DNA from: Lachnospiraceae bacterium
Lineage (GTDB): Bacteria; Bacillota; Clostridia; Lachnospirales; Lachnospiraceae
Direction: 5' to 3'
Length of the DNA: 64,000 bases
NCBI GenBank assembly: GCA_022799355.1
Contig: JAAWOG010000002.1
Span: 41,816 to 105,815, forward strand
Positions 1 to 64,000 of the stretch are shown in pieces (within the stretch, counting starts at the first letter, position 1; every line of letters starts with the position of its first letter). The notes under the pieces were generated by a model. The model saw nothing but the letters and a program-made list of their open reading frames with translations, searched no databases and was not told the origin of the DNA. A program made the position numbers and the translations under genes.

Positions 1-1
1 A

Positions 2-397
2 GATCTGGTGATCGCTATGGGTGCATGTACGGATTCCGCCTATGCCGGACAGCTTAACGTGCCGGGAAATTTTGCTCCGATTGCCGATTATGATCTGCTG
101 GAAAAGGCAGTGCTTGCGGCAAGAGAGAAAAATGTCAGTGTGAAGGTAGGAAATGTCCTTTCAGCCGATGCGTTCTACAACTTTGATACCGGGCGTACAA
201 AGAGATGGGCGGATGCGGGCGTCCTCGCGGTGGAGATGGAGTCAGCGGCGCTTTATATAAACGCGGTGCAGGCAAAGAAAAAAGCGCTCAGCCTTCTGAG
301 TATTTCCGATCATGTGTTTACGGGAGAGGAACTGACGGCAGAAGAGCGGCAGCTTGAATTTAAGAACATGATAGAGGTAGCGCTCGAGATAGCCTGA
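2..397 (+). CDS. deoD: Purine-nucleoside phosphorylase DeoD, C-terminal part (5' end outside window)
   Basis: This is the C-terminal 131 residues of a trimeric/hexameric purine nucleoside phosphorylase, which splits purine (deoxy)nucleosides with phosphate into free base and (deoxy)ribose-1-phosphate in cytosolic salvage. The frame is open to the window edge, so the GTG at 8 in the ORF track is internal and not a true start. Visible family marks are VEMESAALY (the nucleoside-binding Met/Glu segment) and SDHVFTGEELTAEERQ near the end, which matches the catalytic-Asp region and the typical DeoD C-terminus. The upstream neighbours are not visible. Identification is firm; only completeness is unknown. 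Confidence 0.93.
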   Translation, partial: DLVIAMGACTDSAYAGQLNVPGNFAPIADYDLLEKAVLAAREKNVSVKVGNVLSADAFYNFDTGRTKRWADAGVLAVEMESAALYINAVQAKKKALSLLSISDHVFTGEELTAEERQLEFKNMIEVALEIA

Positions 398-459
398 TCC
401 GGCGTCTTTATTCAGATATATAAAAAATAAATAATATATTATCAGAAAGAAAAACTGTT

Positions 460-1080
460 ATGTTATCATTAGGTATGCGGAGAGACTTTATCATATTTGT
501 AACGGGAATATTGATGCTGGCATTGTGTCTTATATTCTGTAAACCCGGGAAAAGAACAAAATACCGTTTTATCCGTCTCTCCGCAGGAAACCTGCTGATC
601 CATCTGATGGACGGGCTGATAACTTTTGTGAATACGCCGGATTTAAAAAGAGAATGGAATCCGCTTGTCAGAATATGGGGATTTGGCTGGGAAGCACTTT
701 TTGCGGCAAATCTGATCGGTTTTGTTTTTATTGTGCTTGCCACCTGGTATTTCGGGAAGTATGAACATATAAGCATTCCCTCGAAGAATATGTTTGATTA
801 TTATATGAAACTGTTTTACGGGGAAAACTATAAACCCATCTGGGTACTGTATAAGCACTCCAAAAACTGGAAATCCCAGTTTGCGCTGATCGGGTATGCC
901 TGTTACTGGGGGGTTACGATCGGAGCGCTGTTTCCTGTGATCGGATGGATATGGGATATGCTGGATGTGGATATACCCTGGTGGCACAGCGCGTACTTAA
1001 GTATGGGAGTGGGTGTTGTCATCGCACTTTATCAGTGCTGTGTCTGGACAAGAGAAGGGTATCTGAAGGGGAGAGAATGA
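460..1080 (+). CDS. Uncharacterised integral membrane protein, 206 aa
   Basis: I do not recognise a family. The protein has a hydrophobic N-terminal helix (about residues 8-27), a second around 80-105, and two more in the last 70 residues (around IGYACYWGVTIGALFPVIGW and MGVGVVIALYQCCVW). It is rich in Trp and Tyr and has a short basic C-terminus, so a four-helix membrane protein is likely. It follows deoD by 62 bases of very AT-rich DNA that could hold its own promoter. The start is uncertain: ATG 460 has no good ribosome site, and an in-frame ATG at 475 is preceded by a weak TTAGGT. No function is proposed. Confidence 0.6.
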   Translation: MLSLGMRRDFIIFVTGILMLALCLIFCKPGKRTKYRFIRLSAGNLLIHLMDGLITFVNTPDLKREWNPLVRIWGFGWEALFAANLIGFVFIVLATWYFGKYEHISIPSKNMFDYYMKLFYGENYKPIWVLYKHSKNWKSQFALIGYACYWGVTIGALFPVIGWIWDMLDVDIPWWHSAYLSMGVGVVIALYQCCVWTREGYLKGRE

Positions 1081-1144
1081 AAAACAGGAGCATTTTATGT
1101 TCCTCCCGGCGTCCGATAATGTGAAGAAAATGGCATTGTTTCTC

Positions 1145-2383
1145 TTACCATAAGTTCTTTAGCGGCTCCGGCAGATACAAAAACAGTTCAAACACATGGC
1201 CGGCGGAAGTTACTTCAAGGCTGCCCTGATATTGTTTTACAATTTCCTCCATACTGCGAAGTCCATAGCCATGGTTTGCGGAATCGGATTTTGTGGTGGA
1301 GGGAAGGGGGCTTCCCGTGTTTAATAACAGCGAGGCGGGATTTTTTACGGACAGCGCTAGAATTCCTTTCTGATGGCAGGCAGTTATTTCGATAAAACGC
1401 TTTTCCTTTGGAAAAGTACAACAGCTCTCTATGGCATTGTCCAAAGCATTGGCAAACAGAACGCAGATATCAGCGCTCTGAAAGGGGAGCTGCTCAGGGA
1501 TATCCAGTTTCAGGCGCAGCGAAATATTCTCCTCCCGCATCAGAGGCTCTTTTACGGACAAGACGGCATTCACCGTCTGATCACCGCAGTAATCCATTTT
1601 CTGTGTCAGTCCGGGACTTTCCAGGAGATGGGTAATATAATTTTCTTTCTCTTCCGGGGGAAGATACAGGATCGTGTGCAGATGGTTGGAGAGATCATGC
1701 TTCAGGCGCCGGATCTCAAAATGCTGTTGTTTCATGGAGTCATAGTAATTCCGGTTCATCTCCGCATGGAGGCTCTGCCTTTCCAGCTTTTGCTGTCTTG
1801 ATAAAACGGCGATTGCCCAAAGAAGCCCGATAAAGGAAAGCAGGGAGAGAAAAAGCAGGGTACTGTACAGGCATAAAAGCCAGCGGGGCTCCCGGGATTC
1901 GATGGGAGGAATCAGGACGATACTGAAAACGATGCCGCTCGGGGCAAGTGTCAGAAACAGCATCAGACGCCAAAGAGAATTTCCCAGTTCCGTCTCTCTC
2001 TCAGGTCCCTTAAAGCGTACAAGCAGATAAAGCAATACGGAAAAAAGGGAGCGCAGCAGAACCATACTGCTGATGGTACCATAAGTTTTCAGGATATTGT
2101 CAAGGAATGCGTTCCATGCAAATACGGTGCTGGCAAGCATCAGGGAGACAGCGAATTTTTTTGCCCGGCTGTCGGTGCAGGCGTATTGGATTCCTGCAAG
2201 GTAAACAAGAAAAGTCGGGGGAAGATTGTCCCAGTCCCCGATAAAAATGATCATGGAGACCATCAGAAAACTGATAAAAATCAGGACTAAATGGGCGAAA
2301 AAAGACCTTTTTACCGAAAAAAGCCTTCTGATCATAAGGTAATGAAAAATGACGGCAGGTATCTCAAAAAATAGAACAAGCAT
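1145..2383 (-). CDS. GHKL-type sensor histidine kinase (AgrC/VirS-like), 412 aa
   Basis: This is the membrane sensor kinase of a peptide-type two-component system. The N-terminal half holds about six hydrophobic segments. The cytoplasmic half carries an H-box (RRLKHDLSNHL), an N-box (FANALDNAIES) and a G-box (HGYGLRSMEEIV), typical of GHKL kinases that partner LytTR regulators. The ORF track extends to 2512, but that part overlaps the regulator. ATG 2383 has AGGAG seven bases upstream and starts directly in a hydrophobic segment, so it is preferred. It lies 16 bases downstream of the LytTR regulator and is probably co-transcribed with it. The divergent ABC exporter is the likely target. The ligand is unknown. 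Confidence 0.88.
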   Translation of the reverse strand: MLVLFFEIPAVIFHYLMIRRLFSVKRSFFAHLVLIFISFLMVSMIIFIGDWDNLPPTFLVYLAGIQYACTDSRAKKFAVSLMLASTVFAWNAFLDNILKTYGTISSMVLLRSLFSVLLYLLVRFKGPERETELGNSLWRLMLFLTLAPSGIVFSIVLIPPIESREPRWLLCLYSTLLFLSLLSFIGLLWAIAVLSRQQKLERQSLHAEMNRNYYDSMKQQHFEIRRLKHDLSNHLHTILYLPPEEKENYITHLLESPGLTQKMDYCGDQTVNAVLSVKEPLMREENISLRLKLDIPEQLPFQSADICVLFANALDNAIESCCTFPKEKRFIEITACHQKGILALSVKNPASLLLNTGSPLPSTTKSDSANHGYGLRSMEEIVKQYQGSLEVTSAGHVFELFLYLPEPLKNLW

Positions 2384-2399
2384 GCGGACTCTCCTAAAT

Positions 2400-3152
2400 T
2401 CAGTCTTTCCGGCATGTTTCATGAAGGCCGGCAGAATAAGCGGATAAAAGCGCTTTTGCCAGTTTTTCCGAAACTTCTTTTTTGCAGCTCCTGCTGACAG
2501 GGAGCTTTTCACAGGCGGGATTGTCTATCACCACATAATCTTTTCCCAGAAAAGTCACCTTATCACTGTTTACAAGATATCGTTGATGGATGCGGATAAA
2601 GTTTTTCTGCAGCTGCTGTTCTATCTCATGTAATCTGCCGTAAAAAGTATAGTTCTTTACGGCGGTGACAAGGTTGATATACCTGCGGTCGCTGTAAAAG
2701 TACAGAATATCGCTGCAGGGAAGGCGGTAGATGCCGTCCGTGTTTTTCAGTACAAAATACTGTTTGTCCTGCGCCGAAAGTGCCTTTTTCGCGCGCAGCA
2801 GGACCTCTTTCAGTCTTTCGGAGGATGCCGGTTTTACCAGATAATCCAGTGCATCCACCTGATAGCCGTCAAACACATAATCCGTATATCCGGTGACAAA
2901 GACAAGCAGAAGGCTGCTGCCGGAAAGCCGTATCTTTTTAGCCGCATCCATTCCGTTTTCTTTTCCCATCTCCACATCCAGAAACAGAAGGTCCACTTCG
3001 CCGGGATGGGCAGTGATCCAGTTTGTGCAGGTTTGCCCGTTTGAAAATTCATAGACAATCTCATCTTCCGTTTCATCCATAATCTTTTCAAGCTGTATTC
3101 GGAGCGCGTCCCTTGCGCTCTCTTCATCGTCACAGATTGCGATACGAAGCAT
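2400..3152 (-). CDS. LytTR-family response regulator, 250 aa
   Basis: This is a cytosolic response regulator with an N-terminal receiver (IAICDDEESARD acidic pocket; LLFLDVEMG phospho-Asp; conserved Lys in DYLVKPAS) and a C-terminal LytTR DNA-binding domain (YFYSDRRYINLVTAVKNYTFYGRLHEIEQQL, then FIRIHQRYLVN). Usual length for the family is about 240-250 residues, which supports starting at MLRIAICDD (ATG 3152, AGGA about 12 bases upstream) and not at the ORF-track start. It precedes its kinase by 16 bases. A direct-repeat site fitting LytTR consensus lies upstream at 3294-3326, so it probably regulates itself and possibly the divergent ABC genes. Confidence 0.92.
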   Translation of the reverse strand: MLRIAICDDEESARDALRIQLEKIMDETEDEIVYEFSNGQTCTNWITAHPGEVDLLFLDVEMGKENGMDAAKKIRLSGSSLLLVFVTGYTDYVFDGYQVDALDYLVKPASSERLKEVLLRAKKALSAQDKQYFVLKNTDGIYRLPCSDILYFYSDRRYINLVTAVKNYTFYGRLHEIEQQLQKNFIRIHQRYLVNSDKVTFLGKDYVVIDNPACEKLPVSRSCKKEVSEKLAKALLSAYSAGLHETCRKD

Positions 3153-3241
3153 TTCTGGTATGGTTCCTTTCCGGTTTTGTTTTATCCGGCGGTCGGAATG
3201 CAAAGCAAAATATGCCTCCTGCGTACGCCGGATCCGTATTT

Positions 3242-3271
3242 ATTATGCAATATTTTCAGGATATTTAGCAA
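3242..3271 (-). promoter_or_regulatory. Candidate promoter of the LytTR regulator/kinase operon
   Basis: Read on the minus strand: -35 TTGCTA, 18-base spacer, -10 CATAAT preceded by TG (extended -10). The -35 lies 23 bases downstream of the LytTR repeat pair, the usual arrangement for AgrA/LytTR activators. Weak -35 bases fit an activator-dependent promoter. Confidence 0.5.
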
Positions 3272-3293
3272 GTATCTGTCCATATTTCCATTT

Positions 3294-3326
3294 CCAAACT
3301 TTACACGGTACGTACCGAACTTTACA
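3294..3326 (-). promoter_or_regulatory. LytTR-type operator: two 12-bp direct repeats, 21-bp period
   Basis: On the minus strand TGTAAAGTTCGG and TGTAAAGTTTGG are separated by nine bases, giving a two-turn period. Each contains AAAGTTYGG, which fits the known LytTR half-site pattern (W M M G T T N R K). The site sits between the regulator and the divergent ABC transporter genes. The spacer contains a palindrome, GGTACGTACC, of unknown meaning. Confidence 0.7.
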
Positions 3327-3455
3327 TTTTTCGCAAAAGCATTCCGAATATGACACGAAACGAGCAAAACTTGACAGAGCAAAATCCGGCTGCAGGAGAA
3401 TTTGATAAACTGACATCAGAATATTTTATAACAAAATTCGGAGAGGAGATTTATT

Positions 3456-4208
3456 ATGCTGGAAGTTAAAAATCTGTACAAATCATATGAAACATCCAAA
3501 ACCCGTTATCCTGTTTTAAAGGGCGTCAGTTTCCATGTGGAACAGGGGGAGTTTGTAGCCGTCATGGGATCATCAGGTTCAGGCAAGAGTACGCTGCTGA
3601 ACTGTATTTCCTGTTATATTCCCTATGAGAAAGGAAATATCCTGCTGGGAGAACAGGACCTGGGGGTACTGGATAAAGAGGGACTGGCAAAAGTCAGAAA
3701 TGAAAAACTCGGTTTTGTATTCCAGGATTTTATGCTGCTTGACGGGCTCTCTGTCAAAGAGAATATTCTGATCCCCAGAATTATCCGGGAAAAAGCGGAT
3801 AAACAGGCGGAGGATTATGCGGATCAATTGATGGTACTGTTCGGGATTACCCATATAAAGGATAAATATCCCGCCGATATCTCCGGCGGGGAAAGGCAGA
3901 GAACCGCCGTGGCAAGAAGCCTGATCAATAATCCGCTGCTTATTTTAGCAGATGAGCCGACCGGAAACCTGGACAGCAAATCGAGCCGGGCGGTAATAGA
4001 AGCTTTTGAAAAAGCAAAAACGGAAATGAACTCTACTATTTTGATGGTGACGCATGACAGTTTTTCCGCGTCTTTTTGCGACAGAGTTATTTTATTAAAG
4101 GATGGCATGATTTATAAGCAGCTTGACAGGATCGGAAGCCAAAACAGCTTTCAGGGCTATCTGCTGGATACGATCAAGGAGATGGGTGAAGCGGATCAGG
4201 CGGGATAA
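3456..4208 (+). CDS. ABC transporter ATP-binding protein, BceA/MacB type, 250 aa
   Basis: This is the nucleotide-binding subunit of an ABC exporter or antibiotic-sensing transporter at the inner face of the membrane. Motifs in order: Walker A GSSGSGKST (about residue 38), Q-loop FVFQDFMLL, signature ISGGERQR, Walker B LLILADEPTGNLD, and switch His in MVTHD. The PTGNLD variant and the short length place it in the LolD/MacB/BceA branch. It starts at ATG 3456 behind GGAGAGGAG. The permease follows 45 bases downstream. The divergent LytTR/GHKL pair suggests regulation by an external signal; Bce systems more often use OmpR-type regulators, so the substrate should not be assumed to be bacitracin-like. 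Confidence 0.92.
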   Translation: MLEVKNLYKSYETSKTRYPVLKGVSFHVEQGEFVAVMGSSGSGKSTLLNCISCYIPYEKGNILLGEQDLGVLDKEGLAKVRNEKLGFVFQDFMLLDGLSVKENILIPRIIREKADKQAEDYADQLMVLFGITHIKDKYPADISGGERQRTAVARSLINNPLLILADEPTGNLDSKSSRAVIEAFEKAKTEMNSTILMVTHDSFSASFCDRVILLKDGMIYKQLDRIGSQNSFQGYLLDTIKEMGEADQAG

Positions 4209-4253
4209 GGAAAAGTCTTTTATGTAAGATGGAGAGAAAGTGAGGCGGACAAA

Positions 4254-6359
4254 ATGACAATGAAAGAATTAGAAAAGAGATTGAGAAAGCAGGATTACCA
4301 ACAGGCGAAACTGTATCTGTTCTGCAATTTTATTTCCCTGATGCTGATCACGGCTTACAGTATAATGATGCTGGCGCCTACGGTACTGGAGGTATTGCCG
4401 GAGGGCGGGGATTCCAGAAAACAGATGGTGGCGATCTTTGTTCTGGCAGCAGTGGGGTGCGTGGTGTTTACAATATATGCTACCGCGCTGTTTTTCCGCA
4501 AAAAATCCGGGCAGGTGGGAATATTAATGGCGCTGGGCGCATCGAAAAGACAGCTTGCACCGATGCTCTACCGGGAAATCCTTATCCTGGGGTTTTTATC
4601 TTCCGTCTGCGGCGTGGCGGCGGGGTTTCCGTTTGTGGCGCTGATCTGGAACGGTTTTCGCCTGCTGATCGTGGACAGTGAAGAGATGGTTCTGAATATC
4701 AGGATGGAATGCCTGAAGATTCCGCTTATCTTTCTGGTGCTGGTAATTCTTCTCGCCTGCCTGACGGCAAAACGCTACCTGAAAAGAACGGATATTCTTG
4801 ATACGATCCGGGAAGAACATAAAAATGAGCCGATCAAAGAACTGGGAAAGTGGTGCGGGCCGGCAGGTATTGTGATCTTGTTTGCAGGCGCTATTGCCGG
4901 TTATTATGCGCAGGGAGTTTATATGAGCCTTACGCAATCGTACGGTGGAGCATGGCTGAATCTGTTTTATGTACCGGTGTTTATCGGTTTATATATGATC
5001 CTGCTCCATACGGTGGTGCATGGCTGGTTTTTCCGCAAAAAGGCTTTCGATAAAAATCTGGTATCCCGCAGTATGATGAAGTTTCAGGGAAAACAGACCG
5101 TGAATAATCTGCTTGTGTCAACGCTGCTGCTTGCGGGGGCGTGTTTTGCGGCCTTTTATGTGCCGATGATGGCATCCGGAAATTTTATGAATGTCAGGAA
5201 TCGTCCTTTTGATTATCTGTATCATTACAGGGCGGACCAGAAAGTGCCGGGCAGGGAGGAGGCGGAGAAGATGGCATCGGAATACGGAGTATCTTTAAAG
5301 GACTGGCATGAGGCGCCCTATCTTTCTCTGGGCATGGACGGTATGAAGTACAAAGAAGACGGAAACAGATTTTACTATGAGTATGAAGAGCTTAAGTCAG
5401 AGGGAAAGTTTTTTTCGGAAAAAGGTTTTCAGGAACTGACCGGGATAACCGTAGCGGTGGAAGCGGGCACTTATCTTGCCGTCAGCGATGACGGGAACAG
5501 TATCTATTCACGTCAGCTTACTACGGACAGTACGCTTTTGACGAATATGGTCACAAGAAAGACATTGGGGGTTCGTTTTGCGGGCTATGTATGTTATGAA
5601 TTTCTGGTGGATGCGACAGGATATTATGTGCTGAATGATGCGGATTATGAAATGATAGCGGAAGGGAATACGGGGGAATGGAGCGGAAAAATGGCGGTGT
5701 TTAATGCGGCGGGAGAGGATAATTACCGGTTTGCCGATCGATTTTTTAACACGCTGGTATCTTCTTTTGACGAGAGCTGCGAGATGCCCAGCTACTATGA
5801 CAGAGTACAGAAAATATCGGAAAATGAGAAGGGAGATGTATACTGGGGAGATACACAGGATATGGGACAGATCAGTTTTGACCGGCCGGACAGTACGGAA
5901 TTCCGGCAATTCTGGAGGTATATGCCCAAATTCCGCATCATGGATAAAAATGATTTCATACGTACCTACGCCGTATTTTTGATGGTATTTATTTTTATTT
6001 TCCTGATCTGTCTTACGGCGGCCTGTGTGATCTGTTATACCAGATGCCAGACGATTGCCATTTATAACCGCTATGTGTTTGATGATTTGAGAAAGCTCGG
6101 GGCAACGCCTGCCTTTTTAAAACAGGAAGTAAAAAGACAGTGCCGCACGGTAATCCGCACGCCGTCAATCATCGGGATTCTGACAATGACGCTGTTGTAT
6201 ACGATGATTATGTATGCCAATGACGGAAAGATCATCATAAGTGAATTACTCGCGTTTGGGATATGCGGCGTGTTGATTCTGCTGATCATCCTGTTATTGT
6301 ACGTGGTTTACCGCAGGACGGTATGTACACTGGTGAAAGAACTTGAGATAGAAGGATAA
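4254..6359 (+). CDS. ABC transporter permease, FtsX/BceB-like, 701 aa
   Basis: This is the membrane subunit for the preceding ATPase. Hydrophobic segments occur near residues 25-45, 60-80, 105-130, 150-170, 200-220, 235-255 and 280-300. A long, mostly hydrophilic region rich in Tyr/Asp/Glu (about 310-560) follows, then three C-terminal helices. This is the BceB/FtsX layout with a large extracellular domain that normally binds the peptide ligand. The motif GILMALGASKRQL after the second helix is the conserved FtsX-domain segment, and a degenerate second copy (RKLGATPAFLKQEV) precedes the last helices. It starts at ATG 4254 with GAGG eight bases upstream. Substrate not predictable by eye. Confidence 0.88.
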   Translation: MTMKELEKRLRKQDYQQAKLYLFCNFISLMLITAYSIMMLAPTVLEVLPEGGDSRKQMVAIFVLAAVGCVVFTIYATALFFRKKSGQVGILMALGASKRQLAPMLYREILILGFLSSVCGVAAGFPFVALIWNGFRLLIVDSEEMVLNIRMECLKIPLIFLVLVILLACLTAKRYLKRTDILDTIREEHKNEPIKELGKWCGPAGIVILFAGAIAGYYAQGVYMSLTQSYGGAWLNLFYVPVFIGLYMILLHTVVHGWFFRKKAFDKNLVSRSMMKFQGKQTVNNLLVSTLLLAGACFAAFYVPMMASGNFMNVRNRPFDYLYHYRADQKVPGREEAEKMASEYGVSLKDWHEAPYLSLGMDGMKYKEDGNRFYYEYEELKSEGKFFSEKGFQELTGITVAVEAGTYLAVSDDGNSIYSRQLTTDSTLLTNMVTRKTLGVRFAGYVCYEFLVDATGYYVLNDADYEMIAEGNTGEWSGKMAVFNAAGEDNYRFADRFFNTLVSSFDESCEMPSYYDRVQKISENEKGDVYWGDTQDMGQISFDRPDSTEFRQFWRYMPKFRIMDKNDFIRTYAVFLMVFIFIFLICLTAACVICYTRCQTIAIYNRYVFDDLRKLGATPAFLKQEVKRQCRTVIRTPSIIGILTMTLLYTMIMYANDGKIIISELLAFGICGVLILLIILLLYVVYRRTVCTLVKELEIEG

Positions 6360-6408
6360 AATATGGTAAGCGGCAGATACGGAAGGTATTTGCCGCTTTG
6401 GTGTATTG

Positions 6409-6927
6409 TCAATGGTTGTGCTGAAAGGCATGCATTTTTTTCAGTAAATTCAGCAGAGGCTTATATAAAACCAGCGTTATAACAAAATTTCCGCCGCAGT
6501 GCAGAAGGTCAAACAAAATCCCGTTTGTCCAGTAGACAAAAGCTGCCGCCGGTCCGCCGGATATCAGATAGGGAATGGCGCACAGGGCGCCGAAGGATAA
6601 ACCGAATGCGCCGGAGATAACCGCCCAGAGAAGGGCGGAGTCCGTTTTCTGAAAAGCCAGTACGATCAGGGCAAAAATGGACCAGATATACAGATAGCTT
6701 ACCCACCATATGCCGAAGCCAAAGACGATTCCTTCCAGCAGGGCAAAGGCATAAATAATGGGAAAGACCTGTTTTTTATAGGTCAGAGTGTAGAGGATAA
6801 TCAGGGTGGTAACCGGCTCAATATTGGGCAGGAAGGACATGCCGAGCTGCCCGATCAGCAAAATGGCGGTAAGAAGCCCCATTGTCACAATATCAATAAT
6901 TTTTTCCGAAGGATTGTTGTGTTTCAT
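6409..6927 (-). CDS. ECF transporter S component, probable cobalamin/corrinoid type, 172 aa
   Basis: This is a small, very hydrophobic protein (five to six helices) with the look of an energy-coupling-factor substrate-binding S component: short cytosolic N-terminus, GLLTAILLIGQLGMSFLPNIEPVTTLIILYTL, and a Gly-rich later half (ISGAFGLSFGALCAIPYLISGGPAAAFVYW). It lies 10 bases after the DUF4430 gene and both are under the cobalamin riboswitch, so corrinoid uptake is the natural inference. No A, A' or T subunits lie nearby; a shared (group II) ECF module elsewhere would be needed. The start ATG 6927 has only a weak GAG ribosome site, which suggests translational coupling. Confidence 0.75.
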   Translation of the reverse strand: MKHNNPSEKIIDIVTMGLLTAILLIGQLGMSFLPNIEPVTTLIILYTLTYKKQVFPIIYAFALLEGIVFGFGIWWVSYLYIWSIFALIVLAFQKTDSALLWAVISGAFGLSFGALCAIPYLISGGPAAAFVYWTNGILFDLLHCGGNFVITLVLYKPLLNLLKKMHAFQHNH

Positions 6928-6937
6928 AGTATGTAGC

Positions 6938-7345
6938 TCAGTATCCGATTGTGAGAGTCAGTTCGTATTTTTCGCCGTCTGCGATAGGTGTCTGGTCCGC
7001 GGAAGTGCCCAGTTTTTCATTGTCTTTTGTGATGCACCACCACTCCTGGTTGGATTCATCGGCAGTTTCGCCGTCCACCGTTGTGATAAACATCCCGTAA
7101 GCCCCCTCTTCGCCGGAAACGAGTCCTTCGTCCGCAAGCACTTCTCCGAGGTATTCCCGGTCCGTACCGTACTCAAAGGTATTCAGGGATGCATCTTTGT
7201 GGATAACTTCTACGGTGATAGTTTTTGATCCTTTTAAAACGTCCTGCCTTGTAAACCGGTAGATACCAAAGAACAGGGCGATCACAGCCAGCAGCGCGAT
7301 CAGGGAAATAATAATCTTTTTTGTGTTTTTTTGTTCTGTTTTCAT
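6938..7345 (-). CDS. DUF4430-domain membrane-anchored protein, 135 aa
   Basis: This is a short extracytoplasmic protein: one N-terminal helix (IIISLIALLAVIALFFGIYRF) followed by about 100 residues resembling DUF4430, a beta-grasp-like fold related to the C-terminal domain of transcobalamin and intrinsic factor. Visible marks are TITVEVIHKD, LGEVLADEGLV, and a Trp pair in NQEWWCITKD, then a C-terminal YELTLTIGY strand. The ORF track starts upstream at 7432, but ATG 7345 has a perfect AAGGAGG and sits just after the riboswitch terminator. Because it is co-transcribed with an S component, it may deliver or hand over corrinoids; that role is inference. Confidence 0.82.
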   Translation of the reverse strand: MKTEQKNTKKIIISLIALLAVIALFFGIYRFTRQDVLKGSKTITVEVIHKDASLNTFEYGTDREYLGEVLADEGLVSGEEGAYGMFITTVDGETADESNQEWWCITKDNEKLGTSADQTPIADGEKYELTLTIGY

Positions 7346-7365
7346 GAAATCCTCCTTCATCCAAT

Positions 7366-7394
7366 AAAAAAACTGCCGGGAAATTTCCGGGCAG
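7366..7394 (-). terminator. Intrinsic terminator forming the riboswitch expression platform
   Basis: On the minus strand CTGCCCGGAAATTTCCCGGCAG forms a near-perfect hairpin (one internal mismatch) followed by seven T. It sits between the cobalamin aptamer and the ribosome site of the DUF4430 gene, which implies transcriptional (terminator) control in the presence of cobalamin. Confidence 0.85.
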
Positions 7395-7477
7395 CCTGAA
7401 AATGTTTGAGAAGCAATCCTGCGGCAACTCAAATTATCGCTTTACCATACATCATCCCTCGTAATGCATGATCTTAC

Positions 7478-7636
7478 CCGAACAGGCAGGTCTTCTGACT
7501 AAGGCATCTTTGCACAGAGCCGCCTTCCCGGTTTTCCGGTGGCATATCGGCCTGCACTCCACCCATACAGCGGCGTGACCGTGAAGCGTAACTTACTTCC
7601 CTATTCTCCCTTGCGGGCACCTGTTCTTATGAAACC
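7478..7636 (-). promoter_or_regulatory. Cobalamin riboswitch aptamer
   Basis: Read on the minus strand the region shows, in order, AGGTGCCCGCAAGGG, GGGAATAGGGAAG, ACGGTCACGCCGCTGTA, GTGCAGGCCGATATGCCACC, and the terminal B12 box TAGTCAGAAGACCTGCCT (7484-7501). These are the conserved elements of the B12 (adenosylcobalamin-class) aptamer. A promoter lies immediately upstream and an intrinsic terminator downstream, so the whole control unit is visible. It governs the DUF4430/ECF S-component pair. Confidence 0.95.
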
Positions 7637-7643
7637 GTATCAT

Positions 7644-7672
7644 ATGATAAATTATTTTATAATAAAATTCAA
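7644..7672 (-). promoter_or_regulatory. Promoter of the riboswitch transcript
   Basis: Minus strand: -35 TTGAAT, 17-base spacer, -10 TATCAT. Transcription would begin about seven bases later, just ahead of the aptamer. It lies in the short gap after the chemoreceptor gene. Confidence 0.65.
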
Positions 7673-7690
7673 GTTATTTTGAAGATCCTT

Positions 7691-9274
7691 TTACAGATTA
7701 TCAAATACCTTTGTCTCTTTTTCAAGTTCTATCACAACCTGCTGGTTGACACCCATGCGCTGTGTGATATCTTCCATCTCACCGACAAGGATTCTGGTAT
7801 TGTCAGCCACACCGATAATACCGCCCGCACCTTCATCGATTGCATTTGTAATGGTTTCGATGGAATCCGCAATGCCGGACATGGAGCCTTTTAAGCTTTC
7901 CGTCTGTTCCTGAAATGCATCCATGGCACGGCGGATATAGGCAGCGTCCTCTTTATAATGGCTGCCGGACTGAATAAATGCCTGAAATTCGGTAAGGACG
8001 GCTTGGTTCATATAATCGATCAGATGCTGCGCATTTTCCGCAAGGTTGTATACGGCGGATGTGACGCCGCTGTTGATCGCCTGTATCCGGCTGGCGGTTT
8101 CCTTGCTGGAAGCGGCAAGGGCGCTCACCTCCTCGGCTACAATCGAAAACCCTCTTCCTGCGGGACCGGCATTGGCGGCTTCTATCGAAGCGTTCAGGGA
8201 GATCAGCCGTGTCTGGTTGGCGATGGAAAGTATTTCGCCCGTAAGGGTTTCAATCTGATCCACGCTCCTGCTTTTTTCGATCGCATCATTCAGAGTGCGC
8301 AGAATTTCTTCTGCTTTGGAACGGGTGGTATCCGCACTGTTTTGAGCGGACTGCTGCATGGCGTCCGCGCGGGCGTTCATCTGAATGGTATAATCAGTGA
8401 TCGAACCGCATTCTTCCGCGATATTCTGAACATCCTGCGTCACACATTTTGCGTTGTCATTGATGGTTGATACATTACCTGCCACTTCCTGAATGGTTGC
8501 GGAGAGCTGCTGGGCAAGGGCAGAGAGGCCTTCCGCGTTTCCCCGGGATGCCCGGGTACTGCTTAAAACTTCTTCGGTCATGTTGTTGATGCGCCCGGAA
8601 CTGTCCTGGATCGTATTCAGGATATTTTTGATCGGTATTACAACGTTATTGGTAATCAGTTTCAGGTCCGTAAAAACCAGTGAGATACAGGCGATAACCG
8701 CGGCAGCAGCCACTACCAGGGATATGATATACACAACGGTAAGGCGTGTTCTCGCCCTGGCGGTCTGTTCGCTGATGGAAGTGTTCAGGGCGTCCATATC
8801 ACGTTCCATTGCCTCGGCATAGGACGCCACATCTCCGTTGGCAAGCGCATAGGCATCCTGAGTCTTATGGCTTGCGCTGGCACAGACCAGGCGGACCAGG
8901 GCATGTTTGAATGAGGCATAGTCGGATAAGAGTGCTTCATACTGCGCCTGATCATTTGATATAATATGGTATTCATATTCCGCAAGCATATGGTCCAGAA
9001 GGGCTTCTTCTTCTTTGATCTGCTGAACAAGCACGATCATCGTATCATAATCTGTGGCAACGATATGGCTTAGTGCCATTTTATGGATATTCATGGAAGA
9101 CTGGCTGATCTCCGCCAGCCGGCTCTTGCCGTCCATATAGTTGTCAGCGATATTGGCGGCGCTCGAATTTACGTTGTGAATATTGATAATGGAAAGGATA
9201 TTGGACAACAGTGCCACAATCCCCAAAAGAGCGATCGGTAAGATCAAACGCTGTTTTAAACTGATATCTTTCAT
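7691..9274 (-). CDS. Methyl-accepting chemotaxis protein, 527 aa
   Basis: This is a transmembrane chemoreceptor. The order is: an N-terminal helix (about residues 10-32), an external four-helix-bundle-like sensor region, a second helix (TVVYIISLVVAAAAVIACISLVF), and a long cytoplasmic helical hairpin. The kinase-contacting tip is IANQTRLISLNASIEAANAGPAGRGFSIVAEEV, close to the universal MCP consensus. A HAMP-like segment follows the second helix (VVIPIKNILNTI). It lies 73 bases downstream of a binding-protein lipoprotein on the same strand, so ligand sensing through that protein is plausible. No cheW/cheA genes lie in the window. Confidence 0.92.
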   Translation of the reverse strand: MKDISLKQRLILPIALLGIVALLSNILSIINIHNVNSSAANIADNYMDGKSRLAEISQSSMNIHKMALSHIVATDYDTMIVLVQQIKEEEALLDHMLAEYEYHIISNDQAQYEALLSDYASFKHALVRLVCASASHKTQDAYALANGDVASYAEAMERDMDALNTSISEQTARARTRLTVVYIISLVVAAAAVIACISLVFTDLKLITNNVVIPIKNILNTIQDSSGRINNMTEEVLSSTRASRGNAEGLSALAQQLSATIQEVAGNVSTINDNAKCVTQDVQNIAEECGSITDYTIQMNARADAMQQSAQNSADTTRSKAEEILRTLNDAIEKSRSVDQIETLTGEILSIANQTRLISLNASIEAANAGPAGRGFSIVAEEVSALAASSKETASRIQAINSGVTSAVYNLAENAQHLIDYMNQAVLTEFQAFIQSGSHYKEDAAYIRRAMDAFQEQTESLKGSMSGIADSIETITNAIDEGAGGIIGVADNTRILVGEMEDITQRMGVNQQVVIELEKETKVFDNL

Positions 9275-9347
9275 GATCGGATACTCCTTTAAAATCTGAT
9301 ATTAATACCCGGTTTGCCGGCGAATCGAAGAATAAATATTCCGTATA

Positions 9348-10589
9348 TTATGGGGCGGTAATGCCTTCCACCATGATATCAAGCCTTTCCTGAAGGCTTT
9401 TGCCGGATGGATTTCCGGAAAGGATATCTGCGGTAAAAGTACTTACGGGATCCCAGTAATTCCCCCCGATACGCTGCAGGCAGGAGTACTCCGACTGTTC
9501 TAACAGTGCGGTGATAGCGGGGGCGCTTTGTACTTCTTCGGATGCGGCCGCATTCATATTGGATGGCCCCTGTCCGCGAAGGGTAAAGCGAAGTTTCTGG
9601 TTTTCTTCATTTGCGATACACTCCGCCAGTTTTGATGCCCATTCCCAGTTTTCGGAATAAGCATTTACGCCGATCAGTTTATAGCCGGAGAACGATGCCA
9701 TCTGGACCTGCCGCCCGGCGCAGGTATAAGAAGGGAGTTTTGCGGCGCCGAAATTTTTGCCCCATGCCTGTTCCACGGCCACCGCATTCCATACGCCGTT
9801 GATTCCCGCGATAATCGTATGATTTTTTACGCCGTCGACAAATCCGGCGTCATCGGTACTCATGAAACCCGGATGGAGAGCCATGTTCTGCATGGATCTT
9901 GCCACATCGATTCCTTTGATATCTCCTTCCGTGCTGTTCCAGGTACAGAAATTGGTGATTCCGTCATCGTTTAATCCTACCGTGAGCCCGGTATTTCCAA
10001 AAAGGGAATAAACATACCACCCTGAAGACCATTCCATGGAAACTTTTTTCTCATGTTCCGCAGCAATCTCAAGCATCCGGTCAAAAGACGCAATATCCTG
10101 TTCTGAAAAATACTGCTTATTATAATATAGAAAATAACCATTGTCCGCAGTAAGCGGCAGGGCATAAAGCGTATCGTTTACGGATGCCGCCAGGACGGCT
10201 TCGGGCAGATTGGAACTTTTGATAACGTCCGCATTTTCTACGGGTTCCAGTGCGCCGGCGGCTACTAAAGTGTTTAACTGATCATCCGCAAAGGCAAATA
10301 CATCCGCGCCGTTTTCCAGATCCGCCATCAGTGCGTCCATACAGTGGCTTTCACTCTGCGGTTCATATGTAATCTGAAATTCTGCCTGCCCCTGATATTG
10401 GGTTTCAAATCCGTCAATAATTTGACGTAGCAATTCTTCGTCTTCCTCGGCGCCCCATACGGTCAGACTGACTGTGCCGGAATCGGAAACCTGTTCATCT
10501 TCCGGAGCATCAGGGCTGTTGTTTTGGCATCCGGTTAGGAGTATTGTCAACAAAAGTGCCGGGAGCCATATGTTGCTTTTTTTCTTCAT
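9348..10589 (-). CDS. ABC-type sugar-binding lipoprotein, 413 aa
   Basis: This is an extracytoplasmic solute-binding protein of the carbohydrate (family 1) type. The N-terminus is a lipoprotein signal with lipobox LLTGC (Cys about residue 19), followed by an acidic linker and a strand VSLTVWGAEEDEELLRQIIDGFE, the usual opening of these proteins. Later NGVWNAVAVEQAWG and FSGYKLIGVNAYSENWEWA match the family hinge and C-lobe. ATG 10589 is preferred to the ORF-track start because GGAGAGAG lies just upstream. No permease or ATPase genes are adjacent; the next gene is a chemoreceptor, so the protein may serve sensing and not transport. The ligand is unknown. Confidence 0.88.
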   Translation of the reverse strand: MKKKSNIWLPALLLTILLTGCQNNSPDAPEDEQVSDSGTVSLTVWGAEEDEELLRQIIDGFETQYQGQAEFQITYEPQSESHCMDALMADLENGADVFAFADDQLNTLVAAGALEPVENADVIKSSNLPEAVLAASVNDTLYALPLTADNGYFLYYNKQYFSEQDIASFDRMLEIAAEHEKKVSMEWSSGWYVYSLFGNTGLTVGLNDDGITNFCTWNSTEGDIKGIDVARSMQNMALHPGFMSTDDAGFVDGVKNHTIIAGINGVWNAVAVEQAWGKNFGAAKLPSYTCAGRQVQMASFSGYKLIGVNAYSENWEWASKLAECIANEENQKLRFTLRGQGPSNMNAAASEEVQSAPAITALLEQSEYSCLQRIGGNYWDPVSTFTADILSGNPSGKSLQERLDIMVEGITAP

Positions 10590-10625
10590 AACTCTCTCTC
10601 CACTCCATGTAAATTTTAGCAATTT

Positions 10626-10654
10626 ATATTAACATTTTTTTAGCCTTTTTACAA
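10626..10654 (-). promoter_or_regulatory. Candidate promoter for the binding protein/chemoreceptor pair
   Basis: Minus strand: -35 TTGTAA, 17-base spacer, -10 TAATAT, about 35 bases ahead of the lipoprotein start codon. Confidence 0.55.
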
Positions 10655-10735
10655 TCGGTTTTCGGGTTCAGGACATACTTTACATTAATTTTTTATCTCA
10701 TAAAAGTATGCGAAAAAATTGGTAAAAAAAAGTTG

Positions 10736-10764
10736 TTGACAATATGATATCAAAATGATATCAT
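10736..10764 (+). promoter_or_regulatory. Promoter with overlapping GATATC repeat (candidate operator)
   Basis: A consensus -35 TTGACA is followed after 17 bases by -10 TATCAT. The spacer and -10 contain ATGATATCA twice in tandem (11-bp period), each holding the palindrome GATATC. The spacing puts both copies on one face of the helix. A small ribbon-helix-helix-like protein ends this operon and could be the autorepressor; that link is inference. Confidence 0.65.
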
Positions 10765-10800
10765 CCATATATCAAATAAAATTTATACGGGAGGTGCTGT

Positions 10801-11817
10801 ATGGAAGAGAAAGTTTTACGGAAGAAAAAGAATGGAATGACGATGCTCATATTGTTTACATTGCTCTATATTGCGGCGATTGCAATGATCATCTGCGGTG
10901 CAAGTACGGATAGGGGAATACTGATTGCAGCAGGCGTTATTTATGCGGCGCTGGGCTGGATCCCTTATTGCGGGCTTTGTGTGTTAAAACCTCAGGAAGC
11001 GGTTGTGCTGACGCTGTTCGGAAAATATATCGGCAGTTTGAAAGGAGAGGGATTTTACTGTGTTAATCCTTTTTGCTCCGAGGTAAATCCGGCGGCGGAG
11101 ACCAAATTAAACCAGAGCGGCGATGTCAAAGCCGGCACGGGAAAGATGATGCAGTTAGGATCACTGGAAAGCATCAATATCAATCGAAGGGGTGGTTCCG
11201 TCGATAAAAAGATTTCTCTGAAAATTATGACATTGAATAACAACCGCCAGAAGATCAACGACTGTCTGGGAAATCCCATTGAGATCGGTATTGCGGTTAT
11301 GTGGAGAGTTACGGATACGGCGAAAGCGGTATTTAACGTAGATAACTACAAGGAGTATTTATCTTTGCAGTGTGACAGCGCCCTGCGCAATATTGTCCGT
11401 ATGTATCCTTATGATGTGGCGGAAAATGTGGATACCACAGGTGACGGTATAGCGGATGACGGAAGCCTTCGGGGTTCCAGCGAAGTGGTGGCGGAGCGTA
11501 TCAGGCAGGAGATCCAGAGTAAAGTCCGCGAGGCGGGACTTGAAATTATCGAGGCGAGAATAACTTACCTTGCTTATGCGCCGGAGATTGCGGCGGCGAT
11601 GCTGCAAAGACAGCAGGCATCCGCAGTCATCGATGCCAGAAGGCTGATTGTGGATGGCGCCGTTGGTATGGTGGAGATGGCGCTTCACCGCCTGTCGGAA
11701 AGGGAAGTGGTTGAGCTTGATGAGGAGAGAAAAGCCGCGATGGTCTCGAACCTCCTGGTGGTACTTTGCGGAAATAAGGATGCCCAGCCTATCGTAAATT
11801 CAGGAAGTTTGTATTAA
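10801..11817 (+). CDS. SPFH/band-7 domain membrane protein, 338 aa
   Basis: This is a membrane-anchored SPFH (stomatin/prohibitin/flotillin) protein. It has two close N-terminal helices (about residues 13-35 and 40-60), then the SPFH opening LKPQEAVVLTLFGKYIGSLKGEGFYCVNPF, the core EIGIAVMWRVTDTAKAVFNVDNYKEYL, and a helical segment with AGLEIIEARITYLAYAPEIAAAML, which is the characteristic end of the domain. Such proteins form oligomeric membrane scaffolds. It starts at ATG 10801 after GGGAGG. A 67-residue DNA-binding-like protein follows after three bases. The specific cellular role is not known. Confidence 0.88.
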   Translation: MEEKVLRKKKNGMTMLILFTLLYIAAIAMIICGASTDRGILIAAGVIYAALGWIPYCGLCVLKPQEAVVLTLFGKYIGSLKGEGFYCVNPFCSEVNPAAETKLNQSGDVKAGTGKMMQLGSLESININRRGGSVDKKISLKIMTLNNNRQKINDCLGNPIEIGIAVMWRVTDTAKAVFNVDNYKEYLSLQCDSALRNIVRMYPYDVAENVDTTGDGIADDGSLRGSSEVVAERIRQEIQSKVREAGLEIIEARITYLAYAPEIAAAMLQRQQASAVIDARRLIVDGAVGMVEMALHRLSEREVVELDEERKAAMVSNLLVVLCGNKDAQPIVNSGSLY

Positions 11818-11820
11818 CAT

Positions 11821-12024
11821 ATGGCGGATAACAGCAAGAAACAGGTGCCGCTCAGATTGTCCGCAAAATTATATGATGCCATTGCAGCCTGGGCAGAGGA
11901 TGATTTTCGATCTGTAAATGGTCAGATAGAATATTTGCTGACAGAGTGTGTCCGCCAGCGGAAGAAAAACGGAAGGCCCGTACCCCATGAACTGGATGTG
12001 CCGCCGGAACTTGATATTGAGTAG
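11821..12024 (+). CDS. Small ribbon-helix-helix/Arc-like protein, 67 aa
   Basis: The sequence [38 protein letters not shown] has the strand-helix-helix pattern of Arc/MetJ-type DNA-binding proteins: a short N-terminal strand KQVPLRLS, helix A, a turn at FRSVNG, and helix B. The last 15 residues are Pro/Glu-rich. It begins three bases after the SPFH stop codon, so the two are translated as a unit. The double GATATC element at their shared promoter is a possible target. No toxin gene is adjacent, so a toxin-antitoxin reading is not supported. Confidence 0.72.
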
Positions 12025-12063
12025 ATTGTGATGATATTTAAGAATAAAAGTGAATAGGAAAGA

Positions 12064-12118
12064 ATGAGAAGGGCAGAGATGAAACGAATGATAATGGTTT
12101 TCATCTCTGTCTTTCTTA
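12064..12118 (+). terminator. Candidate terminator after the SPFH operon
   Basis: AAGGGCAGAGATGAAA pairs with TTTCATCTCTGTCTTT (one G-U pair, long stem), followed by a short T-rich tail (CTTATT). It ends the SPFH/RHH operon about 45 bases after its last stop codon. Confidence 0.6.
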
Positions 12119-12216
12119 TTCCGTTAATATAACGGTTGCAGTATAAAGTTTCTGAATATATACTGGAAACAGGATCAATAATAACGGACGGATGGCATAA
12201 AGAGGAGGAAAGATAC

Positions 12217-13626
12217 ATGGGAATAGCAGCAGCGTTTATGGTGCCTCACCCGCCGCTCATTGTACCTGAGATCGGCAGGGGAGAAGAGAAAAAAATTGTA
12301 CAAACGATCGATGCATACAGGGAAGCTGCAGAGCGTATAAAAGCGTGCGGGCCAAATACCATTGTGATTCTCTCGCCTCACCAGACCATGTATGCGGATT
12401 ATTTCCATATCTCTCCAGGAAAAGAGGCAAAGGGAGACTTTGGGAATTTCAGGGCAAAAGATGTCAGATTTGAGGTCTCCTATGATACGGAATTTGTGGA
12501 AGAGTTATGCAGACTGGCAGCAGAGCGTAATCTGCCCGCGGGGACAATGGGGGAGCGCGAGAGGAAACTGGATCACGGGACGATGGTGCCCTTATATTTT
12601 ATCGATCAGTTTTACCGCGGATACCGGACAGTGAGGATCGGACTTTCAGGGCTGCCCCTTGTAAAGCATTATGAACTGGGAGAATGTATAAAAGAGGCGG
12701 CGGATCGTCTTGGCAGGAAAACAGTGGTAATTGCCAGCGGAGATCTGTCCCATAAATTAAAGGAAGACGGTCCCTATGGATACCAGGAGGAGGGACCTGT
12801 GTATGACAGACAGATTATGGAAGTCATGGGAACGGGAAATTTTTCCGAACTGTTCGGTTTTTCCGAAAAATTTTGCGAAAAGGCGGGGGAATGCGGGCAT
12901 CGTTCTTTTGCTGTTATGGCGGGAGCCTTTGATAAGATGAAAGTAAAAGCTGAGAAGCTTTCTTATGAGGGACCTTTCGGGGTGGGGTATGGAATCTGTG
13001 CTTATGAGCCCCTTAGGGCAGACGCCGGGAGGAATTTCGGGGAACAGTTTAAGGAAAAAGAAAGAAGGAGACTTGAGAGCTTGCGGGAGAAGGAAGATGT
13101 ATATGTAAAGCTTGCCCGCAGAACCATTGAGAAGTATATTATTTCAGGAAGAAAGCCGTATCCCGGGGAGGATCTGCCGGAAAAGATGAAAATGGAGATG
13201 CCGGAGGAGATGTTTAAGCGCCGGGCGGGGGTTTTTGTTTCTATCAAGAAGGATGGGCAGCTTCGGGGATGCATCGGAACGATTCAGGCGGTGCAGAGTT
13301 GTATGGCGGAGGAAATTGTAGAAAACGCGATCAGTGCCGCGGTGCGTGATCCCAGATTTTCACCGATAGAACCGGAGGAGCTGGAATATCTGGTGATCAG
13401 TGTGGATGTGCTCGGGGATACGGAGAAGATAGCTTCGCCAGGGGAACTGGATACGGAGCGCTACGGCGTGATCGTGACGAAAGGGAGAAAAAGAGGACTG
13501 CTTCTGCCGAATCTGGAAGGCATAGATACGGTGGAAGAACAGATTGCGATCGCGAAACAGAAAGCCGGGATCGGACCTTATGAAGCGGTGGAACTGGAAA
13601 GGTTTGAAGTGGTCAGACATCATTGA
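12217..13626 (+). CDS. AmmeMemoRadiSam system protein: MEMO1-AMMECR1 fusion, 469 aa
   Basis: This is a two-domain cytosolic protein. The first 270 residues are MEMO1-like, a fold related to class III extradiol dioxygenases (MVPHPPLIVPEIGRGEE; VILSPHQTMYADYFH; DHGTMVPLYFI; IASGDLSHKL). The last 180 residues are AMMECR1 (GVFVSIKKDGQLRGCIGTIQAV, AISAAVRDPRFSP, then VDVLG). ATG 12217 follows AGAGGAGG. The radical SAM partner starts 43 bases downstream, so the three proteins of the AmmeMemoRadiSam set are encoded by two genes. The conserved His residues of the dioxygenase-like pocket appear present. The biochemical product of this system is not settled to my knowledge. Confidence 0.92.
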   Translation: MGIAAAFMVPHPPLIVPEIGRGEEKKIVQTIDAYREAAERIKACGPNTIVILSPHQTMYADYFHISPGKEAKGDFGNFRAKDVRFEVSYDTEFVEELCRLAAERNLPAGTMGERERKLDHGTMVPLYFIDQFYRGYRTVRIGLSGLPLVKHYELGECIKEAADRLGRKTVVIASGDLSHKLKEDGPYGYQEEGPVYDRQIMEVMGTGNFSELFGFSEKFCEKAGECGHRSFAVMAGAFDKMKVKAEKLSYEGPFGVGYGICAYEPLRADAGRNFGEQFKEKERRRLESLREKEDVYVKLARRTIEKYIISGRKPYPGEDLPEKMKMEMPEEMFKRRAGVFVSIKKDGQLRGCIGTIQAVQSCMAEEIVENAISAAVRDPRFSPIEPEELEYLVISVDVLGDTEKIASPGELDTERYGVIVTKGRKRGLLLPNLEGIDTVEEQIAIAKQKAGIGPYEAVELERFEVVRHH

Positions 13627-13669
13627 GATCTGTTTGCCGGTGATAAATTTTTATAAGCGGGGTTGGGAG

Positions 13670-14497
13670 ATGGAAAAAATCTGTCAGGTATGTATGCATC
13701 ATTGCAGGTTAAAGCCGGGACAGTGGGGAGTCTGCAGGGCGAGAAAAAACGAAGAGGGGGAGATTGTCTGTAAAAATTATGGGCAGGTCTCTTCTCTTGC
13801 TCTTGATCCGATTGAAAAGAAGCCGTTAAGGCGGTTTTTTCCGGGAAGCAAAATACTTTCTGTCGGAAGCTTCGGATGCAATCTGCGCTGTCCTTTTTGT
13901 CAGAATTATGAGATTTCCATGGTGAGGCCGGAAATGTCGGCGGATTCGTATTTATCTGCGCGGGAGCTTGCCGAAATTGCGGGAAAATGCCGGGAAAAAG
14001 GAAATATCGGGGTGGCGTTTACCTATAACGAACCCCTTGTCGGATGGGAATATGTACTGGATACGGCGAAGCTAGTGAGGAAGGCGGACATGAAGAATGT
14101 ACTGGTGACCAACGGAACGGTTTCACCGGTAATACTGGAGGAGCTTCTGCCGTATATCGATGCGATGAATATTGATCTGAAAGGATTTCGGGAAGAATAT
14201 TATAAAAAGCTGGGCGGCAGCCTGTCAGCCGTAAAGGAATTTATTGTCCGGGCGGCGGCTAAATGCCATGTGGAGATTACGACACTGATCGTGCCTGGAG
14301 AAAATGACAGCGTGCGGGAAATGGAGGAGGAGGCATGCTGGATTGCCTCCGTAAAGAAAGAGATTCCTCTGCATATCAGCCGCTTTTTTCCCCGCTACCG
14401 GATGGAAGATGCCGCCGCGACGAAGGTGGAGAGCGTTTATAAACTTGCGGATACGGCGGGAAAGCATCTGGAATATGTTTATACGGGGAACTGCTGA
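13670..14497 (+). CDS. AmmeMemoRadiSam system radical SAM enzyme, 275 aa
   Basis: This is a cytosolic radical SAM protein. An N-terminal Cys-rich segment (CQVCMHHCRLKPGQWGVCRAR) resembles the zinc/iron knuckle of pyruvate formate-lyase activase-like family members. The radical SAM cluster motif CNLRCPFC follows (GSFGCNLRCPFCQNYEIS), then TYNEPLVGWEY and VTNGTVSPVILEELLPYIDAMNIDLKG, all typical of the AmmeMemoRadiSam/YjjW-like group. The ORF track begins at 13544 inside the preceding gene; ATG 13670 with a GGGAG-type site is preferred and yields the usual length. The substrate is unknown; its partner is the upstream fusion protein. Confidence 0.9.
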   Translation: MEKICQVCMHHCRLKPGQWGVCRARKNEEGEIVCKNYGQVSSLALDPIEKKPLRRFFPGSKILSVGSFGCNLRCPFCQNYEISMVRPEMSADSYLSARELAEIAGKCREKGNIGVAFTYNEPLVGWEYVLDTAKLVRKADMKNVLVTNGTVSPVILEELLPYIDAMNIDLKGFREEYYKKLGGSLSAVKEFIVRAAAKCHVEITTLIVPGENDSVREMEEEACWIASVKKEIPLHISRFFPRYRMEDAAATKVESVYKLADTAGKHLEYVYTGNC

Positions 14498-14588
14498 AAT
14501 GTTTTATGTATAACGGATTTTCAGGATATCATTGTGAAATCTACATAGAAAAACCGCAAAAAAGGCGTAAAAATAGAATTATTTGTTA

Positions 14589-14617
14589 TGGAATCCGTAA
14601 AAAAAGAATGGTATACT
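14589..14617 (+). promoter_or_regulatory. Candidate extended -10 promoter for parA
   Basis: TGGTATACT is an extended -10 (TG-N-TATACT) with a weak -35 TGGAAT 17 bases upstream. It lies 67 bases before the parA start in a gap with no other feature. Confidence 0.5.
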
Positions 14618-14683
14618 CTATGGTAGACACTTGAGACGAAAGAAGAATGAAAAGGCTGCTTATGCGGCGGAATGAGAGGAAAG

Positions 14684-15442
14684 ATGGCGAAAGTAATAGC
14701 AGTTGCAAACCAGAAAGGCGGCGTAGGGAAAACAACGACTTCCATTAATTTAACGGCAGCCCTTGCCAAGCAGGGGAAAAAAGTTTTACTGATCGATGCC
14801 GATCCCCAGGGAAATGCTACCAGCGGATATGGTGTTAATAAAAATGAACTGGAAAATACAATATATGAGTTGATGCTTGGCGAGTGCTCTATCGGCGAGT
14901 GCCTGCTGACAGATGTGATTCCGGGTGTTTCTCTGATCCCGGCAAACGTAAATCTGGCGGCGGTTGAGATCGAACTGATCGACGCGGAAAAGAAAGAATT
15001 TATTTTGAGAAACGAGATCGATTATATCAGGGAGCAGTACGATTACATTATGATAGACTGTCCGCCCTCCTTAAGTATTTTAACTGTGAATGCGATGGTG
15101 ACTGCGGATACCGTGCTTGTGCCGATTCAGTGTGAATATTATGCCTTGGAGGGGCTCAGCCAGTTGATTTATACGGTGAATCTTGTCAGGGAGCGGTTAA
15201 ATCCGGTTCTGGATATCGAGGGGGTTGTGTTTACGATGTACGATGCCCGGACAAACCTGTCCATGCAGGTGGTGGAAAATGTCAAAAGCAATCTGACGCA
15301 GCATATTTTTGAAACCGCAATCCCAAGAAATATCCGGCTGGCGGAAGCGCCGAGCCATGGCGTTCCGATTAATATGTATGATGAGAAATCAGCGGGTGCG
15401 GAAGCCTATGCGAGACTGGCGCAGGAGATTATCGAAAAATAA
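14684..15442 (+). CDS. parA: Chromosome-partitioning ATPase ParA/Soj, 252 aa
   Basis: This is a cytosolic and nucleoid-associated ATPase that works with ParB in origin segregation. It opens with [20 protein letters not shown], the deviant Walker A motif, then [10 protein letters not shown] (Walker A') and IMIDCPPSL (Walker B). Length matches chromosomal Soj, not plasmid ParA proteins that carry an N-terminal HTH. ATG 14684 follows AGAGGAAAG and is preferred to the in-frame ATG 14672. parB, a DUF4446 gene and serS follow on the same strand, an arrangement commonly seen near the origin in Clostridia. Confidence 0.95.
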
Positions 15443-15545
15443 TCGGGCAGGTTTGAGCGGCATGGCTAAGGCGGTTTAAAAACAGGGCTTAGCCGATTCA
15501 GGGAAACAATCAGAAAAGGATCAGAAGAAAAAGAATGGGGGCAAT

Positions 15546-16457
15546 ATGGCGGCAAAAGGAGCGAAAGGATTAGGAAAAGGGTTGGATGCGCTGATACCGG
15601 GTGCACAGATTCCGAGGAAGACAAAAGAGGAGGCTGTTGAAAGTGCCGAAGACAAAGGGCAGGAGAAACTTGTAAAGATTACGAAGGTGGAGCCCAACAG
15701 GGAACAGCCGAGAAAGAACTTTGATGAGGATGCCCTGCAGGAACTTGCGGATTCCATAAAACAGTTCGGCCTGCTACAGCCGATTTTAGTGCAGGACCGG
15801 CAGACTTACTATGAGATCATAGCAGGTGAGAGAAGGTGGCGGGCGGCAAAGCTTGCCGGTCTGAAAGAGGTACCGGTGATCGTTAAAAGTTTTTCGGAGC
15901 AGGAGATAGTTGAGATATCCCTGATCGAAAACATCCAGCGGGAAGACCTGAATCCGATCGAGGAAGCGCTTGCGTATAAACGGCTTTTGACGGAATTTCA
16001 CCTGACACAGGATGAAGTGGCGGAGCGGGTGTCAAAGAGCAGGACAACGGTGACAAATTCCATGCGTCTTTTAAAGCTGGATGAGAGAGTGCAGCAGATG
16101 ATCATTGATGATATGATCACCACCGGACATGCCCGGGCACTGATCGGGATTGAAGATAAAAATATGCAGTACGAGCTGGCGCAGAAGATTTTCGATGAAA
16201 AACTGAATGTGCGCGAGGTGGAGAAGCTGGTTAAGAATATCCAGAGCCCGAAGCCGAAGAAGGAACCCAAAAAGATCAATGAGAGTCTGGAACTTGTATA
16301 CAGAGATATCGAAGAGCGGCTGAAGCAGTCGCTTGGCACAAAAGTGTCTATTCAGTCGAAGGATAACGGAGCGGGAAAGGTTGAGATCGAATTTTTCAGC
16401 CATGAGGAACTGGAGAGGATCACAGAATTTTTTATGAAAATCAGATCTGAAAAATAG
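15546..16457 (+). CDS. parB: Chromosome-partitioning protein ParB/Spo0J, 303 aa
   Basis: This is a parS-binding CTP-dependent clamp. The N-terminus KGLGKGLDALI is the ParA-stimulating segment with its basic residues. The ParB core shows REQPRKNFDEDALQELADSIKQFGLLQPILV, then GERRWRAAKLAGLKEVPVIV (nucleotide pocket) and ENIQREDLNPIEEA. The HTH region is LTQDEVAERVSKSRTTVTNSMRLLKL. A Lys-rich linker (PKPKKEPKK) precedes the C-terminal dimerisation domain. The gene lies 103 bases after parA. I did not find a parS-like 16-mer in the neighbouring intergenic DNA. Confidence 0.95.
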   Translation: MAAKGAKGLGKGLDALIPGAQIPRKTKEEAVESAEDKGQEKLVKITKVEPNREQPRKNFDEDALQELADSIKQFGLLQPILVQDRQTYYEIIAGERRWRAAKLAGLKEVPVIVKSFSEQEIVEISLIENIQREDLNPIEEALAYKRLLTEFHLTQDEVAERVSKSRTTVTNSMRLLKLDERVQQMIIDDMITTGHARALIGIEDKNMQYELAQKIFDEKLNVREVEKLVKNIQSPKPKKEPKKINESLELVYRDIEERLKQSLGTKVSIQSKDNGAGKVEIEFFSHEELERITEFFMKIRSEK

Positions 16458-16481
16458 TATAAAAACACAAAGGAGAAACGG

Positions 16482-16988
16482 ATGAACAGTGAGTTTTTGA
16501 CAATGATCGGCTTAGGCGGCATAGATATTGGTTATATTTTAGTCGGCATCACGGCGGTGCTTCTCATTCTCCTGATCATGCTGATTGTGCTGATTGTAAA
16601 ATATACCAAAGTAAAAAAACGCTATGACAGGTTTATGCGCGGAAAGAACGCATCCAGTCTGGAGGAAAATATACGCGGCGTTTTCGAGGACATGAAGATG
16701 CTGAAAAATAATGTGGAGAAAAATAAGAAGGATCTCCGTATGTTAAACAAAAATATGGAGAGGACCTTCCAGAAAATGGGTATTGTAAAATATGATGCCT
16801 TTAATACGATGGGCGGACAGTTATCCTTCTCGCTCGCCCTGCTGGATGGCAACGATGACGGTTTTATCATCAATTCGGTCCACAGCAGTGAGGGATGTTA
16901 TTCCTATACGAAGGAAATAAAAGGTGGTACAAGCAGTATTACTCTTGGGCAGGAGGAACAGAGGGCGCTGGATGAAGCCATCGGATAA
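16482..16988 (+). CDS. DUF4446 family protein, 168 aa
   Basis: This is a single-pass membrane protein with an N-terminal helix (ILVGITAVLLILLIMLIVLIVKY), then a charged, probably coiled-coil segment (SLEENIRGVFEDMKMLKNNVEKNKKDLRMLNKNME) and a C-terminal compact domain (KMGIVKYDAFNTMGGQLSFSLALLDGNDDGFIINSVHSSEGCYSYTKEI). These match DUF4446, a family of unknown function that often follows parB in Clostridia. It starts at ATG 16482 with AAGGAG and lies 24 bases after parB. A role in the partition or envelope complex is possible but unproven. Confidence 0.88.
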   Translation: MNSEFLTMIGLGGIDIGYILVGITAVLLILLIMLIVLIVKYTKVKKRYDRFMRGKNASSLEENIRGVFEDMKMLKNNVEKNKKDLRMLNKNMERTFQKMGIVKYDAFNTMGGQLSFSLALLDGNDDGFIINSVHSSEGCYSYTKEIKGGTSSITLGQEEQRALDEAIG

Positions 16989-17068
16989 TGAGTCAGGAAA
17001 ACAAATATAATAAAAAAAACAGAAACGTTCATATTATATAAAGAACGTGCCTGGAAAAGAGGAGCATT

Positions 17069-18349
17069 ATGATCGATATTAAATTTTTAAGAGAAAATCC
17101 GGAAATAGTAAAGGAAAATATCAGGAAGAAATTTCAGGATAAGAAGCTTCCTATGGTAGACGAGGTGATTGCGCTCGATGCTGACAGAAGAAAGGCACAG
17201 CAGGAGGCGGACGAGCTGAAAGCGGCAAAAAATAAGATTGCTAAACAGATCGGCGCACTGATGGGGCAGGGGAAAAAGCAGGAGGCGGAAGAGAAAAAGA
17301 AAGAAGTCGCCGTCAATGCGGCGCGCCTTGCGGAACTTGAGAAAAAACAGGCGGAGCTGGAAGAAAAAGTAAATAATATCATGATGGTTATCCCGAATAT
17401 TATTGATCCTTCCGTACCTGTCGGAAAAGATGATTCCGAGAATGTGGAAGTTCAGAAATACGGGGAACCTGTTGTACCTGATTTTGAGATCCCCTATCAT
17501 ACGGAGATTATGGAAAAGGTGAAAGGTATCGATCTGGATGCGGCGCGGAAAGTGGCGGGAAATGGTTTCTATTACCTGATGGGCGATATCGCAAGGCTGC
17601 ATTCCGCAGTGCTTTCCTATGCCAGGGACTTTATGATCGGCAGAGGATTTACCTACTGTATTCCGCCCTATATGATTCACGGCAATGTGGTTTCGGGTGT
17701 TATGAGTTTTCCGGAGATGGACGCCATGATGTATAAGATTGAGGGAGAAGATCTGTACCTGATCGGCACCTCGGAGCATTCCATGATCGGAAAATTTATC
17801 GATACCATGATACCGGAAGGGGAACTGCCTCAGACACTGACCAGCTACTCCCCCTGTTTCCGGAAGGAAAAAGGCGCACATGGACTGGAAGAGAGAGGTG
17901 TATACAGGATTCACCAGTTTGAAAAACAGGAGATGATCGTAGTCTGCAGACCGGAGGAATCTCCGATGTGGTTTGAAAAACTCTGGCAGAACACGGTGGA
18001 TTTATTCCGCTCTCTGGATATACCGGTGCGGACCATCGAATGCTGCTCAGGCGATCTGGCGGATCTGAAAGTAAAATCCTTTGATGTGGAAGCCTGGTCT
18101 CCAAGACAGAAAAAATATTTTGAAGTAGGAAGCTGCTCCAATCTCGGCGATGCCCAGGCAAGAAGGCTGAAGATCCGCGTCAAAGGCAGTGACGGAAACA
18201 AGTATTTTGCACATACATTAAATAACACCGTGGTAGCACCTCCCAGAATGCTGATTGCCTTCCTCGAAAACAATCTGCAGGCGGACGGCAGCATCAAAAT
18301 ACCGGAAGTACTAAGGCCTTACATGGGCGGGCAGGAAATCATTTCCTGA
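17069..18349 (+). CDS. serS: Seryl-tRNA synthetase, 426 aa
   Basis: This is a class II aminoacyl-tRNA synthetase that charges tRNA-Ser (and tRNA-Sec). The N-terminal antiparallel coiled coil (about residues 25-110, rich in Lys/Glu/Ala) is visible, followed by the catalytic core. Motif 2 is SPCFRKEKGAHGLEERGVYRIHQFEKQEM and motif 3 lies in NTVVAPPRMLIAFLENN. Length is normal. The upstream gap of 80 bases is too short for a T-box leader and none is seen. It lies between DUF4446 and DUF3881 genes on the same strand. Confidence 0.97.
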   Translation: MIDIKFLRENPEIVKENIRKKFQDKKLPMVDEVIALDADRRKAQQEADELKAAKNKIAKQIGALMGQGKKQEAEEKKKEVAVNAARLAELEKKQAELEEKVNNIMMVIPNIIDPSVPVGKDDSENVEVQKYGEPVVPDFEIPYHTEIMEKVKGIDLDAARKVAGNGFYYLMGDIARLHSAVLSYARDFMIGRGFTYCIPPYMIHGNVVSGVMSFPEMDAMMYKIEGEDLYLIGTSEHSMIGKFIDTMIPEGELPQTLTSYSPCFRKEKGAHGLEERGVYRIHQFEKQEMIVVCRPEESPMWFEKLWQNTVDLFRSLDIPVRTIECCSGDLADLKVKSFDVEAWSPRQKKYFEVGSCSNLGDAQARRLKIRVKGSDGNKYFAHTLNNTVVAPPRMLIAFLENNLQADGSIKIPEVLRPYMGGQEIIS

Positions 18350-18395
18350 TATTCGGATAAAAACAGGTGAACAACAAATAAAGGAGGTAAAATCT

Positions 18396-19292
18396 TTGCA
18401 TAAGTATTTACGTGCCATCGGTTTCAGTAAAATACAAACACCGAAGCAGATGCATGATCTGATTATGGATGTGATTCAGAGTGCGGACAAAAGAAGCTAC
18501 ACTTCAAATTCCGAGACGACGATGCTGGCGGAATTCAGCAAAGATTTTGCTGACCGGATCGGCATTACGGTCTGCGGTGAATTTGATGATAAGGATGAAT
18601 TTACCTTTGAGTACAGCTTTCCGTATTTTCGCGGAGACGGTATTTCCACGGAGGAGGATATCTCTGTGGAACGACATGCCGAGAAAGAATCCTATGCGGG
18701 TGTCTGTAATGATATGCGGGTGGGAGTTTCTCTGATCTTCTATCTGCAGAATATGATGGACTATGCTAAAATCAAGTATGGCAACAGGCTGCCGATCCGG
18801 GGAACCAGTTTAACACTCAGCGCTCTTTCCACCAGCGGAAAGATTCTTTTGCCGATCCGAAAAAATGAGGCGGAGATGGCAAGGATTGAAAAAGAGACGA
18901 CAAACCGCAATAAACTGATTGCGCAGGCAAGAGCAGGAGATGAGGAAGCAATCGAAACGCTGACGCTTGAGGATATGGATACCTATAACGCCATTTCCAA
19001 AAAGATCAGGAAGGAAGATGTGCTGAGCCTGGTGGATACCTACTTTATGCCTTATGGAGTGGAGTGCGACCAGTATTCGGTCATGGGAGAGATCACAGAC
19101 TGCAGCAGCACAAAGAACAGGCTGACGGAAGAAGAGCTCTATATTATGACGGTCTCCTGCAACGACCTTGTATTTGAGGTGTGTATCAATAAAAAGGATC
19201 TGTACGGCGAACCGATGCCGGGACGCCGTTTCAGAGGGAGTATCTGGATGCAGGGTATTATTAATTTTCCTGAGGCATACGGAGTTTCCTAG
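18396..19292 (+). CDS. DUF3881 family protein, 298 aa
   Basis: This is a soluble protein of unknown function typical of Lachnospiraceae, where it commonly follows serS. It begins MHKYLRAIGFSKI and has no signal peptide or membrane helix. The start is a TTG at 18396 preceded by a strong AAGGAGG, which decides the frame. The middle has a run RNKLIAQARAGDEEAIETLTLEDMDTYNAISKKI that is helical, and the second half is rich in beta-type segments. Its last 32 bases overlap the 3' end of the convergent exonuclease gene. No motif suggests a reaction. Confidence 0.85.
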   Translation: MHKYLRAIGFSKIQTPKQMHDLIMDVIQSADKRSYTSNSETTMLAEFSKDFADRIGITVCGEFDDKDEFTFEYSFPYFRGDGISTEEDISVERHAEKESYAGVCNDMRVGVSLIFYLQNMMDYAKIKYGNRLPIRGTSLTLSALSTSGKILLPIRKNEAEMARIEKETTNRNKLIAQARAGDEEAIETLTLEDMDTYNAISKKIRKEDVLSLVDTYFMPYGVECDQYSVMGEITDCSSTKNRLTEEELYIMTVSCNDLVFEVCINKKDLYGEPMPGRRFRGSIWMQGIINFPEAYGVS

Positions 19293-20238
19293 AACTCTTT
19301 TTATGATGTCTGCGCATTTCTTTTGCATGCTGCAGACGATTTCTGATCGCCTCCGCTTCCTCGGGTGAGATGAATTTTTCCGTCTTTACGACATAGACCG
19401 TATTATCCTCCGTCTTACGGATACGGATCTTGCCTTTCATATAACCATGTTTATCACAATATGATACCGCAAAATAATGCTTTCCGTTGGGAGAAAACCA
19501 TTTAATCTTCCGACGGATATTTTTATGGCAGATATAACAGCGGCAGCTTGTGACTTCTCTGTCGGCTAAAGCGTCCGCTTTGTTGGGAAATTCCCGTGAG
19601 ATATATTTGGCATAGTTGTCAAATATGATTTTAATTTCTTCTTTTCGGGTTCTGGGCTTAATAAAGGTATCAAAGGAGTAGTGCGCAAGTGCGCTCTGGT
19701 CGGTGATCTTTGCCAGTACCCGGGCGGTATAATAGGCATCGCTGAAAGCCCTGTGAAAAGGGATGTCTTTTTCAATCTGCAAAAAGTCTACCGCATATTC
19801 CAGGGAACGCCTTGTCTTTTTATCCTCAAAAGCAATGCTGAACAGTTTCTGCACGTCATAAAATTTTAAAGGCCTGTCAGATAATGGCTCCAAATCATAG
19901 TATTTCATATTTTTCTGCAGTTCTTCCAGGTCAAGAGGTCCCCATGTGCAGAACAGGAAATCTTCCCCGCACCATTCCCTGAATTCCCGAAAGACCTTCG
20001 GGAAGGGCATGCCGTGTTCAAGCTGTCTCATTTGCAGGTGAATCAGTTTTCTTGTAATATGGTTCAGCTCATGGTAAAGCTGAGGCTTTACAAGCTGGTT
20101 AAACTCGCCGATCATCTTTTTTTCTTTATTCAGTTTTATGGCACCGATCTCCACAATCTCAAAAGGAACACCATATACTTCCGGTTCCCGTTGCGGATTG
20201 CCCTGGTTCCATTCCAGATCAATTACGATATAATTCAT
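19261..20238 (-). CDS. DEDDh-type 3'-5' exonuclease domain protein, 325 aa
   Basis: This is a cytosolic exonuclease of the DnaQ/RNase T fold. Exo I is YIVIDLEWNQG (DxE), followed by EIGAIKLN, Exo II-like FCTWGPLDLEEL, and Exo III HRAFSDAYYTARVL with His and Asp in place. A C-terminal basic region holds two Cys pairs (CRCYICHKNIRRKI and YCDKHGYMKGK) that look like a small metal-binding knuckle, followed by a Lys/Arg-rich tail, fitting nucleic-acid contact. Preferred start is ATG 20238 (GAGG seven bases upstream), 12 bases inside the ORF-track start. The 3' end overlaps DUF3881 by 32 bases. Confidence 0.85.
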   Translation of the reverse strand: MNYIVIDLEWNQGNPQREPEVYGVPFEIVEIGAIKLNKEKKMIGEFNQLVKPQLYHELNHITRKLIHLQMRQLEHGMPFPKVFREFREWCGEDFLFCTWGPLDLEELQKNMKYYDLEPLSDRPLKFYDVQKLFSIAFEDKKTRRSLEYAVDFLQIEKDIPFHRAFSDAYYTARVLAKITDQSALAHYSFDTFIKPRTRKEEIKIIFDNYAKYISREFPNKADALADREVTSCRCYICHKNIRRKIKWFSPNGKHYFAVSYCDKHGYMKGKIRIRKTEDNTVYVVKTEKFISPEEAEAIRNRLQHAKEMRRHHKKSSRKLRMPQEN

Positions 20239-20254
20239 ATTTTTCCTCATTTTT

Positions 20255-20395
20255 GCGTTGCTTTTGGCTCAAACTGTTGAGCCTGCGCATGAACGAGTTT
20301 GTGACAAGCAACGCGCAGACACAAATCTCGCGATTGAAAATTTTGATTTTCAATCTTCCGTCCTGTGTCCGCCCTGCGGGCTTCCAATAAAGATT
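20255..20395. repeat. Structured palindromic element of unknown type
   Basis: This intergenic stretch folds into nested inverted repeats. GCGTTGCTT (20255-20263) pairs with AAGCAACGC (20306-20314) and encloses GGCTCAA-ACTG-TTGAGCC. A second unit has GACACA (20318) and TGTGTC (20364) flanking a perfect GATTGAAAAT-TTTG-ATTTTCAATC hairpin. It is too regular for chance and is likely a dispersed intergenic palindromic repeat or structured RNA. It has no ORF of note and sits just upstream of the exonuclease start on the other strand. Confidence 0.55.
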
Positions 20396-20554
20396 CTTCT
20401 GACTGTGATTATCGTATCATAGTTTAGGCGGTTTGACAAATCAAAGAAGTGAAAAACAATTGTACATCTATCAAAAATACCGTATACTGATTAAAACGAT
20501 TTTTTAAGACATCCGGGTAATAGCGGAAGATATTTTGTGTGCCGGGAGGAAGAT

Positions 20555-20863
20555 ATGGCAGCCGTCCTTACAAAAGATCTGATCTATGAAATCTTATCGG
20601 TGGTAGAAGAGATACCGGAAGGTAAAGTTGCCTCTTACGGGCAGATAGCCGGACTGATCGGCAGAGAGAAAAACGCGAGGCTTGTGGGAAAGGTTTTAAG
20701 TATGGCGGAATACTACGGCGAGTATCCCTGCCACCGGGTGGTGGATCATTCGGGGAGACTGGCGCCGCATTTTTATGATCAGAAGGCGCTGCTGCTGGAG
20801 GAAGATGTGATATTTAAGGATGACATACATGTGGATATGAAAAAGTGTCGATGGGATTGCTGA
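20555..20863 (+). CDS. MGMT/alkyltransferase-like family protein, 102 aa
   Basis: This is a compact DNA-binding protein of the O6-alkylguanine alkyltransferase fold lacking the N-terminal domain of Ada/Ogt. Motifs are VEEIPEGKVASYGQIAGLIG (recognition helix region) and YPCHRVVDHSGRLAP, the active-site loop. The Cys of PCHR is kept, so it is not a classical Trp-type ATL. About 100 residues is the usual length of short MGMT family proteins. ATG 20555 follows GGGAGGA. The Dus gene follows 45 bases later on the same strand. Confidence 0.85.
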   Translation: MAAVLTKDLIYEILSVVEEIPEGKVASYGQIAGLIGREKNARLVGKVLSMAEYYGEYPCHRVVDHSGRLAPHFYDQKALLLEEDVIFKDDIHVDMKKCRWDC

Positions 20864-20908
20864 TATACAGGGAATCCGGCAGTCACGATCAGGAAAGCAG
20901 GCAATATT

Positions 20909-21850
20909 ATGGAGATCAAAACACTGCGGGTGGGAGGGCTTATGCTCCCCTCAAATGTTTTAATGGCTCCGCTTGCCGGGTATACCTGTTATCCCTTTCG
21001 GATGATGGCGTATGAACTGGGGGCGGGGCTGTGTTTTACGGAGATGTCAAGTGCTAATGCCCTGAAATATCGGGATCAGGCTACCAGGCGTCTTCTTTTT
21101 ACAACAAAAGAAGAACCGATTCGGGCCATTCAGCTTTTAGGCGGGATTCCTGCTGTGATGGAAAAGACGGCGTCCTCGGAACTGCTGGAAACGTTTGATA
21201 TAATCGATATCAATATGGGATGTCCGGTGCCCAATGTATTTAAAAGCGGCGAGGGGAGCGCCCTGATGCTGGACCAGCCCCGGGCGGCGGCTATCATCAG
21301 GGGCTGTAAAAAAAGCGGAAAGATTGTTACCGTCAAATGTCGTACAGGTATACGGAAAGAAGATATGTTTGCGGCGGAATTTGCCCGTGTATGTGAAGAT
21401 GCGGGGGCGGACATGATTACAATCCACGGGAGAAGCCGCAGTATGATGTATGACGGTGACTGCTGTTATGAGGAGATTGCCCGGGCGAAAGCTGCCGTCT
21501 CCATACCGGTCATTGCCAACGGCGGTATTTTTTCCGCCGAAGAGGCGGATCGGATGATGGAGAGGACCGGGGCGGACGGGGTAATGATCGCCCGCTACGC
21601 GTTGGAAAATCCGTTTATTTTCAGCGAATTAACAGGGAAATATGCTGGAAAGTCCACATTACAGCTTATTTTAGAACAGATGGAGCTGACGCTTACTTAC
21701 TATGATGAGACATTCACAATGGCTTATATTCGTAAGCTGGCCTCCTATGGTATGAAAAAACGGAAAGGCACAAAAAAATATAAGGAACAGTTGTATCGAA
21801 GTGGCTCCATGAAGGAACTGAGAGAAATTATCATACGGATATTTTCATGA
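20909..21850 (+). CDS. tRNA-dihydrouridine synthase family protein, 313 aa
   Basis: This is an FMN-dependent enzyme that reduces uridines in tRNA D-loops. It opens with NVLMAPLAGYTCYPFRMMAYELGAGLCFTEM, the Dus signature, and has the active-site Cys in INMGCPVPNVFKSGEGSALM. FMN contacts are suggested by VTVKCRTG, ITIHGRSR and PVIANGGIFSAEEA. Length is typical of DusB-type enzymes. The start ATG 20909 has a mediocre upstream site. It ends 18 bases before the LRR gene, so it is likely co-transcribed with it. Confidence 0.92.
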   Translation: MEIKTLRVGGLMLPSNVLMAPLAGYTCYPFRMMAYELGAGLCFTEMSSANALKYRDQATRRLLFTTKEEPIRAIQLLGGIPAVMEKTASSELLETFDIIDINMGCPVPNVFKSGEGSALMLDQPRAAAIIRGCKKSGKIVTVKCRTGIRKEDMFAAEFARVCEDAGADMITIHGRSRSMMYDGDCCYEEIARAKAAVSIPVIANGGIFSAEEADRMMERTGADGVMIARYALENPFIFSELTGKYAGKSTLQLILEQMELTLTYYDETFTMAYIRKLASYGMKKRKGTKKYKEQLYRSGSMKELREIIIRIFS

Positions 21851-21868
21851 CGATGGAGGTTTTGTTTT

Positions 21869-24800
21869 ATGTTAACGAATATTCAGAATAACCCTCCGGA
21901 TTATTTTCAGATTGAGGATGGTATTTTAAAATCTTATACCGGCAGGGAAGAGGTGGCGGCAGTACCCGGGAAAGTTCATACGATTGGGGAGGGCGCTTTT
22001 AAGGGCTGTGTCTCACTGAAAAAGGTGATCCTTCCCTCCGGGCTTTTGAAGATTTTGGACGGCGCCTTTAAAGGCTGCCGGAAACTGCAGGAAGTACTGA
22101 TACCGGCAGGTGTTTCTTACATAGGCAGTTATGCCTTTCACAGATGCCATGAACTGAAAAATATTTCTCTTCCCGCTTCCGTAAAGGAGTTAGGGGACTG
22201 CGTATTCCTCTACTGTGACAGTCTCACCTGCGCTAAAATTCCCGGCGTGGAGCGCCTCGGAAAGCAGGTGTTTGTCAATGATGTCCTGCTGAGAGAGCTG
22301 GAAATTTCTCCGAATCTGCGGGAGGAGGGGATTTGTGATGTATTTACCGGCTGTATCAGAATCACGGATTTTTCATTTCCCGACGGGCAAAGAATCGTGA
22401 TTCCCAATGCCGTGGAGGCGTTGGCGGGAGATAGGAAGATACCGCCTGTTGTGCGTGCCGTGGCGGTGGATATTTTGCGGATGATGGAGTTAGATGACAG
22501 GTGTCTGATCAAATTTCAGACAAATTTAAAACATGTGGAAATCCCGGAGGGCATTGAAAAGATAGGAAAAAGCAGTTTTTTTGACAAACGGGGAATTATA
22601 TCCGTCAAATTTCCTGCTTCTCTGAAAGAGATTGGCAGCAGGGGCTTCCGCAACTGCATCAGCTTGGAAAAAGTTATTTTTCAGGGGGATCAGGTACGGA
22701 TTCATGAGGATGCATTTAAAAACTGCAGTTCTTTGAAGGAAGTTGTTATGCCTGATAATTCAGCCTATCAGATCGAAGGAATTTCAGGGAGTTCCGAAAC
22801 CGTTGGGAGACGGCTGCCCGATCTGGTAAAAACGGTTCGGAAGCAGGTTCTGGGGAATTTTCACCTTAGCGGTACGATGCTGCTGGAGTATCTCGGCAGC
22901 GAGTCGAGAGTTGTCGTGCCGGATGGAGTTACTTTTATTGCGGAAGAGGCATTTGCCCGAAATGAGGCGATAGAGCGGGTGATTTTGCCTGCCTCCCTTC
23001 TGGAGATTGGCGCAGGCGCTTTTCGGGGATGCCTTCTTTTACAGACCATTGAATTTCCGGAACATGTAAGGCGTATCGGCGCGGGGGCCTTTGAAAATTG
23101 CGTGAAGCTGCTCCGCGCGCTGCTGCCCGATGGGTTGGCGTTCGTGGAGGATAAAGTATTTAAGCATTGCCGCGAGTTAAAAGAAGTGGTTTTGGGGAAA
23201 TCGGTTCGTGCTGTGGGAGAACAGGCCTTTTATGGATGTTTTTCTTTAAAAGAGATATTGATGCCGGAGAATCTGACGTCCATCGGTATAATGGCTTTTT
23301 ATCAGTGCAGGGGATTAAAGGAAGTTTATCTGCATCAGGGTATTGGCTATGTGGGGCATCTCGCGTTTGCGCTGAGCGGTGTGAAAAAAGTCAGGATGGA
23401 TGGAAGCGGAAAGGATTATGGATCGGATATCTTTTCGGAATGTCCCCGGCTTTGGCGTGTGATATTGGAGGAAGGGGTATGCCATATTCCCGATAAATTT
23501 GCCCATGGGTGCAGGGCTTTAAGGCAGGTGATTTTGCCGGCAACGCTGGAATCCGTGGGAAGGGATGTATTGGAACATACACCTTTTTTGGAAGGGCTCC
23601 CGAAAGGGGAAAGTACGGAGGGCATCTTCTTTGACGGGCGGCATCTGAAGGGGGAGGTATTTGTTCCTGACGGAACCCGGATCATAGCGGGCAGCGCTTT
23701 TTATGGAAACAGGGAGATAACGGCAATCCATTTTCCTGACAGTGTGATATCGATCGGACCGGCGGCCCTGAAGGGCTGTTCCGGCCTTCGGTATGCGGTG
23801 CTGCCAGGAGGAATAAGAACGGCAGAGGCGGAAGTTTTTTCGGGCTGTGTGAGTCTGGAAAGGGTAGAGAGAAGAGGGGATTTTGAAGGTGCGGCGCCTG
23901 CGCCGGTATTATGGATAAACATCAAAGAGCGGGCTTTTCGCAGGTGCCGGAAACTTCGTGGTATTTTGTTGCATGAGGTGCAGGGTATCGGAAAAGAGGC
24001 GTTTTGGGGATGTACCTCTTTTGCGCCGGGAGAAGCGAAAATGTTGCGTCAGGTCGGAGAGGGTGCGTTTGAGGGGACGGTGGAATTACCGGAAGAATCT
24101 TCTCTTGGGATGATCGGCAGTATTTTGGTTTCCGGGCAGCACTGCAGCGGAGAAGTCAGGCTGCCGGACGGACTCACAGCCATTGCGCCTTTTGCATTTT
24201 CCGGCAACAATAATATCACGAAAGTGTTATTGCCAGAAGGGCTTTGCGGGATCGGAGAAGGAGCGTTCTGGGGCTGCGGCGCTCTTATGGAAGTGGCGGC
24301 GCCTTCCCCCTGTATGATTGGTGCGCGGGCTTTTGAGAAATGTATATCTCTCACAAAGATTCATGTTCATGCAGCAGGCGTCGGAGCTGCCGCTTTTGCT
24401 TTCTGCCGGTCTCTTGAAGAAGCCGAACTTACAGGGGTAAAGGTTTTGGCGCACCGCCTTTTTGAGGGCTGTTCCCGGTTGGAAAGATGCATTTGCAGGC
24501 AGGTGGAGGTCATAGGTTCTTATTGTTTCAGCGGCTGTCATAAGCTGAATGGGGTTGATCTTTGCCGGGTGGAGGAGATTGGCAGTTATGCATTCCAAAA
24601 CTGTGATGCGTTGGAAAAGATCTCACTGAATGAGAATGTGGTGCTTATGCCCCATGCGTTTGAAGACTGCGGACGGCTCGGGACGGTTGAGTTTGAAGAG
24701 GGCTTTGACGGGTTCGGATCGTATGAGTATGCCTTTTCCGGGTGTACCGCCCTGCACAGCGTAATCTGCGGGGACGCGGTATGGGATATGCATGTTTACG

Positions 24801-25936
24801 GAGATATTTTATCCGAAGATATTCCGGAGACCGTAAGACTGATCTTCCACAGTGCACTCAGCTGCTTTGTGGTCGAAAAGGAGGAAATACTCTGTGGCTA
24901 CAGGGGACTTGGGCGGATTGTGCGGATACCGGAGGGCATTCGGCGGATTGAGGCGGAAGTATTCAGGGATGTCCTTATGCTGGAAGAGATAAGGATACCT
25001 GAGACCGTGGAATATATAGGCGCCAGGGCATTTCACGGGACGGCGTGGATAGAAAAACAGCGCGGTATTTCTCCGTTGGTAGTTGTGGATCATATGCTTT
25101 TGGATGGCTCCGGCTGTAAAGGCGAAGTGGTTATTCCGGAAGATATCAGGCTGATCTGCGGCTGGGCGTTTGCCGGGGGAAAGGATATAGAGAGTATCCG
25201 GTTTTTGACAGATCAGGTGAGGGTGGAAGCATATGCTTTCCGAAACTGTATTTACTTAAGGAAGATGTTTTTTAGGGATGGTTCTTCTGTGATCTTTCAG
25301 GGGATTTCAGACAGAGAGAGGGAATTTCCCACAGCGTTTTCGGCGCTGGCAAAACAGGCTGTGATGGATTCACTGAATTGTTTTAAGACGAATGAGAAGT
25401 ATGAGCTTGTGGAGTGCACCGGTAATATTTCCGAACTTCCGGTAGCGGATGGTATTACGGCGATAGGGGACCATGTTTTCCAGGACGGAAACCTCCTGAC
25501 ACAGATTATACTGCCGCACAGTGTCACGTCCATTGGAAATAATGCTTTTGCCGGGTGTAAGTGGCTGAAAATCGTAAAAGGGGCGGATTGTGTGAAAGCT
25601 ATTGGCATCAGGGGCTTTTCCGGCTGCGGAGTTCTGGAGAGCGTTGAACTTGGAAAGGACTTTCGCGTTATGGGTATGAGGGCTTTTGAGAACTGTACTT
25701 CGCTGCGGGAGATTTATTTGCCGGAAGGGGTTACGGAAATTCCGGAGAGAGCGTTTTTCTGCTGTCATAGCCTGCGGGAAGTTTATCTTCCTTCCACAGT
25801 AAAGCGTATCGGAAAGGAAGCTTTTGCCTTTTGCACAAGCCTGCAAATGCCGATGATACCGGAGGGGATATCTGTTGAGGAGCGGGCGTTTTATGGCATC
25901 GGACAATGCGGGGAGGAAGAAGATGCGGTATCGTAA
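21869..25936 (+). CDS. Very long BspA-type leucine-rich repeat protein without signal peptide, 1355 aa
   Basis: Nearly the whole protein is built of about 23-residue LRR_5 (BspA/TpLRR) repeats of the form IGEGAFKGCVSLKKVILPSGLLKILDGAFKGC, continuing to the C-terminus. Several short non-repeat islands interrupt the array (for example around VRTVRKQVLGNF and GYRGLGRIVRIPEG). Cys is frequent at the repeat corner. There is no signal peptide, anchor or sortase motif, unlike most surface BspA proteins, so it is probably cytosolic. The start has GGAGG nine bases upstream. Its last 14 bases overlap the aldo/keto reductase start. The function is unknown. Confidence 0.88.
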   Translation: MLTNIQNNPPDYFQIEDGILKSYTGREEVAAVPGKVHTIGEGAFKGCVSLKKVILPSGLLKILDGAFKGCRKLQEVLIPAGVSYIGSYAFHRCHELKNISLPASVKELGDCVFLYCDSLTCAKIPGVERLGKQVFVNDVLLRELEISPNLREEGICDVFTGCIRITDFSFPDGQRIVIPNAVEALAGDRKIPPVVRAVAVDILRMMELDDRCLIKFQTNLKHVEIPEGIEKIGKSSFFDKRGIISVKFPASLKEIGSRGFRNCISLEKVIFQGDQVRIHEDAFKNCSSLKEVVMPDNSAYQIEGISGSSETVGRRLPDLVKTVRKQVLGNFHLSGTMLLEYLGSESRVVVPDGVTFIAEEAFARNEAIERVILPASLLEIGAGAFRGCLLLQTIEFPEHVRRIGAGAFENCVKLLRALLPDGLAFVEDKVFKHCRELKEVVLGKSVRAVGEQAFYGCFSLKEILMPENLTSIGIMAFYQCRGLKEVYLHQGIGYVGHLAFALSGVKKVRMDGSGKDYGSDIFSECPRLWRVILEEGVCHIPDKFAHGCRALRQVILPATLESVGRDVLEHTPFLEGLPKGESTEGIFFDGRHLKGEVFVPDGTRIIAGSAFYGNREITAIHFPDSVISIGPAALKGCSGLRYAVLPGGIRTAEAEVFSGCVSLERVERRGDFEGAAPAPVLWINIKERAFRRCRKLRGILLHEVQGIGKEAFWGCTSFAPGEAKMLRQVGEGAFEGTVELPEESSLGMIGSILVSGQHCSGEVRLPDGLTAIAPFAFSGNNNITKVLLPEGLCGIGEGAFWGCGALMEVAAPSPCMIGARAFEKCISLTKIHVHAAGVGAAAFAFCRSLEEAELTGVKVLAHRLFEGCSRLERCICRQVEVIGSYCFSGCHKLNGVDLCRVEEIGSYAFQNCDALEKISLNENVVLMPHAFEDCGRLGTVEFEEGFDGFGSYEYAFSGCTALHSVICGDAVWDMHVYGDILSEDIPETVRLIFHSALSCFVVEKEEILCGYRGLGRIVRIPEGIRRIEAEVFRDVLMLEEIRIPETVEYIGARAFHGTAWIEKQRGISPLVVVDHMLLDGSGCKGEVVIPEDIRLICGWAFAGGKDIESIRFLTDQVRVEAYAFRNCIYLRKMFFRDGSSVIFQGISDREREFPTAFSALAKQAVMDSLNCFKTNEKYELVECTGNISELPVADGITAIGDHVFQDGNLLTQIILPHSVTSIGNNAFAGCKWLKIVKGADCVKAIGIRGFSGCGVLESVELGKDFRVMGMRAFENCTSLREIYLPEGVTEIPERAFFCCHSLREVYLPSTVKRIGKEAFAFCTSLQMPMIPEGISVEERAFYGIGQCGEEEDAVS

Positions 25937-26999
25937 GCTGGGAAATACCGGGCTTATCGTCTCCGAGATTGGTTTTGGTACGATTCCGGTTCTGCAGGGA
26001 GATGTTCCGGTACTGCCTGATTATTTTAATCTCAGTGAAAAACAGGCGATATCCGTTATGGAATATGCCTTCCGGTCAGGGTGCAATCTGTATGATACGG
26101 CGATCGTTCCCGAGTATGGGGATGCGGAGATAAAACTGGGAAAATTTGCGGCAAAAATCGGGAGAGAGAAGATTATTATTTCCGATAAAGCCAGATTTTT
26201 TGACGGAAATGAGATCTATGGGGCTGTTCTGGAATCCTGTGAAAATCTCGGGACTTTGCCGGATATTTATTTTGTGCATCAGGCAGATTTCGCTCATGAG
26301 GAGGAAATTTTCCGAAAGGGCGGGGCGCTGGATGGGCTCTGTGAGTTGAAAAAGGAGGGACGGATACGATTTACCGGACTGGCTTCCCATTACTATGATA
26401 TTCTTTTGCGGGGCGCAGGAGACGGCAGGGTGGATGTGCTGCAGGGCAGCGGGAATCTGCTGGAGAGGGGGATGCTTGAACGGATTGCCGCAGAACCGGC
26501 CTTCCGGGAGAAGGGCTTTTTGGTAAATAAGGTTTATGCGGCGGGGATTCTGCCGAAATTTTTTCCGGTGGACATGCTGATCGGCAGCGTGCTCTCCTAT
26601 CCGGTATCCGGCGCGCTGCTTGGTATTGGTTCTGTGGAGCAGGTGGATGCGGCCGTGAGATATGAGGCTGAAATTCGGGAACCTGAGATACCTGATTTTG
26701 AGGAAGTGCTGGAAGTACTGGAAAAAGAATTTACACCGATTCCCTGTGACCGCTGTCAGAGATGTGTGTGCCCTTATGGAACGGAGATTCATACCATCTT
26801 CAGGCAGTACAACTATTATTTTCTGGGCAAAGATCATTGGGCGCTCCGCAAGCTGGATCTGGGAATTGAAGACAGTGCCCGGCTGTGCCGGGAATGTGCG
26901 GATATGCCCTGCCTTTCCATGTGCACAGGAAAGATCAGGATTCCGGACGAGATGGAGAAGGCGGCGGAACTTGTGAGGACTTTTTTACGCAGAGAATAG
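25923..26999 (+). CDS. Aldo/keto reductase with C-terminal ferredoxin-like Cys domain, 358 aa
   Basis: The first 270 residues form an AKR barrel: YRKLGNTGLIVSEIGFGT, then LYDTA (Asp), PEYGDAEIKLG (Tyr), SDKARF (Lys) and YFVHQADF (His), i.e. all four catalytic tetrad positions. The last 90 residues hold two Cys groups, CDRCQRCVCPYGTEI and CRECADMPCLSMC, which resemble ligands of iron-sulfur clusters in ferredoxin-tailed AKRs of anaerobes. ATG 25923 follows GGGAGGAAGAAG and overlaps the LRR gene by 14 bases. The substrate is unknown. Confidence 0.9.
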   Translation: MRYRKLGNTGLIVSEIGFGTIPVLQGDVPVLPDYFNLSEKQAISVMEYAFRSGCNLYDTAIVPEYGDAEIKLGKFAAKIGREKIIISDKARFFDGNEIYGAVLESCENLGTLPDIYFVHQADFAHEEEIFRKGGALDGLCELKKEGRIRFTGLASHYYDILLRGAGDGRVDVLQGSGNLLERGMLERIAAEPAFREKGFLVNKVYAAGILPKFFPVDMLIGSVLSYPVSGALLGIGSVEQVDAAVRYEAEIREPEIPDFEEVLEVLEKEFTPIPCDRCQRCVCPYGTEIHTIFRQYNYYFLGKDHWALRKLDLGIEDSARLCRECADMPCLSMCTGKIRIPDEMEKAAELVRTFLRRE

Positions 27000-27052
27000 C
27001 GGTTTGGCTTTGCAGAGGCATAAGGCAAAGAAAAACCGTTATCTATAGATAA
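27000..27052. other. Hairpin and perfect palindrome upstream of the ADP-ribosylglycohydrolase gene
   Basis: CGGTTT(N2)CTTTGC pairs with GCAAAG(N2)AAACCG in a 39-base hairpin without a T-tract. It is followed directly by the 14-base perfect palindrome TTATCTATAGATAA (27039-27052). The palindrome could be a repressor site, since it lies 34 bases before the next gene. Neither is assigned to a regulator. Confidence 0.45.
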
Positions 27053-27086
27053 AACAGTATCAGATGAAGTATGGCAGGAGGTTAAG

Positions 27087-29243
27087 ATGGACAGATATCA
27101 ATTTTCGGAAAACACAATGGAACAGATTTACGCGGGCTGGCTTGGTAAGGTGATAGGGATTCGCTTAGGGGCACCGGTGGAGGGCTGGACGGCGGAAAAG
27201 ATTGCGGATGTATACGGAGAAACGTGGAGTTATCCTGTGGATTATCATATATTTGCGGCGGACGATGACAGCAACGGTCCGATTTTTTTTATCCGGGCGC
27301 TGAAAGACAGCGGGCATGGGGAAGCACTCACCGCCCAGGATGTGGCGGAGGCACTGCTGAATTACGCGCCTTATGAACATGGATTTTTCTGGTGGGGAGG
27401 GTACGGCGTTTCCACCGAACATACGGCATACCTGAACCTTCAAAAAGGCATTTCGGCGCCGCTTAGCGGCAGCATTGTAAAAAACGGATCAGCCATAGCC
27501 GAACAGATTGGCGGACAGATTTTTATCGATTCCTGGGGGCTTGTGGCGCCGGGAAACACGGATCTTGCGGCAAAGCTTGCCGAACGTGCCGCATCGGTGA
27601 CGCATGACCGCAACGGCATATACGGAGGAATTTTTATAGCGGTGTGCATCAGTGCCGCTTTTACCGGATGTACGATCAGGGAGATGCTGGATTTATCGCT
27701 TTCCTATATACCGGAGGATTCGGAATACGCGCGGGCAGTTAGGGCGGTGAGAACATTTTATGAGAATGACGCATCCGGAGATTGGAGAAGTGCGTTCCGG
27801 TATGTCAAAGAATATTTCGGCTATGACCGTTACCCGGGTTACTGTCACATTATTCCCAATGCGGCTGTGATCATACTGGCGCTGCTTTATGGGGAGGATG
27901 ATTTTACAAAAACTCTTTGTATCGGAAATATGTGCGGCTGGGATACGGATTGTAATGTCGGAAATCTGGGAGCGATCATGGGTGTGCGGAAAGGGCTGAA
28001 AGGAATAGATTACGATCGCTGGAGAAAGCCGGTGAATGACCTTCTCCTATGTTCCGGCGTTATGGGCAGCCTTAATATAATGGATGTGTCTTACGGGGCA
28101 ATGTATATGGCGGAGCGCGCCTTTGAACTGGCAGGAGAGGAACTTCCGGGAATCTGGAAGGAACTTTTGACGGACAGGACGGAAAGATGCCATTTTGAGT
28201 TTCCCGGTTCGACACATGCCATGCGGGTGCGGTGCGGAGAGGGCATCTATACATCTCATCCGGAATATCATCTCCGGAATACGGATGAGACAGCCGCCAG
28301 CGGGAGGCGGAGTCTTAAGATGCATGTGTATCCCCTTTGCTGTGGACAAAAGGTCTATTTATACCAAAAGACCTGGTATGAACATGCGGAACTCCACGAT
28401 GACAGGTATCAGCCGGCATTTTCGCCGAAGATTTATCCCGGTCAGAGGATGAGCGCCTGGGTGAGGGTTCCGGAGGATGAGAAGGCCGTGCAGGTGTGCA
28501 TGTATGTGCTCGATCAAAGAGATAACAGGGAATATACAGGTGAAAAAACAGTGCTGAAGGCGGGCGTCTGGACAAAGCTGGAATTTTGTATTCCGCCCAT
28601 GGAGGGGGCGCTGCTGAGTGAGGCGGGGGTGCGGTTTGTGGTTCCCGGTGACAAAAATGAACAGCAGGACTTTACGGCATATATTGACGATTTGGAGTAT
28701 GGGGGAGATCCGAACTATACCGTGGATTTTGCGAAGGAACGGGAACTGATGCTTCCGATGGGACACTGTGAGATCACACAGTTTACCAGGCTGAAAGGAT
28801 CATCCTTTTTGGAAGAGAATGTGCTGCATCTTACGGCGGAGGATTATGGCGAGGTTTATACGGGAAGTCATTTGTTTAAAAACTATACTGTAAAAACCGT
28901 GTTGAAACCTTTGTGCGGAGACGGGCACTTTGTCAATGTGCGTGTGCAGGGCGGGCTTCGCTCCTATGCGGTCGGATTTGGCTTAAAAGAGCGGCTCGGT
29001 CTTTGGAAGAATGAGCATGGTTACCGGGAACTTATCTCCGTACCGTATAAGTGGAAGTATGGGGAATGTTATGCTTTGATTGTCGTGGTAAAGGATCATA
29101 TCATAACTGTGAAAGATGGTGAAGGAAAGGAATTGATCCGTTATGCGGATGAGGAGCATCCTTATCTTTCCGGCGCGGTAGGATTTTCCGTGAGGGAGGC
29201 GGGGCATCTTGCGGTGCACAGGCTGGAAGTGAGACCTGTATGA
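27087..29243 (+). CDS. ADP-ribosylglycohydrolase family protein with C-terminal lectin-like domains, 718 aa
   Basis: The first 330 residues show the ADP-ribosylglycohydrolase (DraG/ARH) fold: GWLGKVIGIRLGAPVEGW, FAADDDSNGPIFFI (first metal-binding acidic motif), and GNMCGWDTDCNVGNLGAIMG (second metal motif, matching GGDTDTN). The remaining half looks beta-rich: SAWVRVPEDEKAVQVCMYVLDQ and FTAYIDDLEYGGDPNYTVDF resemble carbohydrate-binding modules, and the tail (VKTVLKPLCGDGHFVNVRVQGGLRSYAVGFGLKE) resembles a concanavalin-like sandwich. No signal peptide. The start has AGGAGG. Such proteins may act on glycosidic N-linkages other than ADP-ribose; substrate unknown. Confidence 0.82.
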   Translation: MDRYQFSENTMEQIYAGWLGKVIGIRLGAPVEGWTAEKIADVYGETWSYPVDYHIFAADDDSNGPIFFIRALKDSGHGEALTAQDVAEALLNYAPYEHGFFWWGGYGVSTEHTAYLNLQKGISAPLSGSIVKNGSAIAEQIGGQIFIDSWGLVAPGNTDLAAKLAERAASVTHDRNGIYGGIFIAVCISAAFTGCTIREMLDLSLSYIPEDSEYARAVRAVRTFYENDASGDWRSAFRYVKEYFGYDRYPGYCHIIPNAAVIILALLYGEDDFTKTLCIGNMCGWDTDCNVGNLGAIMGVRKGLKGIDYDRWRKPVNDLLLCSGVMGSLNIMDVSYGAMYMAERAFELAGEELPGIWKELLTDRTERCHFEFPGSTHAMRVRCGEGIYTSHPEYHLRNTDETAASGRRSLKMHVYPLCCGQKVYLYQKTWYEHAELHDDRYQPAFSPKIYPGQRMSAWVRVPEDEKAVQVCMYVLDQRDNREYTGEKTVLKAGVWTKLEFCIPPMEGALLSEAGVRFVVPGDKNEQQDFTAYIDDLEYGGDPNYTVDFAKERELMLPMGHCEITQFTRLKGSSFLEENVLHLTAEDYGEVYTGSHLFKNYTVKTVLKPLCGDGHFVNVRVQGGLRSYAVGFGLKERLGLWKNEHGYRELISVPYKWKYGECYALIVVVKDHIITVKDGEGKELIRYADEEHPYLSGAVGFSVREAGHLAVHRLEVRPV

Positions 29244-29286
29244 TAGGGAAGGATTATTTCACCGATGGCATTTGATAAAAAGAATA

Positions 29287-29313
29287 ATGCCGCAATCGTT
29301 GAAATTGCGGCAT
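29287..29313. terminator. Bidirectional intrinsic terminator
   Basis: ATGCCGCAAT and ATTGCGGCAT form a 10-bp stem with a seven-base loop. On the minus strand it is followed by TATTCTTTTT and ends the tRNA-Arg transcript; on the plus strand TTTT follows and could end the ADP-ribosylglycohydrolase transcript. Confidence 0.8.
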
Positions 29314-29318
29314 TTTCA

Positions 29319-29392
29319 CGTTCCTGAGCGGATTCGAACCGCTGGCCTTCCGCTTAGGAGGCGGACGCTCTATCCTGCTGAGCTACAGAAAC
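29319..29392 (-). tRNA. tRNA-Arg, anticodon CCU
   Basis: On the minus strand the cloverleaf is complete: acceptor GTTTCTG/CAGGAAC, D-arm GCTC/GAGC, anticodon stem TCCGC/GCGGA with loop CTCCTAA, variable AGGCC, and T-arm AGCGG-TTCGAAT-CCGCT. Anticodon CCT reads AGG (Arg). The discriminator base is G. CCA is not encoded. Confidence 0.96.
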
Positions 29393-29424
29393 AATTTTAA
29401 GTTATCAGGATTTCCCTGCCACAT

Positions 29425-29453
29425 AGTGTATCACAAACGGATGGCAAAGGCAA
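29425..29453 (-). promoter_or_regulatory. Promoter of the tRNA-Arg gene
   Basis: Minus strand: -35 TTGCCT, 17-base spacer, -10 TACACT with a TG one base before it. It lies 33 bases upstream of the tRNA. Confidence 0.6.
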
Positions 29454-29510
29454 TATAAAATTTTACAAGCTCTTCGATTAGCAATGTTAACGAAATGACA
29501 TTGTTTCGCC

Positions 29511-29548
29511 TAGCGCCGTCTTCTTCGCTTAGCGCCGTCTTCTCCGCT
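29511..29548. repeat. 19-bp tandem duplication across the D,D-carboxypeptidase stop codon
   Basis: TAGCGCCGTCTTCTTCGCT is followed directly by TAGCGCCGTCTTCTCCGCT (one mismatch). The period is not a multiple of three, and the stop codon lies at the repeat junction, so gain or loss of a unit changes the basic C-terminus. Confidence 0.75.
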
Positions 29549-31007
29549 TAGCCAGCCTGCGCTCCCTGCGTTTCAGGCGTTTATCCCGGCGAAGCTGCCT
29601 TTTTCTTTCCCGTCCGTGCATGTAATCCTGCCGGTTGTGGAAAATGGAGTGCAGGATCAGAATCAAAATGATAACGGCGGCTATGGAAGAGATAAAGATC
29701 ACCAGCACTTTGATATTGATGAAAATTACATTGTCGGGCCTGCCGGTCACGGGTTCATCATCACTGTCAAATTCGTAGGTATGTGTATTCTGGGAAGAAA
29801 AAATAATTTTGCCGGAGCCGATCAGCGTGTCATGATAGTAATAATCAATCTGCGCTATTTCATTTTTTTGCAGGTCAGCCGCGCTGTAGTCGATTTTGGA
29901 AGCAAGGTCGTTAAAATCGGACATATTGGGCAGTACCACAAAGCCGTCAGGTGCAATGGAAAGGATAGGGGAGGAATCTCCGAATATATCATTTCCGGTG
30001 TAAAAAAAGTTGGAGTTGCTGATAATATGCCGGTTGTCATTGTCTGCGATATTGGCTTTCATAAAGTTCTGATAGCCGTAGTCAAATAATGCGGCGGTAT
30101 CTTCAAACTGAGCCGGGGAGTCTTCTTTCATGACAACGCAGATCAGGCGCATCCCCGCCTGTTCACAGCCGGTGACAAGAGTCTGTCCTGCCGGATCGGT
30201 GTAGCCGGTCTTGCCGCCGATAATCCCTTCGTAGGGAATTGCGCCGGTGATCAGGCTGTGCTTGTTTGTTTTATAAAAGTCTTCGGACTGCCCGGGAGAG
30301 GGTAAAAAGTGGTAGGAAGGCGTATTGCCGATACGCCGGAGGACATCATTTTGAAAGTATGCCCTTGCGATCAGCGCCAGATCGTAGGCGCTGGTATAAT
30401 GGTCCTGTGCATGAAGCCCGTTTGCATTGACAAAATGGGTATTCAGACAGCCAAGTTCCGCGGCTTTTGAATTCATCAGTTCGGCAAAATCATCTAAGGA
30501 ACCTGCCACATGTTCTGCGACGGCGTTAGCCACTTCATTGGCGGAGGCCACCATAATACCATAGAGGCATTCTTCCATGGACAGGTATTCTCCGGCATCC
30601 ATTCCCATGTTGGAACCATCGGTGGGGACTGCACTTACGGCTTCATACGAAAAATTTACGGTTTCATTCATGGCGCACTGTTCTACGGCAATCAGACAGG
30701 TCAGCATTTTTGTAGTGCTGGCAGGGTAAAGTTCTTCATGGATATTTTTGGCATATAAAATCGTGCCGGTGTCGGCTTCCATCAAAATAGCGGCTTCTGC
30801 AGTGATGGCAGGACCGGTGGGCCAGTAGGAGAGATCGTTTGTCTGAACAGGGAGCATAAGGCGCTCCTGTGCCGCGGTCTGCGCCTCATTGAGAGGCTCT
30901 TCCGGTTCCGCAAGGACGGGAAAAGAAGCCTGTACCAGGACGGAAACGGACATAAAAACGGACAGCATATATATGGAAAACTTTTTTTTTATCTTCTGCA
31001 GTTTCAT
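29529..31007 (-). CDS. D-alanyl-D-alanine carboxypeptidase (peptidase S11), 492 aa
   Basis: This is a low-molecular-weight penicillin-binding protein that trims peptidoglycan stem pentapeptides outside the membrane. A signal peptide ends near ASFPVLA. The three S11 motifs are present: ASTTKMLT (SxxK), ASANEVAN (SxN) and GGKTGYTDPAG (KTG). The last 80 residues hold a single transmembrane helix (VIFINIKVLVIFISSIAAVIILILIL) and a strongly basic tail (RERKRQLRRDKRLKRRERRLAKRRRRR) presumably cytoplasmic. DacF-type enzymes usually end in an amphipathic helix, so this C-terminal anchor with a poly-Arg tail is a variant. A 19-bp duplication lies over the stop codon. Confidence 0.92.
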   Translation of the reverse strand: MKLQKIKKKFSIYMLSVFMSVSVLVQASFPVLAEPEEPLNEAQTAAQERLMLPVQTNDLSYWPTGPAITAEAAILMEADTGTILYAKNIHEELYPASTTKMLTCLIAVEQCAMNETVNFSYEAVSAVPTDGSNMGMDAGEYLSMEECLYGIMVASANEVANAVAEHVAGSLDDFAELMNSKAAELGCLNTHFVNANGLHAQDHYTSAYDLALIARAYFQNDVLRRIGNTPSYHFLPSPGQSEDFYKTNKHSLITGAIPYEGIIGGKTGYTDPAGQTLVTGCEQAGMRLICVVMKEDSPAQFEDTAALFDYGYQNFMKANIADNDNRHIISNSNFFYTGNDIFGDSSPILSIAPDGFVVLPNMSDFNDLASKIDYSAADLQKNEIAQIDYYYHDTLIGSGKIIFSSQNTHTYEFDSDDEPVTGRPDNVIFINIKVLVIFISSIAAVIILILILHSIFHNRQDYMHGRERKRQLRRDKRLKRRERRLAKRRRRR

Positions 31008-31144
31008 AAATTACTTATTCCTCTGTGTAAAGGATCAGGATTTTTCGGACGGCATATTTTAAGTCAAAGCCGTTTCGTATTTACATCATATCATAGGAAT
31101 TTTATTTTTTCATTATAAAACATGATAAATATGGCAACTCAAGA

Positions 31145-31172
31145 TTGATTTTTTTGTGAAAAAGAGTAAAAT
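31145..31172 (+). promoter_or_regulatory. Candidate promoter for trmB
   Basis: -35 TTGATT, 16-base spacer, -10 TAAAAT, 39 bases upstream of the trmB start codon. Confidence 0.5.
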
Positions 31173-31211
31173 AGGGGAGAAAATCAAGTGTGTATCAGAA
31201 GGAGAGATTGT

Positions 31212-31856
31212 ATGCGCCTGCGAAATATCCCCGGTTCGAGAGAAGCGATCGGAGCCAGTGAATATGTGATTCCGGAGGAGAGCGAATGTGCCGGAAAATG
31301 GAGAGAGCTTTTTGGAAATGAAAATCCCATCCATGTGGAGATCGGTACGGGTAAGGGCAGGTTTTTAATGGAACTTGCGAAGGTGCATCCTGAGATCAGC
31401 TATGTTGGGATCGAGAAGTATTCCAGCGTTCTCCTTCGGGCAATTCAGAAGATGGAGGAGGAGCCGCTTTCTAACGTAAAGTTTATCCGAATGGAGGCGG
31501 AGCATATTCTGCGCTATTTCGCAAAAGGCGAGGTGGACCGAATCTATCTGAACTTTTCCGATCCGTGGCCGAAGGAGCGCCACGCAAAAAGACGGCTGGT
31601 CTCACGGGAATTTCTTGACCGTTACAGGGTTTTGCTGAAAGACGGGGGACACCTGGAATTTAAGACCGATAACAGGGATCTGTTTGATTTCGGCGTGGAG
31701 GAGACGGAACCTGCAAAGTGGGAGATTATGGAGATTACTTATGATCTGCACCATGATGAGAAAATGAACCGGGGCAATATTATGACGGAATATGAGGAGA
31801 GATTTTCTTCCATGGGGAATCCGATCTGTAAGTATGTGATCCGCCCCTTGCGTTAG
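31212..31856 (+). CDS. trmB: tRNA (guanine-N7)-methyltransferase TrmB, 214 aa
   Basis: This SAM-dependent enzyme makes m7G46 in tRNA. Motifs: HVEIGTGKGRFLMELAKVHPEISYVGIEKY (SAM loop), VKFIRMEAEHILRYF, and YLNFSDPWPKERHAKRRLVSREFLDRY, the hallmark PWPKxRHxKRR signature. The start is ATG 31212 after AAGGAGAG; the ORF-track start at 31188 adds a non-conserved extension. Normal length. The Mrp-like operon begins 159 bases downstream on the same strand; the gap holds a 7-bp hairpin GGCAATC/GATTGCC without a T-tract, so read-through is possible. Confidence 0.96.
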   Translation: MRLRNIPGSREAIGASEYVIPEESECAGKWRELFGNENPIHVEIGTGKGRFLMELAKVHPEISYVGIEKYSSVLLRAIQKMEEEPLSNVKFIRMEAEHILRYFAKGEVDRIYLNFSDPWPKERHAKRRLVSREFLDRYRVLLKDGGHLEFKTDNRDLFDFGVEETEPAKWEIMEITYDLHHDEKMNRGNIMTEYEERFSSMGNPICKYVIRPLR

Positions 31857-32015
31857 GTATGTGAAAACCGGGCTGATATTTTAGCGGACCGGAATATGGA
31901 AAAGGAGCGGCAATCGCAGCGGAACGGATTGCCGTCCTGAAAAATGTTGAATAAAGTGACCGTCTTTAGATGTCGGATTGATGCAGTTTAATGGAATACG
32001 GGTTGGGAAAAACAA

Positions 32016-32474
32016 ATGTTCATATTATTAATAGTAATCTGGTTTATTTTTAACGGAAAAATTACGACGGAAATTTTTATACTGGGAATCCTTCTTAGCG
32101 CCTGCATATACCTCTTTATGTGCAGATTTATGGACTACGGTTTCAGAAAAGATATTGCATTGATAAAAAAGAGTGTTTATTTCCTGTATTATATCGGTGT
32201 ACTGATTGTGGAGATTATAAAAGCCAATGTGCAGGTTATGCATCTGGTGCTGACGGACAGAGAAGTTGCGGAGCCGGTGATCATAGGATACAAAACCCGC
32301 CTGAAAACGAATCTGGGCAGGGTGATTCTTGCAAATTCCATCACCCTTACGCCAGGCACCATCACGGTATCCCTGGAAGAGGATGAACTGGTGGTTCACT
32401 GTCTGGATAAATCGATGGCGGAGGGAATGGATGACCTTATATTTGAACGTCTGCTGGAAAAGATGGAAGCATAA
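32016..32474 (+). CDS. mrpE: Mrp-type cation/H+ antiporter subunit E, 152 aa
   Basis: This is the first gene of the ten-gene operon. It has two N-terminal hydrophobic helices (FILLIVIWFIFNGKITTEIFILGILLSACIYLFMC), then SVYFLYYIGVLIVEIIKANVQV and the conserved GYKTRLKTNLGRVILANSITLTPGTITVSLEEDELVVHCLD, which is diagnostic of MrpE/MnhE (MbhA in archaeal hydrogenases). The soluble C-terminal part is cytoplasmic. It is separated from mrpF by 39 bases. In Mrp complexes subunit E is needed for assembly and is not itself a channel. Confidence 0.93.
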   Translation: MFILLIVIWFIFNGKITTEIFILGILLSACIYLFMCRFMDYGFRKDIALIKKSVYFLYYIGVLIVEIIKANVQVMHLVLTDREVAEPVIIGYKTRLKTNLGRVILANSITLTPGTITVSLEEDELVVHCLDKSMAEGMDDLIFERLLEKMEA

Positions 32475-32513
32475 AAAGAGCGGGCGTATGGCTTTTGAGA
32501 AGTGAGGCGGAAG

Positions 32514-32885
32514 ATGGAACTGATACAACAATATTCCACAATATTTCATATTATTTTGGTGATACTGGCAGTGCTGACGATCTGTTGTCTGATCAGGGCG
32601 GTGAAGGGACCGTCCATCGCGGACAGACTGGTGGCGGTAAATATGATGGGCACCATTGTTATGTCCGTTATTGCGGTGCTTGCACTTTTGATAGATGAGG
32701 ATTATCTGGTGGATATCTGCCTGATCTATGCGATGATCAGCTTTCTCGCCGTGGTGGTGCTCACAAAGGTATATACGGGAGTATATATTGAACACAGGGC
32801 GCATCAGGAAGAAAAGAGAAAGCAGAGAGAGGCGGAAGAAGAGAAAACAGCGGAAGAAAAAGGGAAGGAATGTCATGGTGTTTGA
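32514..32885 (+). CDS. mrpF: Mrp-type antiporter subunit F, 123 aa
   Basis: This is a small three-helix membrane protein: IILVILAVLTICCLIRAVKGPSIADRLVAVNMMGTIVMSVIAVLALLIDEDYLVDICLIYAMISFLAVVVL. The GPSIADRLVAVN and DYLVDICLIYAMISFLAVVVLTKV segments are the MrpF/MnhF consensus. The C-terminus has a long charged tail (Glu/Lys-rich, about 35 residues) that is longer than in many homologues. ATG 32514 follows GAGGCGG and is preferred to the ORF-track start at 32502. Its 3' end overlaps mrpG by 11 bases. Confidence 0.92.
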   Translation: MELIQQYSTIFHIILVILAVLTICCLIRAVKGPSIADRLVAVNMMGTIVMSVIAVLALLIDEDYLVDICLIYAMISFLAVVVLTKVYTGVYIEHRAHQEEKRKQREAEEEKTAEEKGKECHGV

Positions 32886-33216
32886 GTGGATAAGGTTTAT
32901 TGCGGGAACCGGCCTGCTGGTCATAGGGGTTGCTGCGTTTCTCCTGGAAATTTTGGGCGTTTTTAAATTCCGGTATGTTTTAAACAGGATGCATGCGGCG
33001 GCTATGGGCGATACGCTGGGGATCGGCGCGGTGCTTGCCGGTCTGATGATTTTGTTTGGCTTCCGGTTCGTAACGTTTAAGCTGGCGCTTGTGCTGGTCT
33101 TTTTATGGTGCGCATCGCCTGTTTCTTCGCATCTGATATCCAGGCTGGAATGTACGATCAATGAAGATCTGGAGAAGTCCTGCGAGATAGAGACGAAGAA
33201 GAAGAGACAGGAATAA
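32875..33216 (+). CDS. mrpG: Mrp-type antiporter subunit G, 113 aa
   Basis: This is a three-helix membrane protein with LLVIGVAAFLLEILGVFKFRYVLNRMHAAAMGDTLGIGAVLAGLMI, matching the MrpG/MnhG signature (Phe-Pro/Arg-x-x-x-R-x-H-A-A segment followed by a Gly-rich helix). The C-terminus is charged (EIETKKKRQE). ATG 32875, preceded by GGAAGGA, overlaps mrpF and replaces the ORF-track start at 32788, which is inside mrpF. It corresponds to MbhC in archaeal membrane-bound hydrogenase. Confidence 0.92.
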   Translation: MVFEWIRFIAGTGLLVIGVAAFLLEILGVFKFRYVLNRMHAAAMGDTLGIGAVLAGLMILFGFRFVTFKLALVLVFLWCASPVSSHLISRLECTINEDLEKSCEIETKKKRQE

Positions 33217-33230
33217 AGGGAGGGGCAAAG

Positions 33231-33509
33231 ATGCAGATATTTCAATATATCCTGCTTGCGTTTTTGGTAATTTGCGCTGTGGCGGTAAGCTTTTCAAGAA
33301 GGCTGCTGAACTCTATTTTAATATTTATGTCCTACAGCCTGATCATGTCGATCATCTGGATATTGCTTGAGTCTCCGGATCTTGCGATTACGGAGGCGGC
33401 GGTGGGCGCCGGTGTTACGAGTGTGCTGTTTTTTGCCACATTGAAAAAAATCCATGCGATGAGGGAGGAGGACGAAGAGAGCGATGAGCAGACGGATTCC
33501 CGAGAATGA
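33231..33509 (+). CDS. DUF4040/MbhD-like antiporter subunit, 92 aa
   Basis: This is a small three-helix protein: ILLAFLVICAVAVSFSRRLLNSILIFMSYSLIMSIIWILLESPDLAITEAAVGAGVTSVLFFATLKKI. The segment SPDLAITEAAVGAGVTSVLF is the conserved core of the MbhD/DUF4040 domain, which equals part of the C-terminal half of MrpA. Its separate coding therefore resembles the archaeal Mbh order and not classical Bacillus Mrp, where it is fused into MrpA. It starts with a strong AGGGAGG and overlaps the next gene by 26 bases. Confidence 0.88.
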   Translation: MQIFQYILLAFLVICAVAVSFSRRLLNSILIFMSYSLIMSIIWILLESPDLAITEAAVGAGVTSVLFFATLKKIHAMREEDEESDEQTDSRE

Positions 33510-34455
33510 GTATGGAAAACGCCCGATGGGGGCATTCAGGCAGTGGATGGAGGGAAGCAGAGATCCTTACGCCGGCAATGTGGAAGTGAGAGCGCATGAT
33601 ATGCCGGGGGAGAGCGAGGAGCAGCTCAAAAAGTATCAGGAGGAAGTTTTCACCGTACTTAGGAAGGCCCAGGATACCGCGAATAACAATCAGTATACGC
33701 TGTTCCGCAAATTTTACAGAGTGGCGGCGCTGCTCTGCTGTCTGACGCTGACTTTGCTGCTGTTTATTACGGTGGCGTATCTGCCGCCGGTAGGAAATGC
33801 CGGCAATCCGGCGAACAACGAAGTGGCGGCAAAATATATCGAAGATGGTATGCAGGATACCGGCGCGGTGAACATAGTCACGGGTATGATCCTGGATTAT
33901 CGTGCCTTTGATACGTTCGGGGAGTCCAATGTGCTGTTTATCGCAACCTGTACCGTACTGATTCTGATGCGGAATGACAAGAAGAAGGGAAAGGGCAGTG
34001 CGGAGGAGGAAGAGCGGCGGGACAGCTTCCATGAGCCGAAAAATGACAGGATACTGCAGACGGTGGCGATGGTACTGGTTCCTTTTATCATATTGTTCGG
34101 GATTTATGTGATTTTAAACGGACATCTGTCGCCGGGGGGAGGTTTTTCCGGCGGCGCCATCATCGGCGCGGGACTGATATTATATCTGAATGCGTTTGGC
34201 TTTGAGAAGACAGAGCGGTTTTTTACGGCAAAAACCTATAAGTGGATCAGCTTTCTGGCACTCAGTTTTTACTGTATCGCAAAGAGTTATTCTTTTTATA
34301 CCGGGGCGCATCACCTTGAGAGCGGGATTCCGCTTGGTACACCGGGAGATATTTTAAGCAGCGGACTGATACTGCCGCTGAATATCTGCGTCGGACTGGT
34401 GGTGGCATGTACGATGTACGCATTCTTCGCGCTGTTCCGTAAGGGGGGATTCTAG
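33484..34455 (+). CDS. mrpB: Fused MbhE-MrpB-like antiporter subunit, 323 aa
   Basis: Two modules are visible. Residues 1-75 are hydrophilic with no known motif. Residues about 75-160 form an MbhE/MrpA-C-terminal-like part (VAAKYIEDGMQDTGAVNIVTGMILDYRAFDTFGESNVLFIATCTVLILM). Residues about 185-323 form MrpB/MnhB (IILFGIYVILNGHLSPGGGFSGGAIIGAGLILYL with the GHLSPGGGF signature). The fusion of these two, with DUF4040 separate, differs from both Bacillus Mrp and the textbook Mbh set. It is 323 residues where MrpB alone is about 140. mrpC follows after two bases. Confidence 0.9.
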   Translation: MSRRIPENEYGKRPMGAFRQWMEGSRDPYAGNVEVRAHDMPGESEEQLKKYQEEVFTVLRKAQDTANNNQYTLFRKFYRVAALLCCLTLTLLLFITVAYLPPVGNAGNPANNEVAAKYIEDGMQDTGAVNIVTGMILDYRAFDTFGESNVLFIATCTVLILMRNDKKKGKGSAEEEERRDSFHEPKNDRILQTVAMVLVPFIILFGIYVILNGHLSPGGGFSGGAIIGAGLILYLNAFGFEKTERFFTAKTYKWISFLALSFYCIAKSYSFYTGAHHLESGIPLGTPGDILSSGLILPLNICVGLVVACTMYAFFALFRKGGF

Positions 34456-34457
34456 GT

Positions 34458-34835
34458 ATGCTTGAGACAAATTTTCTGGTCAATTATGGTGAGGAGGTTG
34501 CCATTTTACTGTTTGGCATCGGGTTTGCGAACCTGCTTGTTCAGAAAAATCTGATCAAAAAGATCATAGGATTAAATATTATGGATACCGCGGTTTATCT
34601 GTTTCTGGCGGAAAAGGGATATATTGCCGGCAGGGCGGCGCCCATCGTAGTAAACGGCGTGCAGGAGGTGGAGGCCTATATCAATCCGATCCCCAGCGGG
34701 CTTGTGCTGACGGGAATCGTGGTATCCGTTTCCGTGACGGCGCTTATGCTTTCGCTTACCGTACGGCTTTATCAGCGGTATCACACGCTGGATCTGGATG
34801 AGATTTCGATGCGGCTTAGGAAGGAGGGGCTTTGA
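34458..34835 (+). CDS. mrpC: Mrp-type antiporter subunit C (NuoK-like), 125 aa
   Basis: This is a three-helix protein of the MnhC/NuoK group: EVAILLFGIGFANLLVQKNLIKKIIGLNIMDTAVYLFLAEKGYIAGRAAPI, then AYINPIPSGLVLTGIVVSVSVTALMLSLTVRLYQRY. The GLNIMDTAVYLF and NPIPSGLVLTGIVVSVSVTALMLSL segments are the usual NuoK/MrpC helices with the helix-2 and helix-3 polar residues. Its stop codon overlaps the start of the next gene (TGATG). Confidence 0.93.
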   Translation: MLETNFLVNYGEEVAILLFGIGFANLLVQKNLIKKIIGLNIMDTAVYLFLAEKGYIAGRAAPIVVNGVQEVEAYINPIPSGLVLTGIVVSVSVTALMLSLTVRLYQRYHTLDLDEISMRLRKEGL

Positions 34836-36349
34836 TGGATTTTATACAAAATGTGCCCTTTTTCTCGATCATGATCTCCATGTTTTCGGGAATTGTCTCC
34901 TCGATCCTCTCCGAGAAATGGGCAAAGCGGCTGAATACGGCGGTGATCCTTGTGGTCGGCGCAATGTCCGGCGCCCTGCTTTTATATCTTTGGCAGGCGG
35001 GGACCGGAAGTTATATTTTTATGATGGGGCATTTTCCGGCGCCCTGGGGCAATGAGATCCGGGCGGGAGTGCTGGAGGCGGGAATGGCGATGTTTTTCTG
35101 CATCGTGATGCTGCTCTCCATGACCGGCGGCAGAAAAAAGCTGTTCGATGAGGTGGAATACTCGAAGCACAATATCTACTATATTTTAGTGGATTTAATG
35201 CTCAGTTCCCTCCTTGCGCTGGTCTATACAAACGATCTGTTCACGGCGTATGTTTTTGTGGAGATCAATACGATTGCCGCCTGCGGACTGATTATGATCA
35301 GGCAGAACGGCAGGACCATAGAGGCGGCCGTCCGCTATATGATCATGAGCCTGTTGGGCTCCGGCCTTTTGCTGATGGGAATCTGTATGCTCTACGACCT
35401 GACGGGGCATTTGCTGATGAGCAATATCAAACAGGCGATGGCGGAGATTATGGCAAACGGCACATACCGGATACCGGTGCTGGTGACGGTAGGCATTATG
35501 ACCACGGGGCTTGCCATTAAGAGCGCACTGTTTCCCTGCCATGCGTGGCTGCCGGACGCTTACGGTTATTCTACGGTTTCTTCGGCGGCGATGCTCTCCT
35601 CTCTGGTATCGAAGGGGTATATCTTTCTGCTGATTAAGATATTTTACAGGGTGATAGGGCTGGATATCATTTACGACAGCCATATTATCGGCGTGCTTTT
35701 TATGTTTGGGCTTTGCGGTATGCTGTTTGGCTCATTCAGCGCGATCGGAGAGAAAGATATCCGCAGGATGATCGCCTTTTCCTCGGTGGCGCAGATCGGT
35801 TATATCTATATGGGCTTTGGTCTCGGGACGCAGGAAGGCATGGTGGCAAGCGTTTACCATATTCTTGTACATGCGGCGACAAAATCCCTGCTTTTTATCA
35901 GCGCCATCGGGCTGACGGATGTCTCCGGCGGCAGCAGGAGTTTTTTTGCACTGAACGGTTCGGGATACCGCAACAAAAGCGCGGGCATAGGCTTTGCGGT
36001 GGGTTCTCTGTCCATGGTGGGGATTCCGATCTTTTCGGGATTTGTCAGTAAACTCTTATTTGCGAAGGCGGCGATCATCAATCCTACCTGGAAGATGTTC
36101 CCCACGGTCATCGTACTGGCGATCAGTACGATCCTGAACGCGATTTATTTCCTGAAAACGGTGATCCGTATCTATACGCCGGAAGAGCCGGCGGTAATAG
36201 AAGAGAAAGGCTATTACAGTATTAGCTGGAGAAAGCAGAAACTGTACACGGTGACGATCATCCTGTTTGTGATTCTGAACCTGATCCTGGGTATGAACTC
36301 CCAGCCGATCATTCATCTGATAGAAACAGGGCTTGCAAATTTTGCATAG
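34835..36349 (+). CDS. mrpD: Mrp-type antiporter subunit D (NuoM-like), 504 aa
   Basis: This is the first of four large antiporter-like subunits, with about 14 helices. Key ion-path residues are present: a TM5 Glu in AYVFVEINTIAACGLIM, a TM7 Lys in GLAIKSALFPCHAWLPDAYGYST, and a further Lys in SLVSKGYIFLLIKI. The conserved KDIRRMIAFSSVAQIGYIYMG helix-pair follows. ATG 34835 overlaps the mrpC stop and follows AAGGAGGGG; the ORF track used the TTG at 34832. It most resembles MrpD and MbhH. Confidence 0.92.
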   Translation: MDFIQNVPFFSIMISMFSGIVSSILSEKWAKRLNTAVILVVGAMSGALLLYLWQAGTGSYIFMMGHFPAPWGNEIRAGVLEAGMAMFFCIVMLLSMTGGRKKLFDEVEYSKHNIYYILVDLMLSSLLALVYTNDLFTAYVFVEINTIAACGLIMIRQNGRTIEAAVRYMIMSLLGSGLLLMGICMLYDLTGHLLMSNIKQAMAEIMANGTYRIPVLVTVGIMTTGLAIKSALFPCHAWLPDAYGYSTVSSAAMLSSLVSKGYIFLLIKIFYRVIGLDIIYDSHIIGVLFMFGLCGMLFGSFSAIGEKDIRRMIAFSSVAQIGYIYMGFGLGTQEGMVASVYHILVHAATKSLLFISAIGLTDVSGGSRSFFALNGSGYRNKSAGIGFAVGSLSMVGIPIFSGFVSKLLFAKAAIINPTWKMFPTVIVLAISTILNAIYFLKTVIRIYTPEEPAVIEEKGYYSISWRKQKLYTVTIILFVILNLILGMNSQPIIHLIETGLANFA

Positions 36350-36366
36350 AGGAGAAACAGAGAACT

Positions 36367-37839
36367 ATGAATACATCGATAGTAATGCTGACAGCTATAT
36401 TTTTTCCCATACTTCTCGGAGCGGTCCTTCTGCTTTTGCCGGAATTTTCCGAAAGAAACCGGCTGCTTGCCGTGACGGGGGCAGGGCTTGTGATTACCGG
36501 CATCCTTGCGGTGTGCGCGCTGGGAGGCGGCGGGGAGATGCTTTTATTCAGCCTGGGGGATAAAATGGAAATCTTTTTCCGGCCGGATGATCTGGGAAGA
36601 ATTTTTGCCGTTATCGTGACGATCGTGTGGATACTGGCAGGTTTTTATTCCTTTGAATACATGAAGCATGAAAAAGAGGAGAAACGGTATTTCGGTTTTT
36701 ATCTGATGGCATTTGGTGTGCTGCTGGCATTGGATTTTGCGGGCAATATCATAACCTTCTACCTGTTTTATGAACTGATGACGCTGCTCTCCATGCCCCT
36801 TGTACTGCATTCTAAGACGAAAGAGGCAATTATGGGCGGCCTGAAATATCTGTTCTATTCTCTGTGCGGCGCCTATATGGTTCTTCTGGGCATATATTTT
36901 TTGTACAAATATGCGGATACTTTAAACTTTACGGCAGGAGGGACGCTGAACAGGGAACTGGCGGCGGGAAATGAAAAAGTGCTGCTTGTTATTGTATTTT
37001 TTATGATACTGGGTTTTGGTGTAAAAGCGGGCATGTTTCCGATGCATGCATGGCTCCCCACCGCCCATCCGGTGGCACCTGCGCCGGCAAGCGCGGTTCT
37101 TTCCGGGCTGATCGTAAAGGCGGGCGTACTTGGTGTTATCCGCACGGTATATTTTTTATTCGGGAAATCTTTTATCAAAGGCACCTGGGTACAGACGGCA
37201 TGGCTGATCCTGGTCCTGATTACGATTTTTATGGGCTCCATGCTGGCATACAGGGAAAAAGTGATGAAAAAAAGGCTTGCCTATTCCACGGTCAGCCAGG
37301 TTTCTTATATTCTGTTCGGACTTGCGCTGCTGGAACCGTCCGCAATGACGGGCGCCCTGCTTCATGTGGTATTTCACGCCTTTATCAAAGTTACCCTGTT
37401 CTTATCCGCCGGGGCAATCATTTATAAGACGGGAAAGACAAATGTAGATGAGATGACAGGAATCGGGAAGGAGATGCCGGTTACGATCTGGTGTTATACC
37501 TTCGCTTCTCTGGCACTGATTGGTATCCCGCCTGCCAGCGGCTTTATCAGTAAATGGTATCTTGCCACGGGTGCCCTTGAGTCAGGCACCGGCATTTTTA
37601 CCTGGCTCGGTCCCGTTGTCCTGCTGATATCCGCCCTGTTGACCGCGGGCTATCTGCTCCCTGTGACAATCAAAGGCTTCCTGCCCGGTGCGGATTTCGA
37701 TTATAAAAACCTGCAGAAGAAAGAGCCAAACTTTTGGATGCTGATACCACTGATTATTTTTGCGGCGCTTTCCATATTCCTCGGCATCTTTCCGAATCCG
37801 CTGACGGAGTATATAAAGGCGATTGTTTATTCTTTATAG
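36367..37839 (+). CDS. NuoM/MrpD-like antiporter subunit, second copy, 490 aa
   Basis: This is a paralogous antiporter-like protein with 13-14 helices. The Glu of FYLFYELMTLLSMPLVLH and the Lys residues of GFGVKAGMFPMHAWLPTAHPVAPAPASA and LIVKAGVLGVIRTV are kept, as is KRLAYSTVSQVSYILFGLALLEP. The HPVAPAPASA loop matches NuoM/complex-I-subunit-5 types more than MrpD. It lies 17 bases after mrpD. Conservation of Glu and Lys suggests it still conducts ions and is not a structural relic. Confidence 0.9.
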   Translation: MNTSIVMLTAIFFPILLGAVLLLLPEFSERNRLLAVTGAGLVITGILAVCALGGGGEMLLFSLGDKMEIFFRPDDLGRIFAVIVTIVWILAGFYSFEYMKHEKEEKRYFGFYLMAFGVLLALDFAGNIITFYLFYELMTLLSMPLVLHSKTKEAIMGGLKYLFYSLCGAYMVLLGIYFLYKYADTLNFTAGGTLNRELAAGNEKVLLVIVFFMILGFGVKAGMFPMHAWLPTAHPVAPAPASAVLSGLIVKAGVLGVIRTVYFLFGKSFIKGTWVQTAWLILVLITIFMGSMLAYREKVMKKRLAYSTVSQVSYILFGLALLEPSAMTGALLHVVFHAFIKVTLFLSAGAIIYKTGKTNVDEMTGIGKEMPVTIWCYTFASLALIGIPPASGFISKWYLATGALESGTGIFTWLGPVVLLISALLTAGYLLPVTIKGFLPGADFDYKNLQKKEPNFWMLIPLIIFAALSIFLGIFPNPLTEYIKAIVYSL

Positions 37840-37911
37840 AAAATACAAAACGGTTTATTTTGTCACAATACAGCCCGGCGAGGCGGACTGATTTCATTTC
37901 GGAGAATTACC

Positions 37912-39387
37912 ATGAGTGAATACTGGATTTTAGCAGCAATCCTGCTTCCGATAACCGGAGGAATAGTAACCCCGTTTATCCCTTTTAAAAACAGAAAAAT
38001 AATGATGGTCTATCTGGAAACCGTTATGGCAGTGACTTCCGTCATCGTATGGAAACTGGTCCTGAACGGAACGACGGAAGTATTCCATGTGATCCATTTT
38101 GTAGAAGAGTTGTCAATCTCTTTCAAAATAGATGGTATGTCCATGGTTTTTGCGGGACTGGTATCGCTGCTCTGGCCCCTGGCGATTCTGTATTCCTTTG
38201 AATATATGGAGAGGGAAGAGCGGGAAAAAATATTTTTCATGTTTTACAGCATCACCTACGGGATTACGCTGGGTATCGCGTTTGCGTCGGATCTTTTGTC
38301 GATGTATTTCTTCTATGAACTTCTGACGCTCTGTACGGTGCCGCTTGTGCTGCATACGCTGAAACGGGAAGCGGTCCTGGCATCGAGGAAATATCTGTAT
38401 TATTCCATCGGCGGTGCGGCTTTTGCGATGATAGGGCTGGTGGTTGTGATCATTTATGGGGTGACCTGCGAATTTCAGCCCGGCGGTGTTCTGGATATGG
38501 CGCTGATCGGGGACAGGAGAGATCTGCTGCTCTGGGTATATCTGCTGGCTTTTATGGGATTTGGAGTGAAGGCGGCGATATGGCCTGTGAGTTCCTGGCT
38601 GCCGGATGCGGGTGTGGCGCCGACGCCGGTGACAGCGCTTTTGCACGCGGTTGCGGTTGTAAAGGCCGGTGTTTTCGCAATGATCAGGCTGACCTATTAC
38701 AGCTTCGGGACTTCTTTCCTGAGGGGAACCTGGGTACAGAACGTGGTGATGGGCGTTGCGATGTTCACGATCCTATACGGCTGCAGTATGGCGCTGAAGG
38801 AGACGCATCTGAAAAGAAGGCTGGCTTATTCCACCGTCAGCAATCTTTCCTATGTGATTTTCGGGATCACAATCATGACACCTCTCGGACTGGTCGGGGC
38901 GCTGTGTCATATGGTATGCCATGCGGTGATGAAGATCAATGCGTTTTTCTGTGCGGGCGCTTTTATGCAGAATACAGGAAGAAGTTATGTGTATGAGATG
39001 GACGGCATCGGAAGAAAAATGCCGGTTGTGTTTGGCTGTTTTACGATATCCTCTCTGGGACTGATGGGCGTACCGGGACTTGCCGGTTTTATCAGCAAGT
39101 GGAATCTGGCATCGGCTGCCGTGGAGAGCGGCAATATACAGGCGTATTTCGGTATCGGCTGTCTTTTGGCTTCCGCGCTGCTGACGGCGCTCTATATGAT
39201 GAATACCGTGATCTACGCCTTTTTTCCGGGGAAGGGTTTTGATGAAAAGCCGCTGGAAGGTGTAAGAGATCCGGGATGGCGGATGTGTGTGCCGCTGTTG
39301 ACCTTTGCGGTAAGTACCGTGCTGTTGGGAATTTTTTCAGGACCGCTGATTGGGTTTTTCCGGGATATAGCGGCAGGGGTGTATTGA
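37912..39387 (+). CDS. NuoM/MrpD-like antiporter subunit, third copy, 491 aa
   Basis: This protein is visibly similar to the preceding gene (SFEYMERE, YFFYELLTLCTVPLVLH, GFGVKAAIWPVSSWLPDAGVAPTPVTALLHAVAVVKAG, KRRLAYSTVSNLSYVIFG). In place of MHAWLP it has PVSSWLP, so the His near the Lys is lost, but Glu and both Lys stay. Gene duplication followed by divergence is the likely origin. It starts after TTCGGAGAATTACC and follows the second copy by 72 bases with no terminator. Confidence 0.9.
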   Translation: MSEYWILAAILLPITGGIVTPFIPFKNRKIMMVYLETVMAVTSVIVWKLVLNGTTEVFHVIHFVEELSISFKIDGMSMVFAGLVSLLWPLAILYSFEYMEREEREKIFFMFYSITYGITLGIAFASDLLSMYFFYELLTLCTVPLVLHTLKREAVLASRKYLYYSIGGAAFAMIGLVVVIIYGVTCEFQPGGVLDMALIGDRRDLLLWVYLLAFMGFGVKAAIWPVSSWLPDAGVAPTPVTALLHAVAVVKAGVFAMIRLTYYSFGTSFLRGTWVQNVVMGVAMFTILYGCSMALKETHLKRRLAYSTVSNLSYVIFGITIMTPLGLVGALCHMVCHAVMKINAFFCAGAFMQNTGRSYVYEMDGIGRKMPVVFGCFTISSLGLMGVPGLAGFISKWNLASAAVESGNIQAYFGIGCLLASALLTALYMMNTVIYAFFPGKGFDEKPLEGVRDPGWRMCVPLLTFAVSTVLLGIFSGPLIGFFRDIAAGVY

Positions 39388-39398
39388 GGGAGGTATCC

Positions 39399-41573
39399 AT
39401 GGTCAGTTTTTATGTGTGCGGTCTTGTTTTTATGCCGATGGCGGGGGCGTTGTTGTCCTATGGGACAGGAAAAAAAGATAAGAAAGCCAGGGATTATTTT
39501 GTCGCCGGGGTGACGGTACTGGAATTTGTGCTGGCGGTACTTTTGCTGTTTCGGTATACATCGGGCAGTATGACAGAGAATATGACAAAGCTGTCAGAAA
39601 TATGCGGTATGGGGCTGAAATTTTCGGTAGATGGGTTTCGGGCTGTGTATGTCTGTATTGCGGCCTTTATGTGGATGGGAACCGCCCTGTTTTCCGTGGA
39701 ATACTTTGGACATTACAGGAACAGAAACCGCTATTATCTGTTTCAGCTTATTACGCTGGGGGCGACGGAGGCGATCTTTTTGTCGGCTGATCTGTATACG
39801 ACGTTTGTATTTTTTGAGATCATGTCCTTTGCCTCTTATGTCTGGGTAGCCCAGGATGAGAGGACACAGTCACTGCGGGCGGCAGGTACGTATCTGGCAG
39901 TGGCAGTGATCGGCGGACTGGTGATGCTGATGGGACTGTTTCTTTTGTATCATCAGGCGGGAACGTTGGAAATCGATAAGCTTTATGAGGCGTGCAGAGG
40001 GAAGGACGTCTATGCGGCGGCGCTCTGTATGCTGGTGGGATTTGGCGCCAAGGCGGGGATGTTTCCGCTGCATATCTGGCTGCCGAAGGCTCATCCGGTG
40101 GCGCCTGCGCCGGCAAGCGCTCTTTTGTCCGGTATTTTGACGAAAACCGGAATTTTCGGCATACTTGTGATCAGTTGTAAGATCTTCCTGCACAACGGGA
40201 TCTGGGGTACTTTTATTCTGATGCTGGGTGTGCTGACGATGACGGCAGGTGCGGTATTGGCGCTGTTTTCCATAGACTTTAAGAGAACCCTTGCCTGTTC
40301 CTCGGTTTCCCAGATCGGTTTTATCTTGGTAGGGATCGGAATGCAGGGACTGCTTGGAGAGGAAAACCTGCTGGCAGTGCGGGGAAGTTTCCTGCATATG
40401 GTGAATCATTCTCTGTTTAAACTGGTATTGTTTATGACGGCGGGTGTTATTTATATGAATCTGCATAAACTGGATTTAAACGAGATCAGAGGGTTTGGAC
40501 GGAAAAAACCGCTGCTTGCTTTTATCTATCTGATGGGAGCGCTGGGAATCGGCGGTATGCCTCTCTGGAGCGGCTATATCAGCAAGACGCTGCTGCATGA
40601 GAGCATTGTGGAATATACCGAAATACTGGCGGAACATCCGGGGAGCGCCGTTTTTTTCTCCGCAGGCGGCATGAAAGCGATAGAATGGGCGTTTCTGATC
40701 AGCGGCGGTTTGACCGTGGCGTATATGACGAAACTGTTTGTGGCGGTTTTTGTGGAACGAAACGCAGATGCCGCGGTGCAGGAGAGGTATGATGCACGGA
40801 AGGTTTATATGAATCCGCTCAGCGCGGCGGTTTTGACGGCGGCAAGTATTCTGTTTCCGGTAATGGGGCTGTTTTCCGGACTTACGATGGATAGACTGGC
40901 GGATCTGGGACAGGGCTTTATGGGGGCTGCGGAAGCCGGCGGAAAAGTAGCATACTTTAGTTTTGGAAACTTAAAAGGAGGCGCAACGTCCATTTTGATC
41001 GGGGCACTGCTCTATGTTGTGGTGGGACGGGGCTGGATGTTAAAACGGGCGGAACCTGAAAAAGATAAGGCCGGCAGTATATATCTGAACAGATGGCCGA
41101 AGCTTCTGGATCTGGAGGATTATCTTTACAGGCCTATCCTGCTGTTGATTCTGCCGACGGTCTGCGGCTGTATCTGCGGTATTTTAGATAAAATAACAAA
41201 TGTTACATCTAAATTTATGATTATTACGGGCGGAGCCGCCGCAGGATTTTTGAATACGATAACGGATGCCATGGTAGTTATTTTGCGAAAGACCATTTAC
41301 AGGGACCATACAAAGAAGGGCGAGCTGAAAGAAGGAAACGGGCTGACCTATGTTCTGGGCAGTGTGATAAATGCCATATGCGGACTTTTAAACCATACGT
41401 TGTGGCGCGGCAATCCGAGAGAGATCGATTACAGGCATAAACTGGCACTGGAGTACTGGAGCCGCAGAGAGACCATTTATATGATTACCAGGAGCCTTTC
41501 CTATGGACTGCTTTTGTTTTCCGTCGGGCTTTGTGCGACACTGATTTATTTGCTGGTGGGAACTCTGAAATAA
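39399..41573 (+). CDS. NuoL/MrpA-N-like antiporter subunit with C-terminal extension, 724 aa
   Basis: This is the longest antiporter-like subunit. It opens with a hydrophobic stretch and keeps Glu in FVFFEIMSFASYVW, Lys in LVGFGAKAGMFPLHIWLPKAHPVAPAPASA, and Lys in SGILTKTGIFGIL, then KRTLACSSVSQIGFILVGIGMQGL. The last 200 residues form an extension with extra helices (LPTVCGCICGILDKI; SYGLLLFSVGLCATLIYLLVG), reminiscent of NuoL/MrpA C-terminal parts. The ORF-track start at 39276 lies in the previous gene; ATG 39399 after GGGAGG is preferred. It ends the antiporter operon; a lipid kinase gene follows 35 bases later. Confidence 0.9.
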   Translation: MVSFYVCGLVFMPMAGALLSYGTGKKDKKARDYFVAGVTVLEFVLAVLLLFRYTSGSMTENMTKLSEICGMGLKFSVDGFRAVYVCIAAFMWMGTALFSVEYFGHYRNRNRYYLFQLITLGATEAIFLSADLYTTFVFFEIMSFASYVWVAQDERTQSLRAAGTYLAVAVIGGLVMLMGLFLLYHQAGTLEIDKLYEACRGKDVYAAALCMLVGFGAKAGMFPLHIWLPKAHPVAPAPASALLSGILTKTGIFGILVISCKIFLHNGIWGTFILMLGVLTMTAGAVLALFSIDFKRTLACSSVSQIGFILVGIGMQGLLGEENLLAVRGSFLHMVNHSLFKLVLFMTAGVIYMNLHKLDLNEIRGFGRKKPLLAFIYLMGALGIGGMPLWSGYISKTLLHESIVEYTEILAEHPGSAVFFSAGGMKAIEWAFLISGGLTVAYMTKLFVAVFVERNADAAVQERYDARKVYMNPLSAAVLTAASILFPVMGLFSGLTMDRLADLGQGFMGAAEAGGKVAYFSFGNLKGGATSILIGALLYVVVGRGWMLKRAEPEKDKAGSIYLNRWPKLLDLEDYLYRPILLLILPTVCGCICGILDKITNVTSKFMIITGGAAAGFLNTITDAMVVILRKTIYRDHTKKGELKEGNGLTYVLGSVINAICGLLNHTLWRGNPREIDYRHKLALEYWSRRETIYMITRSLSYGLLLFSVGLCATLIYLLVGTLK

Positions 41574-41608
41574 AGAGGGCTGTTAATGATACTGAAAGGG
41601 AGGAGTGC

Positions 41609-42493
41609 ATGATGAAAAAACTTTTGTTGATCTATAATCCCGTCTCCGGCATGACGAAGACAAGGCTGAGCCTGCAAAAGGCGGTGGAGTTTTATGACAG
41701 TCAGGATTATCTCGTCACGGTCTGCCTTGTGAAAAGGCTGGAGGATTTTGATAAAGAGATAGATTTTAAATCTTTTGATTTGATTGTATGCAGCGGAGGG
41801 GACGGGACGCTGAATATTACGGTCTCTTTTCTACTGCGGAAAAATCTGCCCGCCCAGATTGCCTATATTCCTTCCGGCTCCACCAACGATTTTGCGTACA
41901 GCCTGGGGCTTTCGGGGGATATCGATGCATTGCTGCAAAATACCGTAAGCGGGGAGCCCAGGTGGATCGATGTGGGGCGTTTTAATGCATCCCGGTATTT
42001 TCTGTATGTGGCGGCGTTTGGTATTTTTACCAAGGTTTCCTATACCACATCCCAGAAAGTAAAGAATCTGTTGGGACATGCCGCCTATATTCTGGAAGGG
42101 ATTAAAAGCATTGCCGATTTAAAAAGCTATCATATGACAGCGCAGCTTGAGGGGGAAGAGGTAGAAGGCGACTATATTCTCGGTATGGTCACAAATTCTT
42201 TATCCATCGGCGGATTTAAAAATATTCTTCCGTCGGATACTGCCCTGGATGACGGGCTCTTTGAGATAGTGCTTGTGAAGATGCCGAAAAGCCTCGTCGC
42301 ATTGAACGAGATCGTTCTTTCGCTGCTGAGCGATAAACCGGAAGATAACCAGCATATTTTTTACAGAAAGGCTTCCGGGGTGATACTGCGCTCGGAAGAG
42401 AAAATATCCTGGGCGCTGGACGGGGAGTTCGGAGGCGAGGAGGATGTTGTGCGGATCGAGAACAGGAGAAAGCTGCTCTCGATCGTATGCTGA
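41609..42493 (+). CDS. Diacylglycerol/lipid kinase family protein (YegS/BmrU-like), 294 aa
   Basis: This is a cytosolic or membrane-associated lipid kinase of the DAGK catalytic domain family. It has LLIYNPVSGMTKTRLSLQ at the start and CSGGDGTLNITVSFLL (GGDGT nucleotide loop) about residue 65, with YIPSGSTNDFAYSLGL after it. The later sequence KISWALDGEFGGEEDVVRIENRRKLLSIVC is the usual C-terminal sheet with DGE. It follows the antiporter operon by 35 bases and may share its transcript. The lipid substrate is not known by eye. Confidence 0.9.
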   Translation: MMKKLLLIYNPVSGMTKTRLSLQKAVEFYDSQDYLVTVCLVKRLEDFDKEIDFKSFDLIVCSGGDGTLNITVSFLLRKNLPAQIAYIPSGSTNDFAYSLGLSGDIDALLQNTVSGEPRWIDVGRFNASRYFLYVAAFGIFTKVSYTTSQKVKNLLGHAAYILEGIKSIADLKSYHMTAQLEGEEVEGDYILGMVTNSLSIGGFKNILPSDTALDDGLFEIVLVKMPKSLVALNEIVLSLLSDKPEDNQHIFYRKASGVILRSEEKISWALDGEFGGEEDVVRIENRRKLLSIVC

Positions 42494-42497
42494 AAAA

Positions 42498-44183
42498 TCA
42501 GGGAATCACATCCGTCTGAGCCGGAGGCTGTAAGGGATCTGCTCCATCTTCCGGCGGAACCTGCACATCGGGAGAGGGAAGTATCGTACCCTCCTGAGGG
42601 GGAAGTACCGTACCATCCTGAGGAGGAAGTACCATACCGTCCTGGGGAGGAAGTACGACGGGAGGCTCCGGAGTGGCGGGTACGGATGGTACGGCCGGCA
42701 CGGATACCTTTTCACCGGAGAGGTTGGTGGCCTGTTTTTGTTCCGTGCCGCTCAGATGATAGCATAAAACAGGAATCCCCTGTTCAATATTTTCAAAGAT
42801 CGTCTCCGCTACGGAGGGGGGAAGGTTGATACATCCGTGGGAACCGTTTGTCTTGTAAATGGAAGCGCCGAAAGTAGAGCGCCAGGAACTGTCGTGCATA
42901 CCGATATTTCCGTTAAAGGGCATCCAGTAAGAGACCGGCGTTCTGTAATTTTCTCCTTTCAAAGTAGCGTTTCGTTCCTTGTAGGTAAGGGAGTAGGCGC
43001 CGTCCGGCGTGGCATTGCCGCGGGAAGGATTTCCGGATACAAAATCGGATTCCACAATAAGTTCCCCGTCTTTGTAAAAAAATAGATGCTGTGCGGTCAG
43101 ATTGATCTCCACATAGGTATTGCCGTAATCCGGACCGTCATGGCTTTCCGCCTCCAACAGATAAGCGGGTTCCCTGCTGGTGCTTTCGCCGTTGCGGATA
43201 ATTTCCATCAGAGCATTCACTTCCGCTTCTTTATCGATCATCCACCCATAATAGCCGTTTTTGATCGTGACCGTTTCTCCGTATGAAGTTTCCAGTGTTT
43301 TGGAGGAGTAGGCAGTATTATACTTTTTGGCAAGACTTTTTACATACTCGACAACGGCCTCGCGGTCAATCGAACGTTTTCCGCTTTTGTTCAGAGATAT
43401 CCATTCGGAAAGGGTATTGCCGTCCAGAACTTCGGACCGGCTGCCAAACTGATAAGTGACAGTCATGTCAGAATAACCCTGGAACAGAGCAAGGCGCTCT
43501 GCCAGGGTTGGATCATCAAAAGAGTATCTGGGAGGCTTGTAAACACCGACCTCGTTCAGCAAAAGGGTATCTTCAAGGCGGCAGATTGCCTCGGCAGCCG
43601 CCTCATAAAGTTTGTCAGGCAGAATTTCCGTGCCGGCTACCTCCGGGACGATTTTATAACCGCTGTCCTTGTCATAGGTGATATAAGCATTCTCCGGTGC
43701 CGTCCATTGTCCCTTATCCATACAGTCCAGTGCTTCAATGGCAGAGCGGAGTTTTTCCTGATCGTATTGCATATTCAGGGTATATTCTTTTTCACGAAAA
43801 GCCTGAAGTCCCCAGGTCAGCGGAATCTGACTATCCAGCAGAGACCGCAGCGAATTTTCATCTTCCAGACAAAGCCCGATCGCTTTGCCGGATATCTGCT
43901 CGGTGGCGTCTCCGTTTTCTCCTATGGTTAATATGTAATCTGAGGCGAGAGTGTTGATCGCAGTCTGTGCGCCCGCCAGATTAAGTCCGGAGACATTGAC
44001 GCCGTTTATGATAGTGCCGGGAAAGAAAACATCCCGGTATGCGTTGCCCATCAGAAAATACAGAACGGCAACAGCCAGAAATATACCTGCCAGAGTAATC
44101 TGTAATTTAGAGAACCCGGACTGAGAGGTACCGCTTTTCGGCGCCTCTTTCGTTTTTTTATTTGATTTTTTTGTCTCCCCCAT
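42498..44183 (-). CDS. L,D-transpeptidase with tandem peptidoglycan-binding-like domains, 561 aa
   Basis: This membrane-anchored enzyme forms 3-3 peptidoglycan cross-links or attaches proteins. It has a short cytosolic Lys-rich N-terminus, one helix (LQITLAGIFLAVAVLYFLMG), two repeated PG_binding_4-like modules (GVNVSGLNLAGAQTAIN and following), then a YkuD domain (TYVEINLTAQHLFFYKDGELIVESDFVSGNP; catalytic MHDSSWRSTFGASIYKTNGSHGCINLPP). The Pro/Gln/Asp-rich tail is encoded by 24-bp repeats. ATG 44183 is preferred to the ORF-track TTG at 44228. Confidence 0.92.
   Translation of the reverse strand: MGETKKSNKKTKEAPKSGTSQSGFSKLQITLAGIFLAVAVLYFLMGNAYRDVFFPGTIINGVNVSGLNLAGAQTAINTLASDYILTIGENGDATEQISGKAIGLCLEDENSLRSLLDSQIPLTWGLQAFREKEYTLNMQYDQEKLRSAIEALDCMDKGQWTAPENAYITYDKDSGYKIVPEVAGTEILPDKLYEAAAEAICRLEDTLLLNEVGVYKPPRYSFDDPTLAERLALFQGYSDMTVTYQFGSRSEVLDGNTLSEWISLNKSGKRSIDREAVVEYVKSLAKKYNTAYSSKTLETSYGETVTIKNGYYGWMIDKEAEVNALMEIIRNGESTSREPAYLLEAESHDGPDYGNTYVEINLTAQHLFFYKDGELIVESDFVSGNPSRGNATPDGAYSLTYKERNATLKGENYRTPVSYWMPFNGNIGMHDSSWRSTFGASIYKTNGSHGCINLPPSVAETIFENIEQGIPVLCYHLSGTEQKQATNLSGEKVSVPAVPSVPATPEPPVVLPPQDGMVLPPQDGTVLPPQEGTILPSPDVQVPPEDGADPLQPPAQTDVIP
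42577..42648. repeat. 24-bp tandem repeat encoding LPPQDG-type tail
   Basis: Three 24-bp units (GGAAGTAYCRTACCNTCCTGRGGR) in direct tandem, with a partial fourth, encode eight-residue Pro-rich repeats at the C-terminus of the L,D-transpeptidase. The period is a multiple of three, so copy number can vary in frame. Confidence 0.85.
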
Positions 44184-44303
44184 CTGTGTGGCTGCCTCTC
44201 TTATCTCAAAATAGTTCTTTCTTTCCAATTATATGATGATATCGGAAGGAAAAGGTTTTTGTTTCTCTAAAAACCCTAAAAAAATAAAACGGGCTAAACA
44301 GAA

Positions 44304-44333
44304 ATGGCAGCAGAAATATTATCCTGCCGCCAT
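44304..44333 (-). terminator. Terminator of the rubredoxin transcript
   Basis: On the minus strand ATGGCGGCAG and CTGCTGCCAT pair (one G-U) around a ten-base loop, followed by TTTCTGTTT. It lies about 75 bases after the rubredoxin stop. Confidence 0.65.
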
Positions 44334-44405
44334 ACTTTTATTTTAGGTTTTTTCTGTACCGCGTTTGAGCATGACAGAATCTTTTGTTCTTATGATCGGA
44401 AAATT

Positions 44406-44576
44406 TTAGGGTGTCTCTACAACCTTTTTGAACATGGATTTGTCAATACCGCAAACAGGGCATACCCAGTTATCCGGCAGGTCCGTAAAAGCTGTTCCGG
44501 CAGCTATGCCATGTTCGGGATCACCTTTCACGGGATCATAAGTGTATCCGCAGGGATTGCAAAAATATTTGTCCAT
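44406..44576 (-). CDS. Rubredoxin, 56 aa (missing from the ORF track)
   Basis: This short gene is below the ORF-track cut-off. The translation begins [20 protein letters not shown] and includes [17 protein letters not shown], so both CxxC iron ligand pairs (CNPCGY and CPVCG) are intact. It starts at ATG 44576 with AAGGAG upstream. It lies 90 bases after the reverse rubrerythrin gene on the same strand, as expected for an electron donor to rubrerythrin in peroxide reduction. Usual rubredoxin length is 52-56 residues. Confidence 0.95.
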
Positions 44577-44666
44577 TTTAAAATCTCCTTATCGTTTGTA
44601 TTTATTTTAGTAGCGATCAGATCGTAATATTACAAAAAACAAAAGCATCTTTTCGGCAAACCGGGA

Positions 44667-45206
44667 TTAGCCAAAATATCTGTCCAACAACCCTTTGAAT
44701 GCTTTGCCGTGACGAGCCTCGTCGCGGGCCATTTCGTGAACGGTATCATGGATAGCATCGAGGTTTGCTGCTTTTGCTCTCTTTGCAAGATCAAACTTAC
44801 CGGCAGTAGCACCGTTCTCAGCCTCTATTCTCATTTCGAGGTTCTTCTTGGTGGAATCTGTTACCACTTCACCAAGCAGCTCTGCAAATTTAGCAGCGTG
44901 CTCAGCCTCTTCATAAGCAGCCTTCTCCCAGTACAGTCCGATTTCAGGATAGCCTTCTCTGTGAGCTACTCTTGCCATTGCAAGATACATACCAACTTCG
45001 GAGCACTCGCCGTTAAAGTTTGCTCTCAGATCCTCGATGATATCTTCGGAAACGCCTTTAGCTACGCCTACAACATGCTCTGCAGCCCATGTCAGCTCAC
45101 CAGCCTGCGCCGTAAATTTTTCAGGACCTACACCACACTGAGGACATTTCTCGGGGGGCTGATCTCCTTCATGAACATAACCGCATACCTGACATACAAA
45201 TTTCAT
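44667..45206 (-). CDS. Reverse rubrerythrin (rubredoxin domain first), 179 aa
   Basis: This is a cytosolic peroxide reductase. The N-terminal rubredoxin-like domain carries [21 protein letters not shown]; the C-terminal ferritin-like diiron domain has [48 protein letters not shown] and later [21 protein letters not shown], with the ExxH repeats for the diiron site. The domain order is the reverse of classic rubrerythrin, a form known from Clostridium. The ORF-track start at 45413 overlaps perR; ATG 45206 with AAAGGAG is right. Rubredoxin follows and perR precedes it. Confidence 0.95.
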
Positions 45207-45233
45207 TGTTTTTCTCCTTTTCTTTTTAAGATG

Positions 45234-45268
45234 ATTATATTTTAACCGGAAAAGTACCCGGTTGTAAA
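45234..45268 (-). promoter_or_regulatory. Candidate rubrerythrin promoter with AACCGG-N8-CCGGTT inverted repeat
   Basis: On the minus strand TTTACA (-35-like) is followed by AACCGGGTACTTTTCCGGTT, a 6-bp inverted repeat with an eight-base centre, then TTAAAATATAAT. The repeat falls in the promoter spacer and may be an operator or a small hairpin. It does not look like a PerR box. Confidence 0.4.
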
Positions 45269-45312
45269 CGCTTTTTCTGATGTTTTGGATATTTTTGGAA
45301 GTTTTTCTGTCT

Positions 45313-45714
45313 TCAGTTTTCGGGGGTATCCGCTTTTTTGCAGCAATTTCCGCATATGCCGTAAAAATAGGTAATATGCCCCGCGATCTGCCCGTCAAAA
45401 TTGACGCCGGCAATATCTTTTATGGTATCAATATTCTGCATCTGCAGATCGATTACGCTGCCGCATTCTTTACAGATAAAATGGTAGTGTGGGAAAGTCT
45501 TTGCGTCAAAATGATCCACACCATCCCCCACATTCAGTTTTCGGATTTCACCGAGATCCGTCAGAAGCTGAAGGTTCCGGTATACCGTACCGAGGCTGAT
45601 ATTAGGAAAGGTTTCCCGGACATCCATATAGACCATATCTGCCGTGGGGTGATCCTCCCTGTTCATAAGACAGTCTTTGATCACTTCCCGCTGCCTGCTG
45701 TATTTCAGTGCCAT
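45313..45714 (-). CDS. perR: PerR/Fur family peroxide-responsive repressor, 133 aa
   Basis: This is a metal-dependent repressor. The DNA-binding half shows [47 protein letters not shown], the Fur-family winged helix with helix 3 TVYRNL. The dimer half has [16 protein letters not shown] and CGNCCKK, i.e. two CxxC pairs for structural zinc, and the regulatory [12 protein letters not shown] His cluster. The family context (rubrerythrin and rubredoxin downstream) supports PerR over Fur or Zur. It starts at ATG 45714 with AAGGAG. Its own promoter bears a Fur-type box. Confidence 0.88.
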
Positions 45715-45775
45715 GTCGTCTCCTTAATAAAGTGAGCATAAATTTATCCATAGAATAGTTCACACTTACTTTTTA

Positions 45776-45826
45776 AAAATAGGAATGATTACTATTTTAA
45801 TATAGCATAATTTTTCGACTTGTCAA
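45776..45826 (-). promoter_or_regulatory. perR promoter and PerR/Fur-type box
   Basis: On the minus strand -35 TTGACA, 16-base spacer, -10 TATATT is followed immediately by AAAATAG-TAATCATTC-CTATTTT, a 7-bp inverted repeat resembling the Per/Fur box (AATNATT core). The box covers the start region of transcription, as expected for autorepression. Confidence 0.75.
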
Positions 45827-45933
45827 CACCTGTACTTATTTTTATATTTTTTTAAGAAGATTATTCTTCTCTTTTTACCAAAGGCGGATAAGAATATGTT
45901 ATACTGTTTACAAAATTCGGGGAAATAATAAGT

Positions 45934-47148
45934 ATGAAATTAAAAACGAGATTATTAATTGCATTTTTAGTTATGATATTCGTACCGCTGTTATTGACAA
46001 CGGTAGCGTTCTGGAGTATCGGTGCGGTCATCAGGGGACAGGAGTTAGGAACTCCGATGGATGATCCGGAGATGTTTTTATATGCCAGAGAGCTGATCGC
46101 GCCGAATTTTTTGTTTTCCATGGCGGTGGCAATCGCAGCCATTCTTGTATTTACGGCGCTTGTACTGAGCGTCTGGATTTATTCGAGTGTGTTTAACCCG
46201 GTGCAGGAACTGAATATTGCCATGAAAAATATCGCGGAGGGAAATCTGGATTATCAGGTGCCCTCGCCGGAACATAAGCAAAAAGGGGAGATAGCGGAAC
46301 TTGCGGTCAATTATGAAGATATGCGGCTCCGGCTCAAGGAATCCACGGAAGAAAAATTACAGCGTGAGAATCAGAATAAGGAACTGATCACCAATATATC
46401 CCATGACTTAAAAACGCCGATTACCGCAATCAAGGGCTACGTCGAAGGAATTATGGACGGTATTGCCAACACACCAGAAAAAATGGATAAATATATCCGT
46501 ACGATCTATAATAAGGCTAACGATATGGATCGGCTGATCAATGAACTTTCCCTCTATTCCGGTATCGATTCCAACCGGATACCTTATAACTTCCATCGTC
46601 TGAACGTGGCGGACTATTTTCAGGATTGCCTTGAGGAAGTGGGACTGGATTTGGAATCTGAGGACATTGAGTTGAGTTATTCCAATCTGGTGACGCCGGA
46701 AACAGTCGTGATCGCAGATCCCGAACAACTGAAACGGGTGGTAAATAATATTATCAGCAACAGTGTGAAATATCAGGATAAGAAACCGGGGAGTATTGAT
46801 ATCCGTATTCTGGATGAGATAGATTCCATCCGCATTGAGATTGAAGATAACGGCAGAGGCATTGCCCAGAGAGACCTGCCAAAGATATTTGAAAGGTTTT
46901 ACCGCACGGATGCCTCCCGCAATTCCACAAAAGGCGGCAGCGGCATCGGACTCTCGATTGTAAAAAAGATCGTGGAGGACCATGGCGGATATATCTGGGC
47001 AACCAGCAAAGAGGGTGAGGGAACCTGTATGCACATCGTACTGAGAAAATACGAAGAGGTGAACCAGGAGCCGAAGAGTGTTGCCGTTGACGGTGCGGTG
47101 CCGGAGGCGGGGCGAAAAAAGAAATCGGACCAGACAGTGGGAACTTAA
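45934..47148 (+). CDS. Sensor histidine kinase with HAMP domain, 404 aa
   Basis: This is the membrane kinase of an OmpR-type two-component system. It has two helices (about residues 7-30 and 60-90) with a short extracellular loop of about 30 residues, a HAMP domain (NPVQELNIAMKNIAEGNLDYQV), HisKA (NISHDLKTPITAIKGYVEGI, phospho-His), and HATPase boxes (NIISNSVKYQ; IEDNGRGI; RFYRTDASRNSTKGGSGIGLSIVKKIVEDHGG). The tail is Lys/Glu/Gly-rich and dispensable-looking. It starts at ATG 45934; an extended -10 TATACT lies at 45900. The regulator gene follows after 49 bases. Confidence 0.93.
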   Translation: MKLKTRLLIAFLVMIFVPLLLTTVAFWSIGAVIRGQELGTPMDDPEMFLYARELIAPNFLFSMAVAIAAILVFTALVLSVWIYSSVFNPVQELNIAMKNIAEGNLDYQVPSPEHKQKGEIAELAVNYEDMRLRLKESTEEKLQRENQNKELITNISHDLKTPITAIKGYVEGIMDGIANTPEKMDKYIRTIYNKANDMDRLINELSLYSGIDSNRIPYNFHRLNVADYFQDCLEEVGLDLESEDIELSYSNLVTPETVVIADPEQLKRVVNNIISNSVKYQDKKPGSIDIRILDEIDSIRIEIEDNGRGIAQRDLPKIFERFYRTDASRNSTKGGSGIGLSIVKKIVEDHGGYIWATSKEGEGTCMHIVLRKYEEVNQEPKSVAVDGAVPEAGRKKKSDQTVGT

Positions 47149-47197
47149 AGGACCAGGCGGAAACAGAAATGAAAGATCAGAGAAAGGCAGGAGTATT

Positions 47198-47887
47198 ATG
47201 AGTAAGATTTTGATCATTGAAGACGAAGAAGCGATTGCGGATCTGGAGAAGGATTATCTGGAACTGAGCGATTTTCAGGTGCATATTGAAAACAGCGGGG
47301 ACAGTGGATTAGAGGCGGCTCTGGCGGAAGAATTTGATCTGGTTATTCTGGACCTTATGCTGCCGGGCATGGATGGATTTGACGTCTGTAAAAGAATCCG
47401 TGAAAAGAAAAATATCCCTATTTTAATGGTATCGGCAAAAAAAGATGATATTGATAAGATCAGAGGACTTGGTCTGGGGGCCGATGATTATATGACGAAA
47501 CCGTTCAGCCCCAGTGAACTGGTAGCGCGCGTAAAGGCGCATATGGCACGGTATGACAGGCTGGTGGGCTCCGCCTTAAAGAGCAATGATATCGTGGAGA
47601 TCCGGGGCATCAAGATTGACAAGACCGCCCGCCGGGTATGGATAGACGGAGAGGAGAAGACCTTTACCACAAAAGAATTTGATCTGCTCACCTTCCTTGC
47701 CGAAAATCCGAACCATGTCTATACAAAAGAAGAACTGTTCCGCGAAATCTGGGATATGGACTCTATCGGCGACATCGCCACGGTAACGGTGCATATCAAA
47801 AAGATCCGCGAAAAAATAGAGTTTGATACTTCAAAACCGCAGTATATAGAAACCATTTGGGGAGTGGGCTACAGATTCAAAGTGTAA
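47198..47887 (+). CDS. OmpR/PhoB-family response regulator, 229 aa
   Basis: This is a cytosolic transcription regulator. The receiver has IIEDEEAIADLEKDYLE, VILDLMLPGMDGFDVCKRIRE (phospho-Asp), MVSAKKD and MTKPFSPSEL (Lys). The winged-helix half has the alpha-loop KEFDLLTFLAENPNHVYTKEELFREIWDMDSIGDIATVTVHIKKIREKIE and the terminal IETIWGVGYRFKV. ATG 47198 with AGGAG is preferred to the ORF-track start at 47078 inside the kinase gene. The target genes are not evident from neighbours. Confidence 0.95.
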   Translation: MSKILIIEDEEAIADLEKDYLELSDFQVHIENSGDSGLEAALAEEFDLVILDLMLPGMDGFDVCKRIREKKNIPILMVSAKKDDIDKIRGLGLGADDYMTKPFSPSELVARVKAHMARYDRLVGSALKSNDIVEIRGIKIDKTARRVWIDGEEKTFTTKEFDLLTFLAENPNHVYTKEELFREIWDMDSIGDIATVTVHIKKIREKIEFDTSKPQYIETIWGVGYRFKV

Positions 47888-47906
47888 TCCATCGGGCCCG
47901 GGTTGA

Positions 47907-47948
47907 TGCGGTCAGGGTAATTGTGACAACGCCGTTACCCTGACCGCA
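47907..47948. terminator. Convergent-gene hairpin with 14-bp perfect stem
   Basis: TGCGGTCAGGGTAA and TTACCCTGACCGCA form a perfect 14-bp stem around a 14-base loop containing a small TTGT/ACAA hairpin. There is no T-tract on either side. It lies between the convergent response-regulator and YitT genes, so it may be a bidirectional terminator or mRNA 3'-end stabiliser. Confidence 0.6.
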
Positions 47949-47979
47949 TACCTGTTATCCTGACGCATCATGCTCCTTT

Positions 47980-48843
47980 TTAGTCGTTGGGGCGCTGATA
48001 AAACCGCCCCGTAAGTTGCTGCGTATTCATCGTATTAATAAAGGCATTCTTGTCGATTTCTTTTGTTTTTTTAATGACTGACTTGATTTCATCCCTTCCC
48101 ACAACCGAATAGAGCATATTGCATTCCTGTTTTTTATAGCAGCCAATGCCCTTAAAGAGCGTTGCGTCATGGTTTGTATTTTCCCGGATCTCCTGGTAAA
48201 TCTCATCCGGTTTGGAGGTGATGATAAGCAGCGTCTGTTTCTGATAACGCTTGTAGAGAAAATGCAGCACCTGAGTGGAAGTATACTGAAAAATAATGGA
48301 ATAAAGTGCTTCCTCCCAGCCGAACAGATATCCTGCGATCATAAGAATAATACAGTTTGCCGCAAAAATATAATTCCATGTCTCAATACCGTATCTTTCC
48401 GAAAAGAAGATGGCAATAAAATCGGTGCCGCCGCTGGTAGCGTTGGCATAGAGACAAAGGGAGATGGAAAAGGCATTTAAAATGCCACCGAATACACTGA
48501 CAAGAAGAATATCATCCGTCATTTGAAAACCGGACAGAATATCTGTAAAAATACCGGTCAGTATAATCATCAGACAGGAATATCCGGTAAATTTTTTCCC
48601 TATATATTTAAAACTGATGATAACCGGAACGGCATTCAGGGAAAAATTGATCAGGGAATAGGAAAGTTCAAGATTCCAGAAATGTCTGGCGATCTGCTGC
48701 AAAAGCAGCGTAAGCCCGCTGAATCCGCCCGGGAGAAGATCCCCGGCGCGGACAAAACTTTTAATGTTCATAGCCATCAGAAAGGAGGCGGTAATAATCA
48801 GCGCCGTCCTTTTTGTGTCATCTAAAAGGGTATTCTTTTTCAT
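47980..48843 (-). CDS. YitT family membrane protein (DUF161/DUF2179), 287 aa
   Basis: This integral membrane protein has about five helices in the first 190 residues: LIITASFLMAMNIKSFVRAGDLLPGGFSGLTLLLQQI, then SLINFSLNAVPVIISFKYIGKKFTGYS and the conserved TSGGTDFIAIFFSERYGIETWNYIF. The C-terminal soluble DUF2179 domain is KQTLLIITSKPDEIYQEIRENTNHDATLFKGIGCYKKQECNMLYSVVGRDEIKSVIKKTKEIDKNAFINT. It belongs to a widespread Firmicutes family whose transport role is not settled. It starts at ATG 48843; it is convergent with the upstream regulator gene. Confidence 0.92.
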   Translation of the reverse strand: MKKNTLLDDTKRTALIITASFLMAMNIKSFVRAGDLLPGGFSGLTLLLQQIARHFWNLELSYSLINFSLNAVPVIISFKYIGKKFTGYSCLMIILTGIFTDILSGFQMTDDILLVSVFGGILNAFSISLCLYANATSGGTDFIAIFFSERYGIETWNYIFAANCIILMIAGYLFGWEEALYSIIFQYTSTQVLHFLYKRYQKQTLLIITSKPDEIYQEIRENTNHDATLFKGIGCYKKQECNMLYSVVGRDEIKSVIKKTKEIDKNAFINTMNTQQLTGRFYQRPND

Positions 48844-48895
48844 AATAACTTATGCCTCTCTGCCTCTTTATGTCCGTAATTGTTTTTGTCGGATG

Positions 48896-49549
48896 TTATC
48901 TGCCCTCATGCCACGCCAGACGTACACTGGCGGGATGATAACTTTTTGTAAGCCAGTCCATATCGTTTGTGATCCAGTCCATGATCTCAAGCTGCCGGCT
49001 CTCCCAGGCAACGGAAGCGGCATGAGCCTCGGGGGTTTCCTCCACTTCCATGGAGGTGTCGATTTCGTTATAGCCGAAGATGTATCCGCCTGCGTTCCAA
49101 ATGCTGAAATTGCTGTCAGGGCCGGGATCGGGCGTATCTCCTCTTGCGGCGATCAGTGCGTCATGGCGCGCCTTGTATTCCTCCTCACAACCGGGTTTTA
49201 ATTTTGTCATAAACACTCTGTGGCGTATCATTTCTTTATTTTCCCTGATTATGCCATAATTATGATACATCAGCCGCATATTCTGACCGGGGGTGGAGAT
49301 CCAGGTAAAAGTATCTTCCATCCTGCCGATCAGTGCAGGAATCTGTTCGGTGGCCATTGCATACAGATCCTTTTTGGTATCGGTCTCACAATAGCCGAAA
49401 ATCAGGGAAGAACAACTCCAGATACTGAAATTCCGCACGTCATGCCTGTCTAAAAATGCGGTGAGTTCCGGCCAGATCCCGCCGAGATTTTTCCGGTATG
49501 AGTTCATCTGTCCCTTTTTTATTTCCATTGCAAAAGTATGGCGTTCCAT
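48896..49549 (-). CDS. Tandem L-rhamnose mutarotase-like (RhaM/DUF718) protein, 217 aa
   Basis: Two RhaM-type ferredoxin-like domains are fused. The first is MERHTFAMEIKKGQMNSYRKNLGGIWPELTAFLDRHDVRNFSIWSCSSLIFGYCET; the second starts MIRHRVFMTKLKPGCEEEYKARHDALI and includes NFSIWNAGGYIFGYNEID. In both, the Arg/His following the start and the Tyr/Trp pair of the sugar site appear present. Classic RhaM is about 104 residues, so this is a double-length protein. No rhamnose catabolic genes adjoin it. It has an upstream -10 TATAAT with a TG extension. Confidence 0.85.
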   Translation of the reverse strand: MERHTFAMEIKKGQMNSYRKNLGGIWPELTAFLDRHDVRNFSIWSCSSLIFGYCETDTKKDLYAMATEQIPALIGRMEDTFTWISTPGQNMRLMYHNYGIIRENKEMIRHRVFMTKLKPGCEEEYKARHDALIAARGDTPDPGPDSNFSIWNAGGYIFGYNEIDTSMEVEETPEAHAASVAWESRQLEIMDWITNDMDWLTKSYHPASVRLAWHEGR

Positions 49550-49641
49550 TTGGTTTCCTCCTGTTGGTATTCATTTTATATGGTAATGTTCATTTGATTC
49601 GGGTACATTATAGCACAAATCATTTCCGAGAAAACAGAAAA

Positions 49642-49670
49642 TTACAAAAAATAAGAATTTTTAGTATAAT
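49642..49670 (+). promoter_or_regulatory. Promoter for the pseudouridine synthase gene
   Basis: -35 TTACAA, 17-base spacer, -10 TATAAT (49665-49670). A divergent -10 TATAAT for the RhaM-like gene (minus strand) sits at 49607-49612. Confidence 0.6.
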
Positions 49671-49768
49671 GTGGAAGGGAGCGCTATATTTCTTGAAACG
49701 GTCCTGTTTTTTTGGTAACATGATAACGGAGTTAAAGATTGAAAATTAATTGATAATAGGTGAACAAT

Positions 49769-50449
49769 TTGAGAGCGGATATTAATATTATATATGAAGA
49801 CAGTGATATTCTGGTGTGCAGAAAACCGGCGGGACTGGCAACCCAGAGCGCAAGGGTGTCGGCGCCGGATCTTGTCAGCGAACTGAAAAACTATCTGGCG
49901 GAAAAGAAGGAGCCGTATCTGGCATTAATACACAGGCTCGACCAGCCTGTGGAAGGGCTTCTTGTCTTTGCGAAAAATAAGGCGGCGGCAAAAAATCTGA
50001 ATGAACAGCTTAAGATGAGTTCTTTTGATAAAGTATATTATGCGGTAGCGTTCAATCAGCCGCCGGTGCAGGAAGGTATGCTTGAGGACTATATGATAAA
50101 GGATGGTTCAAAGGCGAAGATTGTTACGGCAGATACGCCCGGCGCCAAAAAAGCGGTGCTGCACTATAAGCTTCTGGCGATAAAAAAGGGCAGGGCGCTC
50201 TATGAAGTGCGTCCGGAAACGGGAAGATTCCACCAGATCCGGGCACAGATGGCTCATGCGGGGATGCCGCTTTTAGGGGATAAAAAGTACGCCGATGCGG
50301 CGATCATTATGTATTCGGACGTGCATGGCATTAAAAATGTGGCACTCTGCGCGTTTAAACTGAAGCTGATACACCCGAAAACGGGTGAGGAAATGCTTTT
50401 TGTGAGCAAACCGGCGGGAGAAGTTTTTCTGGAATTTAAAAAGGAGTAA
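49769..50449 (+). CDS. RluA-family pseudouridine synthase, 226 aa
   Basis: This RNA-modifying enzyme isomerises uridine to pseudouridine in rRNA or tRNA. The catalytic-Asp motif is LIHRLDQPVEGLLVFAKN, followed by FDKVYYAVA, and the substrate-site segment RPETGRFHQIRAQMAHAGMPLLGDKKY. The N-terminal S4 domain is absent, as in short RluA proteins. The ORF track starts at GTG 49760, which has no ribosome site; TTG 49769 has AGGTGA five bases upstream and is preferred. The O-antigen-ligase-like gene begins eight bases after its stop. The target RNA is unknown. Confidence 0.88.
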   Translation: MRADINIIYEDSDILVCRKPAGLATQSARVSAPDLVSELKNYLAEKKEPYLALIHRLDQPVEGLLVFAKNKAAAKNLNEQLKMSSFDKVYYAVAFNQPPVQEGMLEDYMIKDGSKAKIVTADTPGAKKAVLHYKLLAIKKGRALYEVRPETGRFHQIRAQMAHAGMPLLGDKKYADAAIIMYSDVHGIKNVALCAFKLKLIHPKTGEEMLFVSKPAGEVFLEFKKE

Positions 50450-50457
50450 AACAATAT

Positions 50458-51996
50458 ATGAAACATATAATGCGCCTTATCTGCGGCATGGGGGTTTATC
50501 TGTTCCTTTTTTGCTTTGTTGTTGTCTATTCCCTGTATGCCCCGGAGGGCTATATCCAGATCGCCACTCATAAGTATCTGTTTTTCAGAAAGCTTTGCCT
50601 GATCACGGCGGGGGTGATGATCCCGCTTATCATGTTATATTATATCATACCGCCCATTGGGAAAAGCTGGCGGAAGATGATTAGGCATATTTCGACAACG
50701 GATATTTATATGCTTCTTTTTTTGCTTATCAATATTATTTCTTTTCTCGGTACTAAGTTTCCGGAAGAAGCGCTCTGGGGGACCAGCGGCTGGTATATGG
50801 GGTTTGCCGTACATGTATTTTTTGTGGGAATTTATTTTTTTATCTCCAGGTTTTATGACGGCAGGATCGATGTGCTGCCTTTTCTTATGGCGGCAGCGTT
50901 TCTTATATTCTTATGGGGGCTTTTGAACCGGTTTTCGATCTATCCGATTGATATGCAGTATGAGAATGAACAGTTTATTTCCAGTATGGGGAATATTAAC
51001 TGGTTTTGCGGCTTCTGGTCGATATTTTTCGTGACAGGCGTGGTGGTGTATGTCCTGTGCGAAAAACGATGGATGCGGATTTATTCCGGTATTTTCAGTA
51101 TAACGGCGCTGGGACTTGGCGCGGTGGAGGGGAGTGATTCGGCGTTTCTCTCCATGGCGGTTGTTTTTTTCTTTCTCTTTTTCCTTTCTTTTCAAAAGAC
51201 GGAATATATGAAAAGATGGCTGGAACTGGGTATATTTTACTGCGCATCGTGTCAGGTAATGCGGGTGATTGTAAAGCTGGATAAAGAGAGCCTGAGTATG
51301 GATACCACTACCATGTGGATCATGTTGGGGAATCTGACATTGGTTGTGCTTATCATATTATGTGCTCTGCGGATTTTGGCAGGGAGAGGAGATAAACACT
51401 CAGAGGGAGAGTGGATTTGGAAATGGAAATGGTTAAGATATGCGGCGGCAGGGTTCGTCATCGGGGCAGCCATAATATATCTGATATTGCTTGTGCTCAA
51501 TACAAGGGCGCCGGGAAGTCTGGGGTTTTTGTCAAAGTATTCGATATTTTTATTTGACGGACACTGGGGAAGCGCCCGGGGAACCACCTGGCGTGACGGA
51601 TTTGCAATTTATCAGTCTTTCTCCTGGCGGGAGCGGCTTTTCGGGGCAGGGCAGGACTGTTTTGCCATATATGCTTATCAGGTTCCGGAATTATCTGCAA
51701 GACTTGTTGAGGAATGGCCCGGTTCGAGGCTGACAAATGCCCATAATGAATGCATCACATATCTGGTTAATATAGGAATTTTCGGGTTGCTTGCTTTTAT
51801 CGGCATTTTTTGGAGCAGCTTTAAACGGCTTCTGGAAAAAGCGAAAAAAGAACCTCTGTGTTATATGTATGCGGCGATTTTACTGTCCTATTTTATACAT
51901 AATCAGTTCAGCTTTTCACAGATATTGAGTACACCCTATATTTTTATGATGCTGGGGCTGGGGGAGAATCTGATGAGGAGAGAGGCGAAGTCATAA
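50458..51996 (+). CDS. O-antigen ligase/Wzy-like membrane protein, 512 aa
   Basis: This polytopic protein (about 12 helices) resembles WaaL/Wzy_C proteins that join or polymerise surface glycans. The marker segment is LTNAHNECITYLVNIGIFGLLAFIGIFWSSF, with the conserved His and Gly pattern at the end of a large loop; the loop itself holds RGTTWRDGFAIYQSFSWRERLFGAGQDCF. No glycosyltransferase or flippase genes adjoin it. The pilin-like operon begins 300 bases downstream on the same strand, so a role in pilin glycosylation is possible, as with PilO-type O-oligosaccharyltransferases, but that is inference. Confidence 0.8.
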   Translation: MKHIMRLICGMGVYLFLFCFVVVYSLYAPEGYIQIATHKYLFFRKLCLITAGVMIPLIMLYYIIPPIGKSWRKMIRHISTTDIYMLLFLLINIISFLGTKFPEEALWGTSGWYMGFAVHVFFVGIYFFISRFYDGRIDVLPFLMAAAFLIFLWGLLNRFSIYPIDMQYENEQFISSMGNINWFCGFWSIFFVTGVVVYVLCEKRWMRIYSGIFSITALGLGAVEGSDSAFLSMAVVFFFLFFLSFQKTEYMKRWLELGIFYCASCQVMRVIVKLDKESLSMDTTTMWIMLGNLTLVVLIILCALRILAGRGDKHSEGEWIWKWKWLRYAAAGFVIGAAIIYLILLVLNTRAPGSLGFLSKYSIFLFDGHWGSARGTTWRDGFAIYQSFSWRERLFGAGQDCFAIYAYQVPELSARLVEEWPGSRLTNAHNECITYLVNIGIFGLLAFIGIFWSSFKRLLEKAKKEPLCYMYAAILLSYFIHNQFSFSQILSTPYIFMMLGLGENLMRREAKS

Positions 51997-52038
51997 GAAT
52001 AAAGGAAGAAAAAGGCAAAGATAAAATGAGAAAAATAC

Positions 52039-52067
52039 TTGTCAATCTGCGGATATTCTGATAAAAT
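52039..52067 (+). promoter_or_regulatory. Promoter of the giant pseudopilin operon
   Basis: -35 TTGTCA, 17-base spacer, -10 TAAAAT. It lies about 240 bases before the giant gene start. The leader that follows contains an intrinsic terminator. Confidence 0.65.
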
Positions 52068-52117
52068 GTAGAAAATTTGCAGTAAGAGTTTTAGTTGGTT
52101 GGGTAATTAAATATGTG

Positions 52118-52161
52118 ATATCCCCTCAAAGTAAAATGATGCATTGGGGGGGTATTTTTTT
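52118..52161 (+). terminator. Intrinsic terminator in the leader of the giant pseudopilin gene
   Basis: ATATCCCCTCAA pairs with TTGGGGGGGTAT (12 bp, two G-U) around a 14-base loop and is followed by seven T. It lies about 50 bases after the promoter and 145 bases before the start codon. Without antitermination it would stop most transcripts, so it may be an attenuator. It may also simply end the O-antigen-ligase-like transcript. Confidence 0.75.
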
Positions 52162-52305
52162 ATTCCTTAAACTGACTGACTTTTTGCGGATTTTGCGCAA
52201 AAAGGGGCTAAATTTGCGCTGGTGCACCAAGTGTTTAGACTATGTGCTAATATATAAAAATATTATGTATATATCTAAAAATTTTCAAATAAAAGGTAAA
52301 ATCTG

Positions 52306-55300
52306 TTGAGGAAAATAGATAGAGAAAAGAAAGATGGATTTACATTAATAGAACTGATTGTCACCCTGGCGGTCAGCGCTCTGGTACTGTCCGTATCCGT
52401 GGCAGGTATTGTGGCATGGGTACACCATGCGGATTTTGTAAGAAACGAAAACTATGCGGAGACAATCTATTATGCGGCGCAGGCTGAGCTCACCAGATAC
52501 CGCAGCAACGGGCAGCTCGGAGAACTGGAAGAATATGTGATGAAAAACAATCAGGTGGTACCGGTGGAGGATATCGTGGTAACACCTGCCATCGACCGGG
52601 AAGCATATCAAAACAGACTGTACTATTTAAAAAAGGATGCGGGCAGCATCGATGAAGGAAATCCTCTGGGGGGGTTGCTGGCACCCTATATTTACGACGG
52701 CAGCATTATGGATGGTGTCGTATGTGTGGAATTTGATCCTGGTGACGGAACGGTATATTCGGTCAGCTACAGTGATGAAAATAATACGTTTACATATGAA
52801 AAAGCGCCGGGTGAGGAGGAGGAAAAGGAAGTATCTCTTCTGAACAGAGAACAGGATGTGCGCAAAAAAAATCGTGTGGGCTACTACAGTACCGATCTCT
52901 CCGAAGGAGCGCCGGATGCGGTGGGTAAGACCAGACTGGATAAGGTACAGCTGATCAATGAGGAGCAGCTTTATCTGAAATGGTCATTGCCTGAGAGATA
53001 TAAAAATATCAGGGGCTTTCTGACCTATACTCTGGAAATTTATGAGAAGGGAAAAGATGCGCCGGATTATATTTTTGCGGTAAAAGGGAGCAGGCTTAAG
53101 ACCAAAGATACGGAAGATATCCCGGAATATATCGTTGAATGTACGGAAGGAAAAACAGGAGAAGTTTATGCGTTTACGGCTTATATGGATGCGGATGGGG
53201 CGATGTATCTTGTACTGGATGCCATCGACTACGGTGCTGCGCCGGAAAAGATAGCGGCAGCCACCGAGCCTGGCACGGGAGAATGGCATTTTGACACATC
53301 CGGTCTTAAAAATTCCGCCAGCATTTTACAGCTTTTTCCGGAGCCGGAAGACATTTATATTCGGGTACAGGCGCAGGGGATGCCCTATAAAACCAGCGCC
53401 TGGAAGCAGAGCAATACATCCAATACCATGTTTGCCTCCATGAAAGAAGAGACAGGAACGGACTCTTATACTATCGAAAATGCGAGGCATCTGTATAATA
53501 TCCGCTATCGGGAAAAAGAGAGCGGTCTACTTGGCATGTCAAAAAACATATCTTACAGACAGAGCACCGATATCACCTGGCTGAAAACGGCTGAAAAACT
53601 GTATCACAGCATAGAGGAAGGCGCCGGAATGAAGCAGGCGCCCCTGCAGGCGGAAGATCTGTGTGTGCCCGGGGGATTTACGGAAAGTGTTCCCTGTTTT
53701 CTGCCTGTCCCTTCTCTGGGAGTGAACTCCATATTGGAAGTATCGGGATCACGGAAATATGAATTGAAAGATTTTGTATTGTATCAGGAAACACCCGGGA
53801 CGCAGGAGCCGGAAACAAACGAAAACGGACAAAGGGCGCAGGCGGTAAAACCGCTGGGACTGGTGGCGGAAAACCAGGGCAAAATACAGGGGCTTACCGT
53901 CAGCAATATTTATGTTGAGGGCGTCAGAAATGTGGGGGCGGTCTGCGGGATCAACAGCGGAAAAGGAAATTTAAATAAAATCTCCGTAACCGGCAGGGTA
54001 ATCGGAGAGGAAAATACGGGCGGTATTGTGGGATTGGATCAGGCCGGAGGAGCAGAGGGCTTTGGCGGCGATCCGGCTAAGGGCGTTTATACCGGTCTGA
54101 TTAATTATGCGGAAGTAAGCGGCAGCAGAGGTAAAACAGGAGGCATTATCGGAAGTGTTGCTGCGGATACGAAGGTATTCCTTTGTGAAAATTATGGTGC
54201 TGTAAAAGGGACGGAGAAATATACGGCTTATATCGGCGGGATCACCGGATATAACAGGGGTATAATTGAAGACTGCACCAGTGCGCCGAAGGATAAGCCA
54301 GTTATGAAAAACGGGGAACTGGACAAAGAGAGCCTTAAGGGTATCTTTGTGGGCGGCATCGCCGGCTATAACAACAAAGGAATCATTAAAAACAGCGGAA
54401 CGGAAAAAGAGAGTAAAGAGAAAAACGGCAGCGGAAAGGACGCTTATATCATAGGCTATCGCTATGTAGGCGGTATCGTGGGCTATAACAATGAAACGGT
54501 GGAGGGCGATGATAGCGGACTGGTATTTCTTTCCACGGCAAGAACCAACAAAGCGCAGGTAATCGGCTATGACTATGTGGGCGGTATCGTTGGGGCGAAT
54601 GCGCTGCTGGAAGGGGCGGAACTGGAGAGGGATGATATTCCGGATGCGGCGGAACTTGAGAGATGCAGTGTCAGAAAAGTATATTCGGAAAAGATGCTGG
54701 TAAAGAACTGGATCAATGAAGGGATCATTCATGCGGCAGGCTCTTATGCCGGCGGAATAGCGGGATATAATGCCGGTGTTCTGCAAAGCTGTACGACAAA
54801 GATCAATACTTCTTCCGGCGGCGGCTCATCGCTTCTTGCACAGGCTGTTCTGTACGGAAGTGAGGCTTCCTATGTGGGCGGTATTACCGGCTGTAATCTG
54901 GGCTGGATACATAATGAGAATACGGTGGACGGCGATGCGGTAATTCAGGTAAACAGCGTTGTGGCAGGTAAAAAGTATGTTGGCGGCATTGCGGGATATA
55001 ACGGGACGACAGTGGATGAGAGCGGCGTTTTGACGGATAAAAGCGGTATGATCCGCAACTATGCGCTGGCGGGAGGCTATATTTCCGGGGAATGCTTTGC
55101 GGGCGGCTATGTGGGGCTGAATACAACGGAAAAACTGTTGGGGGAGGAGGCACTTCTGCTCTCGAAACCCAACGAGGTAACTGCGGATTATTTTGCGGGC
55201 GGCGTAATGGGCGCTCTGATTCTGGTGCCGGGAAGCGACGTCAGAGTGAACTGCGGGACGGACAATTTCTTCGGAAAGGTGGAGGCGAAAAATGCTTTTG

Positions 55301-58300
55301 CCGGCGGCTATGTGGCATATACGCAGCTTCTGGCATCGGGCGGAAGTGATGCGGCGGATGCCAGAGCGGAGGCTTTGTATCAGGTGTTAGCCGAAGAAGA
55401 GATATCCGGGAATATTGATATAAACAGCGGCAGGCGGCAGGAGGCGCTGCAGACGCTGGCGGAAAAAGTGCTGGACGATGGAAGAAATACAAACAACGAC
55501 AGCGCCTTTCGGCTTAACTTTATCTATGGCGGGAATCAGGGAGAAAACCGTTTTGCATCGATCAAGGCACCCATATTTGCGGGCGGCATTATCGGTTTCA
55601 ACAGTTGGAATACAACGCTGAACCTGCAGGGGATCAGCAATAAAGTACAGGTAGAGGCGACGGAGAGTGTGGTTTATCCTTTTATCAGCAAAGAGCAGGG
55701 AGAAACTTTTTCCTTTGCGGGCGGCGTGATCGGGCTGGTTACGCCGAAGGCGACGGTTGATAACTGTAAGAATATCAACGGCGGCGGTGTGACCGGAAAA
55801 GGAACTTTTACGGGTGGTATCGCGGAGGTAAATCTGGGAGAGATCAGAAACTGCACGGCAGGTTCCATAGGCGGTCAGAGTAATTACGGCGGCATCGCGG
55901 GATTAAATACCAATGAAGGGCGGATTGCCGGTTGCACACTGGATGGCCAGATCAGCGGAGAAAGCTATCTGGGCGGTATTGTTGTGCGCAATGAGAGTAT
56001 TATTGAGGGCTGCACGGTAAAAAACAGTGCCGGAGCGGGCGAGAGTGCGGTGATCGGCAGCGGAGAGTATATCGGGGGTATTGCAGCGGTCAGCCGTCTG
56101 AAAAAAGTGGGAGATACGGAGGCGGTATACCCGAATCAGATCAAAGGCTGCCTGGTAGAGGCAAATATCGGCGCTCAGAATATGGGGCAATATGTAGGCG
56201 GACTGCTGGGAAAATATGAAGGCGGTGAACTCGGCGGAAGTTCTACCGGGGAACAGATTAAGATTTACGGAAACGATTATGTAGGCGGCATCGCCGGATC
56301 GGTGTGCAGCGAACTTCGGGGAGAGAAGGCGGAGCAGATCTCAAATCACGGGGAGGTCATTGCGGCAAATGCCGCGGGCGGTATCGCCGGTGATCTTTCG
56401 GAAAATGCTGCGATTATATATTGCGCCAACAGCGGGAAGGTAAGTTCCACCCAGGGGAAAGCGGGCGGTATTGTGCCCGAAGTGGGAGAGAGCAATGCGG
56501 TAAGGCAGTGTACAAACAGCGGAAACATTTCAGCCGTGCGGGAGATGGCGGGAGGCATCACGGCAGAAAATTACGGAAGAATAGAGGCATGTATAACGTC
56601 AGGCAATAACAGTGCCGCGCTTATCGTGGAAGGTGTAAATGCCGTAGGAGGTATTGCCGGGGATAACAGGAGTGAGATAGAGAACTGTACTCTGGCAGGG
56701 AATGTGACCGTCAGAAATGTAAATGACGGGGTAAAAGGCAGAGAGATTGGCGGGATAGCAGGCAGAAATGTAGGGCGGATCGTCAACAGAGACCGGGATT
56801 TTGCAGAGAAAACGGATAAAGGAATGCCTGAAATTATTTCCCGGGGGGACGGGAATTACCTTGGCGGTGTGGCAGGCATCAATATATCGGACGGAAAAGA
56901 TACCGGGATTATCGAGTCCGACGGGAAAAGATATGCGATGGCTTCCGTGGCGCTTGGCCAGGGGCAGAGCGGAACCGTGGGGGGCGTAGTCGGCGTAAAT
57001 GCCGGGACGGTTCGGAAGCTTGTCTTTTCGGGAAGCGTTGCCGGGACGGAGGGCAGCCAATATGGTACGGGAGGCATTGCCGGCAGAAATAATCTTCCGG
57101 AGGCGGACAGAGCAGGTGTGATTGAGGATTGTTTTCTGTCAGGGGGCAGTGTCAGCGCTTCGGGAGCGGCGGGATTCGGCGGATTTACGGAACGCTTTGC
57201 CGGCGTTTATGTGGGCGGTATCTGCGGCATCAATCCGGAAAAGGGAACGATCAAAGGCTGCGGGCTGAAAGACGGATCAAAGGTTTCCGGGAATAACGGA
57301 TATGTAGGCGGAATCACCGGGTATAATTTTGGGGAATTGATTGATAATGTTTCGGATGCGGCGAGCACGGCAACTGTTTTCAATAGTGGGGGCAGTTGTG
57401 TTATGGGAGGCATAGCCGGGTATAATGGTGCGGACGGCAGACTGGAGAATTGTGCAACGGGTAAGTGGACTGTGAATAACCGGATGACGGGCGGCGCGGA
57501 AAAATTCCCGACCGGCGGCGTAATCGGCTGCAACCAGTCGGTCAATGATCAGAAAGGGCTGATCAACCGTGCGGCGGTGTCCGGGGACTGGATGACCGGG
57601 GGAATTATCGGGCTGCAGCAGACGGAACGGCGTGGCGGCTTTACGATAGAAGGCTGTGAAAATCATGGGGAGATTACCGGGAGAATCCGTACTGCCGGCG
57701 GCATTATTTCAGACTGGCGTTATCAGAACGGCAGAGTGCGGGAATGTATTAATTATGGAAAAATTTCTATTGAAGCAGGTGACGGCAGGAATGGCGCCGG
57801 CGGTATTATAGGGACCGGATGGTGGGGAGGAGAAGTTTCCATTACCATTGAAAGATGCGGTAATGAAGGAGAGATTTTTCATCACACGTCAGGAAACAAG
57901 GACCAGGGAAAAGCGGCAGGTATTTTTGGGGCTTATAACAGTAACAGCGCCCCGTTAACACTGACAATCATGGATTGTTATAATGCAGGCGTTATACAGA
58001 ATACGGGTGCAAATTCAAGTGCCGGCATTTTCGGAGGGAACGAAAGTGCGGGGACCATCCATGCAAGGATCGTTCGCTGCATTAACTATGGGAAGGGAAC
58101 AAACTCGGGCAAAACATTTGCAGGTATTGCATATAACAAGGCAAGCAATACGACATGGAAAATAGATCAGTGCCTGAATATCGGTGAGTGCAGTGATAAA
58201 CAAAATCCGATCATTCTGCCTGCCGGCACATGTACCGGTGAAAACTATTATTTTTCCAATCCCGCGACAGGCGCTTTTACGGCAACATCCAATCAGGCGC

Positions 58301-61300
58301 AACGGGTAGCAAGAAGGCAGGGAAACTCCTTTAAGGCAGAGAATTCTGCAAGGTTTGACACAACTACCCAGCGTTTATACTTTAGCGGGAATACCGACAA
58401 ATATCTACAGTTTCAAAATGTAACAGGATCTGCCGCAAGTATTGCGGATTTAAAAAAGAATTTCAGCGCGCCGAATCAGACATATGCGCTGCTGCTCTAC
58501 GGCAGGGATAATGTAACTAAACTGAACCCGCCCACATCGGTTGTACTGAGTGAAGAGGGAGGGATTTATACCGTAAGTTATGAGGCTGATCAGGATACGG
58601 CGTTTTGTACGGAATCTTATGAACTGGTAATTTACGGAGAGAAAGAAAACGGAGATAAGACAGAGCTTAAAAGAGAACAGATAACCGATACCAGTAAAAA
58701 TACATGGAAAATCAGTGAAGGGGAACTGTTTGGAGCGGATAAAATAAGTTATGTGGAAATATGGGCTGAAATGCAGGCAAAAACCAGTGCAAAAACCAGT
58801 AGTGGTACGAAGATTGCTGATTCTGATTGGAAAAAGTCCGATCCGCTTGCGATAAAGAGTAAACTTCCGATGCCTGAGATTTGTTTTGAGGTGGTTAAGG
58901 GAAATGATACGAATCGTCTTTCTGGTTACTGGGTGCTGAATAATGCGGGAGATTATGCTTCTTACAACAATTGGGAAGTTGTTATAGAGGGTGCCGGCAA
59001 CATCGGGGGAAATCTTCATGCCGGCAGGGTAAAGTCCGGGCTGTGTGATTACGGAACACAATATAAAACGATCACAGCATATGCATATACTCCCGACGGA
59101 AGCAGCAGAAGATCGGATGATTTTAACGAATTATTCAGACTGTTCAGTGAAAACGCAACGTTGAAAGCGGAACGTGTCAATAATGATAACGGTGAATTGA
59201 TCGGACTGAAAGCCGGAGAATTGAGCTATAAATTCCGCATGAGGCAGGCAAAGAGCAATTATGACCATATTACATACCGGGCAGATTTTCTGTTAAACGG
59301 AACGGAGATGGGCTATGGCATAGTGGAACTGCCTTTGGAGCAGGGGCAGGCGGATTGTACGATAGACCTCTCCGCACTGACACAGGATCAGATAAGGCAA
59401 ATCATAGACGGAATCAATAACGGTTCACCCAGGGTAGAGATCCGCTATTATCCGCTGGAACTTGATTCTGTTAAATATTATACGACAAACGCGGATGGAA
59501 CCATAAGTCGGACGGTTTTGGAAGCGGGAAACGGCGCTTTTCAAAACAGCCTGACATACTTTGACTTAAGCGGTCTAAAGGATAAATACCGGATGCATCC
59601 GGTGCCGGTGCCGGGAAGTACGATCGAAATGAACGATACTGACGGAACCATAACTTATAGGCTGCATTGGGATGCGGCGGCTGATATCGGAGGGAGTTAT
59701 AATGCCGCCCATTACCAAAATGCAAGATATAAGATCACGGTAACGGGAAAAGATACGCTGGCAAATACTCAGGTTGTACTGTACCAGCAAGAAGTGACTG
59801 CGGCGGGAGAGAGAGACAGAACCGTATTGCTGACAGAGGATAACTGGAAATATCAGGAACTCCTGTTGACGGTGGAACGGATTGGAAGTACGGGAAATCC
59901 GGGCTATATCGGGGCGGTATCGGAGAAGACATATCCGATACCAATGCGTCTGAATGCCGTGCCGAAACCTACGGCAAATCTGCCGGATCAAAATAACCTG
60001 ATCTATCAGGTGAACTGGCTGCCCTCCGTGGAGAAAGATGCGGCAAAAGGCTATCGGATTCTTATAAAAGGCAAAAATAAGGATGGGACGGCGATACCGG
60101 AAACATCGGTTGATGTGGACGGAGTGGATACGACGGGTATCGAGATAGATTTAACAAAATATCCTGTCCTTGATAATGCGGAGACAATAGAATTTTCGAT
60201 TGTTGTATTGAGCGGGGATTCCTCAAAATATCTGGATTCCAGACCAAGTCCGGGCGTTGTCTGCGAGATACCTGAGAGACTGCCTGAGCCGGAAGGGAAG
60301 AGGACGCTTCTGCTGGAAGGAACGGAGGTTGATGAGAATATTCCTTTAGAGACAGAAAAGTTTGCGCAGTTTGAACTGAAACAGACGGATCAAAATGCGT
60401 CTGCGGAGGATGCGGTCTATGAAGTGGAATATTTTATTACGGACGCGGATGAAATACCGGCGGACTGGGATAAAAAAACGGGAGCAATGCCGGAGCAGGA
60501 TGAGGAGAATGGAATTTATATCAGCACCGGTCCGGTCAGGATGACGGGTAATTTACAGGAGGCGTCTTATCTGCTGCAGGATTTGGATGCGGATCAGGCG
60601 GGCAGGAGGCTCTGGTTTAGAATCCGGGGCGTCTCCAATAATAAGGTCAGCTCGATCTGGACGGTATGGGAGAGCCTGAAACTGCCGAAGGCAACGCTGA
60701 AAACGGTAGAAATGGAAGAACAGGCGGCGGAAAACAAGTGGTCCTATACCATAACGCAGAACGGAGTAACTTCCGGAGACAGCCATGAAGTGTCCATCAA
60801 TCAGCCGAAGCTGCGGTTTGGTATTGTGGACTTTGCGGCAGGCTATGAGGTTCGGCTGAAAGAGGCTGACAGAACGGTGGAAAAAGAGGACGGAACACAG
60901 GAAGTTATAACGGGAGGAGAGCATGCTTATACCCTGCATGAAAATCCGGATGCGGATGATGACATGCCGCTGGTTCTGATGGAGGGCTCTTCAACGCTGA
61001 CGCCTGAAGCAATCGATACGGATGCTGATATAACGACTTATGCCTTCGCCCTGTATGATATCGGGCACACGTTCCGGGTGGAAAGCAGCGGAACAACGTA
61101 TATCTATGAAATTACAACAACGGCGAAGCTGTTTTACAGTGTAAAAGACGGAGAGGTTCAGGAAATCTGGCTGGAACTGCCGGAAGGAATGTGTCTTGAC
61201 AGTGAGGGCAATGAGATCGGAAACAGGGAGTTTGTGGCTACCGCAGCGGTGGATGTTACGGTAATACCGCCGGTGGCGCCGGATGATGATCCGGATGATC

Positions 61301-61662
61301 CCAGATATGTTGTGGAAAATCTGATCAGATGGCAGAGAGTGGAAGATCCGGATGATCCGTCAAAGAACACTACTGAAATAAAGGAAATAAAGGTGTCGGA
61401 AGCGGCGCACAGTATAAGAGCGGTACAGGGATATTTCCTGGAAGAGGTGGATGCGGAAGAAGCCGGTGAGGATTTGCCGGAATTGTTCAGAGTGGAACAG
61501 ATGCAGATAAAAGAACCGGAGAGTGCCGAAGATTTGGATGAAACAGAAAAGCCGGAAGACGAAACCGGGGAGGAGGAATCTGCGGCCGGAGAAAATGATG
61601 CGGATGTGTCCGGCAATGATATCAGGCGGGAGACCGGGGATAAACAGGGAAAAGAGCAGTAA
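52306..61662 (+). CDS. Giant pseudopilin with GLUG repeats and fibronectin-like region, 3118 aa
   Basis: The N-terminus MRKIDREKKDG-FTLIELIVTLAVSALVLSVSVAGIVAWV is a complete prepilin signal: basic leader, Gly at -1, Phe at +1, Glu at +5, then a hydrophobic helix. Residues about 40-510 hold a pseudopilin-like stem and beta-rich segments. Residues about 515-1965 are a very long array of GLUG repeats (YVGGIVGYN, GGIAGYN, GGITGYN types). About 2075-2800 look like several fibronectin/Ig-like modules (VYEVEYFITDADEIPADWDKK and similar). The last 60 residues are acidic and low-complexity. There is no sortase signal. The start is a TTG at 52306 with AAAGGT. A typical pseudopilin has 150-300 residues. 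Confidence 0.92.
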   Translation: MRKIDREKKDGFTLIELIVTLAVSALVLSVSVAGIVAWVHHADFVRNENYAETIYYAAQAELTRYRSNGQLGELEEYVMKNNQVVPVEDIVVTPAIDREAYQNRLYYLKKDAGSIDEGNPLGGLLAPYIYDGSIMDGVVCVEFDPGDGTVYSVSYSDENNTFTYEKAPGEEEEKEVSLLNREQDVRKKNRVGYYSTDLSEGAPDAVGKTRLDKVQLINEEQLYLKWSLPERYKNIRGFLTYTLEIYEKGKDAPDYIFAVKGSRLKTKDTEDIPEYIVECTEGKTGEVYAFTAYMDADGAMYLVLDAIDYGAAPEKIAAATEPGTGEWHFDTSGLKNSASILQLFPEPEDIYIRVQAQGMPYKTSAWKQSNTSNTMFASMKEETGTDSYTIENARHLYNIRYREKESGLLGMSKNISYRQSTDITWLKTAEKLYHSIEEGAGMKQAPLQAEDLCVPGGFTESVPCFLPVPSLGVNSILEVSGSRKYELKDFVLYQETPGTQEPETNENGQRAQAVKPLGLVAENQGKIQGLTVSNIYVEGVRNVGAVCGINSGKGNLNKISVTGRVIGEENTGGIVGLDQAGGAEGFGGDPAKGVYTGLINYAEVSGSRGKTGGIIGSVAADTKVFLCENYGAVKGTEKYTAYIGGITGYNRGIIEDCTSAPKDKPVMKNGELDKESLKGIFVGGIAGYNNKGIIKNSGTEKESKEKNGSGKDAYIIGYRYVGGIVGYNNETVEGDDSGLVFLSTARTNKAQVIGYDYVGGIVGANALLEGAELERDDIPDAAELERCSVRKVYSEKMLVKNWINEGIIHAAGSYAGGIAGYNAGVLQSCTTKINTSSGGGSSLLAQAVLYGSEASYVGGITGCNLGWIHNENTVDGDAVIQVNSVVAGKKYVGGIAGYNGTTVDESGVLTDKSGMIRNYALAGGYISGECFAGGYVGLNTTEKLLGEEALLLSKPNEVTADYFAGGVMGALILVPGSDVRVNCGTDNFFGKVEAKNAFAGGYVAYTQLLASGGSDAADARAEALYQVLAEEEISGNIDINSGRRQEALQTLAEKVLDDGRNTNNDSAFRLNFIYGGNQGENRFASIKAPIFAGGIIGFNSWNTTLNLQGISNKVQVEATESVVYPFISKEQGETFSFAGGVIGLVTPKATVDNCKNINGGGVTGKGTFTGGIAEVNLGEIRNCTAGSIGGQSNYGGIAGLNTNEGRIAGCTLDGQISGESYLGGIVVRNESIIEGCTVKNSAGAGESAVIGSGEYIGGIAAVSRLKKVGDTEAVYPNQIKGCLVEANIGAQNMGQYVGGLLGKYEGGELGGSSTGEQIKIYGNDYVGGIAGSVCSELRGEKAEQISNHGEVIAANAAGGIAGDLSENAAIIYCANSGKVSSTQGKAGGIVPEVGESNAVRQCTNSGNISAVREMAGGITAENYGRIEACITSGNNSAALIVEGVNAVGGIAGDNRSEIENCTLAGNVTVRNVNDGVKGREIGGIAGRNVGRIVNRDRDFAEKTDKGMPEIISRGDGNYLGGVAGINISDGKDTGIIESDGKRYAMASVALGQGQSGTVGGVVGVNAGTVRKLVFSGSVAGTEGSQYGTGGIAGRNNLPEADRAGVIEDCFLSGGSVSASGAAGFGGFTERFAGVYVGGICGINPEKGTIKGCGLKDGSKVSGNNGYVGGITGYNFGELIDNVSDAASTATVFNSGGSCVMGGIAGYNGADGRLENCATGKWTVNNRMTGGAEKFPTGGVIGCNQSVNDQKGLINRAAVSGDWMTGGIIGLQQTERRGGFTIEGCENHGEITGRIRTAGGIISDWRYQNGRVRECINYGKISIEAGDGRNGAGGIIGTGWWGGEVSITIERCGNEGEIFHHTSGNKDQGKAAGIFGAYNSNSAPLTLTIMDCYNAGVIQNTGANSSAGIFGGNESAGTIHARIVRCINYGKGTNSGKTFAGIAYNKASNTTWKIDQCLNIGECSDKQNPIILPAGTCTGENYYFSNPATGAFTATSNQAQRVARRQGNSFKAENSARFDTTTQRLYFSGNTDKYLQFQNVTGSAASIADLKKNFSAPNQTYALLLYGRDNVTKLNPPTSVVLSEEGGIYTVSYEADQDTAFCTESYELVIYGEKENGDKTELKREQITDTSKNTWKISEGELFGADKISYVEIWAEMQAKTSAKTSSGTKIADSDWKKSDPLAIKSKLPMPEICFEVVKGNDTNRLSGYWVLNNAGDYASYNNWEVVIEGAGNIGGNLHAGRVKSGLCDYGTQYKTITAYAYTPDGSSRRSDDFNELFRLFSENATLKAERVNNDNGELIGLKAGELSYKFRMRQAKSNYDHITYRADFLLNGTEMGYGIVELPLEQGQADCTIDLSALTQDQIRQIIDGINNGSPRVEIRYYPLELDSVKYYTTNADGTISRTVLEAGNGAFQNSLTYFDLSGLKDKYRMHPVPVPGSTIEMNDTDGTITYRLHWDAAADIGGSYNAAHYQNARYKITVTGKDTLANTQVVLYQQEVTAAGERDRTVLLTEDNWKYQELLLTVERIGSTGNPGYIGAVSEKTYPIPMRLNAVPKPTANLPDQNNLIYQVNWLPSVEKDAAKGYRILIKGKNKDGTAIPETSVDVDGVDTTGIEIDLTKYPVLDNAETIEFSIVVLSGDSSKYLDSRPSPGVVCEIPERLPEPEGKRTLLLEGTEVDENIPLETEKFAQFELKQTDQNASAEDAVYEVEYFITDADEIPADWDKKTGAMPEQDEENGIYISTGPVRMTGNLQEASYLLQDLDADQAGRRLWFRIRGVSNNKVSSIWTVWESLKLPKATLKTVEMEEQAAENKWSYTITQNGVTSGDSHEVSINQPKLRFGIVDFAAGYEVRLKEADRTVEKEDGTQEVITGGEHAYTLHENPDADDDMPLVLMEGSSTLTPEAIDTDADITTYAFALYDIGHTFRVESSGTTYIYEITTTAKLFYSVKDGEVQEIWLELPEGMCLDSEGNEIGNREFVATAAVDVTVIPPVAPDDDPDDPRYVVENLIRWQRVEDPDDPSKNTTEIKEIKVSEAAHSIRAVQGYFLEEVDAEEAGEDLPELFRVEQMQIKEPESAEDLDETEKPEDETGEEESAAGENDADVSGNDIRRETGDKQGKEQ

Positions 61663-61683
61663 AACAGGGAAAGGGGGAGAGCT

Positions 61684-62244
61684 GTGAATAACAGAAAAAA
61701 TCAGGGTTATACGATGATCATCGTTATGTGTCTTATGTTTTTATTTATGGCACTTGCTCTCTCCATGCTTTTTTCCTCCGCGGTACTTCTCGCAAGGGCT
61801 GAACGGGCGGCGGCGCAGAAACAGAGCAGAGCGTCTGCGGTATCTTTTGCGGAGTGGATGGACGGGGAGCTGGCAAAGGAGGCGGAAGGGGCGGACCTTA
61901 TCAGTGATCATATTAAAAAGAGGTTTGATGAGAAAAGCTGGCCTGCTTTTACCGGGGATTTTGAACATGAAGCGGAGGTGGCAATCCTGACATTTACTCC
62001 GGATATATCGGGAACTTCGGCGGTGGAAGAGTTAGGAGAACTGGAAGTTAAAATGTACTGGGAGACAGAGGACGGCAGCACAGATCCGGAAGATCCGCAG
62101 GTGGATCTGGTCGTGACGGTAAAGGCGGTGGTGCGGGAAGAGAAATTTCTGGTGACAACACGGTATTCCAAAAAACTGGAGCAGGCGGAAGGAGAAGAAG
62201 AGCCGATCTGGAACGGGGCATGGTATGTAAGGGGGCGTGAATGA
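61684..62244 (+). CDS. Minor pseudopilin-like protein (GspK/PilX type), 186 aa
   Basis: The N-terminus MNNRKNQG-YTMIIVMCLMFLFMALALSMLFSSAVLLARAERAA has a prepilin-like leader (Gly before Tyr) and a hydrophobic helix, but the +5 Glu is replaced by Ile, as in GspK-class tip pseudopilins. The remainder is acidic with an FTPDISGTSAVEELGELEVKMYWETEDGS beta-like segment. GTG start at 61684 after GGGGGAGA. It lies 21 bases after the giant gene and its stop overlaps the next start. A tip-complex role is inferred. Confidence 0.75.
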   Translation: MNNRKNQGYTMIIVMCLMFLFMALALSMLFSSAVLLARAERAAAQKQSRASAVSFAEWMDGELAKEAEGADLISDHIKKRFDEKSWPAFTGDFEHEAEVAILTFTPDISGTSAVEELGELEVKMYWETEDGSTDPEDPQVDLVVTVKAVVREEKFLVTTRYSKKLEQAEGEEEPIWNGAWYVRGRE

Positions 62245-62543
62245 TGAGAAATCAAAAAGGAACTTCTCTGGTATCTGTGATCGTGTCTTTTGCGGTGCTG
62301 ATGATCGTGCTGTTGCTGCTGCAGATTTCGATTACGGCATCGGGGCGGTATGCGGCGCGGGCTGATGAAGTCTGGCAGAAGGCGGTGGATGCGGAAAATA
62401 AGTACGTCAACGGTGACGGTTCTAAAAAAGCAGATATGGGGCTCACCATGAAATCCGATAAGGGGAATACGGAATTTTGGGGAAGCATGGAAATATGGAA
62501 GACGGATGATGGGGAGGCGGATATTTATTATATCAAGAATTAA
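62241..62543 (+). CDS. Small pseudopilin-like protein, 100 aa
   Basis: MMRNQKG-TSLVSVIVSFAVLMIVLLLLQISITASGRYAARADE shows a short basic leader, Gly, and a long hydrophobic helix in the prepilin layout, but Ser replaces the +5 Glu. The soluble part is only about 65 residues (ending ADIYYIKN). ATG 62241 overlaps the stop of the previous gene by four bases, so translation is coupled. It may be a GspI/GspJ-like tip component. Confidence 0.75.
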   Translation: MMRNQKGTSLVSVIVSFAVLMIVLLLLQISITASGRYAARADEVWQKAVDAENKYVNGDGSKKADMGLTMKSDKGNTEFWGSMEIWKTDDGEADIYYIKN

Positions 62544-62565
62544 TCAGGAGGCAGCGGGAAAGGAG

Positions 62566-63231
62566 GTGAGGACAGATACGAAAAGGAAAACAGACAGCAG
62601 AGGGATGACACTCGTGGAAATGGTAGTTACCTTTGCGGTGGCCGCAATTTTTATGGCGGCAGCGGCAGCGCTGGTACTTCCGGCAACAAAGATGACGTTA
62701 CGCATAAAAGGGATGAACCGGGTGCATGATGATGCCGCTATTATTATGGAAACCATTGTGAATGAATTGAGCTATGCAGATGGCTATATAGGAGAAGATG
62801 GATCGGCACAGGTACCGGCGATAACGCTCAAAGAACCATTTGCCGGGGAAACGGGTGATCCATATAATGGCTATTACCAGAAGGCGGAATACAGTGATAA
62901 AGGCGGCAATCCCGCAATAATACGCACAGGAGCGGAGGATGACGGTGAAAGTAAAGACCGGCTCCAGATCATCTATGCGGCGATAGGTTCAGCAGAGGAT
63001 GAGGAAGGTATTGTCCGCGAGGAGATCAAATGGGAATACGGAAAAGGACTGTATCGGGATAACCGGATTCGGCTGGGATTTCAGAAAAAGGCGGATGCGG
63101 CAGGGAATAAGGAGAAAAATATTATTACCATCCAGCTTACGGTGACAGATCCGGTCTCGGGTTACTCCTATACACAAAAGTCAGATGTACGCTGTATGAA
63201 CGTTACGGCAGACAGAATAAAAGAGGATTGA
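62566..63231 (+). CDS. Prepilin-like protein with E5, 221 aa
   Basis: The sequence KRKTDSRG-MTLVEMVVTFAVAAIFMAAAAALVLPA is a prepilin signal with Gly at -1, Met at +1 and Glu at +5, followed by a hydrophobic helix. The rest is a soluble globular domain (IIMETIVNELSYADGYIG; DRLQIIYAAIGSAEDEEG; NIITIQLTVTDPVSGYSYTQKSDVRC). The ORF-track start at 62506 lies inside the previous gene; a GTG at 62566 directly after AAGGAG gives a 13-residue leader and is preferred, though the start is not certain. It resembles GspJ/PilW-type minor pilins. Confidence 0.8.
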   Translation: MRTDTKRKTDSRGMTLVEMVVTFAVAAIFMAAAAALVLPATKMTLRIKGMNRVHDDAAIIMETIVNELSYADGYIGEDGSAQVPAITLKEPFAGETGDPYNGYYQKAEYSDKGGNPAIIRTGAEDDGESKDRLQIIYAAIGSAEDEEGIVREEIKWEYGKGLYRDNRIRLGFQKKADAAGNKEKNIITIQLTVTDPVSGYSYTQKSDVRCMNVTADRIKED

Positions 63232-63339
63232 TATATTATCATCCCGACAGCTTAGGAAATTCACCACAGGTGGTTTCAACATACACATAAACAAATTTTA
63301 CAAAGGGGCAGGCGAGACCTGCGCGAAAGGAGAGAATGA

Positions 63340-63771
63340 ATGATTCAGAAATTAAGAGACAGACTCACAAACGGGAAAAAGGATAACAAGGGTTTTACGC
63401 TGGTGGAATTGATTGTTGTGATTGTTATTTTGGCAATTTTGGCGGCGATTTTGATTCCGGGATTATTAAAATGGATTGATAAGGCGAAAGAAGAGCAATA
63501 TGCATTAGAGGCAAGAAATATCTATTTAGCTGCTCAATCAGAAGTAGCTGCAGAATATGCAGCGGATAGTACAGCGACACCTCCGGCTATGTCTGATGAT
63601 GCTGCAAAAACCAGGATTAGCACTTTGGCTGGAGTAACAGTGAATAGCATTACTGTTACTTATAAGACTGGCACTTGGGATATTGATACTATAGTAACAG
63701 AATTTAAGTCTTCTGATGGGAAGACTGTTACAGGGACTATGGCAGCTAATAAAACTTGGACATTTGCTTGA
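63340..63771 (+). CDS. Major type IV-like pilin, 143 aa
   Basis: MIQKLRDRLTNGKKDNKG-FTLVELIVVIVILAILAAILIPGLLKWIDKAKEEQYALEARNIYLAAQSEVAAEYA is the classic type IV pilin start (18-residue leader, F1, E5, long helix with Pro around position 22). The remainder is a small Thr/Ala-rich beta domain. It starts at ATG 63340 with GGAG eight bases upstream. Codon choice is AT-rich and favours GCT/ACT/GAA, unlike the preceding four genes. A hairpin GCAGG-CGAGA-CCTGC lies just upstream of the ribosome site. Confidence 0.9.
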   Translation: MIQKLRDRLTNGKKDNKGFTLVELIVVIVILAILAAILIPGLLKWIDKAKEEQYALEARNIYLAAQSEVAAEYAADSTATPPAMSDDAAKTRISTLAGVTVNSITVTYKTGTWDIDTIVTEFKSSDGKTVTGTMAANKTWTFA

Positions 63772-63820
63772 TAGTATAGTTATTGTCATATGCTCTGACA
63801 GATTTTTTACACCAATTTTA

Positions 63821-63857
63821 GCAGGTCTGCTTTTTATGACATAAACAGCAGACCTGC
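63821..63857. terminator. Candidate terminator downstream of the major pilin
   Basis: GCAGGTCTGC and GCAGACCTGC form a perfect 10-bp stem with a 17-base loop. The flanks are weakly T-rich on the minus strand. It separates the pilin gene from the convergent partial gene. Confidence 0.5.
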
Positions 63858-63903
63858 CCCCCAGAGAGGGGAAGAGTTTTTGGGGTATAGAAATTAAATA
63901 TGT

Positions 63904-64000
63904 TTAATGTTTCCTGAAAAGATTTTTCCAGTTTGGAAATACTTTGAAGAAATTACTGCGATGCTTAGCAGAAAGGGCCTTTTCCAGTTCAGCGATGTAT
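63904..64000 (-). CDS. C-terminal fragment of a protein entering from the right edge
   Basis: On the minus strand, an open frame from the window edge gives YIAELEKALSAKHRSNFFKVFPNWKNLFRKH and a TAA stop at 63904. This is 31 residues, basic and helical-looking at the start. It is convergent with the pilin gene. The family cannot be named from this fragment and it could be a chance ORF. Confidence 0.4.
   Translation of the reverse strand, partial: YIAELEKALSAKHRSNFFKVFPNWKNLFRKH

Follow-up and report, generated by a model that had tools for sequence, protein, structure and literature searches.

The ten genes that we analyse here probably encode a monovalent cation/H+ antiporter of the Mrp (CPA3) type that is group-3-like and stands alone, without a redox module; we draw this reading from sequence and hold it with good confidence. 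They form an operon within a 64,000-nucleotide stretch of Lachnospiraceae DNA (below, the window) and include four antiporter-like subunits, D1 to D4, in a row. Gut Lachnospiraceae commonly have this operon, which appears uncharacterised; many anaerobic gut bacteria carry an Mrp-type operon of this kind, with four antiporter-like subunits in place of the usual two. Our search of the literature outside subscription journals turned up neither a four-subunit Mrp nor an account of this Lachnospiraceae operon. How many ions are moved per antiporter-like subunit, and how the subunits are coupled to one another, is a central question for both complex I and Mrp. Here closely related redox-free complexes exist whose modules number two, three, four and perhaps more, which makes the dependence of stoichiometry on module number directly measurable.

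Gene content and ion-path residues

All ten genes lie on the + strand between 32016 and 41573 in the order mrpE-F-G-mbhD-(mbhE/mrpB)-C-D1-D2-D3-D4, and neighbouring genes overlap or are separated by gaps of 2-72 nt. The small subunits come first: mrpE/mbhA (32016..32474; MNHE, PF01899, 8e-33), mrpF/mbhB (32502..32885; MrpF_PhaF, PF04066, 7e-13) and mrpG/mbhC (32875..33216; PhaG_MnhG, PF03334, 2.5e-20), whose ATG lies within the 3' end of mrpF. These are followed by mbhD (33231..33509; MbhD, PF13244, 4e-20), a DUF4040 protein equivalent to the first part of the MrpA C-terminal domain, and by an mbhE-mrpB fusion (33484..34455) in which a single protein matches both MbhE and MnhB (PF20501 and PF04039) and for which the start codon is uncertain, 33526 being possible. 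Such a fusion is not unusual, because subunit E of MBS (MbsE) is an MbhE-MrpB fusion too (PMC8415708), and this same subunit is the top solved-structure match of our protein. Next comes mrpC/mbhG (34458..34835; Oxidored_q2, PF00420, 3e-20), and the rest of the operon is taken up by four Proton_antipo_M (PF00361) proteins: D1, which is MrpD/MbhH-like (34832..36349; 2.6e-47); D2, a duplicated copy from which the helix-VIII His motif has gone (36367..37839; 6.6e-59); D3, which keeps an MrpA/NuoL-type helix-VIII motif (37912..39387; 4.8e-54); and the terminal D4, with a C-terminal extension of about 200 residues (39399..41573; 1.8e-55). All ten proteins score well over the Pfam cut-offs, and NCBIfam is concordant at subunit level. 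A first-pass annotation of the window had the gene order and coordinates right, apart from minor start-codon changes (mrpG refined to 32875, and D4 starting at 39399, not 39276). Rather than ending at mrpD, a layout which that annotation had set against its own interpretation, the operon continues beyond D1 with D2, D3 and D4. In the window, trmB (Methyltransf_4) is found upstream of the operon at 31188-31856, and a gene for a YegS-like lipid kinase (DAGK_cat) lies directly downstream on the same strand at 41609-42493.

Group 3 Mrp systems are those without mrpA and sometimes with several mrpD genes (PMC8415708), although this definition and that of PMC5703873 differ somewhat. Here, homologues of MrpB, C, D, E, F and G are all found within one operon by Pfam and NCBIfam, there is no mrpA gene, and several genes are of mrpD type. 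D1-D4 are the only PF00361 proteins in the genome, and none of them is MrpA-like as a whole. The fusion of the N-terminal antiporter domain of a single MrpA to its C-terminal domain that marks groups 1 and 2 is not found: MbhD and MbhE are encoded by separate genes, and D4 is without them.

The residues that a group 3 Mrp should carry along its Na+ path, together with the TM5 Glu and TM7 Lys, are present as well. For the Na+ path we took the A. flavithermus Mrp structure (PMC7419157) as our reference. Among 61 aligned operons, the Pro of the essential MrpE loop (P113) and the Na+-entry Asp of MrpF (D41, equivalent to D35 of A. flavithermus MrpF) are invariant, as is the helix-breaking Pro of MrpG (P82) in 45 aligned rows. 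MbhD E55, which aligns with MBH E69 in a phmmer alignment to 6cfw_D, is also invariant, and so are D143 and E147 of MbhE (the DTxGE motif) and N40 and D43 of MrpC. The latter two agree with what has been reported of the double cavity in MBH; set side by side, MrpC N40/D43/Y47 and MBH N34/D37/H41 have the same spacing and differ in the last residue. Since the MrpC double cavity reads N/D/Y instead of His, ion specificity may differ. On the H+ side, the TM5 Glu, TM7 Lys, TM8 Lys and TM12 Lys are E144/K230/K261/K407 in D1, E136/K220/K251/K396 in both D2 and D3, and E140/K218/K249/K396 in D4 (counted from the ATG at 39399). All are invariant in the 61 aligned operons with the sole exception of the TM8 Lys of D3, which is Asn in 3 of 61. 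It had been noted earlier that all four subunits keep the TM5 Glu and the TM7/8 Lys; this is borne out and extends to the TM12 Lys.

Conservation and origin of the fourth subunit

A scan of our genome collection with a D3 profile confirmed at least 573 relatives, and we examined the best 80 loci of these. These best 80 carry the ten-gene operon and come nearly all from Lachnospiraceae records; 11 of them are incomplete, each cut at a contig end. The conservation of the ten genes is far beyond chance, because they occur in identical order in every locus that is not cut by a contig end (69 of 69). The same architecture also recurs beyond the family, at the level of order, class and phylum (L039, L040, L173, L175, L235 and L236), with two further candidates cut off at a contig end (L174 and L042). 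The distribution is patchy, and the operon is absent from many sampled genomes of the same family. Across 66 loci no neighbouring gene recurs often enough to hint at function; trmB is upstream in 21 of the 66, and there are other small groups.

We placed the four large subunits in maximum-likelihood trees built by quick searches with SH-aLRT support only, in which the deep Mrp/Nuo/Hyf branches are unsure. D1 clusters with MbhH, MbxH and the first subunits of other Mrp operons. D4 forms a separate lineage that is neither MrpA nor NuoL, and none of the extra subunits is placed in a non-pumping family, a placement that the first-pass annotation had named as refuting its interpretation. D2 and D3 of the four-subunit operons are sister clades nested among the D2s of three-subunit operons (support 97-99.5). 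Widespread in Clostridia is a three-subunit operon, E-F-G-MbhD-MbhE-B-C-D1-D2-D4, in which MbhE and MrpB are not fused. Because the D2 and D3 clades nest within the three-subunit D2s, the trees indicate that D3 arose through duplication of D2; by the same phylogeny, the three-subunit form (D1-D2-D4) is ancestral and the four-subunit form gained D3. Other Bacillota (L184, L185, L237 and L243) have an additional subunit from a different clade than D3. A single origin of all fourth subunits is rejected by an AU test at p 0.002, a value that is indicative since the group was defined with the tree already in view. The sequences thus point to a fourth module gained at least twice, because the extra Bacillota subunit belongs to another clade and its union with D3 is rejected.

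MrpA and NuoL share a His motif in helix VIII (NuoL H254, MrpA H221), which has been studied as a mark setting these proteins apart from MrpD, NuoM and NuoN (PMC4938563). In D3 this helix reads LLHAVAVVK (H245), with the motif His in 61 of 61 aligned rows. In four-subunit operons the helix-VIII His is on D3 only (69 of 69 loci with all four subunits); D2 is without it and has the shorter MrpD/NuoM-like form, and D4 is also without the motif. In most three-subunit operons, LLHAVAVVK is found on D2 alone. Our regular expression for helix VIII does not recognise MrpA variants in which Tyr precedes Leu-His (Listeria, Vibrio); these we read off the alignment. That the MrpA/NuoL signature stays with one copy after duplication makes its role testable. 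Three other three-subunit clusters (L190, L191 and L192) have two D4-like subunits and the helix-VIII His motif on none.

The AlphaFold2 model of D4 has a mean pLDDT of 86.8, and its best solved folds are MrpA and NuoL, which match nearly full length, C-terminal extension included, though residues 610-642 are of low confidence. We also considered a D4 brace lengthened in step with the extra subunit; this is not seen, the C-terminal part being not consistently longer in four- than in three-subunit operons, with overlapping lengths. Because D3 holds the His motif and D4 the MrpA/NuoL-like extension, the features of MrpA are distributed here over several proteins, namely MbhD, MbhE, D3 and D4.

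Alternatives to a redox-free antiporter

The gene order shared with MbhA-H raises the question of whether the operon encodes instead the membrane arm of a hydrogenase or of a ferredoxin:NAD oxidoreductase-like respiratory complex, with the catalytic arm encoded elsewhere, as the first-pass annotation had offered as one option. The top NCBIfam match of D4, hydrogenase-4 subunit B, goes the same way, as do order-level relatives (L046-L049) with NiFe-type redox subunits beside other antiporter-like subunits. The genome itself argues strongly against it: a genome-wide search for hydrogenase- and Nuo-type subunits, akin to a check that had been proposed, finds no NADHdh (NuoH/MbhM), NiFe large subunit, Oxidored_q6 (NuoB/MbhJ) or Complex1_49kDa (NuoD) protein in an assembly that is 98% complete, while the redox-subunit models do give matches in control genomes. 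With PF01058, PF00374, PF00346 and PF00146 absent genome-wide, the operon belongs neither to an MBH/MBS-type system nor to complex I. NADHdh is likewise absent in 28 of 33 genomes that have the ten-gene operon or its three-subunit relative, and no redox neighbour recurs across the 66 loci. We drop the respiratory-arm option because of these absences, in this genome and in its relatives, and regard it as very unlikely. The earlier description of three proteins standing in place of hydrogenase subunits is right as a statement of gene order; as a statement of replacement it fails, since the D2/D3 and D4 lineages occur in stand-alone three-subunit Mrp operons.

Two other readings keep the operon free of a redox arm, and we consider both of them improbable, to a similar degree. 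D2 and D3 could be interchangeable paralogues that never meet in the same complex, giving two alternative antiporters of three antiporter-like subunits each. Their sisterhood after duplication, the three-subunit make-up of the ancestral complexes and a D4 extension that has not lengthened are all consistent with this; that all 69 uncut loci retain both, and that the two differ consistently in helix VIII, argues for distinct places. The complex could also carry a different ion (K+ or Ca2+), or serve coupled uptake, instead of being a Na+/H+ exchanger. The N/D/Y double cavity of MrpC would fit such a role, and the characterised Mrp of a hot-spring bacterium transports Ca2+ (PMC5703873). Against this, Asp replaces His at the same site in MBH, a Na+ pump (PMC7419157), and the remaining proposed Na+-path residues are all retained. 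The suggestion of a large cation/H+ antiporter with four ion paths stands as the best reading, given the Na+- and H+-path residues kept, the phylogeny and the continuation of the operon beyond mrpD; the activity itself is a prediction. Several points count against this redox-free antiporter: Asn for the TM8 Lys of D3 in some operons, the unscaled D4 C-terminus, the missing MrpC His, and the P. furiosus stand-alone Mrp without MrpA, for which the energy input is unclear (PMC8415708).

Proposed mechanism and comparison with known systems

How might four modules work together? E, F, G, MbhD, MbhE/B and C hold the proposed Mrp/MBH Na+-path residues, and each of D1-D4 holds a full Glu/Lys/Lys/Lys set. 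Going by Mrp structures and the gene order, D1 would adjoin the Na+ module, with D2, D3 and D4 next in line, and the D4 extension would brace the row of subunits as in MrpA/NuoL. A cation passing MbhD E55 and MrpC may then toggle E144 of D1, and the charge state could be relayed through contacts from TM12 Lys to TM5 Glu, from D1 to D2 to D3 to D4, with several H+ moved per cation. The phylogeny shows that the fourth module is the D2 duplicate, D3 having kept the MrpA/NuoL-type helix VIII and D2 having turned NuoM/MrpD-like. By analogy, the complex is most likely a cation/H+ antiporter to which a further H+ module has been added, in parallel with '2M' complex I. More tentatively, we suggest that all of D1-D4 may stand in line in one complex, as a redox-free counterpart of 2M complex I with a higher H+/cation ratio than other Mrp antiporters, which we see as a real possibility rather than the expected outcome. 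If so, ion stoichiometry in the superfamily would evolve via module addition.

Physiologically, the complex might exchange one gradient, H+ or Na+, for the other; the host is a fermenter equipped with Rnf and with an ATP synthase whose c subunit is of the Na+ type. Rnf is present in the source genome and in 30 of 33 genomes with the ten-gene operon or its three-subunit relative. The c subunit of the F-type ATP synthase in the source genome (L205, G000:C101:10555-10743) has GPGIGQG...VAETT, with Q in GPGIGQG and ET in VAETT, an established Na+-binding signature. A role in exchange between the two gradients is plausible because the genome holds both.

Marked differences among the Mrp clusters of anaerobes have been noted, and cyanobacterial Mrp systems with two mrpD genes have been described (PMC5703873). 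The operon is like known group 3 systems (P. furiosus mrpEFGBB'CD; Aphanothece mrpCD1D2EFGAB) in E-F-G, the split MrpA C-terminal part, B, C, D-type subunits and the lack of a hydrogenase; unlike them it has four antiporter-like subunits in a row, an MrpA/NuoL-like extension on the last, and a duplicated D2. Also similar are the Mrp-like operons of Peptoclostridium acidaminophilum and the haloarchaeal Halomontanus, with three antiporter-like subunits, the same small-subunit order, the same D1 and D2 lineages, and no D3. Peptoclostridium acidaminophilum shares the D4 lineage and has MbhE and MrpB separate, whereas the third subunit of Halomontanus is a long branch of unsure placement. MBH/MBS of Pyrococcus furiosus has the same MbhA-H gene order; in contrast to it, our operon is without a hydrogenase or sulfur-reductase module and has three antiporter-like subunits beyond D1. 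In 2M complex I a fourth antiporter-like subunit has likewise been added and is proposed to raise ion stoichiometry, the form with a second NuoM being described in PMC7117926 (citing Chadwick 2018) as pumping an extra proton; that complex is redox-driven, whereas the operon has no redox arm. Hydrogenase-4 has a split similar to that of D3 and D4: HyfD bears the His-type helix VIII, and the long C-terminus belongs to HyfB (672 aa). It differs in having catalytic subunits, and in the trees HyfD and HyfB are placed apart from D3 and D4.

Other arrays of antiporter-like subunits turned up in the genome collection. A D2-type match in L226/L243 (G647:C252:31699-33120) has four in-frame stop codons and may be a pseudogene or an assembly error. 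On the minus strand of L241 (G638:C9), five antiporter-like subunits, D4-D2-D2-D2-D4 by best profile, stand without E/F/G/B/C genes and adjoin a separate complete Mrp cluster. In one family (L242, L244 and L247), the helix-VIII His motif is not found by the pattern used in L244 and L247, and all three Mrp clusters have C-D1 before E-F-G and between five and seven consecutive antiporter-like subunits.
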